NCBI RefSeq assembly: GCF_011398155.1
Contig: NZ_AP021888.1
Coordinates: forward strand, 1,657,501 to 1,721,500
Length of the DNA stretch: 64,000 bases
Reading direction: 5' to 3'
DNA from: Thiosulfativibrio zosterae
GTDB lineage: Bacteria; Pseudomonadota; Gammaproteobacteria; Thiomicrospirales; Thiomicrospiraceae
The position numbers were made by a program, and so were the translations under genes. The notes under the pieces were generated by a model. The model did not search any database, was not told the origin of the DNA, and saw only the letters and a program-made list of their open reading frames with translations. Below are positions 1-64,000 of the stretch, in pieces (the first letter of the stretch is position 1; each line of letters opens with the position of its first letter).

Positions 1-984
1 CACACGGCGTTCTTCACCAGTATCTAAAAAGACTTGGAATATTTGAGGCTGACCGCGTCTATCCGAGTTATAAAACAATGAACGCCCATTTGAAGACCAA
101 ACAGCTTCGGTTTCTATCGCCCAATTCGTGGTTAAACGGCGCAAATTTTTAGTCTTTAAATCCATAATATAAATGTCAGCAGAACCATCTTTAGAAAGGG
201 TTATTGCCATTTGTTTGCCGTCTGGCGACCAAGCTGGCGCACCATTAATGCCTTTAAAGCTGGCGAGCAATTCACGATACTTGCCATCTAAACTTTGCGC
301 AAACACTTCTGAACGACCGTTTTCAAAAGACACATACGCCAATTGCTTGCCATCGGGTGACCAACTTGGAGACATGATGGGAAAGCTGGATTTAAGAATT
401 TTTTGCGCCCCAAAACCATCGGCATCCGCAACCTCTAAAGCATAACGACGCTCGCCATCGACTTTTTCTAGGGTTACATAAGCAATTTGGGTACTGAAAG
501 CGCCTCGAATCCCGGTCAGTTCTTTGTAGGCTAAATCACTCATTTGATGAGCGACTTTGCGTAACCATTTTTGAGGGATATTTGCCCAGCGTTTGGCAAT
601 GACTTGTTGACGACGCAACACATCAATTAAATATAAATCAATGGTATAAAAACCAGGGCTGTCTTCTTGTATGCTGCCGGTAATCAAAGTATCCACATCT
701 AGATTACGCCATTGATCATAGCGCACTTCTTCTAAACTGTGCGGCAACTGCGGCATATCGGCTTCATCAATGGGTCTAAACTTTCCGGTGCGATGAAAGT
801 TAGCGGCCATGACACTGGCTAGATCAACTGGTGCCGTTGACGCAGCGCCCTGCCAAGCTAAAGGCACCATGGCAATGGGTAAAGCATTTTCATCACTTTG
901 ATCAATTTCAATCGTTAAATCAGCATGCGCCAGGGTTAAACTGAACACCCAAATTAAACTGACTTTCAAAAATGACTTCAACAT
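1..984 (-). CDS. tolB: Tol-Pal system beta-propeller protein TolB (3' end cut by window)
   Basis: Periplasmic component of the Tol-Pal envelope complex, which links inner membrane, peptidoglycan and Pal during division. 328 residues are visible from an ATG at 984 preceded by an AAAGGTAG-like ribosome site; the gene runs off the left edge, so the C-terminus is missing. Residues 1-21 form a signal peptide (hydrophobic core, then AHA before DLTIEID). An N-terminal alpha/beta domain follows, then TolB propeller blades recognisable by repeated PSWSPDGKQ / PAWSPDGKQ / AVWSSNGRS motifs. It lies 18 bp after tolA in the usual tolQRAB order. Identification is secure; only completeness is unknown. Confidence 0.95.
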   Translation of the reverse strand, partial: MLKSFLKVSLIWVFSLTLAHADLTIEIDQSDENALPIAMVPLAWQGAASTAPVDLASVMAANFHRTGKFRPIDEADMPQLPHSLEEVRYDQWRNLDVDTLITGSIQEDSPGFYTIDLYLIDVLRRQQVIAKRWANIPQKWLRKVAHQMSDLAYKELTGIRGAFSTQIAYVTLEKVDGERRYALEVADADGFGAQKILKSSFPIMSPSWSPDGKQLAYVSFENGRSEVFAQSLDGKYRELLASFKGINGAPAWSPDGKQMAITLSKDGSADIYIMDLKTKNLRRLTTNWAIETEAVWSSNGRSLFYNSDRRGQPQIFQVFLDTGEERRV

Positions 985-1002
985 TGGACTACCTTTTTAA
1001 TA

Positions 1003-2070
1003 TTAGGGTTTAAAGTTAAATTGAATATTGCGTTCAAACAACTCTTTGACAGGAGGTGCTGGCAAAGGCGCCGAACGATAAACCGCTTTCTCAGCATCTT
1101 TTCTAAATTGCGCATTTGCCTGTGCATTACAGTTCAAAATATTCACACTGGTGATATCGCCAGTGGGCGTTTGAATAATGGCAATGTCACACTGCGCATC
1201 GGGCGAAACCTTGGCCGCGGTTTTCCAGTTGTCTTTGACTTTTGCGGCAATTGAAGTGACATAAGTTTCTTGCAAACTTTTCATTTCTTTGGCTTTTAAA
1301 GCCGCTCTGCGTTTGGTTTCTTCAGCTTCCAAAGTTCTTCTTAATTCGGCTTCTTCTTCCTCTTGTTCTTTCTGTAATTTAGCCAACAGCGCTTGTTGTT
1401 CTAATTTTTTCTTTTCGGCTTCTTTTTTCTCAATTTCAGCTTTTAACAACTGGGTTTTCTGCTCTTCTTCTTTGCGCTGCTTTTCCGCTTCTGCAATTTT
1501 TAAGCGCGCTTCTTTGCGTTGTTGTTCTGCCAAAACGGCTTCTTGCTTAGCTTGTTCGGCTTTCTTTTGCTCTGCTAAAGTGCGTTCTTTTTGAGCCTCT
1601 ACCTTTTGCTTTTCAATTTCTGCTAAGCGTTTAGACTCTTCTGCTTTGCGCGCTTCTAACTCTGCAATGCGTTGCGATTCTTCTGCTTTGCGTTTTTCTA
1701 ACAGAGCTTGTTGCTTAGCCGCCTCTGCTTTTTTTTGCTCTTCAAGTTGTTTTTGCTTTAAGAGCGCTAGATTTTGTTTTTCGGCTTGCGTCTTGGCATT
1801 TAAACGCTCTTGTTCACGCTGTTTTTCGGCTTCTGCTTCTTTTAACAAGGCCAATTGCTCTTCAACCACTTTGGCATCCACTGCAAAGGTTTTCATCGGT
1901 TGCATGGTTTCAACTTTGGGCTGAATGACACTGGTAGAATCGCCATCGACTGACACTTTCAACACCGTTGGTTTCATAAAATCTGCATAAGTAAAGCCCA
2001 AAATAATCAAGGAATGCAAAACTAAAGCAGCCAAAATGGCCATAGGATGGCGCGCTATAAATTGCATCAT
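1003..2070 (-). CDS. tolA: TolA, inner-membrane anchored Tol-Pal spanning protein
   Basis: Bridges the TolQR motor in the inner membrane to TolB/Pal at the outer membrane. The 355 residues show the family's three parts: one N-terminal transmembrane helix (about residues 8-30), a very long K/E/A/Q-rich helical stalk (about 65-270, LEEQKKAEAAKQQ-like repeats) and a compact C-terminal domain (about 270-355) with the CDIAIIQTPTGDI strand and a second Cys in ILNCNAQ. The start overlaps the tolR stop, suggesting translational coupling. The skewed lysine/glutamate composition is normal for TolA and is not a sign of transfer. Confidence 0.95.
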   Translation of the reverse strand: MMQFIARHPMAILAALVLHSLIILGFTYADFMKPTVLKVSVDGDSTSVIQPKVETMQPMKTFAVDAKVVEEQLALLKEAEAEKQREQERLNAKTQAEKQNLALLKQKQLEEQKKAEAAKQQALLEKRKAEESQRIAELEARKAEESKRLAEIEKQKVEAQKERTLAEQKKAEQAKQEAVLAEQQRKEARLKIAEAEKQRKEEEQKTQLLKAEIEKKEAEKKKLEQQALLAKLQKEQEEEEAELRRTLEAEETKRRAALKAKEMKSLQETYVTSIAAKVKDNWKTAAKVSPDAQCDIAIIQTPTGDITSVNILNCNAQANAQFRKDAEKAVYRSAPLPAPPVKELFERNIQFNFKP

Positions 2071-2528
2071 AACCCCTTGCCCTCCGGTTGCGTCATCAGC
2101 GAGACTTGGTCTACGCCATTGGCTTTTAGCAATACAAACAAATTCACCACCTTGCCATAAGCGGCTTGTTGGTCGCCTTGAATATAGACTGGCACATTAG
2201 GATTGAGCGTAACACGCGCCATGGTTTCCCCCACTAAAGCGGCTAGGTCTTTTTGGCTTAACATCACATTCGGGTTTTCACTGGTAGAATAAAGGCCATC
2301 TTTATTAACCGTAATCACGAAAGGCTTTTCAAACTCACCCACTTTTTGCTTTTTGTCTTTGATGGTAGGTGTTGCGGGTAAATCGACCTGTACCGCTTGT
2401 TGCACGATGGGTGCGGTAATCATAAAAATAATTAACAATACCAAGGTCACATCGATATAAGGCACGACATTAATTTCGGCCATCAAGCGTTTTTTATGGC
2501 GGTTGCTTCTAAATCCTGTTTGCATCAT
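2067..2528 (-). CDS. tolR: TolR, Tol-Pal motor subunit
   Basis: ExbD/TolR family proton-channel subunit of the Tol-Pal system. A single transmembrane helix near the N-terminus (VPYIDVTLVLLIIFMITAPI) carries the conserved membrane aspartate; the rest is the periplasmic dimerisation domain, ending in the typical SLMTQPEGKGL tail. The open frame extends to a TTG at 2537, but ATG codons at 2528/2525 lie after a GGATGA-like ribosome site, so I begin at 2528 (153 aa, normal length). The stop overlaps tolA. Confidence 0.93.
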   Translation of the reverse strand: MMQTGFRSNRHKKRLMAEINVVPYIDVTLVLLIIFMITAPIVQQAVQVDLPATPTIKDKKQKVGEFEKPFVITVNKDGLYSTSENPNVMLSQKDLAALVGETMARVTLNPNVPVYIQGDQQAAYGKVVNLFVLLKANGVDQVSLMTQPEGKGL

Positions 2529-2563
2529 TTCATCCAATCAGTTGAGCGTCAATTGAGTCGTTA

Positions 2564-3241
2564 TTAATCTGGGGTGTGCGCTTGTCTTTGCACAATGGTT
2601 AAAAAACCTTCTGCAAAGTTTTCATATTGATTAATCAAACGCTCTGTTTTATTGGTTAAGCGGTTATAAGCAATAACCGCAGGAATTGCCGCAAATAACC
2701 CAATCGCTGTGGCAATCAAGGCTTCTGAGATACCGGGAGCAACTGCCGCCAAGGTGGCATTTTGAATATCGCCTAACGCAGAAAAGGCATGCATAACCCC
2801 CCATACGGTTCCAAACAAACCAATATAAGGCGCTGATGAACCAACGGTGGCAAGCATGGGCGTATGATTTTCAAGGGATTCAATTTCACGACTAAAGCTG
2901 ATTTTCATGGCGCGCTGCGTGCCGGCAACCAAGTCATTGGCATCGGTCACCCCTTGCTTTTTAAGATTAACAAATTCTTTGAAACCCGCTTCAAAAATGG
3001 CCGCTAACCCTTTATTAGTTTCATAATTACCGTTTAATTGATTATAAAGTTGCGTTAAATCTTGGGTATTCCAAAAAATTTCTTCAAACTCTTGGCTGGC
3101 ATTGCGCGCTTTGCGTATTTGATGACTTTTGGAAAAGGTCACTGCCCACGCGGCAATTGACATTAACAGTAACAATCCCATCACCGCCTGAACGACTGGA
3201 CTCGCATTCAGCACTAATAAATAGACAGATTGTTCATTCAT
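2564..3241 (-). CDS. tolQ: TolQ, Tol-Pal motor subunit
   Basis: ExbB/TolQ/MotA-type polytopic membrane protein that forms the proton-driven motor with TolR. Three hydrophobic segments are visible: one near the N-terminus (VVQAVMGLLLLMSIAAW) and two in the C-terminal half (APYIGLFGTVWGVMHAF and IATAIGLFAAIPAVIAYN), with the conserved GLFGTVWG signature. The frame is open to 3268, but the ATG at 3241 has a GAGGAAA ribosome site 4 nt upstream and gives the usual MNEQSVYLL start (225 aa). First gene of the tol block; the acyl-CoA thioesterase gene ybgC, common just upstream in other gammaproteobacteria, is absent here. Confidence 0.95.
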   Translation of the reverse strand: MNEQSVYLLVLNASPVVQAVMGLLLLMSIAAWAVTFSKSHQIRKARNASQEFEEIFWNTQDLTQLYNQLNGNYETNKGLAAIFEAGFKEFVNLKKQGVTDANDLVAGTQRAMKISFSREIESLENHTPMLATVGSSAPYIGLFGTVWGVMHAFSALGDIQNATLAAVAPGISEALIATAIGLFAAIPAVIAYNRLTNKTERLINQYENFAEGFLTIVQRQAHTPD

Positions 3242-3307
3242 TGTAATTTCCTCAGTTTTTAAGACCAACCTTAGGTCTTAATTTGCAATTAAAATTGTGT
3301 CAGTGTT

Positions 3308-4321
3308 TTATAAATCTGAAAGGGTTCTTACCAAACCCAAGTGGCGATAGCCATTATCCGTAACGACTCTGCCTCTAGGGGTGCGCATTAAAAAACCTTG
3401 TTGAACCAAAAAGGGTTCAATCACATCTTCAATGGTTCCGCGCTCTTCACCCAAAGCCGTCGCTAAACTATCTATACCCACCGGGCCGCCGTCAAATTTA
3501 TGGACCATCATTTCTAATAAGCGACGATCCATTTTATCCAAGCCAAGATTGTCTACTTCTAAAAGGTTCAACGCTAAATTGGCAATAGGTTGAGTAATCA
3601 CACCATCCCCTTTGACTTGCGCATAATCTCGAACGCGTCGCAACAAACGATTTGCAATGCGTGGTGTTCCGCGCGAACGCCTAGCAATTTCAAGTGCACC
3701 CTCTGGCTCAGCATGCAAACCTAAAATTTGCGCTGAACGCGTCACTATTTGCTCTAACTCTGCATCCGAATAAAACTCTAAGCGCTGCACTATGCCAAAA
3801 CGGTCGCGTAACGGTGATGTCAATAAACCTGCGCGCGTGGTCGCCCCCACTAAAGTAAAAGGCGGAATATCAATTTTGACCGTTTGTGCTGCGGGCCCTT
3901 CCCCAATAATAATATCAATTTGGAAATCTTCCATGGCTGGATATAAGATTTCTTCAACAATTGGGCTAAGGCGATGAATTTCATCCACAAACAGCACATC
4001 ATGCGGTTCAAGACGCGTCAAAATCGCAGCCAAATCACCGGGTTTATCAATGACCGGCCCAGAGGTTTGGCGTAAAGTCACGCCCATTTCGTGGGCAATA
4101 ATATGGGACAAAGTGGTTTTACCCAAACCCGGTGGACCATACAGCAAAACATGATCTAAATGCTCACCGCGCATTTTGGCCGCGTGAATCGCCAATTCTA
4201 AATGTTCTCTGACCGCAACTTGCCCAATATAATCTTGAATAATTTGAGGGCGCACGGTTGGCATTACATACATGTCTTCTTCGACTTGCTGGCCGCCAAC
4301 TAAACGATCTGTTTCTATCAT
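3308..4321 (-). CDS. ruvB: Holliday junction helicase motor RuvB
   Basis: Hexameric AAA+ ATPase driving Holliday junction branch migration with RuvA. The 337-residue protein shows Walker [10 protein letters not shown], Walker B DEIH in VDEIHRLSP, sensor motif GATTRAGLL, and a C-terminal winged-helix DNA-binding domain ending [10 protein letters not shown]. Length and motifs are canonical. Lies 17 bp after ruvA in a ruvC-ruvA-ruvB set that precedes the tol genes, as in many gammaproteobacteria. Confidence 0.97.
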
Positions 4322-4338
4322 CGGTTTCTCTTTTGTCC

Positions 4339-4968
4339 TTAAACCTTAACGGCTTGCAATGCTTTTTTAATTAAGGCTTCTAGGGTAAGGCCTTCGGCAT
4401 CTATATCGCCAATCATACTTTCGGCTTGCGCAGTTTTATAACCTAAAGACTCTAGGGCATTAATTGCAGACCTTTGTACTTGCCCCAGGGTTTGAATTGG
4501 CGCGACCGAAGCGCCCTGAGAAACTAAACTCAACGGCTTTCCATTAGCAGCAAACATCAATGCCCAATTTTTCAAGCGGTCACGCATTTCAATCACCAAA
4601 CGATCGGCTGTTTTTTTGCCAACCCCAGGTATTTTCGTTAAACCAGCACTGTTGGCTGCATCCACCGCAAACACAAAATCTTGCACCGACATAGATGACA
4701 AAATGGCTAAAGCCATCTTAGCACCCACACCATTGACTTTAATCAATTCTTTAAACAATGCACGCTCATGTTCGGTCGCAAACCCAAATAACAACATGGC
4801 ATCTTCTCTGACATGCATATGGGTTAATAAAGTCACATCTGATCCTTCCGCGCCCAGCGCATAAAAAGTGGACATGGGTGCTTCAACCTCATAGCCAACG
4901 CCATTGACATTGACCAACAACAAGGGCGGTTGTTTGGCGTGTAATTTACCGATTAAAAATCCTATCAT
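4339..4968 (-). CDS. ruvA: Holliday junction binding protein RuvA
   Basis: Tetrameric protein that holds the four-way junction and loads RuvB. The 209 residues include the N-terminal OB fold ([26 protein letters not shown]), tandem helix-hairpin-helix motifs ([16 protein letters not shown] and [16 protein letters not shown]) and the C-terminal RuvB-binding three-helix domain ([16 protein letters not shown]). Slightly long in the linker between HhH and domain III, otherwise typical. Second gene of ruvCAB. Confidence 0.96.
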
Positions 4969-5021
4969 AATCTTCCAGTCAAACCCTTGAGGCTTCTATG
5001 AAAACCTAATTTAAAATCTCG

Positions 5022-5540
5022 TTAAAATCTTGTGCCTTTAGAAATGGCTTGCGGGTCTATGCCCAAGGTCATATAACGATCATGACAAAGCGCACACGCG
5101 AGCGCATCGGCGGCATCTTCTTGCGGACATTGCGTGAGCTTTAACAGATTTTGCACCATAAATTGAATCTGCGCCTTGCCCGCATGCCCTTGACCCACGA
5201 TGGTACTTTTGATTTGAGTGGGCGTGTATTCCATAATGGGGATATTTTTTAAGGCTGCCGCGCACAAGATAACCCCACGAGCTTGACCTAAAATAATCGC
5301 TGAATTGGGATTTTTGTACACAAACACCTTTTCAACAGCCACCACATCAGGTTGATATTGTTCAATAATTTGTGTCACTGATTCAAAAATATTCTTAAGA
5401 CGATCTGCGCCCGAATATTTTTCAACCCGAATCACGCCGCTCACCAAATATTTTGGATGATAACGGCCTGACTCTATCACACCAAACCCGGTTTTTCGTG
5501 ACCCTGGATCTATGCCTAAAATACGACTGATTTTTGCCAA
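5022..5540 (-). CDS. ruvC: Holliday junction resolvase RuvC
   Basis: Endonuclease that cuts Holliday junctions symmetrically. The 172-residue RNase H-fold protein carries the acidic catalytic residues in the expected places: GIDPGSRKTGFG at the N-terminus, VAVEKVFV in the middle and EDAADALACALCH near the C-terminus. Begins the ruvCAB block; the gap to nadA upstream contains a copy of the ACCAGGCCTGGT palindrome. Confidence 0.96.
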   Translation of the reverse strand: MAKISRILGIDPGSRKTGFGVIESGRYHPKYLVSGVIRVEKYSGADRLKNIFESVTQIIEQYQPDVVAVEKVFVYKNPNSAIILGQARGVILCAAALKNIPIMEYTPTQIKSTIVGQGHAGKAQIQFMVQNLLKLTQCPQEDAADALACALCHDRYMTLGIDPQAISKGTRF

Positions 5541-5554
5541 ATGTGCCTCAATTT

Positions 5555-5570
5555 TGACCAGGCCTGGTCA
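5555..5570. repeat. Palindromic repeat ACCAGGCCTGGT, copy 1 (intergenic)
   Basis: Perfect 16-bp palindrome TGACCAGGCCTGGTCA between ruvC and nadA, flanked on both sides by T-runs on the same strand. One of nine exact copies of the 12-bp core in this window. The core contains both CCAGG and CCTGG (two CCWGG sites) around a central GGCC. Function unknown. Confidence 0.85.
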
Positions 5571-5628
5571 TTTTTATGCATGATTAGTGCATTTTTAGCG
5601 CGTTCTTATAACGAGTTTTTAGCGCATT

Positions 5629-6714
5629 TTAGGCCTGAATTTTCACCAAGCCTTGCTGACGCGAAAACTGCAACATACGCTCAACCGATGCCAAGGCTTT
5701 AACTCGAATAGACTCTTCAATTAAAACCTCACCTGTCATATTTTGTAAACAAGCTGCCAGGTTTTGCAAACTGTTCATCGCCATCCACGGGCAGTGCGCA
5801 CATGAATTACAGGTATTTTTAGAACCGCCTGTGGGCGCGACTATGAGCGTTTTGCCCGGTGCGACCTGTTGCATCTTATAAAAAATGCCATAGTCAGTGG
5901 CGACAATAAATTTTTGATCGGGCATATTTTGCACCGCTTCAATCATAACGCGCGTTGAACCCACCACATCCGCCAAAGCCACCACTTCTTTTGGGGACTC
6001 AGGATGCACCAATACTTTAGCATCAGGATGTTTTTCTTTTAAGGCTTGCAACTCGTAGGTTTGAAATTCGTGATGCACGATGCAGTTGCCCTGCCAGCGA
6101 ATCATTTCAATACCGGTTTGCTGCTCAATCCAATTACCCAAATGCTGATCCGGCGCCCAAATGATTTTTTCGCCTTGGGCTTTTAGGTGCGACACAATTT
6201 CCAAAGCATTGCCAGAGGTGACCACCCAGTCGGCAATGGCTTTCACTTCGGCACTGGTATTGGCGTAAACCACCACTTTATGGTCGGGATATTTGGCACA
6301 AAACTTAGCAAACTCTTCGGGCGGACAGCCTTCATCGAGCGAACAAGTGGCATTTAAATCTGGCATTAAAATGGTTTTTTCAGGGCTGAGCATTTTGGCG
6401 GTTTCGCCCATAAAACGCACCCCGCAAACCACCAAAATATCCGCCTTAGACTGGGCACCAAAATTCGCCATTTCTAAAGAATCGGCAACCTTGCCGCCGG
6501 TTTCTTCAGCCAAGGCTTGCAGTTCATCATCTACATAATAATGCGCAACCAGCTGGGCATTTTTTTGTTTGAGCAGGGTTTTGATGGTGTCTTTAAGGTG
6601 TTGTTTTTCAGCGGCAGAAAGCCAAGGAGCAGTAGGCGCAGCAATGGCCAAAGCATCAATTCGAGATTGCAATGCTGCAGGAATGCTTTTCGCTTGTAAA
6701 TCTAGAATATCCAT
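5629..6714 (-). CDS. nadA: Quinolinate synthase NadA
   Basis: Condenses iminoaspartate with dihydroxyacetone phosphate to quinolinate in de novo NAD synthesis; a [4Fe-4S] enzyme. The 361-residue protein has three repeated alpha/beta domains with the family motifs [32 protein letters not shown] and [27 protein letters not shown], and the C-terminal [13 protein letters not shown] segment providing a cluster cysteine. No nadB or nadC is adjacent, so it may be transcribed alone or after aspS. Confidence 0.96.
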
Positions 6715-6723
6715 AATAGTCCT

Positions 6724-6743
6724 AAGCCCGCGTAAGCGGGCTT
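6724..6743 (-). terminator. GC-rich hairpin between aspS and nadA
   Basis: Inverted repeat AAGCCCGC / GCGGGCTT around a 4-nt loop, between the aspS stop and the nadA start. It is not followed by a clear T-run on either strand, so it may be a weak or Rho-assisted terminator, or a processing hairpin within an aspS-nadA transcript. Confidence 0.4.
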
Positions 6744-6774
6744 GGTAGAATCCTTAAATAAAGAAAAAACGCGG

Positions 6775-8559
6775 TTAAGACTTAGGTACTGCCGGTTTTC
6801 TAAAACGCAAATCTAAATCAATCAGTTGCTGATCATCCACAATACCAGGGGCTTCTGTTAACAAACAGGCGGCTGACTGAGTTTTCGGGAAGGCAATAAC
6901 ATCACGAATCGATTCGCGTTTAATCATTAACATGACTAAACGATCTAAACCAAACGCCATACCTGCATGTGGTGGGCAACCGTATTTAAGTGCATTGAGT
7001 AAGAAACCAAACTTCTCATTAGCATCTTCATCGCTAATACCTAATAACTTAAAGACCGCAGCCTGCATATTGGTATCGTGAATACGCACCGAACCACCGC
7101 CCACTTCAATACCGTTAATGACTAGATCATAAGCTTTGGCCAACATTTGGTGTGGCGCCGTGTGATTTAGAATTTCTTCGGTGGTGGCTTTAGGTTGTGT
7201 AAATGGGTGATGCACTGCGGTTAGACGCGCTTGTTTTTCATCCATTTCAAACATTGGGAAATCCACCACCCAAACAGGCGCCCATTCTTGTTCAATCAAC
7301 CCTAAATCTTCACCAATTTTACAACGCAAAGCACCTAAAGCTTCGTTTACGATTTTGGCTTTGTCGGCACCAAAGAAAACTAAATCACCATCTTGTGCAC
7401 CCACGCGCGCCAAAATTTCCATGACTTGGTCTGGGAAGAATTTAACAATCGGTGATTGCAATCCCTCAATACCCGCAGCCAAGTCATTGACTTTAATATA
7501 AGCCAAACCTTTAGCACCATAAATACTGACAAACTTGGTGTAATCATCAATTTCTTTACGGGTCATCTTGCCACCTTGTGGCACACGCAAAGCTGCTACG
7601 CGCCCCATAGGATCTTTGGCGGGTGCTGCAAATACTTTAAAGTCGATGTCTTGCAATAAATCAGCAACATCCACCAATTCCATCTTGATGCGTAAATCAG
7701 GACGGTCAATTCCGTATTTTGAAATTGCATCTGCATAGGTCATGCGAGGGAATTCATAATCAAAATGCACATCCACGCCTTCACGGAAAATGGTTTTGGC
7801 CAAACCTTCCATTAAGTCCATCACTTCTGCTTCAGACATAAAAGAAGTTTCAATATCTAATTGAGTGAATTCAGGTTGACGGTCGGCACGCAAATCTTCG
7901 TCACGGAAACAACGCGTGATTTGATAATAACGGTCAAAACCTGACATCATCAACAATTGTTTAAACAACTGCGGTGACTGAGGTAACGCAAAAAATTTGT
8001 TTAGGTGTGTACGACTGGGCACCAAATAATCACGCGCGCCTTCTGGGGTTGACTTGGTTAGGATAGGTGTTTCCATGTCCATAAACCCTTTATCATCTAA
8101 ATAACGACGCATTGAGCGCGTGACTTTGTAACGGGTTTTCATGGCATATTGCATCTCTTCACGACGCAAATCTAAATAACGATAAGTTAAGCGCACTTCT
8201 TCAGAAATGGTTTTGTCGTCTAACTGGAACGGAATGGGGGCAGACACCGAAAGCACTTCAATATCGCTCGCTACAATTTCGATTTTACCGGTCGCCATAC
8301 GCTCGTTAATGGTTTCTGGTACGCGGGCAGTCACTTGACCAATCACTTTTAATACATACTCAGAGCGAACTTTTTCGGCTTTAGCAAACTTCTCAGCATC
8401 GTCTGGGTTAACAACAATTTGCACTAAACCTTCACGGTCACGCAAGTCAATAAATATTACCCCACCGTGGTCACGGCGACGGTGAACCCAGCCAGAAACC
8501 GTGACTTGTTGACCTTCTAAAGCTTCAGTTACTTGTCCACAATAGTGTGTACGCATCAT
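6775..8559 (-). CDS. aspS: Aspartyl-tRNA synthetase
   Basis: Class II aminoacyl-tRNA synthetase charging tRNA-Asp. The 594 residues include the N-terminal OB anticodon-binding domain ([22 protein letters not shown]), motif 2 ([20 protein letters not shown]), the bacterial GAD insertion and motif 3 ([13 protein letters not shown]). The start is one of two adjacent ATGs after an AAGGG ribosome site. Whether it is discriminating (Asp only) or also makes Asp-tRNA-Asn cannot be decided from this window. DUF502 is immediately upstream. Confidence 0.97.
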
Positions 8560-8597
8560 GTTGTTAAACCCTTTTATTCAAATATCTTTATTAAAAT

Positions 8598-9314
8598 TTA
8601 GTGTGTTTCTTTAGCAGGCGGCTCAGACGATTCCGCGGCGTGACCTGCTTGTGGAGCAACCGCATCAGATTGAAGTGCAGTTGCCTGTTCTATTTTTTGC
8701 ATTTGCTTGTGTTTTTCGAGTGGTACAACTACACCACCGGAAATGACCATTTTTAAAGCACTGTCTACTGACATGTCTAATTCAATAATTTCATTCTTAG
8801 AGGCCATTAAGAAAAAACCAGAAGTGGGGTTTGGCGTCGTCGGCACAAACATATTGACCACTTCGTTTAATCCTGTTTTGCGCTGCGCTTCACCCTGTTG
8901 CAAACTGGTTTGGAAAGCCAATGTCCAAAGCCCTTGGCGCGGGTATTGTATTAAGTACACCTTTTGAAAGGTTTGCGAGCCATTCCCAAACAAGGCTTCG
9001 GCAATTTGCTTTACTGCGGTATAAATAGACCGCACCAGAGGAATTCGCGATAACAAACCTTCCCACAGCCCTACAATTTTGCCACCCAAGAAGTTGGCCA
9101 CCAACATACCGGTGATTAAAATCAATGCCAAAGAGAGCAAAATCCCAAAACCGGGTACATGGACGCCAAGCAATGCATCTGGGCGATATTGTGGCGGTAA
9201 CAGTAATAAACTTTGATCAAACAAATTAATCAAAAATATTAAGGCCGCAATGGTGACACCCAAAGGTAACCAAACCAGTAAACCCGCAATTAAGTAGCGC
9301 TTTATCAATCCCAT
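8598..9314 (-). CDS. DUF502 family inner-membrane protein
   Basis: Conserved membrane protein of unknown function, often found directly upstream of aspS in gammaproteobacteria. The 238 residues have two N-terminal transmembrane helices (about 7-31 and 50-73), then the family core IPLVRSIYTAVKQIAEALFG and VFVPTTPNPTSGFFLMASKNEI, and a variable hydrophilic C-terminus rich in A/Q/E. Co-oriented with aspS and 38 bp upstream of it, so probably cotranscribed. Confidence 0.85.
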   Translation of the reverse strand: MGLIKRYLIAGLLVWLPLGVTIAALIFLINLFDQSLLLLPPQYRPDALLGVHVPGFGILLSLALILITGMLVANFLGGKIVGLWEGLLSRIPLVRSIYTAVKQIAEALFGNGSQTFQKVYLIQYPRQGLWTLAFQTSLQQGEAQRKTGLNEVVNMFVPTTPNPTSGFFLMASKNEIIELDMSVDSALKMVISGGVVVPLEKHKQMQKIEQATALQSDAVAPQAGHAAESSEPPAKETH

Positions 9315-9413
9315 AATTCAACCTCTGCCGCAGCAGTAAATGTACTCTGAATACTTTGGAGCGCGTTATTATATTAAAAATTCCCAACAAACCTTTGATT
9401 AATTCAACGAATC

Positions 9414-9440
9414 TTGACAATTTTTAAAGGCAATTATGCT
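9414..9440 (+). promoter_or_regulatory. Possible sigma-70 promoter for the SDR/patatin unit
   Basis: TTGACA at 9414-9419 and TATGCT at 9435-9440, spaced 15 bp (shorter than the optimal 17). If used, transcription begins near 9447, which makes the upstream TTG at 9446 unlikely as the start of the downstream gene and favours GTG at 9479. Confidence 0.4.
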
Positions 9441-9478
9441 AAAGTTTGGAACAATTCATTCTGATTGGTAAAAGCCCT

Positions 9479-10333
9479 GTGTTATCTCAACAAAAACCCA
9501 TTATTTTAATCACCGGCTGTTCTTCTGGTATTGGCTATAACGCTGCCAAAACTTGCCAAGCCAAAGGCTATCAAGTCATCGCCACTTGCCGTCAACAAGC
9601 AGATGTTGCGCGCCTTAACCAAGAGGGGCTCACTTGTTTTCAAATGGACATGGCCTGCAGCCAGTCCATTCAATTTGCTATGAGTCAAATTTTGCAATTC
9701 ACCAACAACCGCTTAGATGTTTTATTCAATAATGCCGCATTTGGCTTACCGGGCGCCGTTGAAGACCTAAGCCGTGACGCCCTTCGTTTTCAATTTGAAA
9801 CCAATGTGTTTGGCACACAAGAGCTCACTAATTTGGTCATTCCCGTGATGCGCACGCAAGGCAGTGGCAAAATTATTTATAACAGCTCTATTTTAGGGTT
9901 TGCAGCCATGCCTTATCGTGGCGCTTATAACGCCAGTAAATTTGCGATTGAGGGCTTGGCAGACACACTCAGACTAGAGCTTAAATCAGCCAATATTCAG
10001 GTCAGCATTATCGAACCAGGCCCAATACTGTCTAAATTTAGAGAAAATGCCTACACCCAGTTCAAACAATGGATTGCCGGCAAACCCTCTGCCCATCAAG
10101 AAAACTATCAAGCCATGATAAATCGCCTAGAAACCGTGGGGCCCAGCGCACCCTTTACCCTCGGCCCTGAGGCAGTGACCCAATGTTTGTTACATGCCAT
10201 CAATAACCCAATTCCCAAAGTGCGTTATCGAGTCACCCTTCCCACAAAAGTCTTTGCCGTGCTCAAACGCTTATTACCCAGCCGCTGGCTTGACCAACTG
10301 TTAATTAAGGCCGGTGGCAACGGTAAAAGATGA
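9479..10333 (+). CDS. Short-chain dehydrogenase/reductase (SDR family)
   Basis: NAD(P)-dependent oxidoreductase of the classical SDR type. Visible motifs are the nucleotide-binding TGCSSGIG, the NNA motif in VLFNNAAFGLPG, a catalytic Ser in IIYNSSILG, and YNASK (Tyr-x-x-x-Lys) in GAYNASKFAIEG. The substrate is unknown. The frame extends back to a TTG at 9446, but GTG at 9479 (VLSQQKPIILITG) gives the usual short SDR N-terminus and fits the possible promoter; this start is a judgement. The stop overlaps the ATG of the patatin gene, so the two are coupled. Confidence 0.82.
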   Translation: MLSQQKPIILITGCSSGIGYNAAKTCQAKGYQVIATCRQQADVARLNQEGLTCFQMDMACSQSIQFAMSQILQFTNNRLDVLFNNAAFGLPGAVEDLSRDALRFQFETNVFGTQELTNLVIPVMRTQGSGKIIYNSSILGFAAMPYRGAYNASKFAIEGLADTLRLELKSANIQVSIIEPGPILSKFRENAYTQFKQWIAGKPSAHQENYQAMINRLETVGPSAPFTLGPEAVTQCLLHAINNPIPKVRYRVTLPTKVFAVLKRLLPSRWLDQLLIKAGGNGKR

Positions 10334-12591
10334 CATTCCATAATTTCAACACTAAAACCCTGCTGCAAATCCTGTTGGGCATGGTTTTAGCGCTTAATTT
10401 TAACCAGGCCTGGTCATTTTCAACTCAAAACAGTGTCGAAAATCGCCCTAAAATTGGACTTGTTTTGGCGGGTGGAGGTGCTCGTGGTCTAGCACATATC
10501 GGCGTAATTAAAGCCCTAGAGAAACAAAATATCCCTATCGACTACATCAGCGGCACCAGCATGGGGGCACTCATTGGCGGGCTATACGCTGCAGGCCTTA
10601 GCATCTCAGAAATTGAAACTTTTGCGACGCATATTGATTGGGAACAAATTCTCAATGACAATCCGCCACGCTACTATCTGTCTTTTCGCCGCAAACAAGA
10701 CCAATATGGCTATTTTATCCCGGGTGAAATCGGCATGAACCACTGGGAATTGCTCTTTCCCAGCGGACTCTTGCAAGGACAGCAACAATACAACCTCTTA
10801 GAAGGATTACTGGTCAACAGCCCTATTCAGGGAAAATCCATCGACTTTAACCAACTTAAAATACCCTTTCGCGCAGTGGCTACCGATATCGAAAGCAGTG
10901 AATCGGTTATTTTAGACCATGGCAATCTCGCCAAAGCGTTACGCGCCAGTATGTCTGTGCCGGGTGTTTTTGCGCCGGTTAAAATCAACAATCATTTATT
11001 GGTCGATGGCGGCATTACCAACAACACCCCCATTGATGTGGTGCGCCAAATGGGCGCAAACATTGTGATCGTGTCAGACATCCATACACCCAAAACTAAA
11101 AAAGAAAATTTGGGTAGTTTTGTGGCGATTTCTGATCAAATAATTTCCAGCATGACCACCAATAACACCCTTGCGCAACTGGCTACTTTACAAGCACAGG
11201 ACATCCACTTAATACCTCAATTAGGCAATATAGGCGCTGGAAACTTTGACCAGGCAGTCAAGTTAATTAAACTGGGCGAACAAGCGGTTGTACAACAACA
11301 AAATGCCCTAAAAAAATTGGCTTCTCGCCAAACTCTACCCGAAAAAACAACCTCGGCACCGCTGATTATTCACCGACTCAACATTCATAATCGCACCCGA
11401 CTTTCAACCACCATGATTCAAGAGCATATTCGCCAGCCTTTAGGCGAGGAGTTCAATAAAACGCTACTGGATACCAATATCGCCACGCTCTATGGCACAG
11501 GATTTTTTCAGCTACTGCACTACGAAATCGAAGAACACCAACAGCAAAATGAACTGCACATTTACGCAGAAGAACCCTCCTGGGGACCCAACTTTTTTAA
11601 GCTGAAATTTGATTTAGCGTCAAACTTTTACGACACCAATATTTTTAATCTTGGGATTCGACACACCTATATGCCCGCTAATTCGATGGGCGGCGAATGG
11701 CGAAATGAAATGCAATTTGGTGACACCGTATTATTGCACACCGCCTACTATCAACCCTTTAATGACCGACATGAGTATTTTATAAAACCCTTTGTTGAAT
11801 ATCGTGACCATGTCTATCGAATTGTCGATACCGAAAATCGCAATTTGTATTCTGAATTTAGACTAGAACACCAAGCGCAATCTTTCGGTGTTTACTTTGG
11901 TTACAACCTATCTCAACAATTAAATGTCAGCCTAAAGCTTTATGCAGAAAAAGGTGAGTTAGCGCTCGGCCCTAAAACCAGCGCCCAAGTTAAAACCAAT
12001 TACTATGACAAAATTACAGCGCTCGAATTGTCTTATGACACCCTCAATCAGGTGAGCTTTCCTGATCGCGGAACTCGCTTTAATGCGCAAATACTCAATA
12101 ACCGTGAAAGCTGGAGCGACCTACCCTTGGCACAAGAGTGGCAAATGGAATTTTCTAAATTTCACTCCATCGGACGCCATACTTTTAACGGTTTTTTTCA
12201 ATATAGTGATTCAGACAATAACTCCCTAGCCAACATTCACAGCTTTAAAACGCTGGGCGGCTTTCAACGCTTATCAGGTTATGCCGAAGACGCTCTATTT
12301 GGCGACCGCTTAATTTTTGGGCGTATTAAATACCAATATAGACTGTCCGGAAACACCAGCCGAACCCTCAATTTTCCACTTTATATTGGTACCACCTTAG
12401 AAGCGGGCAATGTGTTTGATGCCACCACAGCGGACAACAAAAGATCTAATATAGACTTGAACAAGTTGCTTTACGCCAGTAGTGTTTTCGTTGGACTCAA
12501 TAGTTTTATTGGACCAGTCTATTTAGCTTATGGCTATCAAAACACCAAAAACCAATCGCTCTACTTGTATTTTGGCAAAGAATTCTACTAA
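10330..12591 (+). CDS. Patatin-like phospholipase fused to POTRA/Omp85 barrel
   Basis: Predicted secreted lipolytic enzyme of the patatin/Omp85 (PlpD-like) type. Residues about 1-30 form a signal peptide. The patatin domain follows with oxyanion loop GGGARG, nucleophile Ser77 in GTSMG and catalytic Asp226 in VDGG. A POTRA-like linker (about 345-425) leads to a C-terminal surface-antigen barrel ending in LYLYFGKEFY, with an aromatic terminal residue typical of BAM substrates. 753 aa is normal for this class. Oddity: a copy of the ACCAGGCCTGGT palindrome encodes NQAWS at residues 25-29, at the tail of the signal peptide, where sequence is tolerant. Confidence 0.9.
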   Translation: MTFHNFNTKTLLQILLGMVLALNFNQAWSFSTQNSVENRPKIGLVLAGGGARGLAHIGVIKALEKQNIPIDYISGTSMGALIGGLYAAGLSISEIETFATHIDWEQILNDNPPRYYLSFRRKQDQYGYFIPGEIGMNHWELLFPSGLLQGQQQYNLLEGLLVNSPIQGKSIDFNQLKIPFRAVATDIESSESVILDHGNLAKALRASMSVPGVFAPVKINNHLLVDGGITNNTPIDVVRQMGANIVIVSDIHTPKTKKENLGSFVAISDQIISSMTTNNTLAQLATLQAQDIHLIPQLGNIGAGNFDQAVKLIKLGEQAVVQQQNALKKLASRQTLPEKTTSAPLIIHRLNIHNRTRLSTTMIQEHIRQPLGEEFNKTLLDTNIATLYGTGFFQLLHYEIEEHQQQNELHIYAEEPSWGPNFFKLKFDLASNFYDTNIFNLGIRHTYMPANSMGGEWRNEMQFGDTVLLHTAYYQPFNDRHEYFIKPFVEYRDHVYRIVDTENRNLYSEFRLEHQAQSFGVYFGYNLSQQLNVSLKLYAEKGELALGPKTSAQVKTNYYDKITALELSYDTLNQVSFPDRGTRFNAQILNNRESWSDLPLAQEWQMEFSKFHSIGRHTFNGFFQYSDSDNNSLANIHSFKTLGGFQRLSGYAEDALFGDRLIFGRIKYQYRLSGNTSRTLNFPLYIGTTLEAGNVFDATTADNKRSNIDLNKLLYASSVFVGLNSFIGPVYLAYGYQNTKNQSLYLYFGKEFY
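10403..10414. repeat. Palindromic repeat ACCAGGCCTGGT, copy 2 (in patatin gene)
   Basis: Exact 12-bp core within the signal-peptide region of the patatin gene, encoding NQAWS. The flanks TTTTA on the left and CATTTTC on the right match the copy in tilS read on its own coding strand. Confidence 0.85.
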
Positions 12592-12623
12592 GCTCACTTC
12601 TCTAAAAACGACAAAACCTTACA

Positions 12624-12649
12624 CCAATGTTTACATTTGTAAACATTGG
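12624..12649. promoter_or_regulatory. Perfect 26-bp inverted repeat; predicted upstream activator site for the porin
   Basis: Arms CCAATGTTTACA and TGTAAACATTGG around TT. There is no T-run, so it is unlikely to be a terminator of the patatin gene. The inner 18 bp (12628-12645, TGTTTACATTTGTAAACA) aligns with elements at 14121-14138 and 22590-22607 as TGTTwACAwTTrnwwACA (TGT-N12-ACA). It lies 86 bp upstream of a sigma-54 promoter, a normal enhancer distance. Inferred binding site of the activator encoded at 17561-19309. Confidence 0.65.
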
Positions 12650-12730
12650 GTCATAAAAAATAACACCCTACCTCATCAAATTTTCTGATATTTTAGGTTA
12701 AATCTTTGATTTATATAAACTTTGTTAAGC

Positions 12731-12746
12731 TGGCATATCAACTGCA
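12731..12746 (+). promoter_or_regulatory. Sigma-54 promoter of the porin gene
   Basis: TGGCATATCAACTGCA matches the -24/-12 consensus TGGCAyrNNNNtTGCA with one mismatch and has the required GG-N10-GC spacing. It is 31 bp before the porin ATG, which has a strong AAGGAGA ribosome site. Confidence 0.75.
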
Positions 12747-12776
12747 ATAGCTGGGCAGAACAAGGAGATCACTGAT

Positions 12777-13985
12777 ATGAAAAAAAACTTACTAAGCAAG
12801 AACATCCAAGCCATCATTGCAACTTCTGCACTTGGCTTAACTTCACTATCAACCCCACAAATCGTCTTTGCTGATGAGTTCACAGATGCACTCACTGGCG
12901 GCAAAGCAACGGTTGATATTCGCGTGCGTTACGAAGGTGTTGACCAAAAAGGCACTGACAATGCCGCAGCCTTTACGGAAAGAACGCGTATCGGCTACAT
13001 GACTGGTGACTTTAAAGGTTTTTCAGCATTTATGGAAATGTCTGACACCTCTTCATTAGGCGCTCGTGACGGTTACAAAGTACCACTAGGACCTGATGCA
13101 AACACTGGCACCAAAGCCATTGTTTTAGATCCATCAATCACTGTGTTAAACCAAGCGTGGATTGGATACAAAATCAGCGAAACCCAGTTAAAAGCAGGTG
13201 AGCAGCGCATTATTATCGACAACCGCTTTTTAGGGAATGTTGGCTGGCGTCAAAAAGAACAAACCTACACTGGCTTCTCTTTAAAATCAAAAGACATAGC
13301 CAGCACCCTAATTGACTATGCCTATATCACCAACGCCAGCAATCCGGTTGGCGTTGAATTACCTATGAAAACACATGCCTTCAAAGCACAGTACGATGGT
13401 TTTTCTTTCGCAAAACTTGAAGGTTATGCATTCTTAATTGATTACGACGCAGGCACAGACAGCAGTACCATGGGTGCTAGACTTTCTGGCGGCACACCCA
13501 TCACTGAAGACATGAAAATCAAATACCACTTGGAATATGCTTCACAAGGGGATTATGCGGACAGTAAAAATATTACTGGAGGTGAATACACTCGTGCTGA
13601 ATTAGGGCTGGCCTACAAAACTGGCTCTATCACCCTCGGTCAAGAGAAACTGGGCGGCGATGGCACCAAAAGTTTCAACACACCTTTAGCGACTTTACAT
13701 CTTTACAACGGTTGGGCAGATAAATTCCTAGTAACGCCTGCAACAGGCCTGGTTGATAATTACATCGATATTTCAGGAAAAGCCTTCGGATTAAAACTCG
13801 CTGCAATTTACCACGACTTTAGCGCTGACAAAGGCAGCACTAAATACGGTACGGAATATGATTTATTGGTCGCTAAAAAATTCAATAAAATCTATACCGC
13901 TGGCATCAAATATGCGGCCTATAGTGCTGACAAACTTTATACAGACACTAATAAAGTATGGATCTGGGGAGAAGCTAAATTCTAA
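12777..13985 (+). CDS. Outer-membrane porin-like beta-barrel protein (alginate-export/OprD-like fold)
   Basis: Predicted outer-membrane channel of 402 residues. A signal peptide (about 1-32, ending VFA before DEFTDAL) precedes alternating amphipathic strands such as ATVDIRVRYEGV, RTRIGYMTGDFKGFSAFMEM and LKAGEQRIIIDNRFLG, ending in a C-terminal strand WIWGEAKF with terminal Phe. The GEQRIIIDNRFLGNVGWRQ region resembles alginate-export family porins. Substrate is unknown; it probably feeds the adjacent ABC transporter, since both have sigma-54 promoters and shared upstream elements. A degenerate copy of the palindromic repeat (ACAGGCCTGGTT) lies at 13743. Followed by a strong terminator, so monocistronic. 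Confidence 0.8.
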   Translation: MKKNLLSKNIQAIIATSALGLTSLSTPQIVFADEFTDALTGGKATVDIRVRYEGVDQKGTDNAAAFTERTRIGYMTGDFKGFSAFMEMSDTSSLGARDGYKVPLGPDANTGTKAIVLDPSITVLNQAWIGYKISETQLKAGEQRIIIDNRFLGNVGWRQKEQTYTGFSLKSKDIASTLIDYAYITNASNPVGVELPMKTHAFKAQYDGFSFAKLEGYAFLIDYDAGTDSSTMGARLSGGTPITEDMKIKYHLEYASQGDYADSKNITGGEYTRAELGLAYKTGSITLGQEKLGGDGTKSFNTPLATLHLYNGWADKFLVTPATGLVDNYIDISGKAFGLKLAAIYHDFSADKGSTKYGTEYDLLVAKKFNKIYTAGIKYAAYSADKLYTDTNKVWIWGEAKF

Positions 13986-14017
13986 TTTCAAATCAAAGGT
14001 AAACAATAAATTCATTA

Positions 14018-14040
14018 ACCCGCTTTATGCGGGTTTTTTT
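14018..14040 (+). terminator. Rho-independent terminator after the porin gene
   Basis: ACCCGC-TTTAT-GCGGGT hairpin followed by a run of seven T, 32 bp after the porin stop. Confidence 0.9.
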
Positions 14041-14120
14041 ATGCCAATTTGGAATTGCTGCACCAAAATACGCCAAATTACGAAAATGCGCCTGACAAAT
14101 ACCTACCAAATTAAGACAAT

Positions 14121-14138
14121 TGTTAACAATTAATTACA
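14121..14138. promoter_or_regulatory. Predicted upstream activator site for the ABC transporter operon
   Basis: TGTTAACAATTAATTACA, identical at 17 of 18 positions to the element in the cynS/osmC intergenic region (22590-22607) and matching the porin element under TGTTwACAwTTrnwwACA. The shared stretch extends a few bases upstream (ACAAT). It is about 75 bp before the -24 box at 14212. Confidence 0.7.
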
Positions 14139-14211
14139 AAAAAGACGCATTTTTAGCGAAATTTGCACTCTTAAATAGATATGTTGTTGATTTTAATACA
14201 CTTTAAACATA

Positions 14212-14227
14212 TGGCACTAAGCACGCT
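14212..14227 (+). promoter_or_regulatory. Sigma-54 promoter of the ABC transporter operon
   Basis: TGGCACTAAGCACGCT has a perfect TGGCAC -24 element and GG-N10-GC spacing; the -12 element ACGC is weaker than TTGC. It is 41 bp before the first ATG of the operon. Support comes mainly from its match in position to the porin and cynS promoters. Confidence 0.6.
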
Positions 14228-14267
14228 ATGTATACATAAAATTAACTTATGAAAAAAGAGACTCACT

Positions 14268-15053
14268 ATGCCCAGTAAAGCTTCAAATGTATGGATTGCC
14301 AACCTTTCGCATACTTTCAAAAAACAAACCAAACCAACACTTAAGGATATCAACCTATCCATTCCCAAGGGTCAGTTAACGGCCTTAATCGGTCGAAGCG
14401 GTTGTGGTAAGTCAACCCTTTTGCAAATGATTGCTGGTTTATTAATTCCTTCTGATGGTGCCATTCGCATCAATGGTCATACAGTGACTAAGCCGAGCGC
14501 CAAATGGAACATGATGTTCCAAAAGCCCTCGCTTTATCCTTGGATGACCGTTCGTGAAAATGCCGCTTTGGGATTGGTTTTTTCAGGAACCTACAAAGAC
14601 AAAAAGGACAAGGTTGAAGACTTACTCGACATGGTCGGCTTGGCTGAACACAAAGACAAAAATGTTCAGCAATTGTCTGGCGGACAACAGCAAAGGGTAG
14701 CTTTGGCGCGCTCTTTGGCCACAGAACCAGAAATCCTACTTTTGGACGAACCTTTTTCTGCGCTAGATGCGTTTACCCGAACTTCTTTACAAAATGAAGT
14801 GTCGCAAATTTGTCACGACCAAGGCATCACTATGGTGATGGTAACACACGACATTGAAGAAGCCGTCGCCATGGCTGATAAAGTAATCATCATGAGCCAA
14901 AACCCAGGCGAAATTGTTGGCGAACTCAGCGTGGATTTTTCTTATCCAAGAGATCGCAGCTCTGATGCTTTTAATATTCTTAAAGAACAACTGTTTGCCG
15001 AATTCGAAAAAATTGACCAGGCCAAACAGAAAGCTCTGCAAGAAACCGCTTAA
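14268..15053 (+). CDS. ABC transporter ATPase, NrtD/SsuB/TauB/CynD-like
   Basis: ATP-binding subunit of an oxyanion/organic-anion importer. The 261 residues contain Walker A GRSGCGKST, Q-loop FQKPSLYPWMTV, signature LSGGQQQR, Walker B ILLLDEPFSALD and switch His in VTHDIEEAVAMAD, the pattern of the nitrate/sulfonate/taurine/cyanate importer ATPases. First gene of a three-gene operon behind a sigma-54 promoter. Near the C-terminus a half-copy of the palindromic repeat (TGACCAGGCC at 15015) encodes IDQA. Specificity cannot be read from the ATPase; linkage to cyanase suggests cyanate. Confidence 0.88.
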   Translation: MPSKASNVWIANLSHTFKKQTKPTLKDINLSIPKGQLTALIGRSGCGKSTLLQMIAGLLIPSDGAIRINGHTVTKPSAKWNMMFQKPSLYPWMTVRENAALGLVFSGTYKDKKDKVEDLLDMVGLAEHKDKNVQQLSGGQQQRVALARSLATEPEILLLDEPFSALDAFTRTSLQNEVSQICHDQGITMVMVTHDIEEAVAMADKVIIMSQNPGEIVGELSVDFSYPRDRSSDAFNILKEQLFAEFEKIDQAKQKALQETA

Positions 15054-15113
15054 CCCCATTTAACAAATTGACCGAATTAGCTATTAAATTTTAAAAAACC
15101 AGGAGTAAGAACC

Positions 15114-16367
15114 ATGTGCCAATATTGCAATGTTGAAAATGAGTCCTCAAGATTAGATTATGTCTACAACCCTAAAAAAGGGCGTCGTGAATTTATATTA
15201 GATAGCCTAGCCACCGCTGGGGGCTTGGCCGCAGCCATGAGCTTGCCTTCGCAAGCTTTTGCCAATATGGAAATGCCAGAAGATGAAGTGGTTCGTATCG
15301 GCTATCTACCCATTACTGATGCCAGCGCCCTTTTGGTTGCTCATGCCATGGGCTTTTTTGAAGACGAGGGTTTAAAAACTGAAAAACCAACTCTTATCCG
15401 CGGTTGGTCACCTTTAATTGAAGGCTTTGCAGCGAAGAAATTTAACCTAGTCCATTTCTTAAAGCCCATTCCTGTCTGGATGCGGTATAACAATAAATTC
15501 CCTATCAAAATCACAGGTTGGGCACACACCAATGGCTCAGGGCTAGTGGTTGGAAAACATACGGGCATTGAAGAATTTTCGCAATTGGGTGGTAAACAAA
15601 TCGCCGTGCCTTACTGGTATTCTATGCACAATATTGTGCTACAAATGGCCTTAAAAAATGCCGGTCTAGAACCTGTGATTCAAGACCAAAAAGATCCACT
15701 CAAACCTAATCAAGTCAACCTACAAATTATGCCTCCGCCAGATATGCCACCGGCTTTGGCTGCTAAAAAAATTGATGCTTTTATCGTAGCCGAACCCTTT
15801 AACGCGGCGGGCGAATTATTAGCCGGCGGAAAAATGTTGCGTTTTACCGGCGACATTTGGAAAAACCATCCTTGCTGCGTTATTTGTATGCATGATGATG
15901 ATGTTGATAAAAAGAAAGAATGGTCACAAAAGGTTATGAATGCTGTGGTTCGTGGCGCACTTTATGCACAAGAGCACAAAGAAGAAGTAGCCCATATGCT
16001 TTCTCGTGAAGGCAAAAAATACTTACCTATGAAAGCCAATGTTGTTTTAAAAGCCATGACTGATTACTCGGTTGAGCATTATACAAAACCAGCCGCCATT
16101 GAACATGCCGACTGGGGCGTTGGTCGTATTGACTTTAACCCTTACCCTTATCCATCAGCCACCAAGTTCATTGTTGATCAACTCAAAGAAACCCTAGTGA
16201 CAGGCGACATCACTTTCTTAAAAGATTTGGATACTGACTTTGTTGTGAAAGACTTAGTGAATTATGAATATGTTAAAAATGCGATGGACAAGTTCGATGC
16301 TTGGAAAAAAGTACCTGGTGTCAATCCAAATGACCCACTGAATCGTGAAGAGGTATTTGTATTATGA
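15114..16367 (+). CDS. ABC transporter substrate-binding protein, NrtA/CmpA-like, Tat-exported
   Basis: Periplasmic solute receptor (417 aa) for the importer. Residues 1-50 make a long twin-arginine signal: a hydrophilic stretch beginning MCQYCN, then GRREFILDS, a hydrophobic core and SQAFA. The mature part begins VRIGYLPITDASALLVAHAMGFFEDEGL, the NMT1/NrtA fold signature, and continues with GWSPLIEGFAAKKFNLVHFL and IDAFIVAEPFNAAG. The start is fixed by an AGGAG site 8 nt upstream, so the CxxC-containing leader appears real and is unusual. Relatives bind nitrate, bicarbonate, cyanate or sulfonates; which applies is inference. 60 bp after the ATPase; the stop overlaps the permease start. Confidence 0.87.
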   Translation: MCQYCNVENESSRLDYVYNPKKGRREFILDSLATAGGLAAAMSLPSQAFANMEMPEDEVVRIGYLPITDASALLVAHAMGFFEDEGLKTEKPTLIRGWSPLIEGFAAKKFNLVHFLKPIPVWMRYNNKFPIKITGWAHTNGSGLVVGKHTGIEEFSQLGGKQIAVPYWYSMHNIVLQMALKNAGLEPVIQDQKDPLKPNQVNLQIMPPPDMPPALAAKKIDAFIVAEPFNAAGELLAGGKMLRFTGDIWKNHPCCVICMHDDDVDKKKEWSQKVMNAVVRGALYAQEHKEEVAHMLSREGKKYLPMKANVVLKAMTDYSVEHYTKPAAIEHADWGVGRIDFNPYPYPSATKFIVDQLKETLVTGDITFLKDLDTDFVVKDLVNYEYVKNAMDKFDAWKKVPGVNPNDPLNREEVFVL

Positions 16368-17194
16368 GTTCAATCGCGGTAACCCCTAAATTGACTTTGA
16401 GCGACTTGTCAAAACGCTTTAAAAGTTTACCCACAGGCGTGCAAGGCTTTGTATATGCAACCATGGGTATGGGCATTTTGCTATTCCTTTGGTGGATTGG
16501 GGGGTTATTAATTGCCTCTAATCCAAATACCGAAGCATTTGCCGCTTTTGCACCCGGCCCAACTTTTGTTGCCTTATGGGAACTGATTCTCAATGGCACG
16601 CTATGGGAAACCATTTACTCAAGTTTATACCGTATTATCTATGGTTTATTCTGGGGGATTGTGATTGGGGTTCCCATGGGTATTTTGGTCGGTTACTTTT
16701 TACCGGTTCGCCAAGTTGCTAACATGCCTTTTCAGTTTTTACGCATGATCAGTCCATTAGCCTGGATGCCCATCTCTGTTTTGGCTTTTGAAAGCTGGGA
16801 CAATGCCATTATCTTCTTATTGGTTATGGCAACCGTTTGGCCGATCATTTTCGGGACTGCTCACGGTGTGCAACGCATCGATCCCAACTGGTTCCAAGTT
16901 GCTCGCAACCTAGGTGCTGATGGTTACCAAATGCTTAGACGCGTCATTCTGCCAGCCATCGCTCAAGATGTGTTTGCAGGGATTCGTTTAGCCATAGGCG
17001 TTGCTTGGGTTGTGTTAGTGCCCGCTGAATATCTTGGGGTAACCTCTGGATTAGGCTATGCCATTAACGATGCTCGCGACACTTTAGATTACGACAAACT
17101 GGCAGCCATCGTAGTGGTCATCGGTGCGATAGGTTACTTATTAGACTTTGTAGCCGTCAAACTCATCAAACGCTACTCTTGGCATGTTGAATAA
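16364..17194 (+). CDS. ABC transporter permease, NrtB/SsuC/CynB-like
   Basis: Membrane subunit of the importer (276 aa). About six transmembrane helices are visible (for example VYATMGMGILLFLWWIGGLLI, LFWGIVIGVPMGILVGYFL, AIIFLLVMATVWPIIFGTA, LAAIVVVIGAIGYLLDFVAV). The EAA loop contacting the ATPase is recognisable in ARNLGADGYQMLRRVILPAIAQDVFAGIRLAIGVAW. Its ATG overlaps the receptor stop (ATGA), indicating coupling. Last gene of the operon, followed by a terminator shared with the convergent Rof-like gene. Confidence 0.88.
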   Translation: MSSIAVTPKLTLSDLSKRFKSLPTGVQGFVYATMGMGILLFLWWIGGLLIASNPNTEAFAAFAPGPTFVALWELILNGTLWETIYSSLYRIIYGLFWGIVIGVPMGILVGYFLPVRQVANMPFQFLRMISPLAWMPISVLAFESWDNAIIFLLVMATVWPIIFGTAHGVQRIDPNWFQVARNLGADGYQMLRRVILPAIAQDVFAGIRLAIGVAWVVLVPAEYLGVTSGLGYAINDARDTLDYDKLAAIVVVIGAIGYLLDFVAVKLIKRYSWHVE

Positions 17195-17209
17195 TTCGAC
17201 AAAATCCAT

Positions 17210-17235
17210 AAAACCAACCTTAATCGGTTGGTTTT
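17210..17235. terminator. Bidirectional terminator between ABC permease and Rof-like gene
   Basis: AAAACCAACC and GGTTGGTTTT flank a 6-nt loop, giving T-runs on both strands. It sits between convergent genes and overlaps the stop codon of the Rof-like gene. Confidence 0.8.
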
Positions 17236-17435
17236 ATCATTTCTATGGCCAGTAACCCATCTAAATCTACCCATTCATCTGTCGCGCTGACAGCAAACTC
17301 TTTACCCGATTTAGCGGTTAAGGTCTTAATTTGTCCTTCGAATAATTTAGTTTTATCCTCAAACACCAAACGAACAGCTTGACGGTTTGAAGACATGATT
17401 TCCAATTGATCATATAACGAACATGCAATACCCAT
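17220..17435 (-). CDS. Rho-binding antiterminator (Rof/YaeO)-like small protein
   Basis: A 71-residue protein beginning MGIACSLYDQLEIM. The order C..YDQLE, then VRLVFEDKTKLFEGQ, then KEFAV and a VDLDGLLAIEMI strand follows the Rof/YaeO family, which binds Rho and inhibits termination. The frame is open to 17462, but ATG 17435 has a TAAGGA site at a suitable distance. It lies between the ABC operon and the sigma-54 activator gene, on the opposite strand. The family match is by eye, so moderate confidence; otherwise a small Sm-like protein of unknown role. Confidence 0.6.
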   Translation of the reverse strand: MGIACSLYDQLEIMSSNRQAVRLVFEDKTKLFEGQIKTLTAKSGKEFAVSATDEWVDLDGLLAIEMIKPTD

Positions 17436-17453
17436 TTTACAAATCCTTACAAA

Positions 17454-17473
17454 GGTTAACAATTACATTTTAC
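17454..17473. promoter_or_regulatory. Partial upstream-activator-like site near the activator gene
   Basis: GGTTAACAATTA matches 11 of 12 bases of the left half of the island's 18-bp element; the right half (CATTTTAC) is degraded. It lies between the Rof-like gene and the activator gene (17561) and might mediate autoregulation, or be a chance AT-rich match. No sigma-54 promoter is evident here. Confidence 0.35.
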
Positions 17474-17560
17474 TTTAGCGGTAAACACCACCATAATAGA
17501 TTTTAATGAAGTTAACAAAATACTATTTTCGCGCTTTTAGAACATTTTTGGGAGTTGCTT

Positions 17561-19309
17561 TTGAAAAAATATGAACGCATAGACATTACCAATCAAACTG
17601 AGTATTTGGTGATCAAAGAAGCAGCCGAAGAAATTGAAAATGCCTACCAGCCAGAAAAAGCCATACACACCATCTTAAGTTTGATTTCCCGACAAATCGG
17701 CTTAAATCGTGGGCGCGTTTTACTCCAAGAAGCTAACACCGGATTTTTAAAAGCCGCCTATGCTTATGGACTCACCCAAAATGAAATCGCCAAAAGCCGC
17801 TTTGCCATCAAAGAAGGGATTTCAGGCAAGGTCATGCACACTGGAACACCAATTATTGTGCCAGACATTGACCAAGAAACCGACTACCTATGCAGAACTG
17901 TTGATCGCTCCACCCTACCACAAGAAACCGTATCTTTTTTAGCAACACCAATTATCCGCAACGGCACTGTTGTGGGCGTCTTAGCGGTTAACCGTTTAAG
18001 AAAAAGCACTCGGTCTTTAGACAAAGATTTAAGCCTACTCAAATTAATTGCTGTTTTTATCAGTGAAATTCTCGCTGTACACAACATGCTTGAACGCCAA
18101 ACCCAAATTCTTAAAGAAGAAAACGAACAATTAAAAGCCCTAACGACCAGCCAAGGCAGTCAGTATGGCATTATTGGCGAAAGCAGCAGCCTTATGAACG
18201 CTCTCAATCAAGTCAGTCGTGCAGCCAATGCAGCGGTCACGGTTTTATTAAAAGGCGAATCGGGCACTGGTAAAGAAAAATTCTCTCGAATGCTTCATTT
18301 ATCATCAAGACGCCAAGATGGTCCGTTTATCGCCATTAACTGCGCCGCCATTCCAAAAGATTTACTGGAGTCAGAACTTTTTGGCCACGAAAAAGGTTCA
18401 TTTACCGGTGCCGGTAAAACCAAACAAGGCCAAATGGAATTAGCCAATCAAGGCACGCTTTTTTTAGATGAGATTGCAGATTTAGACCTGAGCCTACAAG
18501 CCAAACTTTTAAGGGTGTTAGAAGATAAATCTGTGACCCGTGTTGGGGGTGTAAAACCGATTCCGGTGGATGTCAGAATCATTGTGGCATCTCATAAAGA
18601 TTTAAATGAAGCCGTTAATCTTGGAAAATTTAGACTCGATTTATTTTATCGTCTAAATGTTTTCCCCATTGAATTGCCGCCTTTAAGAGATCGCGCGGGG
18701 GATATTCGATTATTAGCCAGACACTTTCTCAACCAAGCAAACCAAGAATATCAACTCAGCACTATTTTTGATGTCGGCGCGATGGAATTTTTAGAACATT
18801 ACGACTGGCCTGGCAATATTCGTCAGCTTGAAAATGTGATTAAAAGAGCTGTTTTAATGGCAGACCAGCACAGGCTGATTAAAGCCCCTTTGATTCAATC
18901 GATTATCAGCGATGAAAAAGCCATCAACCTTGGTGGCAAGGCATCAAGTAACCGTCAAGCTGAAAAAACACCAGCCACTCCTCAAGGTTGGCCCATGCAA
19001 CAAAATCCTTTTCCAAACACTAACATGGCCCCACAATCCCCAACCTTGGGGCAAGGACAATTTGCCAATTATGAGGGCGGCTACAACCCAGCCTTGAACT
19101 CAGCGCAACCTTTTCAACAACCTAACCCATTTGGACAAACGGGTTATTTTGAGAAAAGAGATTATTGGAAAGTGTCGGATGCCGAAGTTGAAACCCTAAA
19201 ACAAGCCTTAGAAATGGCGCGCGGCAATAAAACCAGAGCCGCTTTAATGCTTAACATGACACCTAGACAATTCAGTTATCGTCTTAAAAAATTAGAGCTT
19301 GAAGAATAA
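17561..19309 (+). CDS. NifA-type sigma-54-dependent transcriptional activator (GAF / AAA+ / Fis HTH)
   Basis: Enhancer-binding protein of 582 residues. Residues about 20-175 are a GAF sensor (ILSLISRQIGLNRGRVLL, FAIKEGISGKVMHTGTPIIVPDI). About 200-440 are the AAA+ domain with Walker A GESGTGKE, the sigma-54 contact loop GSFTGA, Walker B LFLDEI and DLFYRLNVFPIELPPLRDR. The last 45 residues are a Fis-type HTH (GNKTRAALMLNMTPRQFSYRLKKL). About 78 residues between AAA+ and HTH are an unusual P/Q/N/G-rich linker. The start is the TTG at 17561, 6 nt after GGGAG; a TTG at 17555 is too close. Its neighbours' sigma-54 promoters make it their likely activator; its signal is unknown. Confidence 0.9.
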   Translation: MKKYERIDITNQTEYLVIKEAAEEIENAYQPEKAIHTILSLISRQIGLNRGRVLLQEANTGFLKAAYAYGLTQNEIAKSRFAIKEGISGKVMHTGTPIIVPDIDQETDYLCRTVDRSTLPQETVSFLATPIIRNGTVVGVLAVNRLRKSTRSLDKDLSLLKLIAVFISEILAVHNMLERQTQILKEENEQLKALTTSQGSQYGIIGESSSLMNALNQVSRAANAAVTVLLKGESGTGKEKFSRMLHLSSRRQDGPFIAINCAAIPKDLLESELFGHEKGSFTGAGKTKQGQMELANQGTLFLDEIADLDLSLQAKLLRVLEDKSVTRVGGVKPIPVDVRIIVASHKDLNEAVNLGKFRLDLFYRLNVFPIELPPLRDRAGDIRLLARHFLNQANQEYQLSTIFDVGAMEFLEHYDWPGNIRQLENVIKRAVLMADQHRLIKAPLIQSIISDEKAINLGGKASSNRQAEKTPATPQGWPMQQNPFPNTNMAPQSPTLGQGQFANYEGGYNPALNSAQPFQQPNPFGQTGYFEKRDYWKVSDAEVETLKQALEMARGNKTRAALMLNMTPRQFSYRLKKLELEE

Positions 19310-19318
19310 GAATGAGAC

Positions 19319-19340
19319 AAAGCTGGCTAATGCCAGCTTT
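19319..19340. terminator. Hairpin between convergent activator and rubredoxin reductase genes
   Basis: AAAGCTGGC-TAAT-GCCAGCTTT, a 9-bp perfect stem 10 bp after the activator stop. Only short T-runs follow, but the position between convergent genes fits a bidirectional terminator. Confidence 0.65.
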
Positions 19341-19379
19341 GGAGAAGGTTTTTAGTTGATGGGTTTATAGGCGAAAGGG

Positions 19380-20747
19380 TTATAAATGATAAGTTTCTTT
19401 GTAAAGGGCATTGGCGGTTGAAACTAAGTCGCCACTTAAGGCAAACCCAGTCACTTCAGTGCCTTGGGTATAAAACAGTCTTTGGTTATCGCCCGCCTGC
19501 ATATTCATTTCCCATTGACCGTGAGTCGCTTTTAAAGGCGGACTTAACATAATCGCCAAGCTCGGTGTTTTGGTTTTTATCAGCGTCGGGATAATATTAA
19601 ACTGACTGCTATTATCGCCCGCAATATGACTAGCCAGCACTTTAACCTGACGACGAATGGGCTCTAAATAGGCTTGCACCACGCCATCGGTTTCTGCACA
19701 ATCACCCACCGCATACACATCAGGATCACTGGTTTGACAATAGGCATTGATGCAAATACCCAGGTTTGTTTTTAGCTTAGCTTTTTTGGCTAATTCAATA
19801 TTCGGTGCTAAGCCGATGGCAGCCAACACCAAACCAGACTCCAAAACTTCGCCTTGGTCGGTTTTTAATTGATAGCCACCCTTTTCTGAGGCATTCATTT
19901 CAATGACTTCAGAATTAAAAATAAGATTCACACCACGAGATTTCAATTTTTCGGCTAAGTTTCTCGAAATCATCTCTGGCATGATTTGGCTCATCAAATG
20001 CGCGCCTCTCACAATCATATCGACTTCGACACCAAAAGATCGCAAATCCTCCGCTAATTCAGTGGCAATCAAGCCGCCGCCAATCAAAGTGACCTTTGGC
20101 TTGTCTAATAGGAGTTTATAAAACTTTTTATAGGCATTTAAATCATTCACCGTCATCATTTCGTGAGCCGCATCACCTGCAATTTTCGGTGATAAAGCCT
20201 TAGCGCCTGTGGCTAACACCAGCTTTGCATAACTAAAACTGCCGGTCGTGGTGGTGACTTTTTTGCGCTGGGTATTAATCGACATGACTTTGGTGCGTGT
20301 TTTAACCCCTATGCCCAATTCGTTAGCTTTTTCATTGGCAGTTGCTTCAGGTAAATCGTCTGGCGTTCTGTTTTGACTGAGTGCCATTGACAGTGCTGGT
20401 TTAGGATAAACCGTGCCATCGTCTGCCGTTAATAAAGTAATCACAGAGTCTGGACTGGCTTTTCGAATAGCCTCAGCGGTTTGCCAACCTGCATAACCTG
20501 AACCGATTATTAACACATCTGCTTGATTACTGACTTTGGATTTTGGCTGGTCAGCAGAAGCTGATTTTGCTGATTCATCAATCAACACAAAATCATCTTT
20601 GCTCACCAAGCATAGTGGACAATACCAATCATCAGGAATATCAGCAAAACGAGTTCCAGGTGCTAAACCTGAATCTATATCCCCTAACTCTTCGTCATAA
20701 ATTAAACCGCAAGTTCGGCAAATGTATTTCTGATATGGCTGAGTCAT
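19380..20747 (-). CDS. Rubredoxin fused to FAD-dependent NAD(P)H rubredoxin reductase
   Basis: A self-contained electron-transfer protein (455 aa). Residues 1-55 are a rubredoxin with both iron-binding pairs ([14 protein letters not shown] and [13 protein letters not shown]). The rest is a pyridine-nucleotide-disulfide-type flavoprotein: FAD motif [20 protein letters not shown], central [12 protein letters not shown] motif [17 protein letters not shown] and C-terminal FAD-binding VYAVGDCAE. Such proteins pass electrons from NAD(P)H to an oxygenase or to oxygen/peroxide reductases. Last gene of the OsmC-ACAD-reductase operon, 9 bp after the ACAD gene. The electron acceptor is unknown; the neighbouring ACAD-like flavoprotein is a candidate partner. 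Confidence 0.87.
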
Positions 20748-20756
20748 GGTGGCTCC

Positions 20757-21839
20757 TTAAGCGGCTTCTAGCCTAGCTATTTCTTTTCTTAAATGTTTAA
20801 TTGACGGGGTAACGATAATCACAAAGTAAGCCTCTCGCTGTTTACGGTGCGCCGCAGCATCAACGATATACCCTTTAGCACCCGCATGTTGCATCACAGA
20901 ATCCGCCGAGCGTTTGCAAATTTCCGCACCCAATAAACGCGCTTCTAACACAGACTTAATATAGTCTTCGCCTGGGGTATAGGGATCTTCACATAACCCT
21001 TGAATAAACTCTAAAGCGTCATCTAATTCTTCTTGAAGCTCTTCTGGCGAATCATCTAGGTAAGCATTGGTTTCACCCAAGGTTAGGTTAGATTTTTTCA
21101 TTTCATTAATAGAACCCTGAATCACGCCGGCAGCCATTCCGGTTTGCAGCAATATAAATCCAGCTTTCATTTTTTTAAGCAGTGGTGTCACAGGATCTGA
21201 CAATAAATACTTTTTAGGTAAAAACGCATTGTCAAAAATCAAAGCGTAAGTGCCTGTGCCTTCCATACCCACAAACTGCACCATTTGTTTCATGGTTAAT
21301 CCATCTAGGTCACAAGGAATTAAAGCCATTGCATCACGGTCTGCTACGCCATCTTTACCATGGACGGTAAAAATTGAACCAAAGAAGTGCTTGCTTGAAC
21401 CTTCTAAAAGGTTTGAAACCCAAGGTAAAGTGCCATTGATAATGTAACCTTCTTCTGTTTCTGTCGCAGACAATTTTAACTCTTCAATACCTGCAAAATA
21501 CTTCATTGGGTTAGACAAAGAAGTCGCACCAAACAATTCGCCTTCAACCATCTTCGGCAAAATTTCAGTTTTAAGCCACTCGTTTTCAGAGTTTTCAATA
21601 TACCAAGCACAAACTGTTTGTGCCCACATCATAAAGCCGGTTGACATACATTCTTCTGAAACCACCGCCATATCTGCAATGGTGCCAAACAAATTCAATT
21701 CACCATTATTTTGTGATGGAATATGATGACGAAATGCGCCTGCTTTACCTAACTTTTCTAAAATCTCAGTGGTATAAGTACCATGGTCAATTGAGAGTGT
21801 TAGCGGCTTTAAATCTTTTTTAACAATATTCTGAATCAT
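20757..21839 (-). CDS. Acyl-CoA-dehydrogenase-fold flavoprotein
   Basis: A 360-residue member of the acyl-CoA dehydrogenase superfamily. Recognisable segments are the helical N-terminal domain (VSEECMSTGFMMWAQTVCAWYI), the mid beta-domain (GATSLSNPM, GYIINGTLPWVSNL) and the C-terminal helices (HAGAKGYIVDAAAHRKQREAYF). I do not see an obvious catalytic glutamate in the usual place, and the context is not fatty-acid oxidation. Relatives in accessory operons act as flavin monooxygenases (DszC/SfnB-like) or nitroalkane oxidases. Its place between an OsmC-like protein and a rubredoxin reductase in a sigma-54 operon suggests oxidation of a small N- or S-containing compound, which is inference. Confidence 0.78.
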   Translation of the reverse strand: MIQNIVKKDLKPLTLSIDHGTYTTEILEKLGKAGAFRHHIPSQNNGELNLFGTIADMAVVSEECMSTGFMMWAQTVCAWYIENSENEWLKTEILPKMVEGELFGATSLSNPMKYFAGIEELKLSATETEEGYIINGTLPWVSNLLEGSSKHFFGSIFTVHGKDGVADRDAMALIPCDLDGLTMKQMVQFVGMEGTGTYALIFDNAFLPKKYLLSDPVTPLLKKMKAGFILLQTGMAAGVIQGSINEMKKSNLTLGETNAYLDDSPEELQEELDDALEFIQGLCEDPYTPGEDYIKSVLEARLLGAEICKRSADSVMQHAGAKGYIVDAAAHRKQREAYFVIIVTPSIKHLRKEIARLEAA

Positions 21840-21869
21840 TAGATTTACTCCAATTTAGGCCTGAAATTA

Positions 21870-21883
21870 ACCAGGCCTGGTCA
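21870..21883. repeat. Palindromic repeat ACCAGGCCTGGT, copy 3 (intergenic)
   Basis: Core plus CA in the 57-bp gap between the OsmC-like and ACAD-like genes, so it would be in their mRNA as a small hairpin. A second AGGCCT, in TTTAGGCCTGAAA, lies about 10 bp upstream. Confidence 0.85.
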
Positions 21884-21896
21884 AATTTGGTTTTTA

Positions 21897-22433
21897 TTAA
21901 GCGAGTTTTCCACTCATATTGACGGCATTTAAATAAGTATTTGCCACTGGCGACCACTTCATGGCATGAGCCACTAATTCTTCTAGCGTTTCCTTAGATG
22001 CGCCTGGAGATTCAATCACAAAAGTGGCACGCACATCTGTCACCCCTAATTTTTTGTTAGGGTCAATATCACCCGTACCCCAAACGGCGGTGATGTTAAT
22101 ATCACCTTCTAAATGCACTTCTAATTTTGTTAAAGGAATACCACGCTGAGTGGCGTTAGCTTGAACCCCAACAGACAAACAAGAACCCAAAGAGAGCAAT
22201 GCCATTTCAGATGGGTTGGGTGCTGTATCTTCACCCAAAAGAACAGGTGGCTCATCAACGACCACTGGCTCTAAATCACGAACATAGTTAAAGTTCTTAA
22301 ATTGCCCTTCAAGTACTGTCTTAGACTTTAAGGTTTTAATGGCGTTAGGGTTTGCTTTACCTGCTTCACCCAGTTTATTAAGTCCGTCAGTATCAATTGG
22401 ACGAATGCAAGATGGGATGTAAATTTCAGTCAT
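21897..22433 (-). CDS. OsmC/Ohr-family protein lacking the second redox cysteine
   Basis: A 178-residue OsmC-fold protein: LGEDTAPNPSEMALLSLGSCLSVGVQANA contains the family's first redox Cys (residue about 84), and LEVHLEGDINI and VTDVRATFVIES are the typical strands. In OsmC/Ohr peroxidases a second Cys follows in a CPV motif; here that place reads KWSPVANTYL, so Trp replaces Cys and classical thiol peroxidase chemistry is unlikely. Another Cys lies at position 9. First gene of a three-gene operon with a predicted sigma-54 promoter, divergent from cynS. Substrate unknown. Confidence 0.8.
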   Translation of the reverse strand: MTEIYIPSCIRPIDTDGLNKLGEAGKANPNAIKTLKSKTVLEGQFKNFNYVRDLEPVVVDEPPVLLGEDTAPNPSEMALLSLGSCLSVGVQANATQRGIPLTKLEVHLEGDINITAVWGTGDIDPNKKLGVTDVRATFVIESPGASKETLEELVAHAMKWSPVANTYLNAVNMSGKLA

Positions 22434-22500
22434 GTTGGAACTCCTAGATCGTTTTAATTAATTTTAAATTTATTTCGGTAATCGAAAGTTACCCAGACAT

Positions 22501-22516
22501 AGCGACCAGAATGCCA
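22501..22516 (-). promoter_or_regulatory. Sigma-54 promoter of the osmC-ACAD-rubredoxin reductase operon
   Basis: On the minus strand TGGCATTCTGGTCGCT has the TGGCA -24 element, GG-N10-GC spacing and TCGC at -12 (consensus TTGC). It is about 67 bp before the osmC ATG and 75 bp from the shared activator element. Confidence 0.6.
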
Positions 22517-22589
22517 ACACAGCAATAACTATAAAATTCAATAAGTTATCTAATTTTTAGCCCAAACTGTGACTTAAATAATTCACAAT

Positions 22590-22607
22590 TGTTAACAATT
22601 AGTTACA
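22590..22607. promoter_or_regulatory. Predicted shared activator site for osmC operon and cynS
   Basis: TGTTAACAATTAGTTACA lies between two divergent sigma-54 promoters, 75 bp from one and 95 bp from the other. It is nearly identical to the element before the ABC operon (14121-14138). Confidence 0.7.
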
Positions 22608-22701
22608 TTTAACTTAACAATGTAACATTTTGTACGACAAAAAACCTTTTGACGCAATCAAAAATACATTTTATCAATACAAATCAAGCACTTAATAAGT
22701 C

Positions 22702-22717
22702 TGGCATATCGCTTGCA
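22702..22717 (+). promoter_or_regulatory. cynS: Sigma-54 promoter of cynS
   Basis: TGGCATATCGCTTGCA fits TGGCAyrNNNNTTGCA at every constrained position, with GG-N10-GC spacing. It is the best of the four sigma-54 promoters here and shares TGGCATATC with the porin promoter. It is 48 bp before the cynS ATG. Confidence 0.85.
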
Positions 22718-22764
22718 TAAGAGTGTTCGTCTATTTATTTAATGTTCAAAAAAAGGAAGAAACT

Positions 22765-23208
22765 ATGTTGTCTAAAGTAGCAATGACTGAAGCAATTATT
22801 TTGGCTAAAGCAGAAAAGAAAACCGGTTGGGTAGAAATCGCAGCCGCCACAGGTCTCAGTGAAGTCTATACAACCTCGGCTTGTTTAGGTATGAATCACT
22901 TAGAAGCAGAGCCAGCAGCAAAGCTGTGTGCATTTTTAGGATTGGACGCTGATGTTGAAGCGGCACTACAAACTTTCCCTCACAAATCTTGGGACAAGCT
23001 CGTACCGACAGACCCTTTAATTTATCGTTTGTATGAAATTGTGGGTGTGTATGGCCCAACCATGAAAGAACTCATTCATGAAAAGTTTGGTGACGGTATT
23101 ATGAGCGCCATCGATTTCACAATGGATATTGATAAAGAAGAAAATCCAGCCGGTGACCGCGTTGTTGTTAAAATGAACGGTAAATTTTTAGCTTATAAAG
23201 CCTGGTAA
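22765..23208 (+). CDS. cynS: Cyanate hydratase (cyanase)
   Basis: Decomposes cyanate with bicarbonate to ammonia and CO2 (via carbamate), detoxifying cyanate and supplying nitrogen. The 147-residue protein starts at ATG 22765 after an AAGGAAG site; a GTG at 22723 in the same frame would be too close to the predicted transcription start. The N-terminal helical domain resembles an HTH; the C-terminal part carries the catalytic Arg, Glu and Ser in LIYRLYEIVGVYGPTMKELIHEKFGDGIMSAIDF. The family is very conserved, so identification is secure. Expressed from its own sigma-54 promoter, divergent from the osmC operon. Confidence 0.96.
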   Translation: MLSKVAMTEAIILAKAEKKTGWVEIAAATGLSEVYTTSACLGMNHLEAEPAAKLCAFLGLDADVEAALQTFPHKSWDKLVPTDPLIYRLYEIVGVYGPTMKELIHEKFGDGIMSAIDFTMDIDKEENPAGDRVVVKMNGKFLAYKAW

Positions 23209-23235
23209 AACAGGGTTTAGCAAAATTAAATGCCG

Positions 23236-24297
23236 TTACGCCCAATGGGATAACGGCTTTTGACGACGCCAAAACTTCTTAAAATGTTTAGGCGTGATAT
23301 GAAAATATTGACCTAACCCTAAATCGATTAACAAGGATTCGATTTCACCAGCTCTGAGCTGCGCTTCAAATACTGAAAACCAATCATTTTCAAGGGTTTG
23401 CAAGGATTCTAACCATTGCGATTCTGTCACATCAGATAATTGATGATTCAATTTATCCGGGTAAACGAAATAGCGTTTTTTCGTGCTTAAATTTAACCAG
23501 GCCTGGTCGTTTTCAGTGTTAGCGTATGGGTTATTTTGAGGTAAATCTTGGACTGCTGAACCCGACCAATTCGCCAAACCTTTTAGATAAATATCTTCAG
23601 TTAAGAAGCACCAATCCTGAGCGATCTGATCAAATTCAGGCAATCGCCCCTCACCCCAAATCCAAACGCTGTTAATCTCAGGCAAGCCCTGCATTCGACG
23701 CGTTTCATTTACGGGGTGGGTATAAAACAACATTTGGGTTTCGTTGAGCAACTGTTTCCAATAGGTAGCCGCATTCCCTTTTGGTAGTTTATCTTGTATA
23801 GAACAACCCGCAGCTTTTTCAAGTGATGTTGATTGCACATCCACCACCTGCTTGATCGACAAATACCAACGCTGTGGCGCACCATATAACAATTGCACTT
23901 GATCTGCTGCAAAGTGCTCATTAAATGCCGTGATTAAAGCCTTAGCTTCACTTTCAGTGACCTTAAGGATATCTGGCGGCATCATCAAAAGTTGATCTCT
24001 ATCAGGCACCATTTGAACAGGGTCAACCCTTAACCAAAACAAACTGGGATCAAAATTGGCTAAATCCATACTGGCGGTGATTGGCGCTACCGGCAAGGCG
24101 TGAGGATAATGCGCCAAGTGACACGCTTGTTCTGCAAATTCGCGAGACTTAGAGGAAAAGGCGTCTGCTTTGGATAGCAGGTTTTGTAGGTGGCGTAAGT
24201 TAAGTTTCTTTAACTCAGCGGTTGCGGATTGAACTCTGGCTGCCGGTAATGCATTCGGCAGCCAAAAGGTGACTATTTTGGGTGTCATACCAGCCAA
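23236..24297 (-). CDS. Conserved protein of COG4255/RpfE-like family, function unknown
   Basis: A 353-residue soluble protein. Segments WLRVDPVQMVPDRDQLLMM, QRWYLSIK, KLPKGNAATYWKQLLNETQMLF and INSVWIWGEGRLP mark a family commonly encoded near thrC/hom and recJ in gammaproteobacteria, sometimes labelled phosphoglycerate mutase-like or RpfE-type without biochemical proof. It begins one base before the thrC stop region, so it is cotranscribed with thrC. A copy of the palindromic repeat encodes NDQAWLN near residue 265. No catalytic motif is evident to me. Confidence 0.7.
   Translation of the reverse strand: MAGMTPKIVTFWLPNALPAARVQSATAELKKLNLRHLQNLLSKADAFSSKSREFAEQACHLAHYPHALPVAPITASMDLANFDPSLFWLRVDPVQMVPDRDQLLMMPPDILKVTESEAKALITAFNEHFAADQVQLLYGAPQRWYLSIKQVVDVQSTSLEKAAGCSIQDKLPKGNAATYWKQLLNETQMLFYTHPVNETRRMQGLPEINSVWIWGEGRLPEFDQIAQDWCFLTEDIYLKGLANWSGSAVQDLPQNNPYANTENDQAWLNLSTKKRYFVYPDKLNHQLSDVTESQWLESLQTLENDWFSVFEAQLRAGEIESLLIDLGLGQYFHITPKHFKKFWRRQKPLSHWA
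23497..23508. repeat. Palindromic repeat ACCAGGCCTGGT, copy 4 (in COG4255-type gene)
   Basis: Exact core inside the minus-strand gene, encoding DQAWL. The flanks AAATTTA on the left and CGTTTTC on the right on the plus strand match the extended consensus in the orientation opposite to transcription. Confidence 0.85.
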
Positions 24298-25773
24298 TTA
24301 AGCTAAAAACTTTAAAATTTCAGCTTCAATATCTTGTTTATTAATCACTGTTTTTTGCGCAATAGGCTTATCAAACAAGGCTTTAATCGGTGCAGGAATG
24401 GCAACACCTAAAGTTTCTGAAATGGATTTCAGTGCATCAATATCCTGACCATCCACTTCGCCCGTTAAAGCATTGGCAATTACCGGTGAAAACTTAGTCC
24501 ATTCGGCAGTTGAATAGATAATGGATTTTAGTGTTTTATTTTCACGACAGGTGTCATGCGCCTTAAAACAAGTCGCGGTATGCGGATCCATCAAATACCC
24601 TAAATCATAAGCCTGTTTAATATAAACCTTGGTTTCTTCATCATTACAGAAATCTGCAGCAAAAATCGTTTGGACTTGCGCCAACTCTTCAGCCGTTAAC
24701 TGATAAAACTTGTCCTTATCCAATGCCAACATCAACTCTTTGGTGCGAGCAGGACCAAACATATCAAACAATATACGCTCAATATTAGACGACTTTAAAA
24801 TATCCATGGCAGGAGAAATGGTTGGAATAACCGACGTGTTGCGCAAGTCATAGCGCCCTTCGTTAATAAACTGCGTCAGCACATTGTTATTATTTGATGC
24901 AATGATGATTTTCTCTACTGGCAAGCCCATTTGGTAGGCATAGTATCCACCTAGAGCATTCCCAAAATTACCACTGGGCACATTTAAATAGACCTTGTCG
25001 CCCAATTTAATTTCGCCCTGACGCACCAACTCCAAATAACTATGAAGATGATAAATGGTTTGGAAAATAATACGACCAAAGTTGACCGAGTTCGCCGCAG
25101 ACAAACTGATGTTATTTTTTTGTAATGTCGCCTTAAATTCATCAGAGGTTAGCAAGGTTTTTAAAGCACTTTGCGCATCATCAAAGTCGCCGTGAATCCC
25201 AATCACTTTTAAGTTTGCCGCATCTTCGGTGACCATTTGTAAGCGCTGAACATCTGAAGTTCCACCATCTGGATACATACAGGCCACTTGAATATTTTCT
25301 TTGTTTCTAAAGGTATCTAAAGCAGCAGGCCCAGTATCACCAGAGGTCGCAGCTAAAATCAAATATTTTTCGCCACGCGCTTTGGCAATTGCCGACAAAA
25401 CCGAACCGAAGGGTTGCAAAGCCATATCTTTAAAGGCGCGTGTTGGGCCATGATAAAGCTCACTGACAAATAAGTCATTTGTTACCTTAACCACCGGCAC
25501 AGGATTAGCAGGGTCATCAAAACCGTCGTATAAACTTAAAGCCTCATCCAAAACAGCTTCAGAAATGTCAATTTCGAATAACTGTAACATCGCTTTGGCG
25601 AGCGTTTTGTAGTGGGAATTTAAATGCGCTTCTAAAAACTCTAACCCCAAATGAGGGAGCTTTTCTGGCGAATAGAGTCCACCAAAAGAAGACATGGGGC
25701 TTAAAATGGCTTCTGAAAAGCTAAACGCTAAAGGAAAATGGCCGTCATTGCCACGAGTTTCAATAAAGTTCAT
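24298..25773 (-). CDS. thrC: Threonine synthase
   Basis: PLP enzyme converting O-phosphohomoserine to threonine. The 491 residues include the PLP-lysine motif FVSELYHGPTRAFKDMALQP, the phosphate-binding region LAATSGDTGPAALDTF and VNLPSGNFGNALGGYYA-like sequence, as in the long class of threonine synthases. It follows hom after a 98-bp gap containing a terminator-like hairpin and is immediately followed by the COG4255-type gene. Confidence 0.96.
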   Translation of the reverse strand: MNFIETRGNDGHFPLAFSFSEAILSPMSSFGGLYSPEKLPHLGLEFLEAHLNSHYKTLAKAMLQLFEIDISEAVLDEALSLYDGFDDPANPVPVVKVTNDLFVSELYHGPTRAFKDMALQPFGSVLSAIAKARGEKYLILAATSGDTGPAALDTFRNKENIQVACMYPDGGTSDVQRLQMVTEDAANLKVIGIHGDFDDAQSALKTLLTSDEFKATLQKNNISLSAANSVNFGRIIFQTIYHLHSYLELVRQGEIKLGDKVYLNVPSGNFGNALGGYYAYQMGLPVEKIIIASNNNNVLTQFINEGRYDLRNTSVIPTISPAMDILKSSNIERILFDMFGPARTKELMLALDKDKFYQLTAEELAQVQTIFAADFCNDEETKVYIKQAYDLGYLMDPHTATCFKAHDTCRENKTLKSIIYSTAEWTKFSPVIANALTGEVDGQDIDALKSISETLGVAIPAPIKALFDKPIAQKTVINKQDIEAEILKFLA

Positions 25774-25806
25774 GATGATTTTCCGTTTTATAAAACTGCT
25801 ATAAAC

Positions 25807-25826
25807 AAAAAGGCCATAAGGCCTTT
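25807..25826 (-). terminator. Rho-independent terminator between hom and thrC
   Basis: Read on the minus strand: AAAGGCC-TTAT-GGCCTTTTTG. A 7-bp stem and T-run follow the hom stop by about 45 bp, so hom may be terminated partly here and thrC may have its own promoter. Confidence 0.75.
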
Positions 25827-25871
25827 CGTCTCTTAAAACCCAGCGTTGGCTTAGGCTTATAAATGATTCAA

Positions 25872-27200
25872 TTATTTAGATTTTTGCCCTAACGCATCCA
25901 CACGAATGCGCTGAATTGGCGTATCAATTTCAGACATTTGACTTAACTCTGCCAAGGCTTCGTTCATTTTAGACTCTAAGACTTTATTAGTAATCATAAC
26001 CAAAGTCGCATCTTCTTCATTGTCTTCGTTTGGCTCTTGGTGCAAGTGTTCAATACTCACGGCATTCTTAGCTAAAATAGCCGTTACCTTGGCTAACACA
26101 CCGGCATGGTCTTCGGCATAAAAGCGCAAGTAGAAAGCGGTTTTGATATTTTCGATTGGCTCAACGGGGGCTGACTGAAGTTGATCCAAAGCAAAGCCCA
26201 AGGCAGGTATTTGCGCAGCAGAATCTTGGCTAGATGCACGTACGATATCAATAATATCAGCCACAACCGCACTGGCGGTTGGACCCGCACCAGCACCTGG
26301 ACCATTATAAAGCGTTGGCCCGACATGATTGCCCTGCACCATGACCGCATTCATCACCCCTTTAACATGCGACAATAATACAGTTTTAGGTACTAAAGTA
26401 GGGTGCACTCTTAAAGAATAGCCATTGGGCGTGCGAGAAGCCATGCCTAAATGTTTGATTTCATAACCTAATTTTTGTGCAAAACGAATGTCCGCCGCCG
26501 TAATCTTAGTAATGCCTTCGGTATAGACCTTATCAAATTGCAATTCTATGCCAAAAGCAATCGAAGCTAAAATGGTCAGTTTATGCGCAGCATCAATACC
26601 TTCCACATCAAAAGTTGGATCAGCTTCGGCATAACCTAAGTCTTGCGCCACTTTTAAAACTTTAGCAAAGTCGGCACCTGGCTTTTGCATTTCGGTCAGG
26701 ATGTAGTTACCTGTACCATTGATAATACCCGCTAACCATTCAATTTTGTTGGCCGCTAAGCCTTCACGCAACGCTTTGATGATGGGGATACCACCTGCAA
26801 CCGCGGCTTCATAGGCAATAATGACATTTTTGGCTTTTGCTTTAGCAAACAACTCATTACCAAACTCAGCAATCAAGGCTTTATTGGCAGTCACTATGTG
26901 TTTGCCATTGTCAATAGCGGTTTCTAAGCATTGTTTGGCTAAACCTGTACCGCCCATCAACTCAACAACGATATCGACTTCTGGGTTATTCACAACTGCC
27001 ATCGGATCGTTGGTAATCGGGATATTTTTGGTATCTGCAGAACGAGCCTTGGTTAAATCGCGCACCGCAATTTGCACGATTTCAAGTGTTGCATAACCGC
27101 CTAAGCGTCTTTCAATTTCTGAAAGCGTTTGGTTTATAATCTCAACCGTTCCACCACCGACAGTTCCGAACCCTAATAAACCTAACTTAACCTGCTTCAC
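25872..27200 (-). CDS. hom: Homoserine dehydrogenase
   Basis: NAD(P)H-dependent reduction of aspartate semialdehyde to homoserine, the branch point to threonine and methionine. The 442-residue monofunctional enzyme has the nucleotide-binding LGLLGFGTVGGG, the substrate region GIINGTGNYILTEM and YAEADPTFDVEGIDAAHKL, and a C-terminal ACT domain (YLRFYAEDHAGVLAKVTAILA), which implies threonine feedback. It lies between the alaC-like gene and thrC, all on the minus strand. Confidence 0.96.
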   Translation of the reverse strand: MKQVKLGLLGFGTVGGGTVEIINQTLSEIERRLGGYATLEIVQIAVRDLTKARSADTKNIPITNDPMAVVNNPEVDIVVELMGGTGLAKQCLETAIDNGKHIVTANKALIAEFGNELFAKAKAKNVIIAYEAAVAGGIPIIKALREGLAANKIEWLAGIINGTGNYILTEMQKPGADFAKVLKVAQDLGYAEADPTFDVEGIDAAHKLTILASIAFGIELQFDKVYTEGITKITAADIRFAQKLGYEIKHLGMASRTPNGYSLRVHPTLVPKTVLLSHVKGVMNAVMVQGNHVGPTLYNGPGAGAGPTASAVVADIIDIVRASSQDSAAQIPALGFALDQLQSAPVEPIENIKTAFYLRFYAEDHAGVLAKVTAILAKNAVSIEHLHQEPNEDNEEDATLVMITNKVLESKMNEALAELSQMSEIDTPIQRIRVDALGQKSK

Positions 27201-27237
27201 TTGCTCTCCTACACTACTAGTAATTTTTTGAATCTAA

Positions 27238-28437
27238 TTATAGATTGACTTCAATCAGCCCATCTTTACGGAACATATCACGAATCCCGCGAATCGCCTG
27301 ACGCGTACGGTGTTCATTTTCAATCAAACCAAAACGCACATGGTCATCGCCATAATCGCCAAAACCGATTCCTGGAGAAACAGCAACCTTTGCTTCCGTT
27401 AATAACTTTTTAGAAAATTCAATGGATCCCATGGCTTTATATTCTTCTGGAATCGGCGCCCAAACAAACATGGTGGCCTTAGGCGGTACCACTGGCCAAC
27501 CAATTGCATTAAGCCCTTGGCAAAGCACATCGCGACGGGCTTTGTACATATCAGAAATTTCTTGTACGCATTCTTGTGGCCCTTCTAAAGCCGTGATGGC
27601 TGCCACTTGAATCGGGGTAAAAGTACCATAATCCAAATAAGACTTCATACGCTTCAACGCATAAACCAACTCAGGATTACCCACCATAAAACCAACTCGC
27701 CATCCTGGCATATTGTAGCTTTTGGATAAGGTATAAAACTCAACGGCTATGTCTTTTGCACCAGGAACCTGCATGACTGAGGGGGCTTTATAACCATCAA
27801 ATGCAATATCAGCGTAAGCTAAATCGTGAATCAACCAAATACCGTGCTCTTTACAAATGGCGACCACCTTTTCAAAGAAATCTAACTCAACTGTTTGAGT
27901 GGTTGGATTGCCAGGAAAGTTTAAAACCAACATTTTTGGTTTTGGCCAAGAGTCTTTAATCGCTTTTTCTAACTCTTCAAAAAAATCGACATCTGGCGTC
28001 ATACGAACATGACGAATGTCGGCACCTGCAATCACAAACCCATAAGGGTGAATCGGATAAGCTGGATTAGGCACTAAGACAGTATCGCCTTTATCAACGG
28101 TCGCCAAAGCTAAATGTGCCAAGCCTTCTTTTGAACCGATGGTGACCACCACCTCTGAATCCATGTCTAGATCAACATCAAATTTGTTTTTATACCAGTT
28201 ACAAATGGCTCTACGCAAACGCGGAATGCCTTGTGACACAGAATAGCGGTGGGTACCTTCACGCTGAACCACTTCAATAAGCTTATCAACGATATGCTTT
28301 GGCGTATCTTGGTCTGGATTTCCCATACCAAAGTCAATGATATCTTCACCTCGGCGGCGCGCTTCGGCCTTAAGTTCTCCAACTATATTGAACACATAGG
28401 GAGGAAGTCGTTTGATTCTTTGAAAGTCGGCAGTCAC
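27238..28437 (-). CDS. alaC: PLP-dependent aminotransferase, AlaC-like
   Basis: Class I/II aminotransferase (399 aa), probably glutamate-pyruvate transaminase. Key motifs are the PLP-lysine [13 protein letters not shown], the cofactor-binding [26 protein letters not shown] and [11 protein letters not shown]. This gene commonly precedes hom in gammaproteobacteria, which supports AlaC over other subfamilies. Substrate assignment comes from family and synteny, so the gene symbol is moderately certain. Confidence 0.85.
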
Positions 28438-28541
28438 GAGCGTAAACCTTTTTAAAAGCCCAATTTTTCTTAGGGGTAGGTGTCAAAAATTTAATCTAAT
28501 AATGATACAGAATTGTTTTTTTTCGTCAATTGAAATTACGC

Positions 28542-28547
28542 TATAAT
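28542..28547 (+). promoter_or_regulatory. Candidate -10 element for the Mth938-like gene
   Basis: A perfect TATAAT 57 bp before the ATG at 28605. No good -35 hexamer is at the right distance (a TTGAAA is too close), so this is a partial promoter call. Confidence 0.35.
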
Positions 28548-28604
28548 CGGCGTTAAATGCTCTTTAGGAACACTATTTTTTGGCTATATTGAGGCGTAAT
28601 ATTC

Positions 28605-28991
28605 ATGAAATTTACTGAACACCGCGATTCTAATGTGTTGACCGTTCGCCAATATCAACCAGGCCTGGTTAAAATCAATGAACTTCAGATACAAAAAAGC
28701 TGCTTTTTTAACCAAAAAACCCTCATTCAAGATTGGCCATGCAGGGCGATTGAAGACCTTAATGAAACCTTATTGGATGACATTTTGGCTTTACAGCCTG
28801 AAGTGATTATTTTGGGTACAGGAGAAAACCAAATTTTTCCAGCACCTAAACTGTTTGCCTATTGTGCACAAAAAGGCATTGGATTAGAGGTTATGGACAA
28901 TGCAGCGGCTTGCCGCACTTATAATGTATTAACCACAGAAGACAGACCCGTGGTTTTGGCGCTCATTTTTGGCAAAGCCCTCGAAAATTAA
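28605..28991 (+). CDS. Mth938-like domain protein (DUF498)
   Basis: A 128-residue protein of the Mth938/NDUFAF3-like fold. Diagnostic segments are FNQKTLIQDWPCRAIEDL, PEVIILGTGENQIFPAPKL and GIGLEVMDNAAACRTYNVLTTEDRPVVLALI. Molecular function in bacteria is unknown. A palindromic repeat copy at 28658 encodes QPGLV in a different frame from the other coding copies. Monocistronic, convergent with the nlpD-like gene. Confidence 0.85.
   Translation: MKFTEHRDSNVLTVRQYQPGLVKINELQIQKSCFFNQKTLIQDWPCRAIEDLNETLLDDILALQPEVIILGTGENQIFPAPKLFAYCAQKGIGLEVMDNAAACRTYNVLTTEDRPVVLALIFGKALEN
28658..28669. repeat. Palindromic repeat ACCAGGCCTGGT, copy 5 (in Mth938-like gene)
   Basis: Exact core near the 5' end of the gene, read as QPGLV. 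Its reverse complement has the TTTTA left flank of the extended consensus. Confidence 0.85.
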
Positions 28992-29016
28992 ATGCTTTTA
29001 TGGGAATTGAATTGCG

Positions 29017-29808
29017 CTAATGGGCTTTAAACAACCCCTTGGCGTTAACTTTGCGACCTAAATATCTAACTTCAAAATAAAGCTCAGGTTTTTGGGCATC
29101 CCCGCTCTGTCCAGCTCTCGCAATCATATCCCCTGCTTTGACTTGCTGACCTTTTTTAACTTCCAAAACATGATTATAGGCATAAACCGTTACATAACCA
29201 TTATCATGCTTTAACACCACCAAATTGCCATAATGCGGTAAATCATCCCCTGCATAAGCCACTCGACCATCGTCTACCGCAAACACGGGCAAACCGATAT
29301 CCGGAAAAAAAGACAATCCTGTTCTGCCTGATGAATCTAAGGTATAAGTATAGGGAACCGCATCTGCCATTGGCCAAACCCAATTAACGGGTGCATTATT
29401 TTGCAGCGCCTCTACCCCATTACGCCCCTCTTCATCACCTAACAAACTTGGCGCATCACCCACTTGTGGAACAAATAAAGTTTGTCCAGCCGTCAATCGA
29501 TAAGGCGGCTCAAGATGGTTCAATTTAGCCAGTTGCACCATATCAATTTGGCATTTCAAAGCAATCTCACTGAGCGTGTCGCCCGGGACAATTCTATAAT
29601 TGTAAGGACATTTATTTACCTTAGGTTTTTCAACCGTTGGCTTAATTTCAGTGTCATCAGCGGTTTCATACCAAGCACTATGCCTGGCTGAACCATTAGG
29701 ATTGACCGCACAACTGGTTATGAATAAGGTTGTGAACAGCCATATTAAAACGCTCATGACATTTTTAATGATATTTTGCCGACTATCTAAACCCTTGAAA
29801 AAATTCAA
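29017..29808 (-). CDS. nlpD: NlpD-like LysM/M23 lipoprotein, degenerate active site
   Basis: Predicted outer-membrane lipoprotein regulating amidases at division. Of 263 residues, the first about 34 are a signal ending in lipobox FITSC. A LysM domain (YRIVPGDTLSEIALKCQIDMVQLAKLNHLEPPYRLTAGQTLFVP) is followed by an M23-type fold (PVFAVDDGRVAYAGDDLPHYGNLVVLKHDNGYVTVYAYNH). The metal ligands of active peptidases are not conserved (LYFEVR where LHFEVR is usual), as in NlpD/EnvC. The start is a TTG 3 bp after the YqaA stop. Last gene of surE-pcm-yqaA-nlpD; rpoS, which usually follows nlpD, is not present. Confidence 0.83.
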   Translation of the reverse strand: MNFFKGLDSRQNIIKNVMSVLIWLFTTLFITSCAVNPNGSARHSAWYETADDTEIKPTVEKPKVNKCPYNYRIVPGDTLSEIALKCQIDMVQLAKLNHLEPPYRLTAGQTLFVPQVGDAPSLLGDEEGRNGVEALQNNAPVNWVWPMADAVPYTYTLDSSGRTGLSFFPDIGLPVFAVDDGRVAYAGDDLPHYGNLVVLKHDNGYVTVYAYNHVLEVKKGQQVKAGDMIARAGQSGDAQKPELYFEVRYLGRKVNAKGLFKAH

Positions 29809-29811
29809 AAC

Positions 29812-30399
29812 TTACACCCATCCCAAGTATCTTAAAACGATGTATAAAACAATTAACACCACCAAACCATAACCTATCGCATCAACCGAGTTGCGAATTT
29901 GGGTTTGATATTTTTCGCCGCCCCAGCGCATCAAACCGGCCACAAGATAAAATCGCGCGCCCCGTCCGATTAAAGACGCTATTAAAAATGGCACAATAGC
30001 CATGTGCGTTGCGCCGGCAGCGATGGTAAACAATTTGTAGGGAATGGGACTAAACCCAGCAATAAATACCACCCAAACACCATAGTCTGCAAAAAAGGTT
30101 TCTATATGATGATATTTTTCAACATAATTAACCGATTCTAGCAGCGGCCAAATGGCATCTAACATCCAATAACCAATTAAGTACCCAAAAACACCGCCCA
30201 ATAACGAAGAAAGCGTCGTAATCAGTGCAAAACGATAGGCCTTATCCGGTTGCGCCAAACTCATCGGCATAAGCATCACATCGGGTGGGATCGGAAAAAA
30301 TGAAGACTCTGCAAAACTCATACCGCCCAAGTACCAAGGGGCTTTGGGGTGCTTAGACCAACTCATCGCTTTATCGTAAAGCGCTGAAAATATTTTCAT
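29812..30399 (-). CDS. YqaA-family inner-membrane protein (DedA/VTT superfamily)
   Basis: Polytopic membrane protein (195 aa) of the SNARE-associated/DedA superfamily. Segments SFAESSFFPIPPDVMLMPMSL, LLGGVFGYLIGYWM and FIAGFSPIPYKLFTIAAGA are characteristic, with the re-entrant-loop prolines. Relatives are implicated in lipid carrier translocation, but this subfamily's role is unproven. It overlaps the pcm stop and precedes nlpD by 3 bp, a tight operon. Confidence 0.82.
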   Translation of the reverse strand: MKIFSALYDKAMSWSKHPKAPWYLGGMSFAESSFFPIPPDVMLMPMSLAQPDKAYRFALITTLSSLLGGVFGYLIGYWMLDAIWPLLESVNYVEKYHHIETFFADYGVWVVFIAGFSPIPYKLFTIAAGATHMAIVPFLIASLIGRGARFYLVAGLMRWGGEKYQTQIRNSVDAIGYGLVVLIVLYIVLRYLGWV

Positions 30400-31112
30400 C
30401 GTTCAATTCCTTGTTTCATAGGCACAAATAATACCTCTCCTAAACACTCTTCAATAACCCCTGTTGAGGTTTTCACATAGCCAAACAACAATTGCTGCGC
30501 TTCCCCCACCGGCATCACCAAACGCCCACCCTCAACCAGTTGTTCAAATAATTCTTCTGGCACTTTAGCTGGAGAAGCCGCTGAAATAATCCCATTAAAA
30601 GGCGCTTTTTGGCGCCAACCCCAATGACCATCATTTAACTCAAACTGAATATTATTGAGCTCTAAGCGTTTTAAAACAGCCTGCGCACGCAACAATAAAG
30701 GTTCAATACGCTCAACAGAATAAACCTGTTTAACCAAAAGACTGAGTATTGCCGTTTGATAACCTGAGCCAGTGCCAATTTCTAACACCTTAGTGACCTC
30801 ACCGGTCTTTAATAACCACTGCGTCATTTTTGCAACCACCCAAGGCTGCGAAATGGTTTGTGCATACCCAATGGGCAAAGCAGTGTCTTCGTAAGCTCTT
30901 GAAGCCATTGCCTCATCCAAAAAAACATGGCGCGGAGTCACGCGCATGGCATTCAAAACCGCCAAATCTTCAATATGGTATTCCGCCTGCAAACGCTGCA
31001 CCATTCGATTGCGAGTTCGCTGCGAGGTCATGCCCATGCCCTGCATGCTGGCAAAAGCCTCGTTGGGAAAAATTAGCGGTTCATTTAACGCATCTAACAT
31101 AGAGTCTTTCAC
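30396..31112 (-). CDS. pcm: Protein-L-isoaspartate O-methyltransferase
   Basis: SAM-dependent methyltransferase that initiates repair of isoaspartyl residues. The 238-residue protein contains the SAM motif VLEIGTGSGYQTAILSLL, the family-specific LPIGYAQTISQPWVVAKMTQ segment, and VPEELFEQLVEGGRLVMPVG. Downstream partner of surE, as in most proteobacteria; the stop overlaps yqaA. Identification is secure. Confidence 0.95.
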   Translation of the reverse strand: MKDSMLDALNEPLIFPNEAFASMQGMGMTSQRTRNRMVQRLQAEYHIEDLAVLNAMRVTPRHVFLDEAMASRAYEDTALPIGYAQTISQPWVVAKMTQWLLKTGEVTKVLEIGTGSGYQTAILSLLVKQVYSVERIEPLLLRAQAVLKRLELNNIQFELNDGHWGWRQKAPFNGIISAASPAKVPEELFEQLVEGGRLVMPVGEAQQLLFGYVKTSTGVIEECLGEVLFVPMKQGIER

Positions 31113-31120
31113 TTAGCGAC

Positions 31121-31885
31121 TTAGGCTGGGGTTAAAGAAAAATCTGCCGCCCAGCTTTGCAGTAGCGTGTGCATACGGTAGTGGGTTAAATCAATTTGTA
31201 AGGGCGTAATGGACACATATCCCTTGTCAATCGCATCAAAATCAGTACCATCAGACGCATCCGCAGCACTGCCAGGTGGCCCAATCCAAAACAATGGCAA
31301 CCCTCTGGGGTCGTTACCTCTCACCACCTTCTCCGATGCATGGCGGCGACCTAAGCGGGTAATTTTTAAGCCTTTGAGTTCTTCGTAGGGCAAATTTGGC
31401 ACATTGATATTTAAAATGGTATTAGACTCTATGGGTAAATGTGAAAACTCACTCAATACCTGGGCTAATACTTTCGCTGCCGTGGCAAAATGCTCATAAC
31501 CACACAAAGAAATCGCTATCGAAGGCTTACCCAAAAACCGACCTTCCGTTGCGGCAGCCACTGTTCCAGAGTAAAGAACATCATCCCCCATATTCGCACC
31601 AGCATTGATACCAGAGATGACCATATCGGGATCATCGTCTAAAGCGCCATTCACCCCTAAATGAACACAATCAGTTGGCGTTCCAGAAACGCTATAAACC
31701 CCCTCAGAATGCTGAGTCATGCGTAACGGATCTAATAAAGTTAAAGAGTTGCTGGCCGCACTGCGATTACGATCGGGCGCAATAACGGTTAGGGATTTAC
31801 ACAAGGGATGTTGACGCAAGGTTTCTGCCAAACACAGAATGCCCGGTGCAAAATAACCATCATCGTTCGATAAAAGAAGCTTCAT
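31121..31885 (-). CDS. surE: 5'/3'-nucleotidase SurE
   Basis: Metal-dependent nucleotidase acting on nucleoside monophosphates. The frame is open to 31951, but the conserved N-terminus MKLLLSNDDGYFAPGI begins at ATG 31885 (254 aa, usual length); the DD pair and later VSGINAGANMGDDVLYSGTVAAA supply metal and substrate contacts. Divergent from the Smr gene across only 40 bp, which must hold both promoters. Confidence 0.96.
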   Translation of the reverse strand: MKLLLSNDDGYFAPGILCLAETLRQHPLCKSLTVIAPDRNRSAASNSLTLLDPLRMTQHSEGVYSVSGTPTDCVHLGVNGALDDDPDMVISGINAGANMGDDVLYSGTVAAATEGRFLGKPSIAISLCGYEHFATAAKVLAQVLSEFSHLPIESNTILNINVPNLPYEELKGLKITRLGRRHASEKVVRGNDPRGLPLFWIGPPGSAADASDGTDFDAIDKGYVSITPLQIDLTHYRMHTLLQSWAADFSLTPA

Positions 31886-31925
31886 ACAGTAAAATACTCG
31901 CCAAAAGGTAATCGAGCAATTATAA

Positions 31926-32516
31926 ATGACTGGTTTTAAAAAGGGTGACAAACATCAAAATACCCCCACACAAGGATACTCTGAAGAGGAGGATTTAGCC
32001 TTATTTCAAAATGCCATGCAAGGTGTCACCCGCTTAGCTACGGATAACAAGGTGCATGCAACGCCTAGCCAACCTAAAGCCAAAAAACTTAAGCACCTTC
32101 AAATGCAACCTGAAAGTCACTTGCAATTCGATTTTAATGTGCATGCGGCAGACAATACCCAAAGTGTTGGCACGGATGAATATCTGATGTTTCATCGCAA
32201 AGGTTTAAGACTGCAAGAATTGAGCCGACTGAAAAAAGGCGAGTTTCAAGTAGAAGCTGTTTTAGATTTACATGGCTTGATTGTGGACATTGCTGACCAG
32301 CAATTAAAGGCTTTTATTCACCAGGCCTGGTCAAAAAAATGCCGTTTTTTGTTGATTATTCATGGCAAGGGTTACAACTCAGAGGCAGGACACCCCATCT
32401 TAAAAAACTTAGTCAACCAGCGTTTGCAACAATATCCAAAAGTCTTGGCTTTTTGTAGCGCTTTGCCCAAAGATGGCAGCACGGGTGCGGTTTATGTTTT
32501 TTTAAAGGCCCAGTAA
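31926..32516 (+). CDS. Smr-domain protein (SmrA/B-like)
   Basis: A 196-residue protein with an unstructured N-terminus and a C-terminal Smr domain (VEAVLDLHGLIVDIADQQLKAFI, RFLLIIHGKGYNSEAGHPILKNLV, FCSALPKDGSTGAVYVFL). The DLHG and HGKG signatures are those of Smr nucleases, some of which cleave mRNA on collided ribosomes (SmrB) while others are uncharacterised. A palindromic repeat copy encodes HQAWS within the domain, between the first helix and the core strand. Confidence 0.85.
   Translation: MTGFKKGDKHQNTPTQGYSEEEDLALFQNAMQGVTRLATDNKVHATPSQPKAKKLKHLQMQPESHLQFDFNVHAADNTQSVGTDEYLMFHRKGLRLQELSRLKKGEFQVEAVLDLHGLIVDIADQQLKAFIHQAWSKKCRFLLIIHGKGYNSEAGHPILKNLVNQRLQQYPKVLAFCSALPKDGSTGAVYVFLKAQ
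32320..32333. repeat. Palindromic repeat ACCAGGCCTGGT, copy 6 (in Smr gene)
   Basis: Exact core encoding HQAWS in the Smr protein. The left flank departs from the extended consensus (TTATTC rather than TTTTAA). Confidence 0.85.
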
Positions 32517-32526
32517 ATCTTCAAGC

Positions 32527-32892
32527 TTATTCAGCGGGACCCGCGCCTTCCGGCTCAGATTCATCCAAAATGGGTACAGGCACATCAATGATGGGCAGAC
32601 TCATCGCTTGAGGTATTTCTGGAACTTCAATCACCCGAACAAATACTTCATTTTCACCAATCATTCCCAGCTTGCGCCGCGCAATGGTTTCTATGGCTTC
32701 AGACCCTGACTGCAGATCTTCAACTTCTTGTCGCAATAATTGATTTTTTGCTCGCTGAGCAGCCACTTCTTCTGAAATGCCGTCAAGTCGAGAACTCAGA
32801 GAGAGGTATTCGCCTATTCCCCCATCAGAGGATAAAAGGCGAACACTCAATAGGAAAATCACGAACCCAAGAGCGATGAAAATGATTTTCAA
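32527..32892 (-). CDS. ftsB: Cell division protein FtsB
   Basis: Small bitopic divisome protein that links FtsL and FtsQ. The 121 residues have an N-terminal transmembrane helix (IIFIALGFVIFLLSVRLL), a periplasmic coiled coil (LDGISEEVAAQRAKNQLLRQEVEDLQSG) and the conserved IARRKLGMIGENEVFVRVI motif, then a Pro/acidic tail. It follows eno, as in many gammaproteobacteria; the usual next gene ispD is missing and a convergent Smr gene ends 10 bp away. Confidence 0.93.
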   Translation of the reverse strand: MKIIFIALGFVIFLLSVRLLSSDGGIGEYLSLSSRLDGISEEVAAQRAKNQLLRQEVEDLQSGSEAIETIARRKLGMIGENEVFVRVIEVPEIPQAMSLPIIDVPVPILDESEPEGAGPAE

Positions 32893-32922
32893 TGCAAAAC
32901 CTCCTGGGTTAGAGAAAAACGC

Positions 32923-34215
<1,293 letters not shown>

Positions 34216-34314
34216 CTATCAAAATTAATACTGAACTTTTAAAATTTAATCATTGTAAGGGTTAGACATGACAGGCCAATGACAAGTCACCTGCCGCTCT
34301 CAACTTTGAGGTTT

Positions 34315-35154
34315 CTAACCTAAGAATTCACTTTCAATAAAGCCTTCTGACTTCACCAACGCATCTAAACGCTGCATGGTTTGTAATAAGGGTTTTAAAT
34401 TGCCTAAAGGCCACATATTTGGACCATCGCTCAAGGCATTTTTAGGGTCTGGATGGGTTTCCATAAAAATCCCAGAAATCCCTGCCGCAATCGCGGCACG
34501 CGCCAATACAGGCACCATTTCACGCTGCCCACCCGAAGTCGTTCCATTGCCGCCCGGTTGTTGTACTGAATGCGTGGCATCAAACACCACAGGGCAACCG
34601 GTTTGGCGCATTGACGCCAAACCACGCATATCTGAAATCAAGGTGTTATAACCAAAAGAAGTGCCACGGTCACAAACCATAATGTGTTCATTACCCACTT
34701 CACGAGCCTTAGCAACCACCTGGTCCATATCCCAAGGCGCTTGAAACTGACCTTTTTTGATATTCACCGGAATACCTTGACGACAAACATTTTGAATAAA
34801 GTTGGTTTGGCGCACTAAAAAAGCAGGCGTTTGCATGACATCCACCACCGAAGCGACTTCATCCAAAGGCGTATCTTCATGGACGTCAGTCAATACAGGC
34901 ACCCCAATTTCATCTTTCACTTTTTGCAAAATACGCAAACCTTCTTCAACCCCTAAACCACGAAAGCTTTTGGTTGAAGAGCGATTAGCTTTGTCATAAG
35001 AAGACTTATAGATAAATGGAATCCCTAACTCATCGGTCATTTCTTTCAATTTAAAAGCCGTTTCTAACGCCAAGGCTTCCGATTCAATGACGCAAGGGCC
35101 GGCAATTAAAAAAAGTGGCTGATCAATGCCGGCTTCAAAATGACATAATTTCAT
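34315..35154 (-). CDS. kdsA: 3-deoxy-8-phosphooctulonate synthase (KDO 8-phosphate synthase)
   Basis: Condenses arabinose 5-phosphate and PEP to KDO 8-phosphate for lipopolysaccharide. The 279-residue protein has [28 protein letters not shown], the [11 protein letters not shown] segment and [12 protein letters not shown]. The NxxxDxS-type pattern and the metal-ligand positions have not been used to decide between metal-dependent and metal-independent classes. 11 bp after pyrG, so cotranscribed. Confidence 0.96.
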
Positions 35155-35165
35155 AAGGGGTTCTC

Positions 35166-36827
<1,662 letters not shown>

Positions 36828-36869
36828 TTATAGCGTAAAGCAGGATTTACAGCAAACTATCTCAGGGGT

Positions 36870-38177
36870 TTAGACAGGCGGGTTTTGATATTGACTCAAG
36901 GTCTTGAACCCAAGAATTGCGACCAATTGATTTTCATACGCCAACACCGGCCAAATTTCACGCAGCCAAGGGGCAATTTTATGGTTTTTAAACCAAGTTT
37001 TGAGCCCGGGCATTGCTTGCAAATCACTCGGATGAATACTTCTAATCGAAAGCCCTTCTCGCAACCAAGCAAAATCTACTTGATGACTTAAAAACCATTT
37101 AGGAGAAATCAAAGTTTTAAAAGGATACCTCAAAGACAGCTTTGAAAAATTCTCAAAATCATAATGATAAGGACGACCTAACTCTGCCTGACAAAGGCAA
37201 TATAACGAAAATCCATGAATCCGTAAAACATAGCCATTTGCCAAAGCAAAACTGGGCGAAGACGATGACCGATAAGACGCCAAAGTATGTCTTAGCCACT
37301 CAAAAATAGATTGGTTAATACCCAATTTTAAATGCGTTTGAAACCAATACTGCAAAACATTTTTTTGACGCGCCCAATCCAAACCGTCCAAAACTTGCAA
37401 ATCCAATCCATAGACAGAGCAATTTTTATCCCCCACATCAATCAAAGCTAACTGCTCTAACAAACTGGCCGATTCATGCAATAAAGAGGCTGAAAGCGCA
37501 ATATTTTGCTCTGAAAATGACCAGGCCTGGTTAAATTTAGGCAAGATTTCATGCCGCACGAAGTTGCGTTTAAAGTCGATATTTTGATTAGACGGATCTT
37601 CTACCCAAAACAATTGATGCTCAGTGGCATAAGCCAGCAAAGCTTCATACGGCACATTTAATAAGGGTCTTGCTTGGTGCAACTGAGTCGATTGAAAAGT
37701 TTTGTCCGTTTCTGGGGTCATCCCACTCAGGCCTTGTACACCTGACCCTCTTGCCAAAGCCATTAAAACGGTTTCTGCCTGATCTCGCTGATGATGTGCC
37801 GTTAATAAAACCCCTTGATCTCGAATTAAATGCGCAAAGGCTTCATAACGCTTTTGGCGAGCCACGGCTTCAATACCTTGACGAGCAACCGCTTTCACTT
37901 CAACTGGAATTGCAAAAAAAGTGACCAGCCAGTTATCACAGATTTGTTTGCAATGACTTTGCCAGTCATCGGCTGCTGCTTGCAAACCATGATGCACATA
38001 GACAGCTGTTAAATTCAGTTTGGGATTGGATAAACGCAGTTGCGTTAAGGCGTGTAATAAAACCGTAGAATCTAGGCCGCCACTAAAAGCAACCCAGAGA
38101 GGAGAGGTGTTTTGCGCCACAAAATCTTGTAACGCACTGACCACTTGTTGTGGCGAAGCATTATTGGCCACAATCAA
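36870..38177 (-). CDS. tilS: tRNA(Ile)-lysidine synthase
   Basis: Modifies C34 of tRNA-Ile(CAU) to lysidine so that it reads AUA. The 435 residues include the N-type PP-loop SGGLDSTVLLHAL and TAHHQRDQAETVLMALARGSGVQGLSGM, plus C-terminal TilS domains. A palindromic repeat copy encodes FNQAWSFSEQN (about residues 216-226), strikingly like FNQAWSFSTQN in the unrelated patatin protein. Begins 5 bp after accA. Confidence 0.94.
   Translation of the reverse strand: MIVANNASPQQVVSALQDFVAQNTSPLWVAFSGGLDSTVLLHALTQLRLSNPKLNLTAVYVHHGLQAAADDWQSHCKQICDNWLVTFFAIPVEVKAVARQGIEAVARQKRYEAFAHLIRDQGVLLTAHHQRDQAETVLMALARGSGVQGLSGMTPETDKTFQSTQLHQARPLLNVPYEALLAYATEHQLFWVEDPSNQNIDFKRNFVRHEILPKFNQAWSFSEQNIALSASLLHESASLLEQLALIDVGDKNCSVYGLDLQVLDGLDWARQKNVLQYWFQTHLKLGINQSIFEWLRHTLASYRSSSSPSFALANGYVLRIHGFSLYCLCQAELGRPYHYDFENFSKLSLRYPFKTLISPKWFLSHQVDFAWLREGLSIRSIHPSDLQAMPGLKTWFKNHKIAPWLREIWPVLAYENQLVAILGFKTLSQYQNPPV
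37520..37531. repeat. Palindromic repeat ACCAGGCCTGGT, copy 7 (in tilS)
   Basis: Exact core within tilS. On the coding strand it is flanked by TTTA on the left and CATTTTCA on the right, identical to the patatin copy over about 24 bp. Confidence 0.85.
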
Positions 38178-38182
38178 AAAGC

Positions 38183-39139
38183 TTAAACGATTTCAAAGTT
38201 TCCATAACCCATGTAACGCTGATAACGGGCTGGCAATAATTGATCAATTGGCTTATCTCTGAGTAAAGTGAGTTGTGTCAGCAAGGCGTCTTTTAACGCA
38301 GAAGCTGAAGCCGCATGATCACGATGTGCACCGCCCAAAGGCTCAGGAACTATCACATCTACCAGCCCAAGTTCTTTTAAGCGCGAGGCAGTAATCCCTA
38401 AGGCAGCCGCCGCATCGGGTGCATTCGCCGCATCTTTCCAAAGAATGGAAGCGCAGCCTTCTGGCGAAATGACTGAATAGGTGCTGTATTGCATCATCAT
38501 AGTGACATCACCAACGCCAATCGCCAAAGCGCCACCCGATCCACCTTCACCTATCACCGTGCAAATGACTGGCACTTTCAATTCTGACATTTCAATCAAA
38601 TTACGCGCAATAGCTTCGCTTTGACCACGCTCTTCAGCATTAATCCCTGGATAAGCACCTGGCGTGTCAATAAAAGTTAAAATGGGCAGTTGAAATCTTT
38701 CGGCCATTTTCATTAGGCGCAAGGCTTTACGATAGCCTTCTGGGCGCGGCATCCCGAAATTGCGTTTAATTTTTTCTTTGGTATCTCGGCCTTTTTGTTG
38801 ACCAATCACCATAACGGCTTCACCATTAATACGAGCCAAACCGCCCATAATAGCAGGATCATCTGCAAAAGCACGATCACCGTGTAATTCTTTAAAGTCG
38901 GTGAAAATATTTTTTAGATATTCTTTTAAATAGGGACGCTGAGGATGTCTGGCTACCTGAGCAATTTGCACATCACTGAGTTTCTTAAAGATGGCTTCTG
39001 TCAGGTTCTTGCTTTTCGATTCGAGCGCAGCCACCTCTTGAATTAAGTTCATATCTTGCCCATCTAAGTGGCGCAATTCTTCAATTTTGGCCTCTAATTC
39101 CGCGATGGGTTGTTCAAAATCTAAAAAATCTAATTTCAT
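38183..39139 (-). CDS. accA: Acetyl-CoA carboxylase carboxyltransferase subunit alpha
   Basis: Alpha subunit of the carboxyltransferase that transfers CO2 from biotin to acetyl-CoA, the first step of fatty-acid synthesis. The 318-residue protein has [19 protein letters not shown] at the N-terminus, [43 protein letters not shown] and [17 protein letters not shown]. First gene of the accA-tilS-pyrG-kdsA-eno-ftsB run. Confidence 0.97.
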
Positions 39140-39230
39140 GAAGTGGTTCCCTAAGACAATTTCTGTCTAACTGACAGACGAAAATTTTTTTGAGCATTCT
39201 AACAAAATCCAACAATAAAATCAGCTTATA

Positions 39231-40964
39231 TCAAATGGCCGTTACAGCACTTTGCTTGGCTTGATTCACTCTTTCATAGACTTTTAAAAGGCCTTGATGC
39301 TTCTGACTTTCAGCAAACATCGCCTGTCCAAAAGTCATTCCCCACAACACTTCTTCGCCTTCAATATTGGCCATCACTTGCTTAACCAATGTCTCTCCAA
39401 AGAGCGTTTTATGCACCTCTAGGTTAATTTCTGAATCCCAATCAGAGTCTTGCGCCGCCAAAATAAACCCTAACACCTGGTAGCGTTTGCCTAAATTTGC
39501 ATCATGCACATAATAACTAGCCGTTTCTAATAATTCGCTCACCAAATAACGATCTGCAAAACTTAAGGCTAGCGCCAATTTAAGGTCAATCACTTTAAAC
39601 TGTTTCCAAGGGCTGTTGTCATCCGGTAATAACCCAATTAAGTTTGCAACATTTTGATGGTCGCTAAATCCTAAGTGATCAATTTCTTCATAAGCAAACT
39701 CAAAATCTTGGGCGGCTTGGTCAGAGTCTGCCAATTCATTCAACAACTCACGCAAAGTTCTACCCAGATTTTGATTACGACTCAACAACTCATCCATGGG
39801 ATAAATTTCGGACATTCCTGGCACTATCACCCTTGCCGCAGGCACGCCATAATAATCGTAAAAACCTGAATAAACGCCAAAACCTAGGTTTTGCACCTTG
39901 GTCACCAAATACTGCCATTGCTCTTGGGTCGTGCCCTCAAAATTCCATGGAACAAACGCATAATCATATTGATGAGAAATAAAATGCGCGTGCATCAAGC
40001 CACTGGAGTCAATAAAGTGATTTTCAATATTTTCATCATCTCCAACCAAGTCTTGGTCAAAAATCGGTAATTGAAAGCCATCCAATAACTCTAAACTACG
40101 CCCCTGTAATGACTCCGTTAAGGTTCTCTCCAAAGCCACCTCAAAAATTGGATGCGCGCCAAAAGAGGCAAAACAAGTGCCGGTATTTTGGTCAAACAAG
40201 GTGACATTCATCACCGGATAAAAACCGCCTAAAGAGGCATCTCTAATCGAAACGGCAATGCCTTGCGCTTGCAATTTGGCTCTGGCTTCGACAACGGTTG
40301 GCAAAGTTTGGATGATGGCTTCTGGTACTTCAGGCAAACAGAGATTTTCACGCAATATTTTGGCTTTAACCCAGCGCTCAAAAACCTCAGACAAACCCTG
40401 CACCTTGGCCTCTAACTCAGTATTTCCCGCGCACAACCCATTACTGGCGTACAAGTTACTGAACACACTCATCGGAAAATAAACCAACTCCCCGCTGGCC
40501 TCATCTTTTAAGGGCAAACAACGCACCTTTTGACTGTCATCATTTAAGCTGAGTAAATCTTCACCCGCCCATTCTTGCTCTGGGTCATATATATCCCAAA
40601 GTTCTGGGGTTAAGGCTTGGCGAAAGTCATCCACATTTAAAGATTTTTCATCTGGGTAATACAACCAACCCTGAGCCGTTTCTTGGCCCAGCCAAAAATC
40701 CGAGAAAAAGTAGTTGGTTTCAACACGCTCGAAAAATTCACCTAACGCACTGGCTAAGGTTGCTTTACGGCTGGCGCCTTTACCATTGGTAAACAGGGCG
40801 GGGCAAATGGCATCTTTAATATGAACCGAATACACATTGGGCACGGGATTCAACCAAGAGGCTTCTTGAATTTGAAATCCTGCGGTCGCTAAACCACTTT
40901 GCATCTTTTGAATCGATGCCTCAAGACAAGCGTCCTTACCCTTAATAAATGTTTGTTCAACCAT
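39231..40964 (-). CDS. ycaO: YcaO-domain protein
   Basis: ATP-using YcaO protein resembling E. coli YcaO, a genetic accessory factor for RimO-catalysed methylthiolation of ribosomal protein S12. The ATG at 40964 with AAGGGTG upstream gives 577 aa; an upstream start at 41027 has no ribosome site. YcaO motifs are FTNGKGASRKATLASALGEFFERVETNYF, GNTELEAKVQGLSEVFERWVKAKIL and AHPIFEVALERTLTESLQGR. The C-terminus (LFGETLVKQVMANIEGEEVLWGMTFGQAM) matches the E. coli type. No azole or thioamide peptide precursor is seen nearby, so a natural-product role is not supported. Confidence 0.85.
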   Translation of the reverse strand: MVEQTFIKGKDACLEASIQKMQSGLATAGFQIQEASWLNPVPNVYSVHIKDAICPALFTNGKGASRKATLASALGEFFERVETNYFFSDFWLGQETAQGWLYYPDEKSLNVDDFRQALTPELWDIYDPEQEWAGEDLLSLNDDSQKVRCLPLKDEASGELVYFPMSVFSNLYASNGLCAGNTELEAKVQGLSEVFERWVKAKILRENLCLPEVPEAIIQTLPTVVEARAKLQAQGIAVSIRDASLGGFYPVMNVTLFDQNTGTCFASFGAHPIFEVALERTLTESLQGRSLELLDGFQLPIFDQDLVGDDENIENHFIDSSGLMHAHFISHQYDYAFVPWNFEGTTQEQWQYLVTKVQNLGFGVYSGFYDYYGVPAARVIVPGMSEIYPMDELLSRNQNLGRTLRELLNELADSDQAAQDFEFAYEEIDHLGFSDHQNVANLIGLLPDDNSPWKQFKVIDLKLALALSFADRYLVSELLETASYYVHDANLGKRYQVLGFILAAQDSDWDSEINLEVHKTLFGETLVKQVMANIEGEEVLWGMTFGQAMFAESQKHQGLLKVYERVNQAKQSAVTAI

Positions 40965-41127
40965 CTTATTCACCCTTGTAGCCCGCTTAAATTCAAGCAT
41001 CTGAGCCGTGTTAAAAAAATAATGCAATAACCTAGTAAATAGGTAGAATAATATTCACAAAAACCAAAAAACGGTTTTAATATTAATCATGAACTTTAGA
41101 AAAATTTGTATTTTAAGGAGTATGCTG

Positions 41128-41406
41128 ATGAAACACCAACCACTTATTATAATGGGGCTGTCAACAATATTAATGTCTTCGGCATTTGCTAATGACGAAA
41201 TGCCTGGAAAAGCCCTGCATGACGATGCCAACTGCTTAAAATGTCATGCCTCTAAACCTTATAATCCTGCTAAAACCAACACCTTTCCAAAGCTAGTTAA
41301 GGCGGTTTCGTTTTGTAACGACAACCTAAACAGCGGCTGGTTTGAGGACGAAATTCATCATGTTGCCGAGTATCTAAACGCAACCTACTACCATCACCCC
41401 AAATAA
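41128..41406 (+). CDS. Small periplasmic monohaem cytochrome c
   Basis: A 92-residue secreted cytochrome: signal peptide (residues about 1-22, ending AFA before NDEMPG), one CLKCH haem-attachment motif and a C-terminal segment FCNDNLNSGWFEDEIHHVAEYLNATYY typical of small cytochromes of this kind. The extra Cys before the C-terminal helices is a family feature. ATG 41128 is chosen over 41089 and 41122 because AAGGAG lies 7 nt upstream. Likely an electron carrier, perhaps in sulfur-oxidising metabolism (inference). Monocistronic with its own terminator. Confidence 0.85.
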   Translation: MKHQPLIIMGLSTILMSSAFANDEMPGKALHDDANCLKCHASKPYNPAKTNTFPKLVKAVSFCNDNLNSGWFEDEIHHVAEYLNATYYHHPK

Positions 41407-41420
41407 TCCTTTCAAAACAA

Positions 41421-41449
41421 AAAAGGCAGATAATTTATCTGCCTTTTTT
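41421..41449. terminator. Bidirectional terminator between cytochrome c and the unknown secreted protein
   Basis: GGCAGAT-AATTT-ATCTGCC stem with an A-run before it and six T after, between convergent genes. Confidence 0.9.
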
Positions 41450-41471
41450 AATTCAGCCTGCCCACAAAACG

Positions 41472-42323
41472 CTAAACTTTTGCACCTAAAATTCTTAATC
41501 TTTCTCTAAATTGCTTTAAGACTGCTGGATCAACTTTATCCAAATCATCTTCCGCCGATTCATAGGATGCATCGAACAGTATTTTATCTAAGGCTTCAAT
41601 TAAAAAATAATGCTGAGTTGAAATGGTTTTATTTTTCCAATCGCGAGATTTCTGACGCCACAATTGGTTCAACTGCTTATCCGACTTAAGCGTTGTGATG
41701 ACATCGGCCATCAAATCATTCAATTTGGGAACCGCTTCGTACGGCCAATAAGGACGACCTATACCTGGCTCATAATAAGATTCGCGTTCCTTTTTGGCCA
41801 ATACCAAGGCTGGAACCAACTCGCTTAGTCCTAAAGACTTGGCTTTTGCCATGGCAATATCAAATTGATCTAAGGTCATAATGGGTGCATTTGACTTCCA
41901 ACGCGAAAAAGTAATGTATAAATTATTACGCTCTATAAAATCAAATTGCCCTGTTTGTAATTTACGCACATTGGCTTGAGGCACAATATATTGCATGCCC
42001 TTACCGAAAAGCTGAGTTCTATCTGTCCACATTTCCCAAACCACTTCATTGGTGGCTTGACCTAACTCATTTTCACGGATAGGTACACACGAAATTCCGT
42101 AATCATGGCCTTTGACATAATCTAAAACAGAAATTTGATAATCACCATTCTTCACTTGCTGGCGAACCAATCCGATGATGTAAGCATCGTCTTTGATATT
42201 ATTTGCTGGATAAGCCACCATTACCGTTTCACCAGGTAAAAAGTCTTTAGCCCATGCGGTTGCATTTAGAGTTAAGAAAGTCAAACACACCCACAACACA
42301 CTTTTGAAAAAATCTATTTTCAA
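41472..42323 (-). CDS. Unknown secreted protein
   Basis: I do not recognise this protein. From TTG 42323, placed 6 nt after GGGAG and one base past the tsaB stop, it has 283 residues. MKIDFFKSVLWVCLTFLTLNATAWA is a clear signal peptide; the mature part starts KDFLPGETVMVAYPANNIKDDAYIIG, contains YQISVLDYVKGHDYGISCVPI with a single Cys, then charged helical sequence and a Lys-rich C-terminal half. No membrane helix follows the signal, so it is probably periplasmic. It is translationally coupled to tsaB, but secretion makes a shared function doubtful. Confidence 0.65.
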   Translation of the reverse strand: MKIDFFKSVLWVCLTFLTLNATAWAKDFLPGETVMVAYPANNIKDDAYIIGLVRQQVKNGDYQISVLDYVKGHDYGISCVPIRENELGQATNEVVWEMWTDRTQLFGKGMQYIVPQANVRKLQTGQFDFIERNNLYITFSRWKSNAPIMTLDQFDIAMAKAKSLGLSELVPALVLAKKERESYYEPGIGRPYWPYEAVPKLNDLMADVITTLKSDKQLNQLWRQKSRDWKNKTISTQHYFLIEALDKILFDASYESAEDDLDKVDPAVLKQFRERLRILGAKV

Positions 42324-42324
42324 A

Positions 42325-42984
42325 TCAAACTCCCTTTTTCTTTTCAGCAACATTGTTTCTTAAATAAACCGGCACAGGCACTTTCTCTAATACCGAACAA
42401 GCTTGATCCATTCTTTGGCTAGCAATCATCGCAATTGCCGCCGCTTTGGGTAAATCTGCCTGCCAAAACGCTGTCATTTCAACCAGGTCTGGGTATTCTA
42501 ATGCAATATCACCCACGCCATTTTTATCCTGTAAACGCTGCTCAGCGATTTCTAGAGAAACCAGTTCGGTTGGTTCACTAACCAAACGACCGTCAACAAC
42601 AGACCCTTTCTGACAATAGACCTCTTTCATGCGCGCATCTAGACAGGCTTGCCATTCAGTTTTACCCGTTGCCTCATAAGCTTGCCAAATAAGCGCCTCT
42701 AAGGTAGAAACGCCAATCACTGGTTTTTGCCAACCATAAGCCAAGCCTTGAATAACCCCTGTGGCGACGCGAACCCCAGTAAATGCGCCCGGCCCTTCGC
42801 TAAAGGCTAAAGCATCTAATTGTCCTGGTAATAAACTCGCTTCGGCTAAAACCGCTTCCACCATGCCCAAAATTAAATTGGCATGTTTTTGAGGTGCCAT
42901 TTCAAACCGCGAGAATAGCACGCCCTCTTTGTAAACACTGGCTGAGCAAGCTTGGGTTGCCGTTTCTATGGCTAAAATATTCAT
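42325..42984 (-). CDS. tsaB: tRNA threonylcarbamoyladenosine biosynthesis protein TsaB
   Basis: Partner of TsaD and TsaE in t6A37 tRNA modification. The 219-residue ASKHA-fold protein begins MNILAIETATQACSASVY and has EGPGAFTGVRVATGVIQGLAYG and VPVPVYLRNNVA near the C-terminus, typical of TsaB. Its start overlaps the helicase stop (ATGA), the same helicase-tsaB order as yoaA-tsaB elsewhere. Confidence 0.94.
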   Translation of the reverse strand: MNILAIETATQACSASVYKEGVLFSRFEMAPQKHANLILGMVEAVLAEASLLPGQLDALAFSEGPGAFTGVRVATGVIQGLAYGWQKPVIGVSTLEALIWQAYEATGKTEWQACLDARMKEVYCQKGSVVDGRLVSEPTELVSLEIAEQRLQDKNGVGDIALEYPDLVEMTAFWQADLPKAAAIAMIASQRMDQACSVLEKVPVPVYLRNNVAEKKKGV

Positions 42985-44942
42985 GCATCTTTCTCTTGTT
43001 TAGAATTCAGACTCTTGTCATTTTCTTTTAAAAAGCTTAAAACGGTTTGCACATCATACACCCAAGGAAAGCTAGGTAAACTTTTGGCGATCACTTTGCC
43101 ATAAGGTTTTTGCGAAAGTCGTGGGTCGCATAACACCAAAATGCCGGTATCTTGCACATCTCGAATCAGACGACCTGCGCCTTGCTTCATGGCGATAATG
43201 GCTTCGGGCAATTGAAAATTAACAAAACCATGTAAACCCTTTTCTTTTAAATAGGCTTCTCTGGCCTGCACTATGGGGTCATCAGGCGGCGCAAAAGGAA
43301 TACGGTCAATCATCACCACTTTTAAGGCCTCTCCCTTAACATCAACCCCTTCCCAGAAACTGCTGGTACCCAATAACAATGCTTTTTCGGATTCTCTAAA
43401 GCGTTGCAATAAAGCACTTTTAGGGGCATCGCCCTGCACCAACAAAGTTCCCTGCCAATGGGTTAATAAAATCTCGCGGGCTTCTTGTAAAGCCTTATGA
43501 CTGGTAAACAGTAAAAATGCGCGACCTTCGGTTTGTGCCAACAAAGGCCAAATGGCTCTTAAACATATTTTGATATAGTCAGGGTCGCGGGGCTGAGGCA
43601 AACCAATTGGGTGGTAAATCAAGCCTTGCGAATCATAATCAAACGGACTGTCCCAACAAGCATTATCGGCATCTTCTAATCCCAAACGATTCGCAAAGTA
43701 ACTAAACTGACCATTCACACTTAAGGTGGCGGATGTAAAAATCCAAGCGCCGCCCATTTCTTCACGATGCCGACTGAACGGCCCAGCCACACTCAAGGGC
43801 GTTAAGTTCAGTTTAAAACGAGCTTGCGAAGACTCTAACCACCGAATTTGAAACTCATTTTCAGCCTTTAACCAATGCGACAACTGTTTTTCAAACTCCT
43901 GCGCACGACGATGCACCGCTTGGATTTGCTTACCTCGTTCGGTCAAAGGCTTAAGATTATCCGCCACTTGCGTTAAATGATTCAGTAGCCGCTTGAGCAT
44001 TTTTAGACTGGCTAAATCATTTTCAAACATTTCCCAAGTCCAGCGCTTTTCCCACTTACCCAAGGCATCACAAAAAGTCACCACCGTTTCTTCTAGGCCT
44101 TTGACTTTATCCATCACCTCTTGGGATTCGGGCGATTCCATTTTTAGCGCATTGATGGCATCTCTAGCCAAATCATCTAATTGGTGGCGACTCAGCGAAA
44201 AACCCAAAAACTGCGCCGCAATGTCCGGTAACTTATGTGCTTCATCAAAAATCACGATTTCGGCTTCAGGTAAAATTTCACCATAGCCGTTTTCTCGCAA
44301 GGCTAAATCGGCACAAAACAGATGGTGATTAACCACCAATATTTGTGCCTCGTTGGCTTGCTGTTTGATCTTGGGATAAAAACATTGGGTTTCAGGATGA
44401 CAGTCCGCCGCTTGGCAAAACTCCATGCGTGAACACACTCTTGACCAAACAGGATCATTTTCATCCAACTCGGTCAACTCAGCCTTATCACCCACTTTGG
44501 TTTTTTCTGACCAATGTTGAATTTTGTTCAGTTTTGCCCAAACGGCTTTGGTATTGGCTTCTGCTGTTTGTGCTAACTCTAAGCGCTGCGGACACAGATA
44601 GTTTTCGCGCCCTTTTAAAAGTTGCACATGGCCCTTAATTTTGAGTGTTTTCAGTAACAGCGGTAAATCTTTTTCAACCAACTGTTCTTGAAGATTTTTA
44701 GTCGCCGTGGAAATAATGACCGTTTTGCCAGACAATAGAGCAGGTAATAAATAGGCATAAGTTTTACCTGTTCCCGTGCCCGCTTCTGCCAAAAAAGTAC
44801 CGTCTGTCTCAATCACTTCAACCAATTTTTCGGCTAAAGCGATTTGCGCTTGGCGAGGTTCAAAACCTGGAATTTTTTGTGAGAGTTCACCGCCGTCAGC
44901 CAAATATAACTGAACTTGTTTGCTTAAAGTATCTGGATTCAC
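42981..44942 (-). CDS. yoaA: YoaA/DinG-family Fe-S ATP-dependent DNA helicase
   Basis: XPD-like superfamily 2 helicase (653 aa). Motifs: Q/Walker A region FLAEAGTGTGKTYAYLLPALL, iron-sulfur cysteines spread through YLCPQRLELA, RVCSRMEFC and AADCHPETQCF, DEAH box VIFDEAHKLPDIA, and motif VI QGAGRLIRDVQDTG. Synteny with tsaB supports YoaA rather than DinG. YoaA-type helicases act in repair of damaged replication forks. Confidence 0.9.
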   Translation of the reverse strand: MNPDTLSKQVQLYLADGGELSQKIPGFEPRQAQIALAEKLVEVIETDGTFLAEAGTGTGKTYAYLLPALLSGKTVIISTATKNLQEQLVEKDLPLLLKTLKIKGHVQLLKGRENYLCPQRLELAQTAEANTKAVWAKLNKIQHWSEKTKVGDKAELTELDENDPVWSRVCSRMEFCQAADCHPETQCFYPKIKQQANEAQILVVNHHLFCADLALRENGYGEILPEAEIVIFDEAHKLPDIAAQFLGFSLSRHQLDDLARDAINALKMESPESQEVMDKVKGLEETVVTFCDALGKWEKRWTWEMFENDLASLKMLKRLLNHLTQVADNLKPLTERGKQIQAVHRRAQEFEKQLSHWLKAENEFQIRWLESSQARFKLNLTPLSVAGPFSRHREEMGGAWIFTSATLSVNGQFSYFANRLGLEDADNACWDSPFDYDSQGLIYHPIGLPQPRDPDYIKICLRAIWPLLAQTEGRAFLLFTSHKALQEAREILLTHWQGTLLVQGDAPKSALLQRFRESEKALLLGTSSFWEGVDVKGEALKVVMIDRIPFAPPDDPIVQAREAYLKEKGLHGFVNFQLPEAIIAMKQGAGRLIRDVQDTGILVLCDPRLSQKPYGKVIAKSLPSFPWVYDVQTVLSFLKENDKSLNSKQEKDA

Positions 44943-45179
44943 AGAGGTCGTTAACTCGCATCAAAATGGAAAAAAGAAGAAGTAAAAGGCACTTTTGAGG
45001 GCCTATCCTAAAATAATGGAGGAATTTTAACAAACATCCTCTTAAAAACCAGATAAAAACTGGACAAACCGGCAAAAATAAGTAAAATACGGCGCTTCAA
45101 ATTTGAACTTAAGCTAGATTGGTTTAGAAATATTTAGCACCCTCAGAGCACTCTGTGTAAGATACCTAGGAATTTTAAA
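44943..45179. other. 237-bp divergent intergenic region, helicase / rpmJ
   Basis: Should contain promoters for the leftward helicase operon and the rightward rpmJ. The sequence is AT-rich with no tRNA or obvious inverted repeat; I find no Zur-type palindrome before rpmJ. Confidence 0.5.
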
Positions 45180-45305
45180 ATGAAAATTTTATCTTCATTA
45201 AAGTCTGCCAAAACTCGTCATAAAGATTGCCAAATCGTTAGACGTCGTGGCAAAGTTTATGTTATCAACAAAACTAACCCAAGATTCAAAGCGCGTCAGC
45301 GTTAA
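45180..45305 (+). CDS. rpmJ: 50S ribosomal protein L36, zinc-free type B
   Basis: A 41-residue ribosomal protein: starts [18 protein letters not shown], then [20 protein letters not shown] and a RQR tail. It matches the L36 type B (YkgO-like) paralogue: one cysteine instead of the Cys3-His zinc knuckle of type A. In E. coli this version replaces the zinc form when zinc is scarce. Not adjacent to any L31 gene. Followed 98 bp later by a strong terminator. Confidence 0.92.
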
Positions 45306-45403
45306 TTGATTCTGCAAAGCCAAGACCCGTGTTTTAAGTGTCCACAAACCGCTTAAAATGCCAGTTTTAGACTGACGAGTTTAAAACTCAACGGCAGACA
45401 AAT

Positions 45404-45430
45404 AAAAAACCCGCTCTAAGCGGGTTTTTT
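45404..45430. terminator. Bidirectional terminator between rpmJ and clpA
   Basis: AAAAAACCCGC-TCTAA-GCGGGTTTTTT serves both strands between convergent genes. Confidence 0.92.
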
Positions 45431-45458
45431 ATTGTCCTTCAAAAGACGCTTTTAACGC

Positions 45459-47705
45459 CTAATCCACCAAAGCTTTTGCTAACAAGATGATCTCATCGTT
45501 TGCAACGCCTATTTCAACTTCACCACCGTCTTGCAACTCGCCGAACAAAATCAATTCAGACAGGGGCAGTTTAATTTTTTCTTGAATTAAACGATTCATC
45601 GGTCTGGCACCCATTAAAGGGTCATAGCCTTTTTTAGCCAACCATTGACGCGCATCGTCACGCAACACCACGGTGACCTTTTTATCTTGCAAGCTTTGCT
45701 CTAGCGCAAAAATAAACTTATTAACGACTGATGCCATAGAGGCTTCGGTTAAACGGTTAAATTGAATCACCGCATCTAAACGATTGCGAAACTCTGGCGT
45801 AAAGAGTTTTTTCAATTCTGCTTCAAAGTCCATCGTATGGTCTTGAACCGCAAATCCCATACTGGCGCGCGCCATTTGCTCGGCACCGACATTAGAGGTC
45901 ATCATTAAAATGACATTTCTAAAATCCGCTTTGCGACCGTTGTTATCCGTTAGCGTGCCGTTATCCATAACTTGCAGCAAAATGTTAAAGACATCAGGGT
46001 GGGCTTTTTCGATTTCATCAAGCAACACCACCGAATGGGGATGTTTGGTGACTGCTTCAGTCAACTGTCCACCTTGATCGTATCCCACATATCCTGGTGG
46101 CGAACCAATCAAACGCGACACGGTATGGCGCTCCATATATTCCGACATATCAAAACGCAATAACTCTATGCCTAAATGTTTTGCCAACTGGGAGGTCAGT
46201 TCGGTTTTACCCACGCCAGTTGGCCCAGCCAACAGAAAAGAAGCCGTTGGACGATTGGCGTCATTCAAGCCTGAGCGCGCCAACTTAATGGCCGACACCA
46301 CTTTTTTAACCGCATCATCTTGCCCAAAAACCACGCGCTTTAAGTCAGCTTCTAAATCAAACAACTTGTCTTTTTCTTTTTGGGTGATTTGTGAAATGGG
46401 AATACGCGCAAGATTGGCGACAATTTGCTGAATTTCTGGCACACCGAGCTGTTTACGGCGTTTAGATTTAGCCATCAAGCGCTGCTTTGCCCCCGCTTCA
46501 TCAATCACATCAATCGCTTTGTCGGGCAAATGACGGTCGGTGATATAACGCGCTGATAAATCCACGGCTGCCTTTAAGGCTGGCAAGGTGTATTTAACAT
46601 CGTGATGTTCTTCAAATTGGGTTTTAAGACCTTTGAGAATCTCATAGGTTTCTTGAATGGTGGGTTCTTTAACATCAATTTTTTGGAAGCGTCGCGCCAA
46701 AGCACGGTCTTTTTCAAAAATACCGCGATATTCTTCATAGGTGGTCGCACCCACACAACGCAACTTGCCAGAAGCCAAGGCTGGCTTCATCAGGTTAGAA
46801 GCATCCATTGCGCCACCCTGCACAGCACCTGCGCCGATGATGGTGTGGATTTCATCAATAAATAAAACCGCATGTGGCTGTTTTTCAAGCTGATTTAACA
46901 AGGCTTTAAAACGCTTTTCAAAATCACCTCGATAACGCGTACCCGCCAGCAAAGCGCCCATATCTAAGCTATAAACCACCGCGTCTTGTAACGATTCAGG
47001 AATCTCATTATTCACTATTTTATAAGCCAACCCTTCGGCAACCGCGGTTTTACCCACGCCTGGCTCGCCCACTAAGAGCGGATTATTTTTGCGACGACGC
47101 GATAAAATTTCTAGGGTGCGGTTCGACTCCCAACCACGACCGATTATCGGGTCTATCTGACCCTTTTTGACTTGCTGGTTCAAGTTGGTGGTGAAGTCAG
47201 CAATGGGGTCGGAGGCTTTTTCGCCATCCGAGGATGATTCTGATTTTGAACCTTCTGACGAAAGGAAATCCTGATCTTTTTGTTGTGCGGTAACACCATG
47301 CGAAATGTAACTTAATACATCCACTCGCAATAAACCGTTAGACTCTAGTAAATAAACGGCTTGTGAATCTTGCTCTGAGTACATAGAAGCCAAGACATGC
47401 ACGCCTGTCACTTCAGTGTAGCCATTCGACTGCACCAAATAAATGGCTCGCTCTATTACTCGCTGAAAGGCAATCGTCGGCAATAATTCATGGTTGGTGT
47501 TAGCAATGGGTTCCGCTTCTAGAAAATTCTCCAACTCGGTTTCTAGGGCTTCAGGTTTAATGCCGCAGCCTTCAACCACTTCACGCACCGCTGGCAAACC
47601 CAACAGTTCTAACAAAAGGTGTTCTAGGGTAACAAACTCATGCTGATATTCATTGGCCACACTGAAGGCATTGCTCAGCGTAAGCTGTAATTCTTTACTT
47701 AACAT
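45459..47705 (-). CDS. clpA: ClpA, ATPase subunit of ClpAP protease
   Basis: AAA+ unfoldase feeding ClpP. From ATG 47705 ([36 protein letters not shown], the N-domain that binds ClpS) it has 748 residues and two AAA+ domains with Walker [10 protein letters not shown] and [23 protein letters not shown], and the class I Clp signature in [29 protein letters not shown]. Starts on the last base of the clpS stop codon. Confidence 0.97.
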
Positions 47706-48028
47706 TACACCACCTCCATTTGACATTGTAATGGGTGCTTATTTTGACGAGCATATTGATTGACTTGCTGGACTTTCATTTCTGCAACCTCGCGACTGTA
47801 AACACCACAAACCCCTTTACCTTGATGATGAACGGCTAACATCACCGCACTGGCCTTAGCCTCATCCATCCCAAAAAAGCGCATCAAAACATCCACCACA
47901 AACTCCATGGGGGTAAAGTCATCATTCAGTAAGACCACTTGATAGCGTTTGGGCGGTTTTACTTTTGCTTTAGCGACTTCTAAAATAACATGACCATCAT
48001 CTTCATGCATCGACATACGACTATTCAT
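47705..48028 (-). CDS. clpS: ClpS, N-end rule adaptor for ClpA
   Basis: Adaptor delivering N-degron substrates to ClpAP. The 107-residue protein has an unstructured N-terminus and the core [58 protein letters not shown], with substrate-pocket residues of the [11 protein letters not shown] loop. Coupled directly to clpA. Confidence 0.96.
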
Positions 48029-48054
48029 AAAAAACCTTTGGGATTTGAAGACAC

Positions 48055-48894
48055 CTAAGCGGCTATCAACTTGGTATAAAGATGCCCTGCTTGATAGTGA
48101 CTATCAGCGGGCAACCCCATATTTTGAATTTTAATGTATTCTTCTGAAGAATAATTATAAGGGATTTGCAACATCATTGGGCCAGACGGCGTATCTATCT
48201 CAAGAGAATTGCCGGCAACCAACAGGGTTTTAGGAATGGTGACAGAACCATATAAGTCAGAGCCTTTTAATTCCCAGCGCAAAGACTCTAATTTAATCGA
48301 AAACTTCACCAAAAAATCCCCTGGTTCGCCGCCAAATAAACCGGTATACCCCTTGCCTCTCAGACGAAAAGTTTTATCGCTGAAAGCCTCACGGGTAAAT
48401 TTCATTTTGACTTTCAGCCCAGGAATATAAAAGTAACCAATCTTTAAGAGTCTAATGGCATAACGCAAAGTTAAAGGGTAAGTAATCACCCTATCTTTAC
48501 CACGAATGGGCTGCTGACGACGGTAACTGCCATAGCCACTGGATTGTTGACGACTGGAGTCTTGAGTGTGAGAAGTGTGCGATTGTTTAGATGTATTATC
48601 CGCAAAACCACTTTGGCTGTTATCCGAAGACTGGGTGCGCGTTTGTTGTGAATAATGGCGGCGATTGCTTCTGGCAAAGTCGGCACAATAACGCTCACGA
48701 TGCTTGGTTAAAATCTCATAGGCCTCAGCAATTTCTTGAAACTTTTGCGTGGCATTGTGAATTTTAGAAACATCAGGATGATAGCGTCTTGCCATCTTAC
48801 GATAAGCCAATTTGACGGTTTTTTCGCAAGCGTTGTAATGCACGCCCAGTACCGAAAAATAATCTATAGTCGCATCGTAATTTTGATTAAACAT
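48055..48894 (-). CDS. J-domain co-chaperone, CbpA-like (no zinc-finger)
   Basis: An Hsp40-type protein of about 279 residues. A J domain at the N-terminus ([32 protein letters not shown], with HPD) is followed by a Q/S/T-rich linker (about 85-130) and a DnaJ C-terminal substrate-binding region ([35 protein letters not shown]). No cysteine-rich zinc domain, so class B/CbpA-like. The start is uncertain between ATG 48894 and TTG 48906; neither has a good ribosome site. Confidence 0.8.
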
Positions 48895-49095
48895 GAAAAG
48901 GGACAAAAACTCACTTAGTGGGAATGCTTATGTTTTATGAGACCACAAACAAATTTCAAAACATTTTACCTGTTTTCAAATGATTTTTTTACCCAATATT
49001 GGCTGGTATGGGTTGGTAATCGTTGGATTTAACCTGTTTTTTTGCTTTTAACGGCCAGATGGGCATAATACCCTAAACTAAAAACGGAGAAACTT

Positions 49096-49668
49096 ATGAG
49101 TATAGAGCAAGCCTTATTAGAAAGAAGTGGCCATAAATGTGAATTATGCGGTGCAACGGATGATTTAAGTGTTTTTGAAGTCAGCCCATCCGATGGTTCT
49201 GAAGAGCAGTCTATTTGTATTTGCAGCACCTGCAAATCACAAATCGAAGCCCCAGAAACCGTTGATGCCAATCACTGGCGTTGTTTAAATGACAGCATGT
49301 GGAGCACGGTACCTGCCGTTCAGGTGATGGCATATCGTATGTTGAATAACCTGCGCGCCGAAGGATGGCCGCAAGATTTATTGGACATGATGTATCTCAA
49401 TGATGAAACCAAAGCTTGGGCAGATGCTGGATTGGCCGGTGCGGTTGAAGATGACCGTGAACCCACCCTAGATAGCAATGGCGCTCGCTTAGTTGAAGGT
49501 GACAATGTCACCTTAATTAAAGACTTGGATGTTAAAGGGGCCAACTTCACAGCTAAACGCGGTACCGCGGTGCGTGGTATTCGTTTAACTGACAACCCTC
49601 TGCATGTAGAAGGTAAAGTCAATGGCACGGTCATCGTTTTGGTTGCCGCCTACTTGAAAAAAGCCTAA
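49096..49668 (+). CDS. PhnA-domain protein (YjdM-like)
   Basis: A 190-residue protein with an N-terminal zinc-ribbon (CELCGATDDL and CICSTCKSQIE) and a C-terminal PhnA domain (DSNGARLVEGDNVTLIKDLDVKGANFTAKRGTAVRGIRLTDNPLHVEGKVNGTVIVL). About twice the length of E. coli YjdM because of a helical middle segment. Despite the name, a role in phosphonate use is not established for this family. GGAGAAAC ribosome site precedes the ATG; a strong terminator follows. Confidence 0.85.
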   Translation: MSIEQALLERSGHKCELCGATDDLSVFEVSPSDGSEEQSICICSTCKSQIEAPETVDANHWRCLNDSMWSTVPAVQVMAYRMLNNLRAEGWPQDLLDMMYLNDETKAWADAGLAGAVEDDREPTLDSNGARLVEGDNVTLIKDLDVKGANFTAKRGTAVRGIRLTDNPLHVEGKVNGTVIVLVAAYLKKA

Positions 49669-49682
49669 CCACAAAACCTCAC

Positions 49683-49757
49683 AAAAAGCCCTTAAAACGC
49701 TCCCAAAATTGACCAGCACCCAAAGGGCATAAAGCCTGGGTGTTTTAAGGGCTTTTT
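49683..49757. terminator. Long-stem terminator between phnA-like gene and lysE-like gene
   Basis: Perfect 16-bp arms AAAAAGCCCTTAAAAC and GTTTTAAGGGCTTTTT separated by 43 bp that contain a nested CACCC/GGGTG stem. The T-runs on both strands suit bidirectional termination of convergent genes. Confidence 0.8.
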
Positions 49758-49786
49758 TGCTTGTTAAATCTCAATCAAAACCTTAG

Positions 49787-50416
49787 TTAAGATCCATGAT
49801 TTTCCAGCATGGCCATTTTGATTCCGGTGAAGAGTAAAGTTAACCCCGCTGCACGATTGATCAAACGAATCAGCCAGGCTTTGAGCTTTTGGCGCGCCAT
49901 ATGAAATCCTAAATAGCCATACAAGCTATACACCAAACAATCTGCCAAAAACAAGGTTAACGCCATCACAGCCAATTGCATCAATAAGGGTTCGTTTGGG
50001 TTAATGAATTGCGGCAAAAGCGCTGAAAAATACATCAAGGCTTTCGGATTCGCCAACTGAATCACCAGCCCTTGTCTAAATAGTTTACCCGTTCGAGCAT
50101 CGATTTTTTTGTTTTCAAACTGTATGGCAGACGCTTTACTCAATAAAACGCTCAATCCCAAATAAATCAAAAAGGCAACGCCCAACCATTTAATCACTGA
50201 AAACAGCGTACTTGAAGCCACGATGAGCGCTGAAATACCGGTGGCCGACAACCCAAAAAATATTAAATCGGCAGAGGCAATCCCCAAAACCCCAATAAAG
50301 GCTTTAGACGACTGCAAGCTGGCACCCTGCGCCGCTGCCGTTAAGGCAGAAGGCCCTGGCACAAGCACTAACAAAAAAGTGGTGATGAAAAAAATCGAGA
50401 AATGCTCAATATCCAA
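49787..50416 (-). CDS. LysE/RhtB-family amino-acid exporter
   Basis: A 209-residue membrane protein with about six hydrophobic helices. The N-terminus FFITTFLLVLVPGPSALTAAAQGASLQSSKAFIGVLGIASAD is the LysE/RhtB signature (VPGP), and QGLVIQLANPKALMYFSALLPQF is the second family hallmark. Exported substrate (homoserine, threonine, lysine or others) cannot be told from sequence. Confidence 0.87.
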   Translation of the reverse strand: MDIEHFSIFFITTFLLVLVPGPSALTAAAQGASLQSSKAFIGVLGIASADLIFFGLSATGISALIVASSTLFSVIKWLGVAFLIYLGLSVLLSKASAIQFENKKIDARTGKLFRQGLVIQLANPKALMYFSALLPQFINPNEPLLMQLAVMALTLFLADCLVYSLYGYLGFHMARQKLKAWLIRLINRAAGLTLLFTGIKMAMLENHGS

Positions 50417-50444
50417 TCTTTAAACTCCGCTTAGAAAGTTATTG

Positions 50445-51428
50445 TTAAAACAGATTACCCAACTGCACACCTAAACTCAGGGTGTTATTTTTGTAGTTAT
50501 AATCAATCAGGCTTTCGCCATAGCCATAAAACCATTGCACATAACCATTCAAATTACGATGAATGGGATAGGTGTAACTCAACTCAAACGAGCCTTTATT
50601 ATCATTCGCGTCAAAATTATTGCGCACTATCACCCTAAAATTTTGCTCATCGTATTTGGTAAGATAATAAAACTCGCCATAACCCATGTATTTCAAAATA
50701 TCGGGATTGTCATCTGTTGGATCGGTTTCTGGCAGTCTAATCCAGGGCATAAACCCAAACGCAGAATTCTCCTGTTCAAATATAAACCTAAGATAAGCGC
50801 GATTCCAAGACCGAGATAATGCACCAGTTTGCCCATTAGACTGATGCACCACGCCCAAATCTACTAAACGATTTTGCCAGCCGAGTAGACGCCAATCATT
50901 GTCAAAACTGATCCAAGCCTCAGGCGCATGATTGGTTTCTCGAAACGGTGCAGAAATCGTGTGATTATAGGCCTGCCAAAATGAACGATTGGTGTAGCCA
51001 ACAAACCAATGGTCACCCCAGCCTAAAAAGTTTTCTGAAATCGGTACTTTTAAACTGATTTGAAACTTCACCTCAACTGGGTCAAAAAACTCTTCACCCT
51101 CATAAACCTCTTTAAACGGTTTTTGATTGGTGCCTGAAAAGTTATAAGACCCAAACAACACATAATTGGGCAGGTAAGACTGAATTGAAAATTGATTATT
51201 GCGATTCAAACGCTCCTGCTGCAAGCGCTTTTCAAAAGCGGAAATCTCGATGTTTTTCGCTTCTTTTAAGACGCATTGTTTGCGAATCTCTTCGAGCGTA
51301 GTTGCGCTGTCCAACAAGGCTTTTTGGACACAATCAGTGTCGTATTGCGGTGCACCTTCTGCCAAAGCCAGTTGACTGCACAGCACTAACCCTGTGAAGA
51401 GTCCAACCTTAAATGCATTTAATATCAT
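50445..51428 (-). CDS. pldA: Outer-membrane phospholipase A
   Basis: OMPLA-type phospholipase (327 aa). A signal peptide (1-24, ending ALAEG) and an N-terminal helical region precede the barrel. Active-site His and Ser appear in VVHQSNGQTGALSRSWNRAYLRF, the hallmark HxSNG...SRSWNR motif, and the partner Asn fits the preceding strands. Outer-membrane location is consistent with the C-terminal LGVQLGNLF strand. Overlaps the stop of the upstream CvfB-like gene. Confidence 0.92.
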   Translation of the reverse strand: MILNAFKVGLFTGLVLCSQLALAEGAPQYDTDCVQKALLDSATTLEEIRKQCVLKEAKNIEISAFEKRLQQERLNRNNQFSIQSYLPNYVLFGSYNFSGTNQKPFKEVYEGEEFFDPVEVKFQISLKVPISENFLGWGDHWFVGYTNRSFWQAYNHTISAPFRETNHAPEAWISFDNDWRLLGWQNRLVDLGVVHQSNGQTGALSRSWNRAYLRFIFEQENSAFGFMPWIRLPETDPTDDNPDILKYMGYGEFYYLTKYDEQNFRVIVRNNFDANDNKGSFELSYTYPIHRNLNGYVQWFYGYGESLIDYNYKNNTLSLGVQLGNLF

Positions 51429-52255
51429 TCAAGTAGTCGAATTTGTGATGGTTCTATGGCAATTTTTTTCAGTTTTAATAAGCGCCCAATTGAGCGTTTA
51501 TAATTGGCTTTACTGTCACGATAAACAGCAAAAATGGCCTCAGGCGTACTTTTATCGGTGAGGTTAGAAACCCCATTATTTTCCGCCAAATGCGCCAAAA
51601 TTTTGCTCGACAAATCATCTACTGCCGCATGGCCTTGCTTATTGATGGATAAATTCAACTTGCCATCCGGACGCACTTCTTTGATATAACCCTTGAGTTT
51701 TTGTCCCATTCTTAAAGGCTGCAAAATTTCTGAGTTATGAATCAACCCCAAGTACGTGCCATTCACCACGGCGCTGTAACCTAAATCACTGCGACTGGCG
51801 ACCAGCAAAGCCACTTCTTGCCCACGCTTAAAATTGCGACCCTCTTCACTTAAGTGCAAACTCAATTTGCTGGATGCGGCCATGCGTCCGGTATTGTCTT
51901 CATAAATATAAACACAATAAGAACGCCCTTCTTCCATGGGCACACGCTGTTCTGTGTAAGGTGCGAGCAAATCCTTAGGCATACCCCAATCCAAAAACGC
52001 ACCGGTTTTATTGACTTGCGTCACCTTTAAAAAGGCCACTTCACCAATCGAAGCTAAGGGCTGATCTGTCGTTGCCACCAAACGATCTTGCGAGTCTAGA
52101 TAAATAAACACTTCAAGGGATTGCCCAATTTCAGCATTGTCCGGCATATACCGTTTGGGCAATAAAATTTCGCCTAAATTGCCGCCATCTAAATAAACGC
52201 CAAACTCTACTGCTTTTACAATCTTGAGTTTATTGATTCTGCCGACTTGTGCCAT
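51425..52255 (-). CDS. CvfB-like S1-domain RNA-binding protein
   Basis: A 276-residue protein of the CvfB/YitL family: three S1-like OB folds (ef. INKLKIVKAVEFGVYLDGGNLGEILLPKRY, VNKTGAFLDWGMPKDLLAPY, SDLGYSAVVNGTYLGLIHNSEIL) and a C-terminal winged helix (IFAVYRDSKANYKRSIGRLLKLKKIAI). Family members bind RNA; CvfB affects virulence gene expression in staphylococci, but its role here is unknown. Overlaps pldA by 4 bp. Confidence 0.85.
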   Translation of the reverse strand: MAQVGRINKLKIVKAVEFGVYLDGGNLGEILLPKRYMPDNAEIGQSLEVFIYLDSQDRLVATTDQPLASIGEVAFLKVTQVNKTGAFLDWGMPKDLLAPYTEQRVPMEEGRSYCVYIYEDNTGRMAASSKLSLHLSEEGRNFKRGQEVALLVASRSDLGYSAVVNGTYLGLIHNSEILQPLRMGQKLKGYIKEVRPDGKLNLSINKQGHAAVDDLSSKILAHLAENNGVSNLTDKSTPEAIFAVYRDSKANYKRSIGRLLKLKKIAIEPSQIRLLE

Positions 52256-52326
52256 GGGTTATTCCTTAATGTGAAAACTTAAAATTGAAATGGTTTGGAG
52301 GAGGTTTAATAACAACAGCAAGAAAC

Positions 52327-52713
52327 TTAACGAAGGGGTTTAAGTTCAAAGTATTGTGCGCCATCTGCGGAAAATATAATCATTAATAAACCAATGATAA
52401 TCAGCAACAATACAAAAGGAATCGCTCCCCAACTGGTCCAGTTGCCGCCAGATGATCGTTTGCCGTCAATAATAATCAACAATAAACTAAAAAGCCCCAC
52501 CATCGTTAAAATGATGCCGCCAATATAAGCCCCTGCATAAAAGCCATAGCCAACTCCACCCAACACAGAAAAGCCAAGCAAGTTGCCAAAAATCGATGAT
52601 TTTTTGGGATGAGCATGGACTTTTTCGCGCGTCTTTAAATAGTTGTTATACCATTGATCTGAGATACCTAAATCATCGTCAGACTCGGTCTTTAACGGAT
52701 TTGAATCTTTCAT
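52327..52713 (-). CDS. Small membrane protein of unknown function
   Basis: Not recognised. The 128 residues have a hydrophilic N-terminus with a Lys/His-rich patch (KTREKVHAHPKKSS), three hydrophobic segments (LLGFSVLGGVGYGFYAGAYIGG, ILTMVGLFSLLLIIIDG, AIPFVLLLIIIGLLMIIFS) and a short C-terminal tail. A normal ATG start without a clear ribosome site. The cruciform with a repeat copy lies directly upstream. Confidence 0.6.
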   Translation of the reverse strand: MKDSNPLKTESDDDLGISDQWYNNYLKTREKVHAHPKKSSIFGNLLGFSVLGGVGYGFYAGAYIGGIILTMVGLFSLLLIIIDGKRSSGGNWTSWGAIPFVLLLIIIGLLMIIFSADGAQYFELKPLR

Positions 52714-52732
52714 TTTTATTCCTTAAAGACCC

Positions 52733-52778
52733 AAAAGCCTCTAATTTTGACCAGGCCTGGTCATTTTTAGAGGCTTTT
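52733..52778. terminator. 46-bp cruciform/terminator with the palindromic repeat at its centre
   Basis: Outer arms AAAAGCCTCTAA and TTAGAGGCTTTT and inner arms TGACCAGG/CCTGGTCA share one centre, with a 3-nt TTT/TTT mismatch between. The result is a 23-bp-armed structure ending in T-runs between icd and the small membrane gene, where it may terminate icd transcription. The inner 16 bp are an exact copy of the ACCAGGCCTGGT repeat. Confidence 0.75.
52748..52763. repeat. Palindromic repeat ACCAGGCCTGGT, copy 8 (intergenic, in cruciform)
   Basis: TGACCAGGCCTGGTCA, same 16-bp form and T-rich flanks as copy 1 between ruvC and nadA. Confidence 0.9.
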
Positions 52779-52817
52779 ATCATCATTTTAGACCTGAGTT
52801 ATGTGGTAATAACGCGA

Positions 52818-55052
<2,235 letters not shown>

Positions 55053-55098
55053 TTAGAAAGAATGCCTCATCGTTGAGCGCTGGCAAGGGTCAAAGAGA

Positions 55099-55150
55099 CC
55101 TTTGCGCGTGCAAAGGCTTCTTAAAATGTTAGAATTGGCATTATTCTAAC
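55099..55150. promoter_or_regulatory. Two inverted repeats between icd and rluE
   Basis: CCTTTGC-GCGT-GCAAAGG (55099-55116) and GTTAGAAT-N7-ATTCTAAC (55128-55150) lie in the divergent control region. The second looks like an operator; the first could form an mRNA hairpin in the icd leader. Regulator unknown. Confidence 0.45.
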
Positions 55151-55186
55151 CCAGCCACCTTGAAAATATAAGTCAACTCTTAACAG

Positions 55187-55741
55187 ATGTCTCAAATACT
55201 CCTATTTAATAAACCTTTTAATGTGTTATGCCAATTTACGGATGAACCCGAGTTTAAAGGGCAAAGAGAAACCCTGGCCGATTATATTCAGTTGCCCAAT
55301 TTTTATGCCGCAGGCCGTCTTGACCGAGATTCTGAAGGTTTACTCTTGCTAACGGACGATGGCAAATTGCAGCATAAAATTGCCGACCCGCAGCACAAGC
55401 AACCCAAAACCTATCTGGTGCAAGTCGAAGGTGAACTCAATGCTCAAGCCGTTGGGCAATTGCAAAAAGGCGTCACCCTTAAAGATGGCCTAACGCGCCC
55501 TGCCAAAGCCCGCAAGGTTAACGAACCCAAATGGATTTGGGAGAGAAACCCGCCAATTCGCCAACGCCAATCTATTCCAACCAGCTGGCTCGAATTGACC
55601 ATTACTGAAGGCAAAAACCGCCAAGTAAGGCGTATGACCGCGGCGGTTGGCTTTCCCACTTTACGCCTCATTCGCATTCAAATCGGTGAATTCAAATTGG
55701 GTAATTTGCAACCTGGCGAGTCAGTATTGCAAACGATTTAA
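55187..55741 (+). CDS. rluE: 23S rRNA pseudouridine synthase E
   Basis: Small RsuA-family pseudouridine synthase (184 aa) modifying 23S rRNA. It has no S4 domain, as expected for RluE, and carries the catalytic Asp in YAAGRLDRDSEGLLLLTDDG, KTYLVQVEGEL, and the C-terminal WLELTITEGKNRQVRRMTAAVGFPTLRLIRIQIG. Divergent from icd, 50 bp before mnmA. Confidence 0.92.
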   Translation: MSQILLFNKPFNVLCQFTDEPEFKGQRETLADYIQLPNFYAAGRLDRDSEGLLLLTDDGKLQHKIADPQHKQPKTYLVQVEGELNAQAVGQLQKGVTLKDGLTRPAKARKVNEPKWIWERNPPIRQRQSIPTSWLELTITEGKNRQVRRMTAAVGFPTLRLIRIQIGEFKLGNLQPGESVLQTI

Positions 55742-55791
55742 GTCAATATTCATGGTAAAATCACGCACAAATGAATTTAAATGAGTTAAAA

Positions 55792-56928
55792 ATGTCACAA
55801 GAAAATGCACAAACCAAAGTCATCGTCGGTCTGTCTGGCGGGGTGGATTCCTCAGTGGCGGCTTTGTTGTTAAAACAACAAGGCTACCAAGTGGAAGGCC
55901 TGTTTATGAAAAATTGGGAAGGTGACGATACCGAAGACTATTGCCCGGCTGCCGAAGACTTAAAAGATGTACTGGCCATTTGTGAAAAGCTTGATATTCC
56001 CTTGCATATTGAAAACTTCTCAAAAGATTATTGGGACAGAGTATTTGCACATTTTTTAACTGAATATGGCGCAGGCCGTACGCCCAACCCTGATATTTTG
56101 TGTAACAAAGAAGTGAAATTTAAAGCCTTTTTAGACCACGCCTTAGACTTGGGCGCTGACTATATTGCCACCGGGCATTACACGCGAGTGAGTCAAGACG
56201 ACCAAGGGCATTTTCATTTATTAAAAGGCTTAGACAATAATAAAGATCAAAGTTACTTTTTATATACCTTGCAACAAAACCAGTTAAAGCATTCCTTGTT
56301 TCCGGTGGGCGAGCTCGAAAAACCCTATGTGCGCCAACTTGCCGAAGAAGCGGATTTGATTACCCACAACAAAAAAGACAGCACGGGTATTTGTTTTATT
56401 GGGGAACGGAAATTCAAAGATTTTTTACAACAATTTTTACCCGCACAACCCGGCGATATTGTCACCACTGAAGGTAAAGTCATCGGTAAGCACGATGGAT
56501 TGATGTATCACACGCTAGGGCAACGCAAAGGCTTGGGTATAGGCGGAGGGCATGGCGTAGAAGATATTCCATGGTATTCGGCAGACAAAAATCTTGCTAC
56601 CAATCAATTGGTTGCCGTGCAGGGCTCGGATCACCCCCTACTCAACCATGCCATTTTAACTGCCAATACTTGCGACTGGGTTTCGGGGAAATGTCCGACG
56701 CTTAATTCGCCACTTAAAGCTAAGGTACGCTACCGTCAGCCAGAACAACCTTGTGAAATTGTGGCTGATGAGCTGGGACAAATCACTGTCGTTTTTCAAG
56801 AACCGCAAACCGCGATTACCCCCGGACAATCCGTGGTGTTTTATCAAGGTGACGACTGTTTAGGCGGCGCAATTATTACGGGTCGCTATCACCAATTGAA
56901 TGAAATAAAGGCTTCTACCAGTTTATGA
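55792..56928 (+). CDS. mnmA: tRNA 2-thiouridylase MnmA
   Basis: Thiolates U34 of tRNA Lys/Glu/Gln. The PP-loop [18 protein letters not shown], catalytic Cys pair ([10 protein letters not shown] and [13 protein letters not shown]) and [11 protein letters not shown] are canonical. The frame is open to 55771, but ATG 55792 has GAG 6 nt upstream and gives the usual short N-terminus (378 aa). The last codon overlaps hflD. Confidence 0.96.
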
Positions 56929-57602
56929 ATTACACAGAACAAGATCGTGCCATTGCCCTTATCGGTATTTACCAGGCAGCCCAACAGGTTTTCGACCTAG
57001 CTACCACCGGTAAAACCGATGAAAAAGCCTATCATGCCTCTTTAGAATCGTTGTTTATACAAAACCCCGCGGATACCTTAGCCGTTTTTGGCGGTGATGT
57101 AGACAATATCCAATGGGGTGTGAATACCTTGTTGGCACAAATGAGTTCAGACATAGCCGTGTCTAACCGCAATATTGAAATTACCAAATATGTATTAAGT
57201 TTGATGATTCTGGAAAAAAACATCCAGCAGGCTGATGGCGTTTTTAACCAAATTTCAAAAGTGATTGACTCCGCACAGGCACAGCGCGCCCACTTTGGTG
57301 AGTTTCATGAAAATGTGATTGCCACCCTTGCCAGAGCTTACTCTGAAAATGTCAGCACTATTAATCCGCGCATTATGGTGAATGGTCAACATGGCCATTT
57401 ACAAAACCCAAGAATTGCCAATAAAATTAGAGCCTTATTATTGGCAGGCATTCGTGCAGTGGTTTTGTGGCGACAAGTGGGCGGAACCCGCTGGGGATTG
57501 ATTTGGAATCGTAAGAAATATCTCAGAGCCGCACAAGCATTGTATCGTGCACCCCAAGCAGACGATCATTCAGAGCCAACCAGTCTATTCAAAAAAGATT
57601 AA
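56925..57602 (+). CDS. hflD: HflD, high-frequency lysogenization protein homologue
   Basis: Small helical protein (225 aa) commonly following mnmA; in E. coli HflD counteracts lambda CII at the membrane, its wider role being unknown. Family segments are [70 protein letters not shown] and [16 protein letters not shown]. Its ATG overlaps the mnmA stop. Confidence 0.92.
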
Positions 57603-57616
57603 CGAGCCTGACAAAC

Positions 57617-57889
57617 ATGACCATTCACATTCAACACCAACCCTCGCAAGACCAATTACAAACACTGGGCGTATTCAATTGGCCTATTTGGGAAAAAGAG
57701 AGTTCTGCTTTTGATTGGTTTTATGACGCTGAAGAGACTTGTTACCTATTAGAAGGCCAAGTGGTCGTTTCTTATGGTAAGGGAGAAGCGGTTAGCTTTG
57801 GGGCGGGGGATTTGGTCACTTTCCCCAAAGGACTGACTTGCCGCTGGGATATTCAAAAGGCTGTCAAAAAACACTATCAATTTGCTTAA
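57617..57889 (+). CDS. Small cupin protein (Cupin_3 / DUF861)
   Basis: A 90-residue single-domain cupin: FNWPIWEKESSAFDWFYDAEETCYLLEGQVVVSY and VSFGAGDLVTFPKGLTCRWDIQKAVKKHYQFA are typical DUF861 strands. The metal-binding histidines of larger cupins are mostly absent. Third gene after mnmA and hflD, 14 bp after hflD. Function unknown. Confidence 0.82.
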   Translation: MTIHIQHQPSQDQLQTLGVFNWPIWEKESSAFDWFYDAEETCYLLEGQVVVSYGKGEAVSFGAGDLVTFPKGLTCRWDIQKAVKKHYQFA

Positions 57890-57905
57890 AAAGCGCCAAA
57901 AAACA

Positions 57906-57917
57906 ACCAGGCCTGGT
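57906..57917. repeat. Palindromic repeat ACCAGGCCTGGT, copy 9 (intergenic)
   Basis: Exact core 16 bp after the cupin stop, with AAATTTTGG on one side; read on the minus strand it follows the extended consensus (AAATTTAACC...GGTTGTTTTT). Confidence 0.85.
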
Positions 57918-57963
57918 TAAATTTTGGTCTTCAAACCTCTTTTTTAAACCACGTTTTAGATAA

Positions 57964-57987
57964 CAAAAAGCCCCAATTAAGGGGCTT
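57964..57987 (-). terminator. Rho-independent terminator of ppiD
   Basis: Minus-strand AAGCCCC-TTAATT-GGGGCTTTTTG, a 7-bp stem and T-run 28 bp after the ppiD stop. Confidence 0.85.
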
Positions 57988-58014
57988 AGTGCATACTGCT
58001 AACGGGTATGTAGA

Positions 58015-59925
58015 TTACTTTAAGGTTTTATAAACCGACTTTTTCTCAACTGTCGCTTCACTTACCAGGGTTTTAATTCGGGCATCGACTTCCGCCGTGC
58101 CATAAATCTCAACCAAAGTATCTTTTAATTGCGTTAATTGCTCAGCCGGTAAAGCTTGCTCTGCTTGCTTAACGCCTGCTAATTCCAATACCAGTGAATC
58201 ACCCGTTGATAATTGCATCACTTGATAAGTTGACGCATTTTCAGCGGGTTTTGGCATTTTAAAAACAGTTTGGGTAATTTGCGGTAATACGCTACGGTTT
58301 TCATGACCAACCCATCCCACAACCGTCCATTCAATCCCCGGCGCTTCAAGGGACTTTATCTCAGCACCCTGCTTCACTTTTTCGAATAAAGACGCTGCCA
58401 ATTCGCCAGATGCTTTAACCGCTGATAGGCGTTTTAACTCAGTGACAACGGCTTCGCGGACTTCAGCAAATGGCTTTTGTCTTTCGGCAACATAATCAGC
58501 AACTCTAACCACCACTGAAGACTTAGGCGACATTTCAATCGCGGCACTGTTCAATTTATTTTTTAAAACATCCTCTGAAAAGGCTGCTTCTAATACTTTA
58601 GCATTGGTTGTAATCGGCGAATCGCCACCTTGTTTTTGAAACAAAGGCGTGGTTTTTACCGTTAAACCGACAGCATCAGCCGCTGGAATTAAAGAGTCAG
58701 ACTGCTCATAAGCTGCGGTGCTCATTTTTTCTAACAAATCAAAATACTGTTTTTCAGCTTCTTGCGCACGATAAGCAGAATCCACCTGGTCTTTGACCTT
58801 ATCAAACGCTTGAATGACTTTAGGTTCAATTTTAATTAACTTAATTAGGTGATATCCAAAGTCAGTTTTGATAGGCTCACTGGTTTGACCTTCTTGCATC
58901 GTAAACACAGCTTCGTCAAACTCAGGCACCATCATGCCCTGTTGAAATAACCCTAAATCACCGCCTAACTTAGCAGAACCCGGGTCTTGAGAGTATTTCT
59001 TTGCCAATTCCGCAAAATCAGCACCAGCGGTCAATTCTTTTTGAACTTCTTGAATTTTTGCTAAAGCCTCTTTCTCCGAAGCTTCACTGCCTGGCGTGGT
59101 ACGGATCAAAATATGACTTGCTTGACGTTTTTCAGGAATCACAAAGCTATTTTTATTGGCTTCATAATAAGCCGACAAATCATCTGCACTCACCGCTAAG
59201 TTTTTTGCCAATTCATCTTGTGACAACTCAATGTAATTTAGACTAACTTGCTCAGGCGCAACATAATCAGCCATGTGATCGGCATAATAGCCATCCACTT
59301 CTGCATCCGTGACGGTTGCTTTGGCTAGAAATGGTCGCTGATCAACACGCAGATAATTAAAAGATCTTTGTTGTGTTTGCAAAGCCACCAAACTATCGAC
59401 TTGGGCAGGCATGGCCATGGCTGAGGATTGTGTCAATTGGCGCATTTGATTTTCAATTAAAAACTGACGTTGTTCATATTCAAAACGTGCAACACTTAAG
59501 CCATTACGCGCCAAAATATCTTCATAAACCGTTTGGTCAAACTTGCCATCTTTTTGAAAAACCGATGCTGAATGAATAGTCATCGCCAACTGCTGGTCAG
59601 ACACTCTAAGATTATGCTTATCCGCCCATTGACGAATGGCTTCCGACTCAACCAAGGCTTGCATGACTTCATCACGCAACTGTTCGTCTTTGACTACTTG
59701 GTCATACATCTCGCCAAACTGCTGCTGTAACCGATTTTTTTGACGGTTATAGAGCGTTAAAAACTGACTGGCAGTGATGTCTTCACCGTTGACAGTCGCA
59801 ACCACAACGGTTTTATCGCCTTTTGCATATTGTTCAATACCGAACAACGCAAACGTGAGAATAATCAATCCAACTATAACCCAAGCAATCCATCCTTGAG
59901 CGTGTTCTCTAATGGCTCGTAACAT
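58015..59925 (-). CDS. ppiD: Peptidyl-prolyl isomerase PpiD (periplasmic chaperone)
   Basis: Inner-membrane anchored periplasmic folding factor at the Sec translocon. The 636 residues have an N-terminal helix (GWIAWVIVGLIILTFALFGIE), a SurA_N-like helical region, a parvulin domain at about 260-360 (RQASHILIRTTPGS, YSQDPGSAKLGGDLGLFQQGMMVPEFDEAVFTM, DFGYHLIKLI) and a second SurA-like C-terminal region. Length is typical. Confidence 0.94.
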   Translation of the reverse strand: MLRAIREHAQGWIAWVIVGLIILTFALFGIEQYAKGDKTVVVATVNGEDITASQFLTLYNRQKNRLQQQFGEMYDQVVKDEQLRDEVMQALVESEAIRQWADKHNLRVSDQQLAMTIHSASVFQKDGKFDQTVYEDILARNGLSVARFEYEQRQFLIENQMRQLTQSSAMAMPAQVDSLVALQTQQRSFNYLRVDQRPFLAKATVTDAEVDGYYADHMADYVAPEQVSLNYIELSQDELAKNLAVSADDLSAYYEANKNSFVIPEKRQASHILIRTTPGSEASEKEALAKIQEVQKELTAGADFAELAKKYSQDPGSAKLGGDLGLFQQGMMVPEFDEAVFTMQEGQTSEPIKTDFGYHLIKLIKIEPKVIQAFDKVKDQVDSAYRAQEAEKQYFDLLEKMSTAAYEQSDSLIPAADAVGLTVKTTPLFQKQGGDSPITTNAKVLEAAFSEDVLKNKLNSAAIEMSPKSSVVVRVADYVAERQKPFAEVREAVVTELKRLSAVKASGELAASLFEKVKQGAEIKSLEAPGIEWTVVGWVGHENRSVLPQITQTVFKMPKPAENASTYQVMQLSTGDSLVLELAGVKQAEQALPAEQLTQLKDTLVEIYGTAEVDARIKTLVSEATVEKKSVYKTLK

Positions 59926-60052
59926 CCGACCTTTCCCTAGAAAAATAAAAACACTATTTTAACAAGGTATCATGGTGTTTTCAGGGTTATTTATGAACTA
60001 TCCTGTGCTATTATTGTTTACTATTATTTGATTAGACAAAAGTGAGCAACAA

Positions 60053-60412
60053 ATGACCAGTGTTTTATATATTGATGACGCATCTTCTATGAGAAAATTA
60101 GTAGAAATGGTTTTGGGAAGGGATTATCAATTAACCCTTGCAGAAAATGGTCAAGAAGGCCTGGACGCTCTTCAACTTAAGCAGTTTGATGTGATTATCT
60201 CTGATGTGAATATGCCGGTGATGGATGGCATTACTTTCTTAACTGAAGCGCGCAAATTAGCCGCCTATAAGTTCACGCCCATTTTGATGATGACGACAGA
60301 AGCCAGCCCAGAAATGAAAGCCAAAGGTAAAGAAGGCGGCGCAACGGGTTGGATTGTAAAACCTTTTGACCCTCAAAAACTTCCAGGGATCATCCAAAAA
60401 GTGGTTAGCTAA
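60053..60412 (+). CDS. CheY-like response regulator
   Basis: Single receiver domain (119 aa) without an output domain. Acidic pocket DD in YIDDASSMRKLVE, phosphoacceptor Asp in VIISDVNMPVMDG, Thr in MMTTEAS and Lys in IVKPFDPQKL are all present. It is convergent with a chemoreceptor gene, so a chemotaxis role is likely, though CheA/CheW are not in the window. Confidence 0.9.
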   Translation: MTSVLYIDDASSMRKLVEMVLGRDYQLTLAENGQEGLDALQLKQFDVIISDVNMPVMDGITFLTEARKLAAYKFTPILMMTTEASPEMKAKGKEGGATGWIVKPFDPQKLPGIIQKVVS

Positions 60413-60442
60413 AACACATTTTGACTCAGTACCCAAAAAAAT

Positions 60443-60470
60443 AAAACCCGCTTTCGCGGGTTTTGTTTTT
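60443..60470. terminator. Terminator between the cheY-like gene and the chemoreceptor gene
   Basis: AAAACCCGC-TTTC-GCGGGTTTT with T-rich tail; positioned for both convergent genes. Confidence 0.9.
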
Positions 60471-60484
60471 TGAATGACTCAGAT

Positions 60485-62812
60485 TTATTTCACTTTAAAC
60501 TGCGACACCAGTCCAGTTAAAGCATCGGCTTCATCTCGCATGGTTTCTGCTGCCGCAGAGGTTTCTTCTACCAAAGCGGCATTTTGTTGCGTCACTTGGT
60601 CAATTTCAGAAATGGCCATCCCAATTTGGTTAATCGATGTGGATTGCTCATTAGACGCTGCTGTAATTTCAGAAACAATATCCCCTACTTTACGAATCGA
60701 CTCGATAATGCCTTGCAAAGCGGCATCTGAATCTTCAGCACGCTGAGTGCCTTCATCTACGGCTTGAACCGCATTTTCGATTAAGGATTTAATATCTCTT
60801 GCCGCATCAGATGACTTACCGGCTAAGTTTCTCACCTCTCCAGCCACAACGGCAAATCCTCGACCATGTTCACCCGCTCTTGCCGCTTCAACCGCGGCGT
60901 TTAAGGCTAACAAGTTGGTTTGGAAAGCAATGCTGTCAATTAACGAAATGATCTCTTCAATTTTATGAGAAGCGGTTTTAATATTGCTCATCGAATCAAT
61001 GGTAGAGCGCATAATCACAGCGCCCTTGTCGGCCTGAGATCTTGCCGAGGCCGCCAATTGATTGGCAGATCGAGCGTTGTCAGAGGTTTGGGCAACCGCT
61101 TGAGTGATGGCTTGCATGGTGGCCGTGGTTTCTTCTAAAGAGGCGGCTTGTCTTTGCGTTCTATCATTCAAATCTTGGCTGCCATGATGGATTTGATTCA
61201 CATTATCCACCAAATTCACCACGCCTTGACGCGTCTGAGCAATTAGGTTTGATAGGTTTTGACTAGATTGCATTAACAATTTGACCACTTCACCAAACTT
61301 ACCTTCGTATTGCGCACTGACTTGGCGCGTGAAATCACCCTCAGCCAAACCGGCAATCACAACCGAAATTTCTTCTAATGCTTTACCGGTTTGTTGAACG
61401 CGAACATTGATACGGCTCGACAATTTTCCAAACTCACCTTGCGATTGAACCTGTACTTGCTGGGTAAAATCACCTTTTTCCATGGCGGTAAGTACTCTAT
61501 TTACATCTTCCATGACTTCTTGCATAGAGGTCATGGTTTTGTCGACCGACAAACGAATTTCGCCAGGAACTTTTTCATTCATACGAACCGTCAGGTCGCC
61601 AGCCTCTAGCGCTCTGACCACGCTATTGAGTTCGCGCATGGTATGGTCAACACTGGAGATAGACTTATTGGTTGAAGTTTTAAGATCTTCAAATGCCCCC
61701 ACATATTGACCTTGAATACGCTTGGTAAAATCACCGCCCGCAACGGCTTGCATGACTTGATTGACCTCTTTCAAGGCATTTTCAACCATGCCAATTAAAT
61801 TGTTGTTTGCACAAGCCGCTCGGCCAATTTCATCATTAGTAGCTACGCTAATACGATTATTTAACTGGCCTGTTTTTTGAATAGTTTCAACCATCCCAAG
61901 CATTTCATCTAGAGGTTTAAAGGCTTTAGACAACAAAAACTTAACTGCAAAATAAGCTATGAGCAACCAAATAATCACCAACAGCATGCCGACATTAAAG
62001 GCTGTTTTTTCGGCGTTTTTAAGCTCTGTGCCATTGGTCAGCGAAACCAAGTGTGCAATTGGCTTACCTTCAAAATCTGATAATGGCTGACTTACGACAT
62101 GATAAACATTATTTTGAAAATCTAAATCTGTCAGTAAAAACTCAGATACATCCAATCCTAAACCGTTTAACGGAGCGGTCAACTCGTCTTTAGAGCCAGT
62201 GATGAGCGATTTTTGAGTATCAAACAGAAACAATTCATTGCCAGACACGCGGGCTTCGTTGCCAATAATGGCATCTAAACTGAGTGCTAAATCGATCACT
62301 GCAATCAACTGCCCTTTGGGCGCAATCGGAAATACAAAATGAATCTCAGGAATGGCATTACCCACTTTTTCGATGCCATTCTTAAGCATCATCTGATTTC
62401 TAGCCTGTTCAGCCAGCTTTAAAGGATATACGCCTGACTCAGATTCTTGACGAGTGAACAAGATTTGGTTGTTACCATCTAAAATTCTGAGATTGGAAAT
62501 CACCCCCGTGGCCTCTAGTAAATTAGCTACGGTGTTAGCTTTGGCCGCAATACCTTTTAAATCGCCAGCCTTAATGGCTGACAGTAATTTTTCGTCGCGC
62601 GTAAATGAAAAAATACTTCTTTCCATTTCGGCAACTGCCTCACCCACCATCAGTTGTGTGACCACTTTTTGCTTTTCACTGAGTGACGTTTTAAGTTGTT
62701 GTTGCGCTTGATATTGGTTGACCATAAAAACAGCCCCAAAAATCCCTACCGTCATCAAAACCACCAGTACAGTAAAAACTTCTAAGCGTCTTTTTAAAGA
62801 TGTTTGTTTCAT
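60485..62812 (-). CDS. Methyl-accepting chemotaxis protein with tandem HAMP domains
   Basis: Chemoreceptor of 775 residues. TM1 at about 10-31, a periplasmic dCache-like sensor (about 35-265), TM2 at about 272-294, then a HAMP (295-350) followed by four further HAMP-like repeats marked by GGDFT 359-363, AGDLT 404-408, KGDFT 446-450 and EGDFT 491-495. The signalling hairpin has the canonical tip [36 protein letters not shown], about residue 650. A C-terminal NWETF-type CheR/B tether is not visible. Ligand unknown. Confidence 0.9.
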
Positions 62813-62830
62813 ATAAGACTCCGGCTTAGA

Positions 62831-63265
62831 TTATTCGTAGGGAAATTGAGCGTTTTTCCATGATGGAAACCCTAATCGAAAATAATAGACTTGGGTGTAA
62901 CCAAACTTAACCAGTAACTCGGCGCCCTTTTGCGCTCTATGGCAAAGCTCTGCATTGCAGTAGCTCACCACTGGTTGATCTTTAGCGACATATTGACCAA
63001 TATAATTTGGATTAAATTCTGGATTTTTAACATTGATGTGCAGTGCACCAGGAATACGACCCGTTTCCCAGTCTGAAGAGCTGCGCGTATCAATAAAAGC
63101 TGCCCCCTTTAACCAGAGCGCTTTTGCTTCTTGAGCATCAATTGTTTTAGCACCCTCTACTGTTTCTGCAGAGGGCCCTGCCGCTAATACGCTCAGGCTT
63201 ACTAGCCAACTCAAAGCCAAAGTCATCCCTTGGCTTAAAATCAAATGTCTTTTCATATCTAACAC
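62831..63265 (-). CDS. Secreted rhodanese-like protein
   Basis: Single-domain sulfurtransferase fold (144 aa) with a signal peptide (1-28, ending VLAAG). The strand AAFIDTRSSSDWETGRIPGALHINV and the loop VVSYCNAELCHRAQKGAEL give the likely active-site Cys (first C of the loop). Periplasmic location suggests thiol or sulfane-sulfur handling rather than tRNA thiolation. 18 bp downstream of the chemoreceptor gene's start on the same strand, so upstream of it in transcription. Confidence 0.8.
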   Translation of the reverse strand: MLDMKRHLILSQGMTLALSWLVSLSVLAAGPSAETVEGAKTIDAQEAKALWLKGAAFIDTRSSSDWETGRIPGALHINVKNPEFNPNYIGQYVAKDQPVVSYCNAELCHRAQKGAELLVKFGYTQVYYFRLGFPSWKNAQFPYE

Positions 63266-63349
63266 CCTGTTACCTGTGGCATTTTATGCCAAATTTTAGT
63301 ACTAAAATAAATGCCTAATCATCATTCTTTAAATACTTTTATCGTTAAA

Positions 63350-64000
63350 CTAGCGGTACAAGCGGTGATAAGTACCACCCTTCTCCAAGAGTTCGTCATG
63401 ACTGCCTGTTTCTATAATATGACCATCTTCAAACACTAAAATTCTATCGGCTTGCTTAATAGAGCTGAGTCTATGCGCCACAATCAAAGTGGTTCTTCCG
63501 GCAAAAAACGGCGCCAAATCTTCATAGAGTTTACGCTCAGTTTCCATATCTAATGCAGAAGTGGCTTCATCCATAATCACCACTCTGGGGTTCTGCAAAA
63601 TCATTCTGGCTATAGCCAATCGTTGGCGCTGTCCGCCAGATAATTTAATACCATTGCGCCCAACGACAGAATCCAGTCCTTCTTCTAATTCCTCAACGAC
63701 TGACTTCATTTGAGCCATATCCAACGCAGCCCACAATTCATCATCCGCAATTTTACCCCCTAAAGTTAAGTTAAAGCGAATACTTTGATGAAAAAGCATC
63801 GGGGTTTGCAACACGATGGCGACATTTTGGCGTACCACATCTTGGCCAATTTGTTCCAAAGGAACATCGTTATAACAAATTTGACCGTCCGAATGATCGT
63901 ATAGTCCAAGCAACAGCTGTACCAGCGTAGTTTTACCGCCGCCACTTGCGCCCACCAAAGCCAGTTTTTCGCCTGGATGAATATCAAAAGATAAATTATT
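63350..64000 (-). CDS. ABC exporter ATPase domain, MsbA-like (5' end outside window)
   Basis: C-terminal nucleotide-binding domain of an ABC exporter; the gene continues past the right edge, so the membrane domain and start are not visible. Seen: NNLSFDIHPGEKLALVGASGGGKTT (Walker A), Q-loop VLQTPMLFHQSIRFNL, signature LSGGQRQR, Walker B VVIMDEATSALD and switch His in IVAHRLSSIKQADRIL. Fused half-transporters of this type include MsbA and multidrug exporters; exact substrate unknown. Confidence 0.87.
   Translation of the reverse strand, partial: NNLSFDIHPGEKLALVGASGGGKTTLVQLLLGLYDHSDGQICYNDVPLEQIGQDVVRQNVAIVLQTPMLFHQSIRFNLTLGGKIADDELWAALDMAQMKSVVEELEEGLDSVVGRNGIKLSGGQRQRLAIARMILQNPRVVIMDEATSALDMETERKLYEDLAPFFAGRTTLIVAHRLSSIKQADRILVFEDGHIIETGSHDELLEKGGTYHRLYR

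Follow-up and report, generated by a model that had tools for sequence, protein, structure and literature searches.

According to the available portion of one report, the NifA upstream activator sequence is TGT-N10-ACA and AnfA reads TAC-N6-GTA (PMC7294313). The VnfA site is given, in the part of its paper that was available, as GT(T/A)C-N6-GTAC, with a 10-bp repeat and with two sites at most promoters (PMC9542535). The divergent orp region of Desulfovibrio vulgaris, as far as the accessible sections describe it, consists of two sigma-54 operons with one enhancer-binding protein and has functional IHF sites between the promoter and activator sites (PMC3897727).

The locus compared with these systems here lies in the genome of Thiosulfativibrio zosterae (2.65 Mb, one contig), within a stretch of 64,000 nucleotides that was analyzed as a whole and is referred to as the window. 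It is a gap of 331 bp (22434-22764) between the minus-strand osmC gene, which starts at 22433, and the plus-strand cynS gene, which starts at 22765. This gap is probably a bidirectional sigma-54 control region, in which a single activator of the NifA/VnfA type, bound to an enhancer with sites in helical phase, drives both promoters together with IHF. The coordinates are collected in Table 1.

Table 1. Genes and candidate control elements of the osmC/cynS cluster (window positions)
Feature	Position	Strand	Sequence	Remarks
Array before ORF402	12626..12647	+	AATGTTTACATTTGTAAACATT	
Candidate sigma-54-like promoter of ORF402	12731..12746	+	TGGCATATCAACTGCA	
Array before ABC transporter genes	14116..14139	+	ACAATTGTTAACAATTAATTACAA	Same as gap array
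Candidate sigma-54-like promoter of ABC genes	14212..14227	+	TGGCACTAAGCACGCT	3 mismatches to full consensus
ABC transporter genes (ATPase, SsuA-like binding protein, permease)	14268..17194	+		Part of cynS/osmC cluster
NifA-like GAF-AAA-Fis enhancer-binding protein, proposed activator	17555..19309	+		Profile matches
osmC-family gene	21897..22433	-		Pfam OsmC PF02566, E 3.8e-20; first gene of leftward set
Inverted repeat of osmC leader	22473..22487	-	TTTCG-N5-CGAAA	Near expected osmC transcript 5' end; only perfect match in window
Candidate sigma-54 promoter of osmC	22501..22517	-	TTGGCATTCTGGTCGCT	Pattern match 22516-22501, TGGCATTCTGGTCGCT; motif and conservation
IHF-like site, osmC promoter	22536..22548	+	ATTCAATAAGTTA	1 mismatch to WATCAANNNNTTR; aligns with perfect site of T. 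arctica
Main array	22585..22607	+	ACA 22585, 22595, 22605 (10-bp steps), TGT 22590	Contains TTGTTAACAA dyad; triple pattern
First inverted repeat	22602..22626	.	GTTACATT-N9-AATGTAAC	Arms 22602-22609 and 22619-22626; holds half-sites 22605 and 22621, facing
Second array arm	22621..22633	-	TGT 22621 and 22631 (10-bp step)	Opposite orientation; kept in T. arctica
Second inverted repeat	22628..22642	.	TTTTGT-ACG-ACAAAA	TTTTGT 22628-22633, ACAAAA 22637-22642; half-site 22631 and unpaired ACA 22637
IHF-like site, cynS promoter	22682..22694	+	AATCAAGCACTTA	Perfect consensus, 19 bp before -24 element
Candidate sigma-54 promoter of cynS	22701..22717	+	CTGGCATATCGCTTGCA	Pattern match 22702-22717, TGGCATATCGCTTGCA; motif and conservation
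cynS, cyanase	22765..23208	+		TIGR00673, 170.1 bits against cut-off of 113.3

The cluster and its activator gene

The leftward set runs from osmC to an acyl-CoA-dehydrogenase-like flavoprotein and then to a rubredoxin/rubredoxin-reductase fusion, and beyond it lie genes encoding a sigma-54 activator of NifA-like type and an SsuA-like ABC transporter. The best matches of the flavoprotein among solved structures, found by sequence search, are short-chain acyl-CoA dehydrogenases, and the protein is present in 27 of 62 genomes within the order. The window's copy (20757-21839) scores far under the cut-offs of its matching NCBIfam models. Relatives at 38-40% identity are located on plasmids of Acetobacter, Pseudosulfitobacter, Caballeronia and others.

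Nineteen named loci were found through the flavoprotein and 18 were examined, with L094, a partial match at 28%, left out. The divergent osmC/cynS pair was seen in 16 of the 18, Methyloprofundus and Halothiobacillaceae MAGs among them; L086 and L092 showed no cynS in the sequence stretch covered. The nearest named locus is that of Thiomicrorhabdus arctica, where eight cluster proteins are 80-92% identical and ORF402 is 65% identical. The cluster is a unit. Its activator gene is found in 14 of the 16 named loci with the divergent pair, and the remaining two (L082 and L091) are short contigs, 4.3 and 8.2 kb in length. A conjugative plasmid of Marinobacter shengliensis, pMAD49a, holds the whole cassette (L095 5941-14431). 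On this plasmid, the genes for the ABC transporter, activator, OsmC, flavoprotein, reductase and cyanase all point in the same direction. No description of the region or the cassette was found in a literature search that was thin on subscription journals; a Hydrogenovibrio paper, in its available portion, has cyanate hydratase in a table (PMC5733100).

The GAF (PF01590), AAA (PF00158) and Fis (PF02954) domains of the proposed activator all score over cut-off, which places it in the broad NifA/VnfA type. Against the NifA model TIGR01817 it scores 423.4 bits, under the curated cut-off of 528.85. Among solved structures, its best relative is 9qq6, a Nif-specific regulatory protein.

The genome has a second cyanase copy (C1:1337365-1337802; L027 9366-9803) in an ABC-cynS operon. 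The enhancer-binding protein of this operon is a separate one, different from that of the cluster. The operon also has a sigma-54-like site, and upstream it shows, by eye, TTACGAAA-type repeats in place of the ACA array.

Candidate sigma-54 promoters and IHF-like sites

An earlier note on this DNA had proposed two opposed sigma-54 promoters and a shared activator region in the gap, and conservation in relatives supports this proposal. Both candidate promoters have GG and GC elements at -24 and -12 with the spacing that is correct for a sigma-54-dependent promoter, and the genome has an rpoN gene. The pattern TGGCAYN5TYGCW has only two matches in the window, both of them the gap promoters, compared to 0.63 expected; since 11 of 100 shuffles also reach two, the motif alone is weak. 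In counts made without a shuffle control, the best match to YTGGCAYN5TTGCW has at most two mismatches on the cynS side and at most three on the osmC side in all 19 regions. The Halothiobacillaceae regions have a weak cynS promoter. Genome-wide, the looser pattern TGGCAYN6YGCW occurs 91 times compared to 23 times for the reversed pattern. A search of the gap for sigma-70 promoters gave two weak matches, no more than in shuffles (2.1), and no terminators were found there. With regard to the ABC and ORF402 promoters, 5 of 24 stretches have no sigma-54 match at three or fewer mismatches and some other matches are at odd distances and doubtful. Therefore, the claim that each array is followed by a sigma-54 promoter depends on the gaps between osmC and cynS and, in the window, on the ABC and ORF402 sites.

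A putative IHF consensus is located between the activator site and the promoter on both sides of the gap, perfect before cynS and with one mismatch before osmC. Both had been overlooked in the earlier note. The region scan ranked another one-mismatch site (22560 region) first for the window, and the site at 22536-22548 was read directly. On the cynS side, 12 of 19 regions and 9 of 10 held-out regions have a match to WATCAANNNNTTR, with no more than one mismatch, that precedes the -24 element by 18, 19 or 29 bp, and the 18- and 29-bp alternatives differ by about one helical turn. On the osmC side, a match on the other strand is found 32-34 bp before the promoter in 11 of 19 regions (6 of 10 held-out). 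IHF-like sites at 32-34 bp are also seen in 9 of the 24 ABC/ORF402 stretches, the window's two included. Over all placements, the rate of IHF-like matches is approximately 0.7%, real sites included. The genome contains three HU/IHF-family genes (PF00216), among which IHF subunits are not distinguished from HU.

An array of ACA/TGT half-sites at one helical turn

The predicted activator elements are arrays with a unit of approximately WACAAW and up to five units. Their spacing rule is ACA-N7-ACA, accompanied by TGT-N2-ACA or TGT-N12-ACA. Counted on either strand, ACA-N7-ACA occurs 101 times in 39 cluster promoters, compared to 12.3 expected. In the 15 osmC/cynS regions of the core set there are 47 compared to 4.3 expected, and in the 24 ABC/ORF402 stretches 54 compared to 8.3. 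Neither number was reached in 400 shuffles, although shuffles overstate independence, and with it significance, because the regions share ancestry. In T. chilensis and in strain zzn3 the ABC stretch overlaps the ORF402 stretch, so that some sites were counted twice, and a few pairs sit downstream of the promoter. TGT-N2-ACA and TGT-N12-ACA are each found 17 times in the 15 osmC/cynS regions, with 1.7 expected for each. The core set is without G008, a near duplicate of 6S3-12, and without three Halothiobacillaceae regions; for the density count (18 regions) and the reading of the unit, only G008 was left out. At least one pair is present in 42 of 43 promoters, whereas among 1286 control tiles (300 bases each) drawn from these loci, 133 have one.

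The array was also found in held-out genomes, which belong to the same family and were separated from the earlier ones by contig coordinates, by eye. The divergent pair is in reach in 10 of these 11 genomes (L127 has no cynS in the stretch covered), and all 10 have two to five ten-bp pairs. In 9 of these regions, L104 being left out as a near duplicate of L102, there are 29 ACA-N7-ACA compared to 3.7 expected, a count that none of 500 shuffles reached; L119 and L125 share 32% and 15% of their 12-mers, respectively, with regions used earlier.

For the comparison with T. arctica, the half-sites that stand in 10-bp pairs, five in all, were picked from the window alone. They are identical in 15 of 15 bases, compared to 21 of 48 for the other array bases (Fisher p 4.6e-5). 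The unpaired ACA at 22625, which is in phase with 22605, keeps none of its three bases, and the unpaired cores at 22590, 22617 and 22637 keep two of three bases each.

Across the genome, the array patterns are no more common than their reversed controls and, thus, only their position speaks for them. The triple ACAW-N6-ACAW-N6-ACAW occurs six times, as does its reversed control, with three of the six in this cluster and one in the gap. TTGTNNACAN7ACA occurs five times (control, five), two of which are at the ABC and osmC/cynS promoters. TTGTNNACAA is found 58 times compared to 90 for the reversed control. When TTGTNNACAA was searched for 30-160 bp upstream of the genome's 91 strict sigma-54 sites, three pairs were obtained, all in this cluster and two of them sharing one element, compared to 0.26 expected.

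The three Halothiobacillaceae regions fit poorly: each has a single 10-bp pair, which in one region falls outside the array zone. No 10-bp pair was found in the Methyloprofundus ABC stretch or, in the betaproteobacterial relative L092, in 488 bases around the end of the osmC upstream stretch. On the Marinobacter plasmid, 421 bases contain five pairs, compared to 0.3 expected, a count that none of 1000 shuffles reached; the pairs are located before both sigma-54-like promoters. The plasmid keeps the 10-bp step, and its inverted spacings are ACA-N1-TGT and TGT-N3-ACA, not TGT-N2-ACA.

A triple 10-bp ACA array is also present upstream of the activator gene (17439-17462), where it also covers the beginning of a small minus-strand ORF (17220-17462) that is ROF-like and scores just under the Pfam cut-off. 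A single pair is found close to this position in T. arctica. Of 17 loci, 4 have a pair within 260 bases upstream of their activator gene (the window, T. arctica, L081 and L089), 13 have none, and a sigma-54 match was seen there in none. Autoregulation is therefore not claimed.

Alternative readings of the repeats and the array

The two inverted repeats exist as the earlier note wrote them. As palindromes they are ordinary, with 64 inverted pairs of at least six bases occurring within 601 bases; it is the 10-bp spacing of the ACA/TGT cores that goes beyond chance. The note had taken them to suggest either additional activator sites or a second regulator. The additional sites are supported, since the cores of both repeats are parts of the putative ACA/TGT array, of the same 10-bp kind as the main site. 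A second regulator is not supported for these two repeats. They would then be operators of a protein unrelated to the activator, and they do adjoin the main site, while the separate inverted repeat of the osmC leader recurs in relatives. In T. arctica, the nearest named relative, the exact palindromes are not kept while their paired half-sites are; in TTTTGT-ACG-ACAAAA, the half-site at 22631 is kept and the right arm is altered. Also, neither the cluster genes traced, where not all intervening genes were identified, nor the annotation of the Marinobacter cassette revealed a second regulator. We consider such operators quite unlikely. Another possibility is that the array is read by a different protein, either another enhancer-binding protein (NtrC-like) or a response regulator of the OmpR/PhoB type. 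Regulators of the latter type recognize tandem repeats separated by about one turn, direct repeats with a one-turn spacing differ from the classical NifA dyad, and the search for sigma-54 activators in the genome gave five strong matches and a sixth, weaker one. Simple patterns for NtrC, CRP and FNR sites are absent from the gap, however, and the array and the cluster activator co-occur, the plasmid included. Four cyn operons paired with another enhancer-binding protein have no pair upstream of their sigma-54-like site, although one has a pair downstream. A different reader of the array is unlikely.

The 10-bp spacing could in principle reflect DNA curvature or composition instead of a protein binding code, since A+T makes up 71% of the gap. 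The 58 AT-rich control tiles, with an AT content of 62% or more, contain 0.57 pairs/kb, in contrast to 8.0 in 18 osmC/cynS regions, and the Marinobacter promoters, which are richer in G+C by eye, also have the array. This explanation seems very improbable.

The preferred reading is an array bound by the cluster's own activator. The two are connected by linkage and co-occurrence, and the activator, arrays and targets are found together on the Marinobacter plasmid. Dimers of the activator encoded at 17555-19309 would stack along one helical face when bound to the array, and IHF would bend the DNA on either side of it. The activator would contact sigma-54 polymerase at both promoters, and cynS and the osmC operon would be switched on together. 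This mechanism draws on co-occurrence and on knowledge of NifA-class activators, and the layout and its conservation come from the sequence itself.

The osmC leader repeat, which the earlier note did not mention, recurs in relatives. Of 29 osmC leaders, 14 contain TTCG-N1-9-CGAA and another five contain TATTTC...GAAATA. On average, osmC leaders fold below their shuffles (mean z -1.87, n=27), with the window's own leader at z 0.0, and cynS leaders show no extra folding (mean z -0.15, n=27). G008 and L104 were left out of the folding, and the three Halothiobacillaceae were also left out of the repeat conservation. In stem length, few osmC leaders exceed their own shuffles. A reading of the repeat as RNA only was rejected with the stem sequence mostly conserved as TTTC...GAAA; because of this conservation, operator and hairpin look alike, and the repeat could be an operator for a second regulator or an RNA 5' hairpin.

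Comparison with known systems

The cassette is conserved in sulfur-oxidizing bacteria and is carried on a conjugative plasmid, which would be sensible if it turned some substrate into cyanate. Our broadest proposal is tentative and may well not hold as a whole. A NifA-class activator of an undescribed type would recognize half-sites of either orientation that recur at exactly one turn of the helix, and would treat them not as discrete dyads but as an array that can be extended. It would thereby control an undescribed mobile cassette (SsuA-like importer, OsmC, acyl-CoA-dehydrogenase-like flavoprotein, rubredoxin reductase and cyanase) that imports a compound and oxidizes it to cyanate for nitrogen.

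The classical NifA site, TGT-N10-ACA, does not occur in the gap. It is not enriched in 18 osmC/cynS regions, which have two, or in the held-out regions (one compared to 1.5 expected), and it is mildly enriched in the ABC/ORF402 set (7 compared to 2.5; 10 of 400 shuffles). The locus offers a testable DNA-reading rule for a NifA-class activator, unlike the textbook NifA site but built on the same half-site, and therefore bears on how such activators choose their spacing.

As far as the available portions of the reports allow a comparison, the gap resembles the orp region most closely in architecture among the systems found on record, with divergent sigma-54 operons, a single enhancer-binding protein and IHF sites between. 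The orp region differs in its palindromic activator sites and in its genes, and its evidence is experimental, whereas the arrangement here is inferred. Judged from the accessible text on NifA, the TGT/ACA half-site, a sigma-54 promoter and a related activator are common to both, but the gap follows ACA-N7-ACA with TGT-N2-ACA or TGT-N12-ACA, not TGT-N10-ACA. With the VnfA system, as its paper describes it in part, the gap shares an activator of the broad family, elements repeated at 10 bp and paired sites. It differs in its half-site, which is ACA/TGT and not GTAC, in arrays of up to five units and in targets other than nitrogenase. The predicted array combines the half-site of NifA with a period like that of VnfA.
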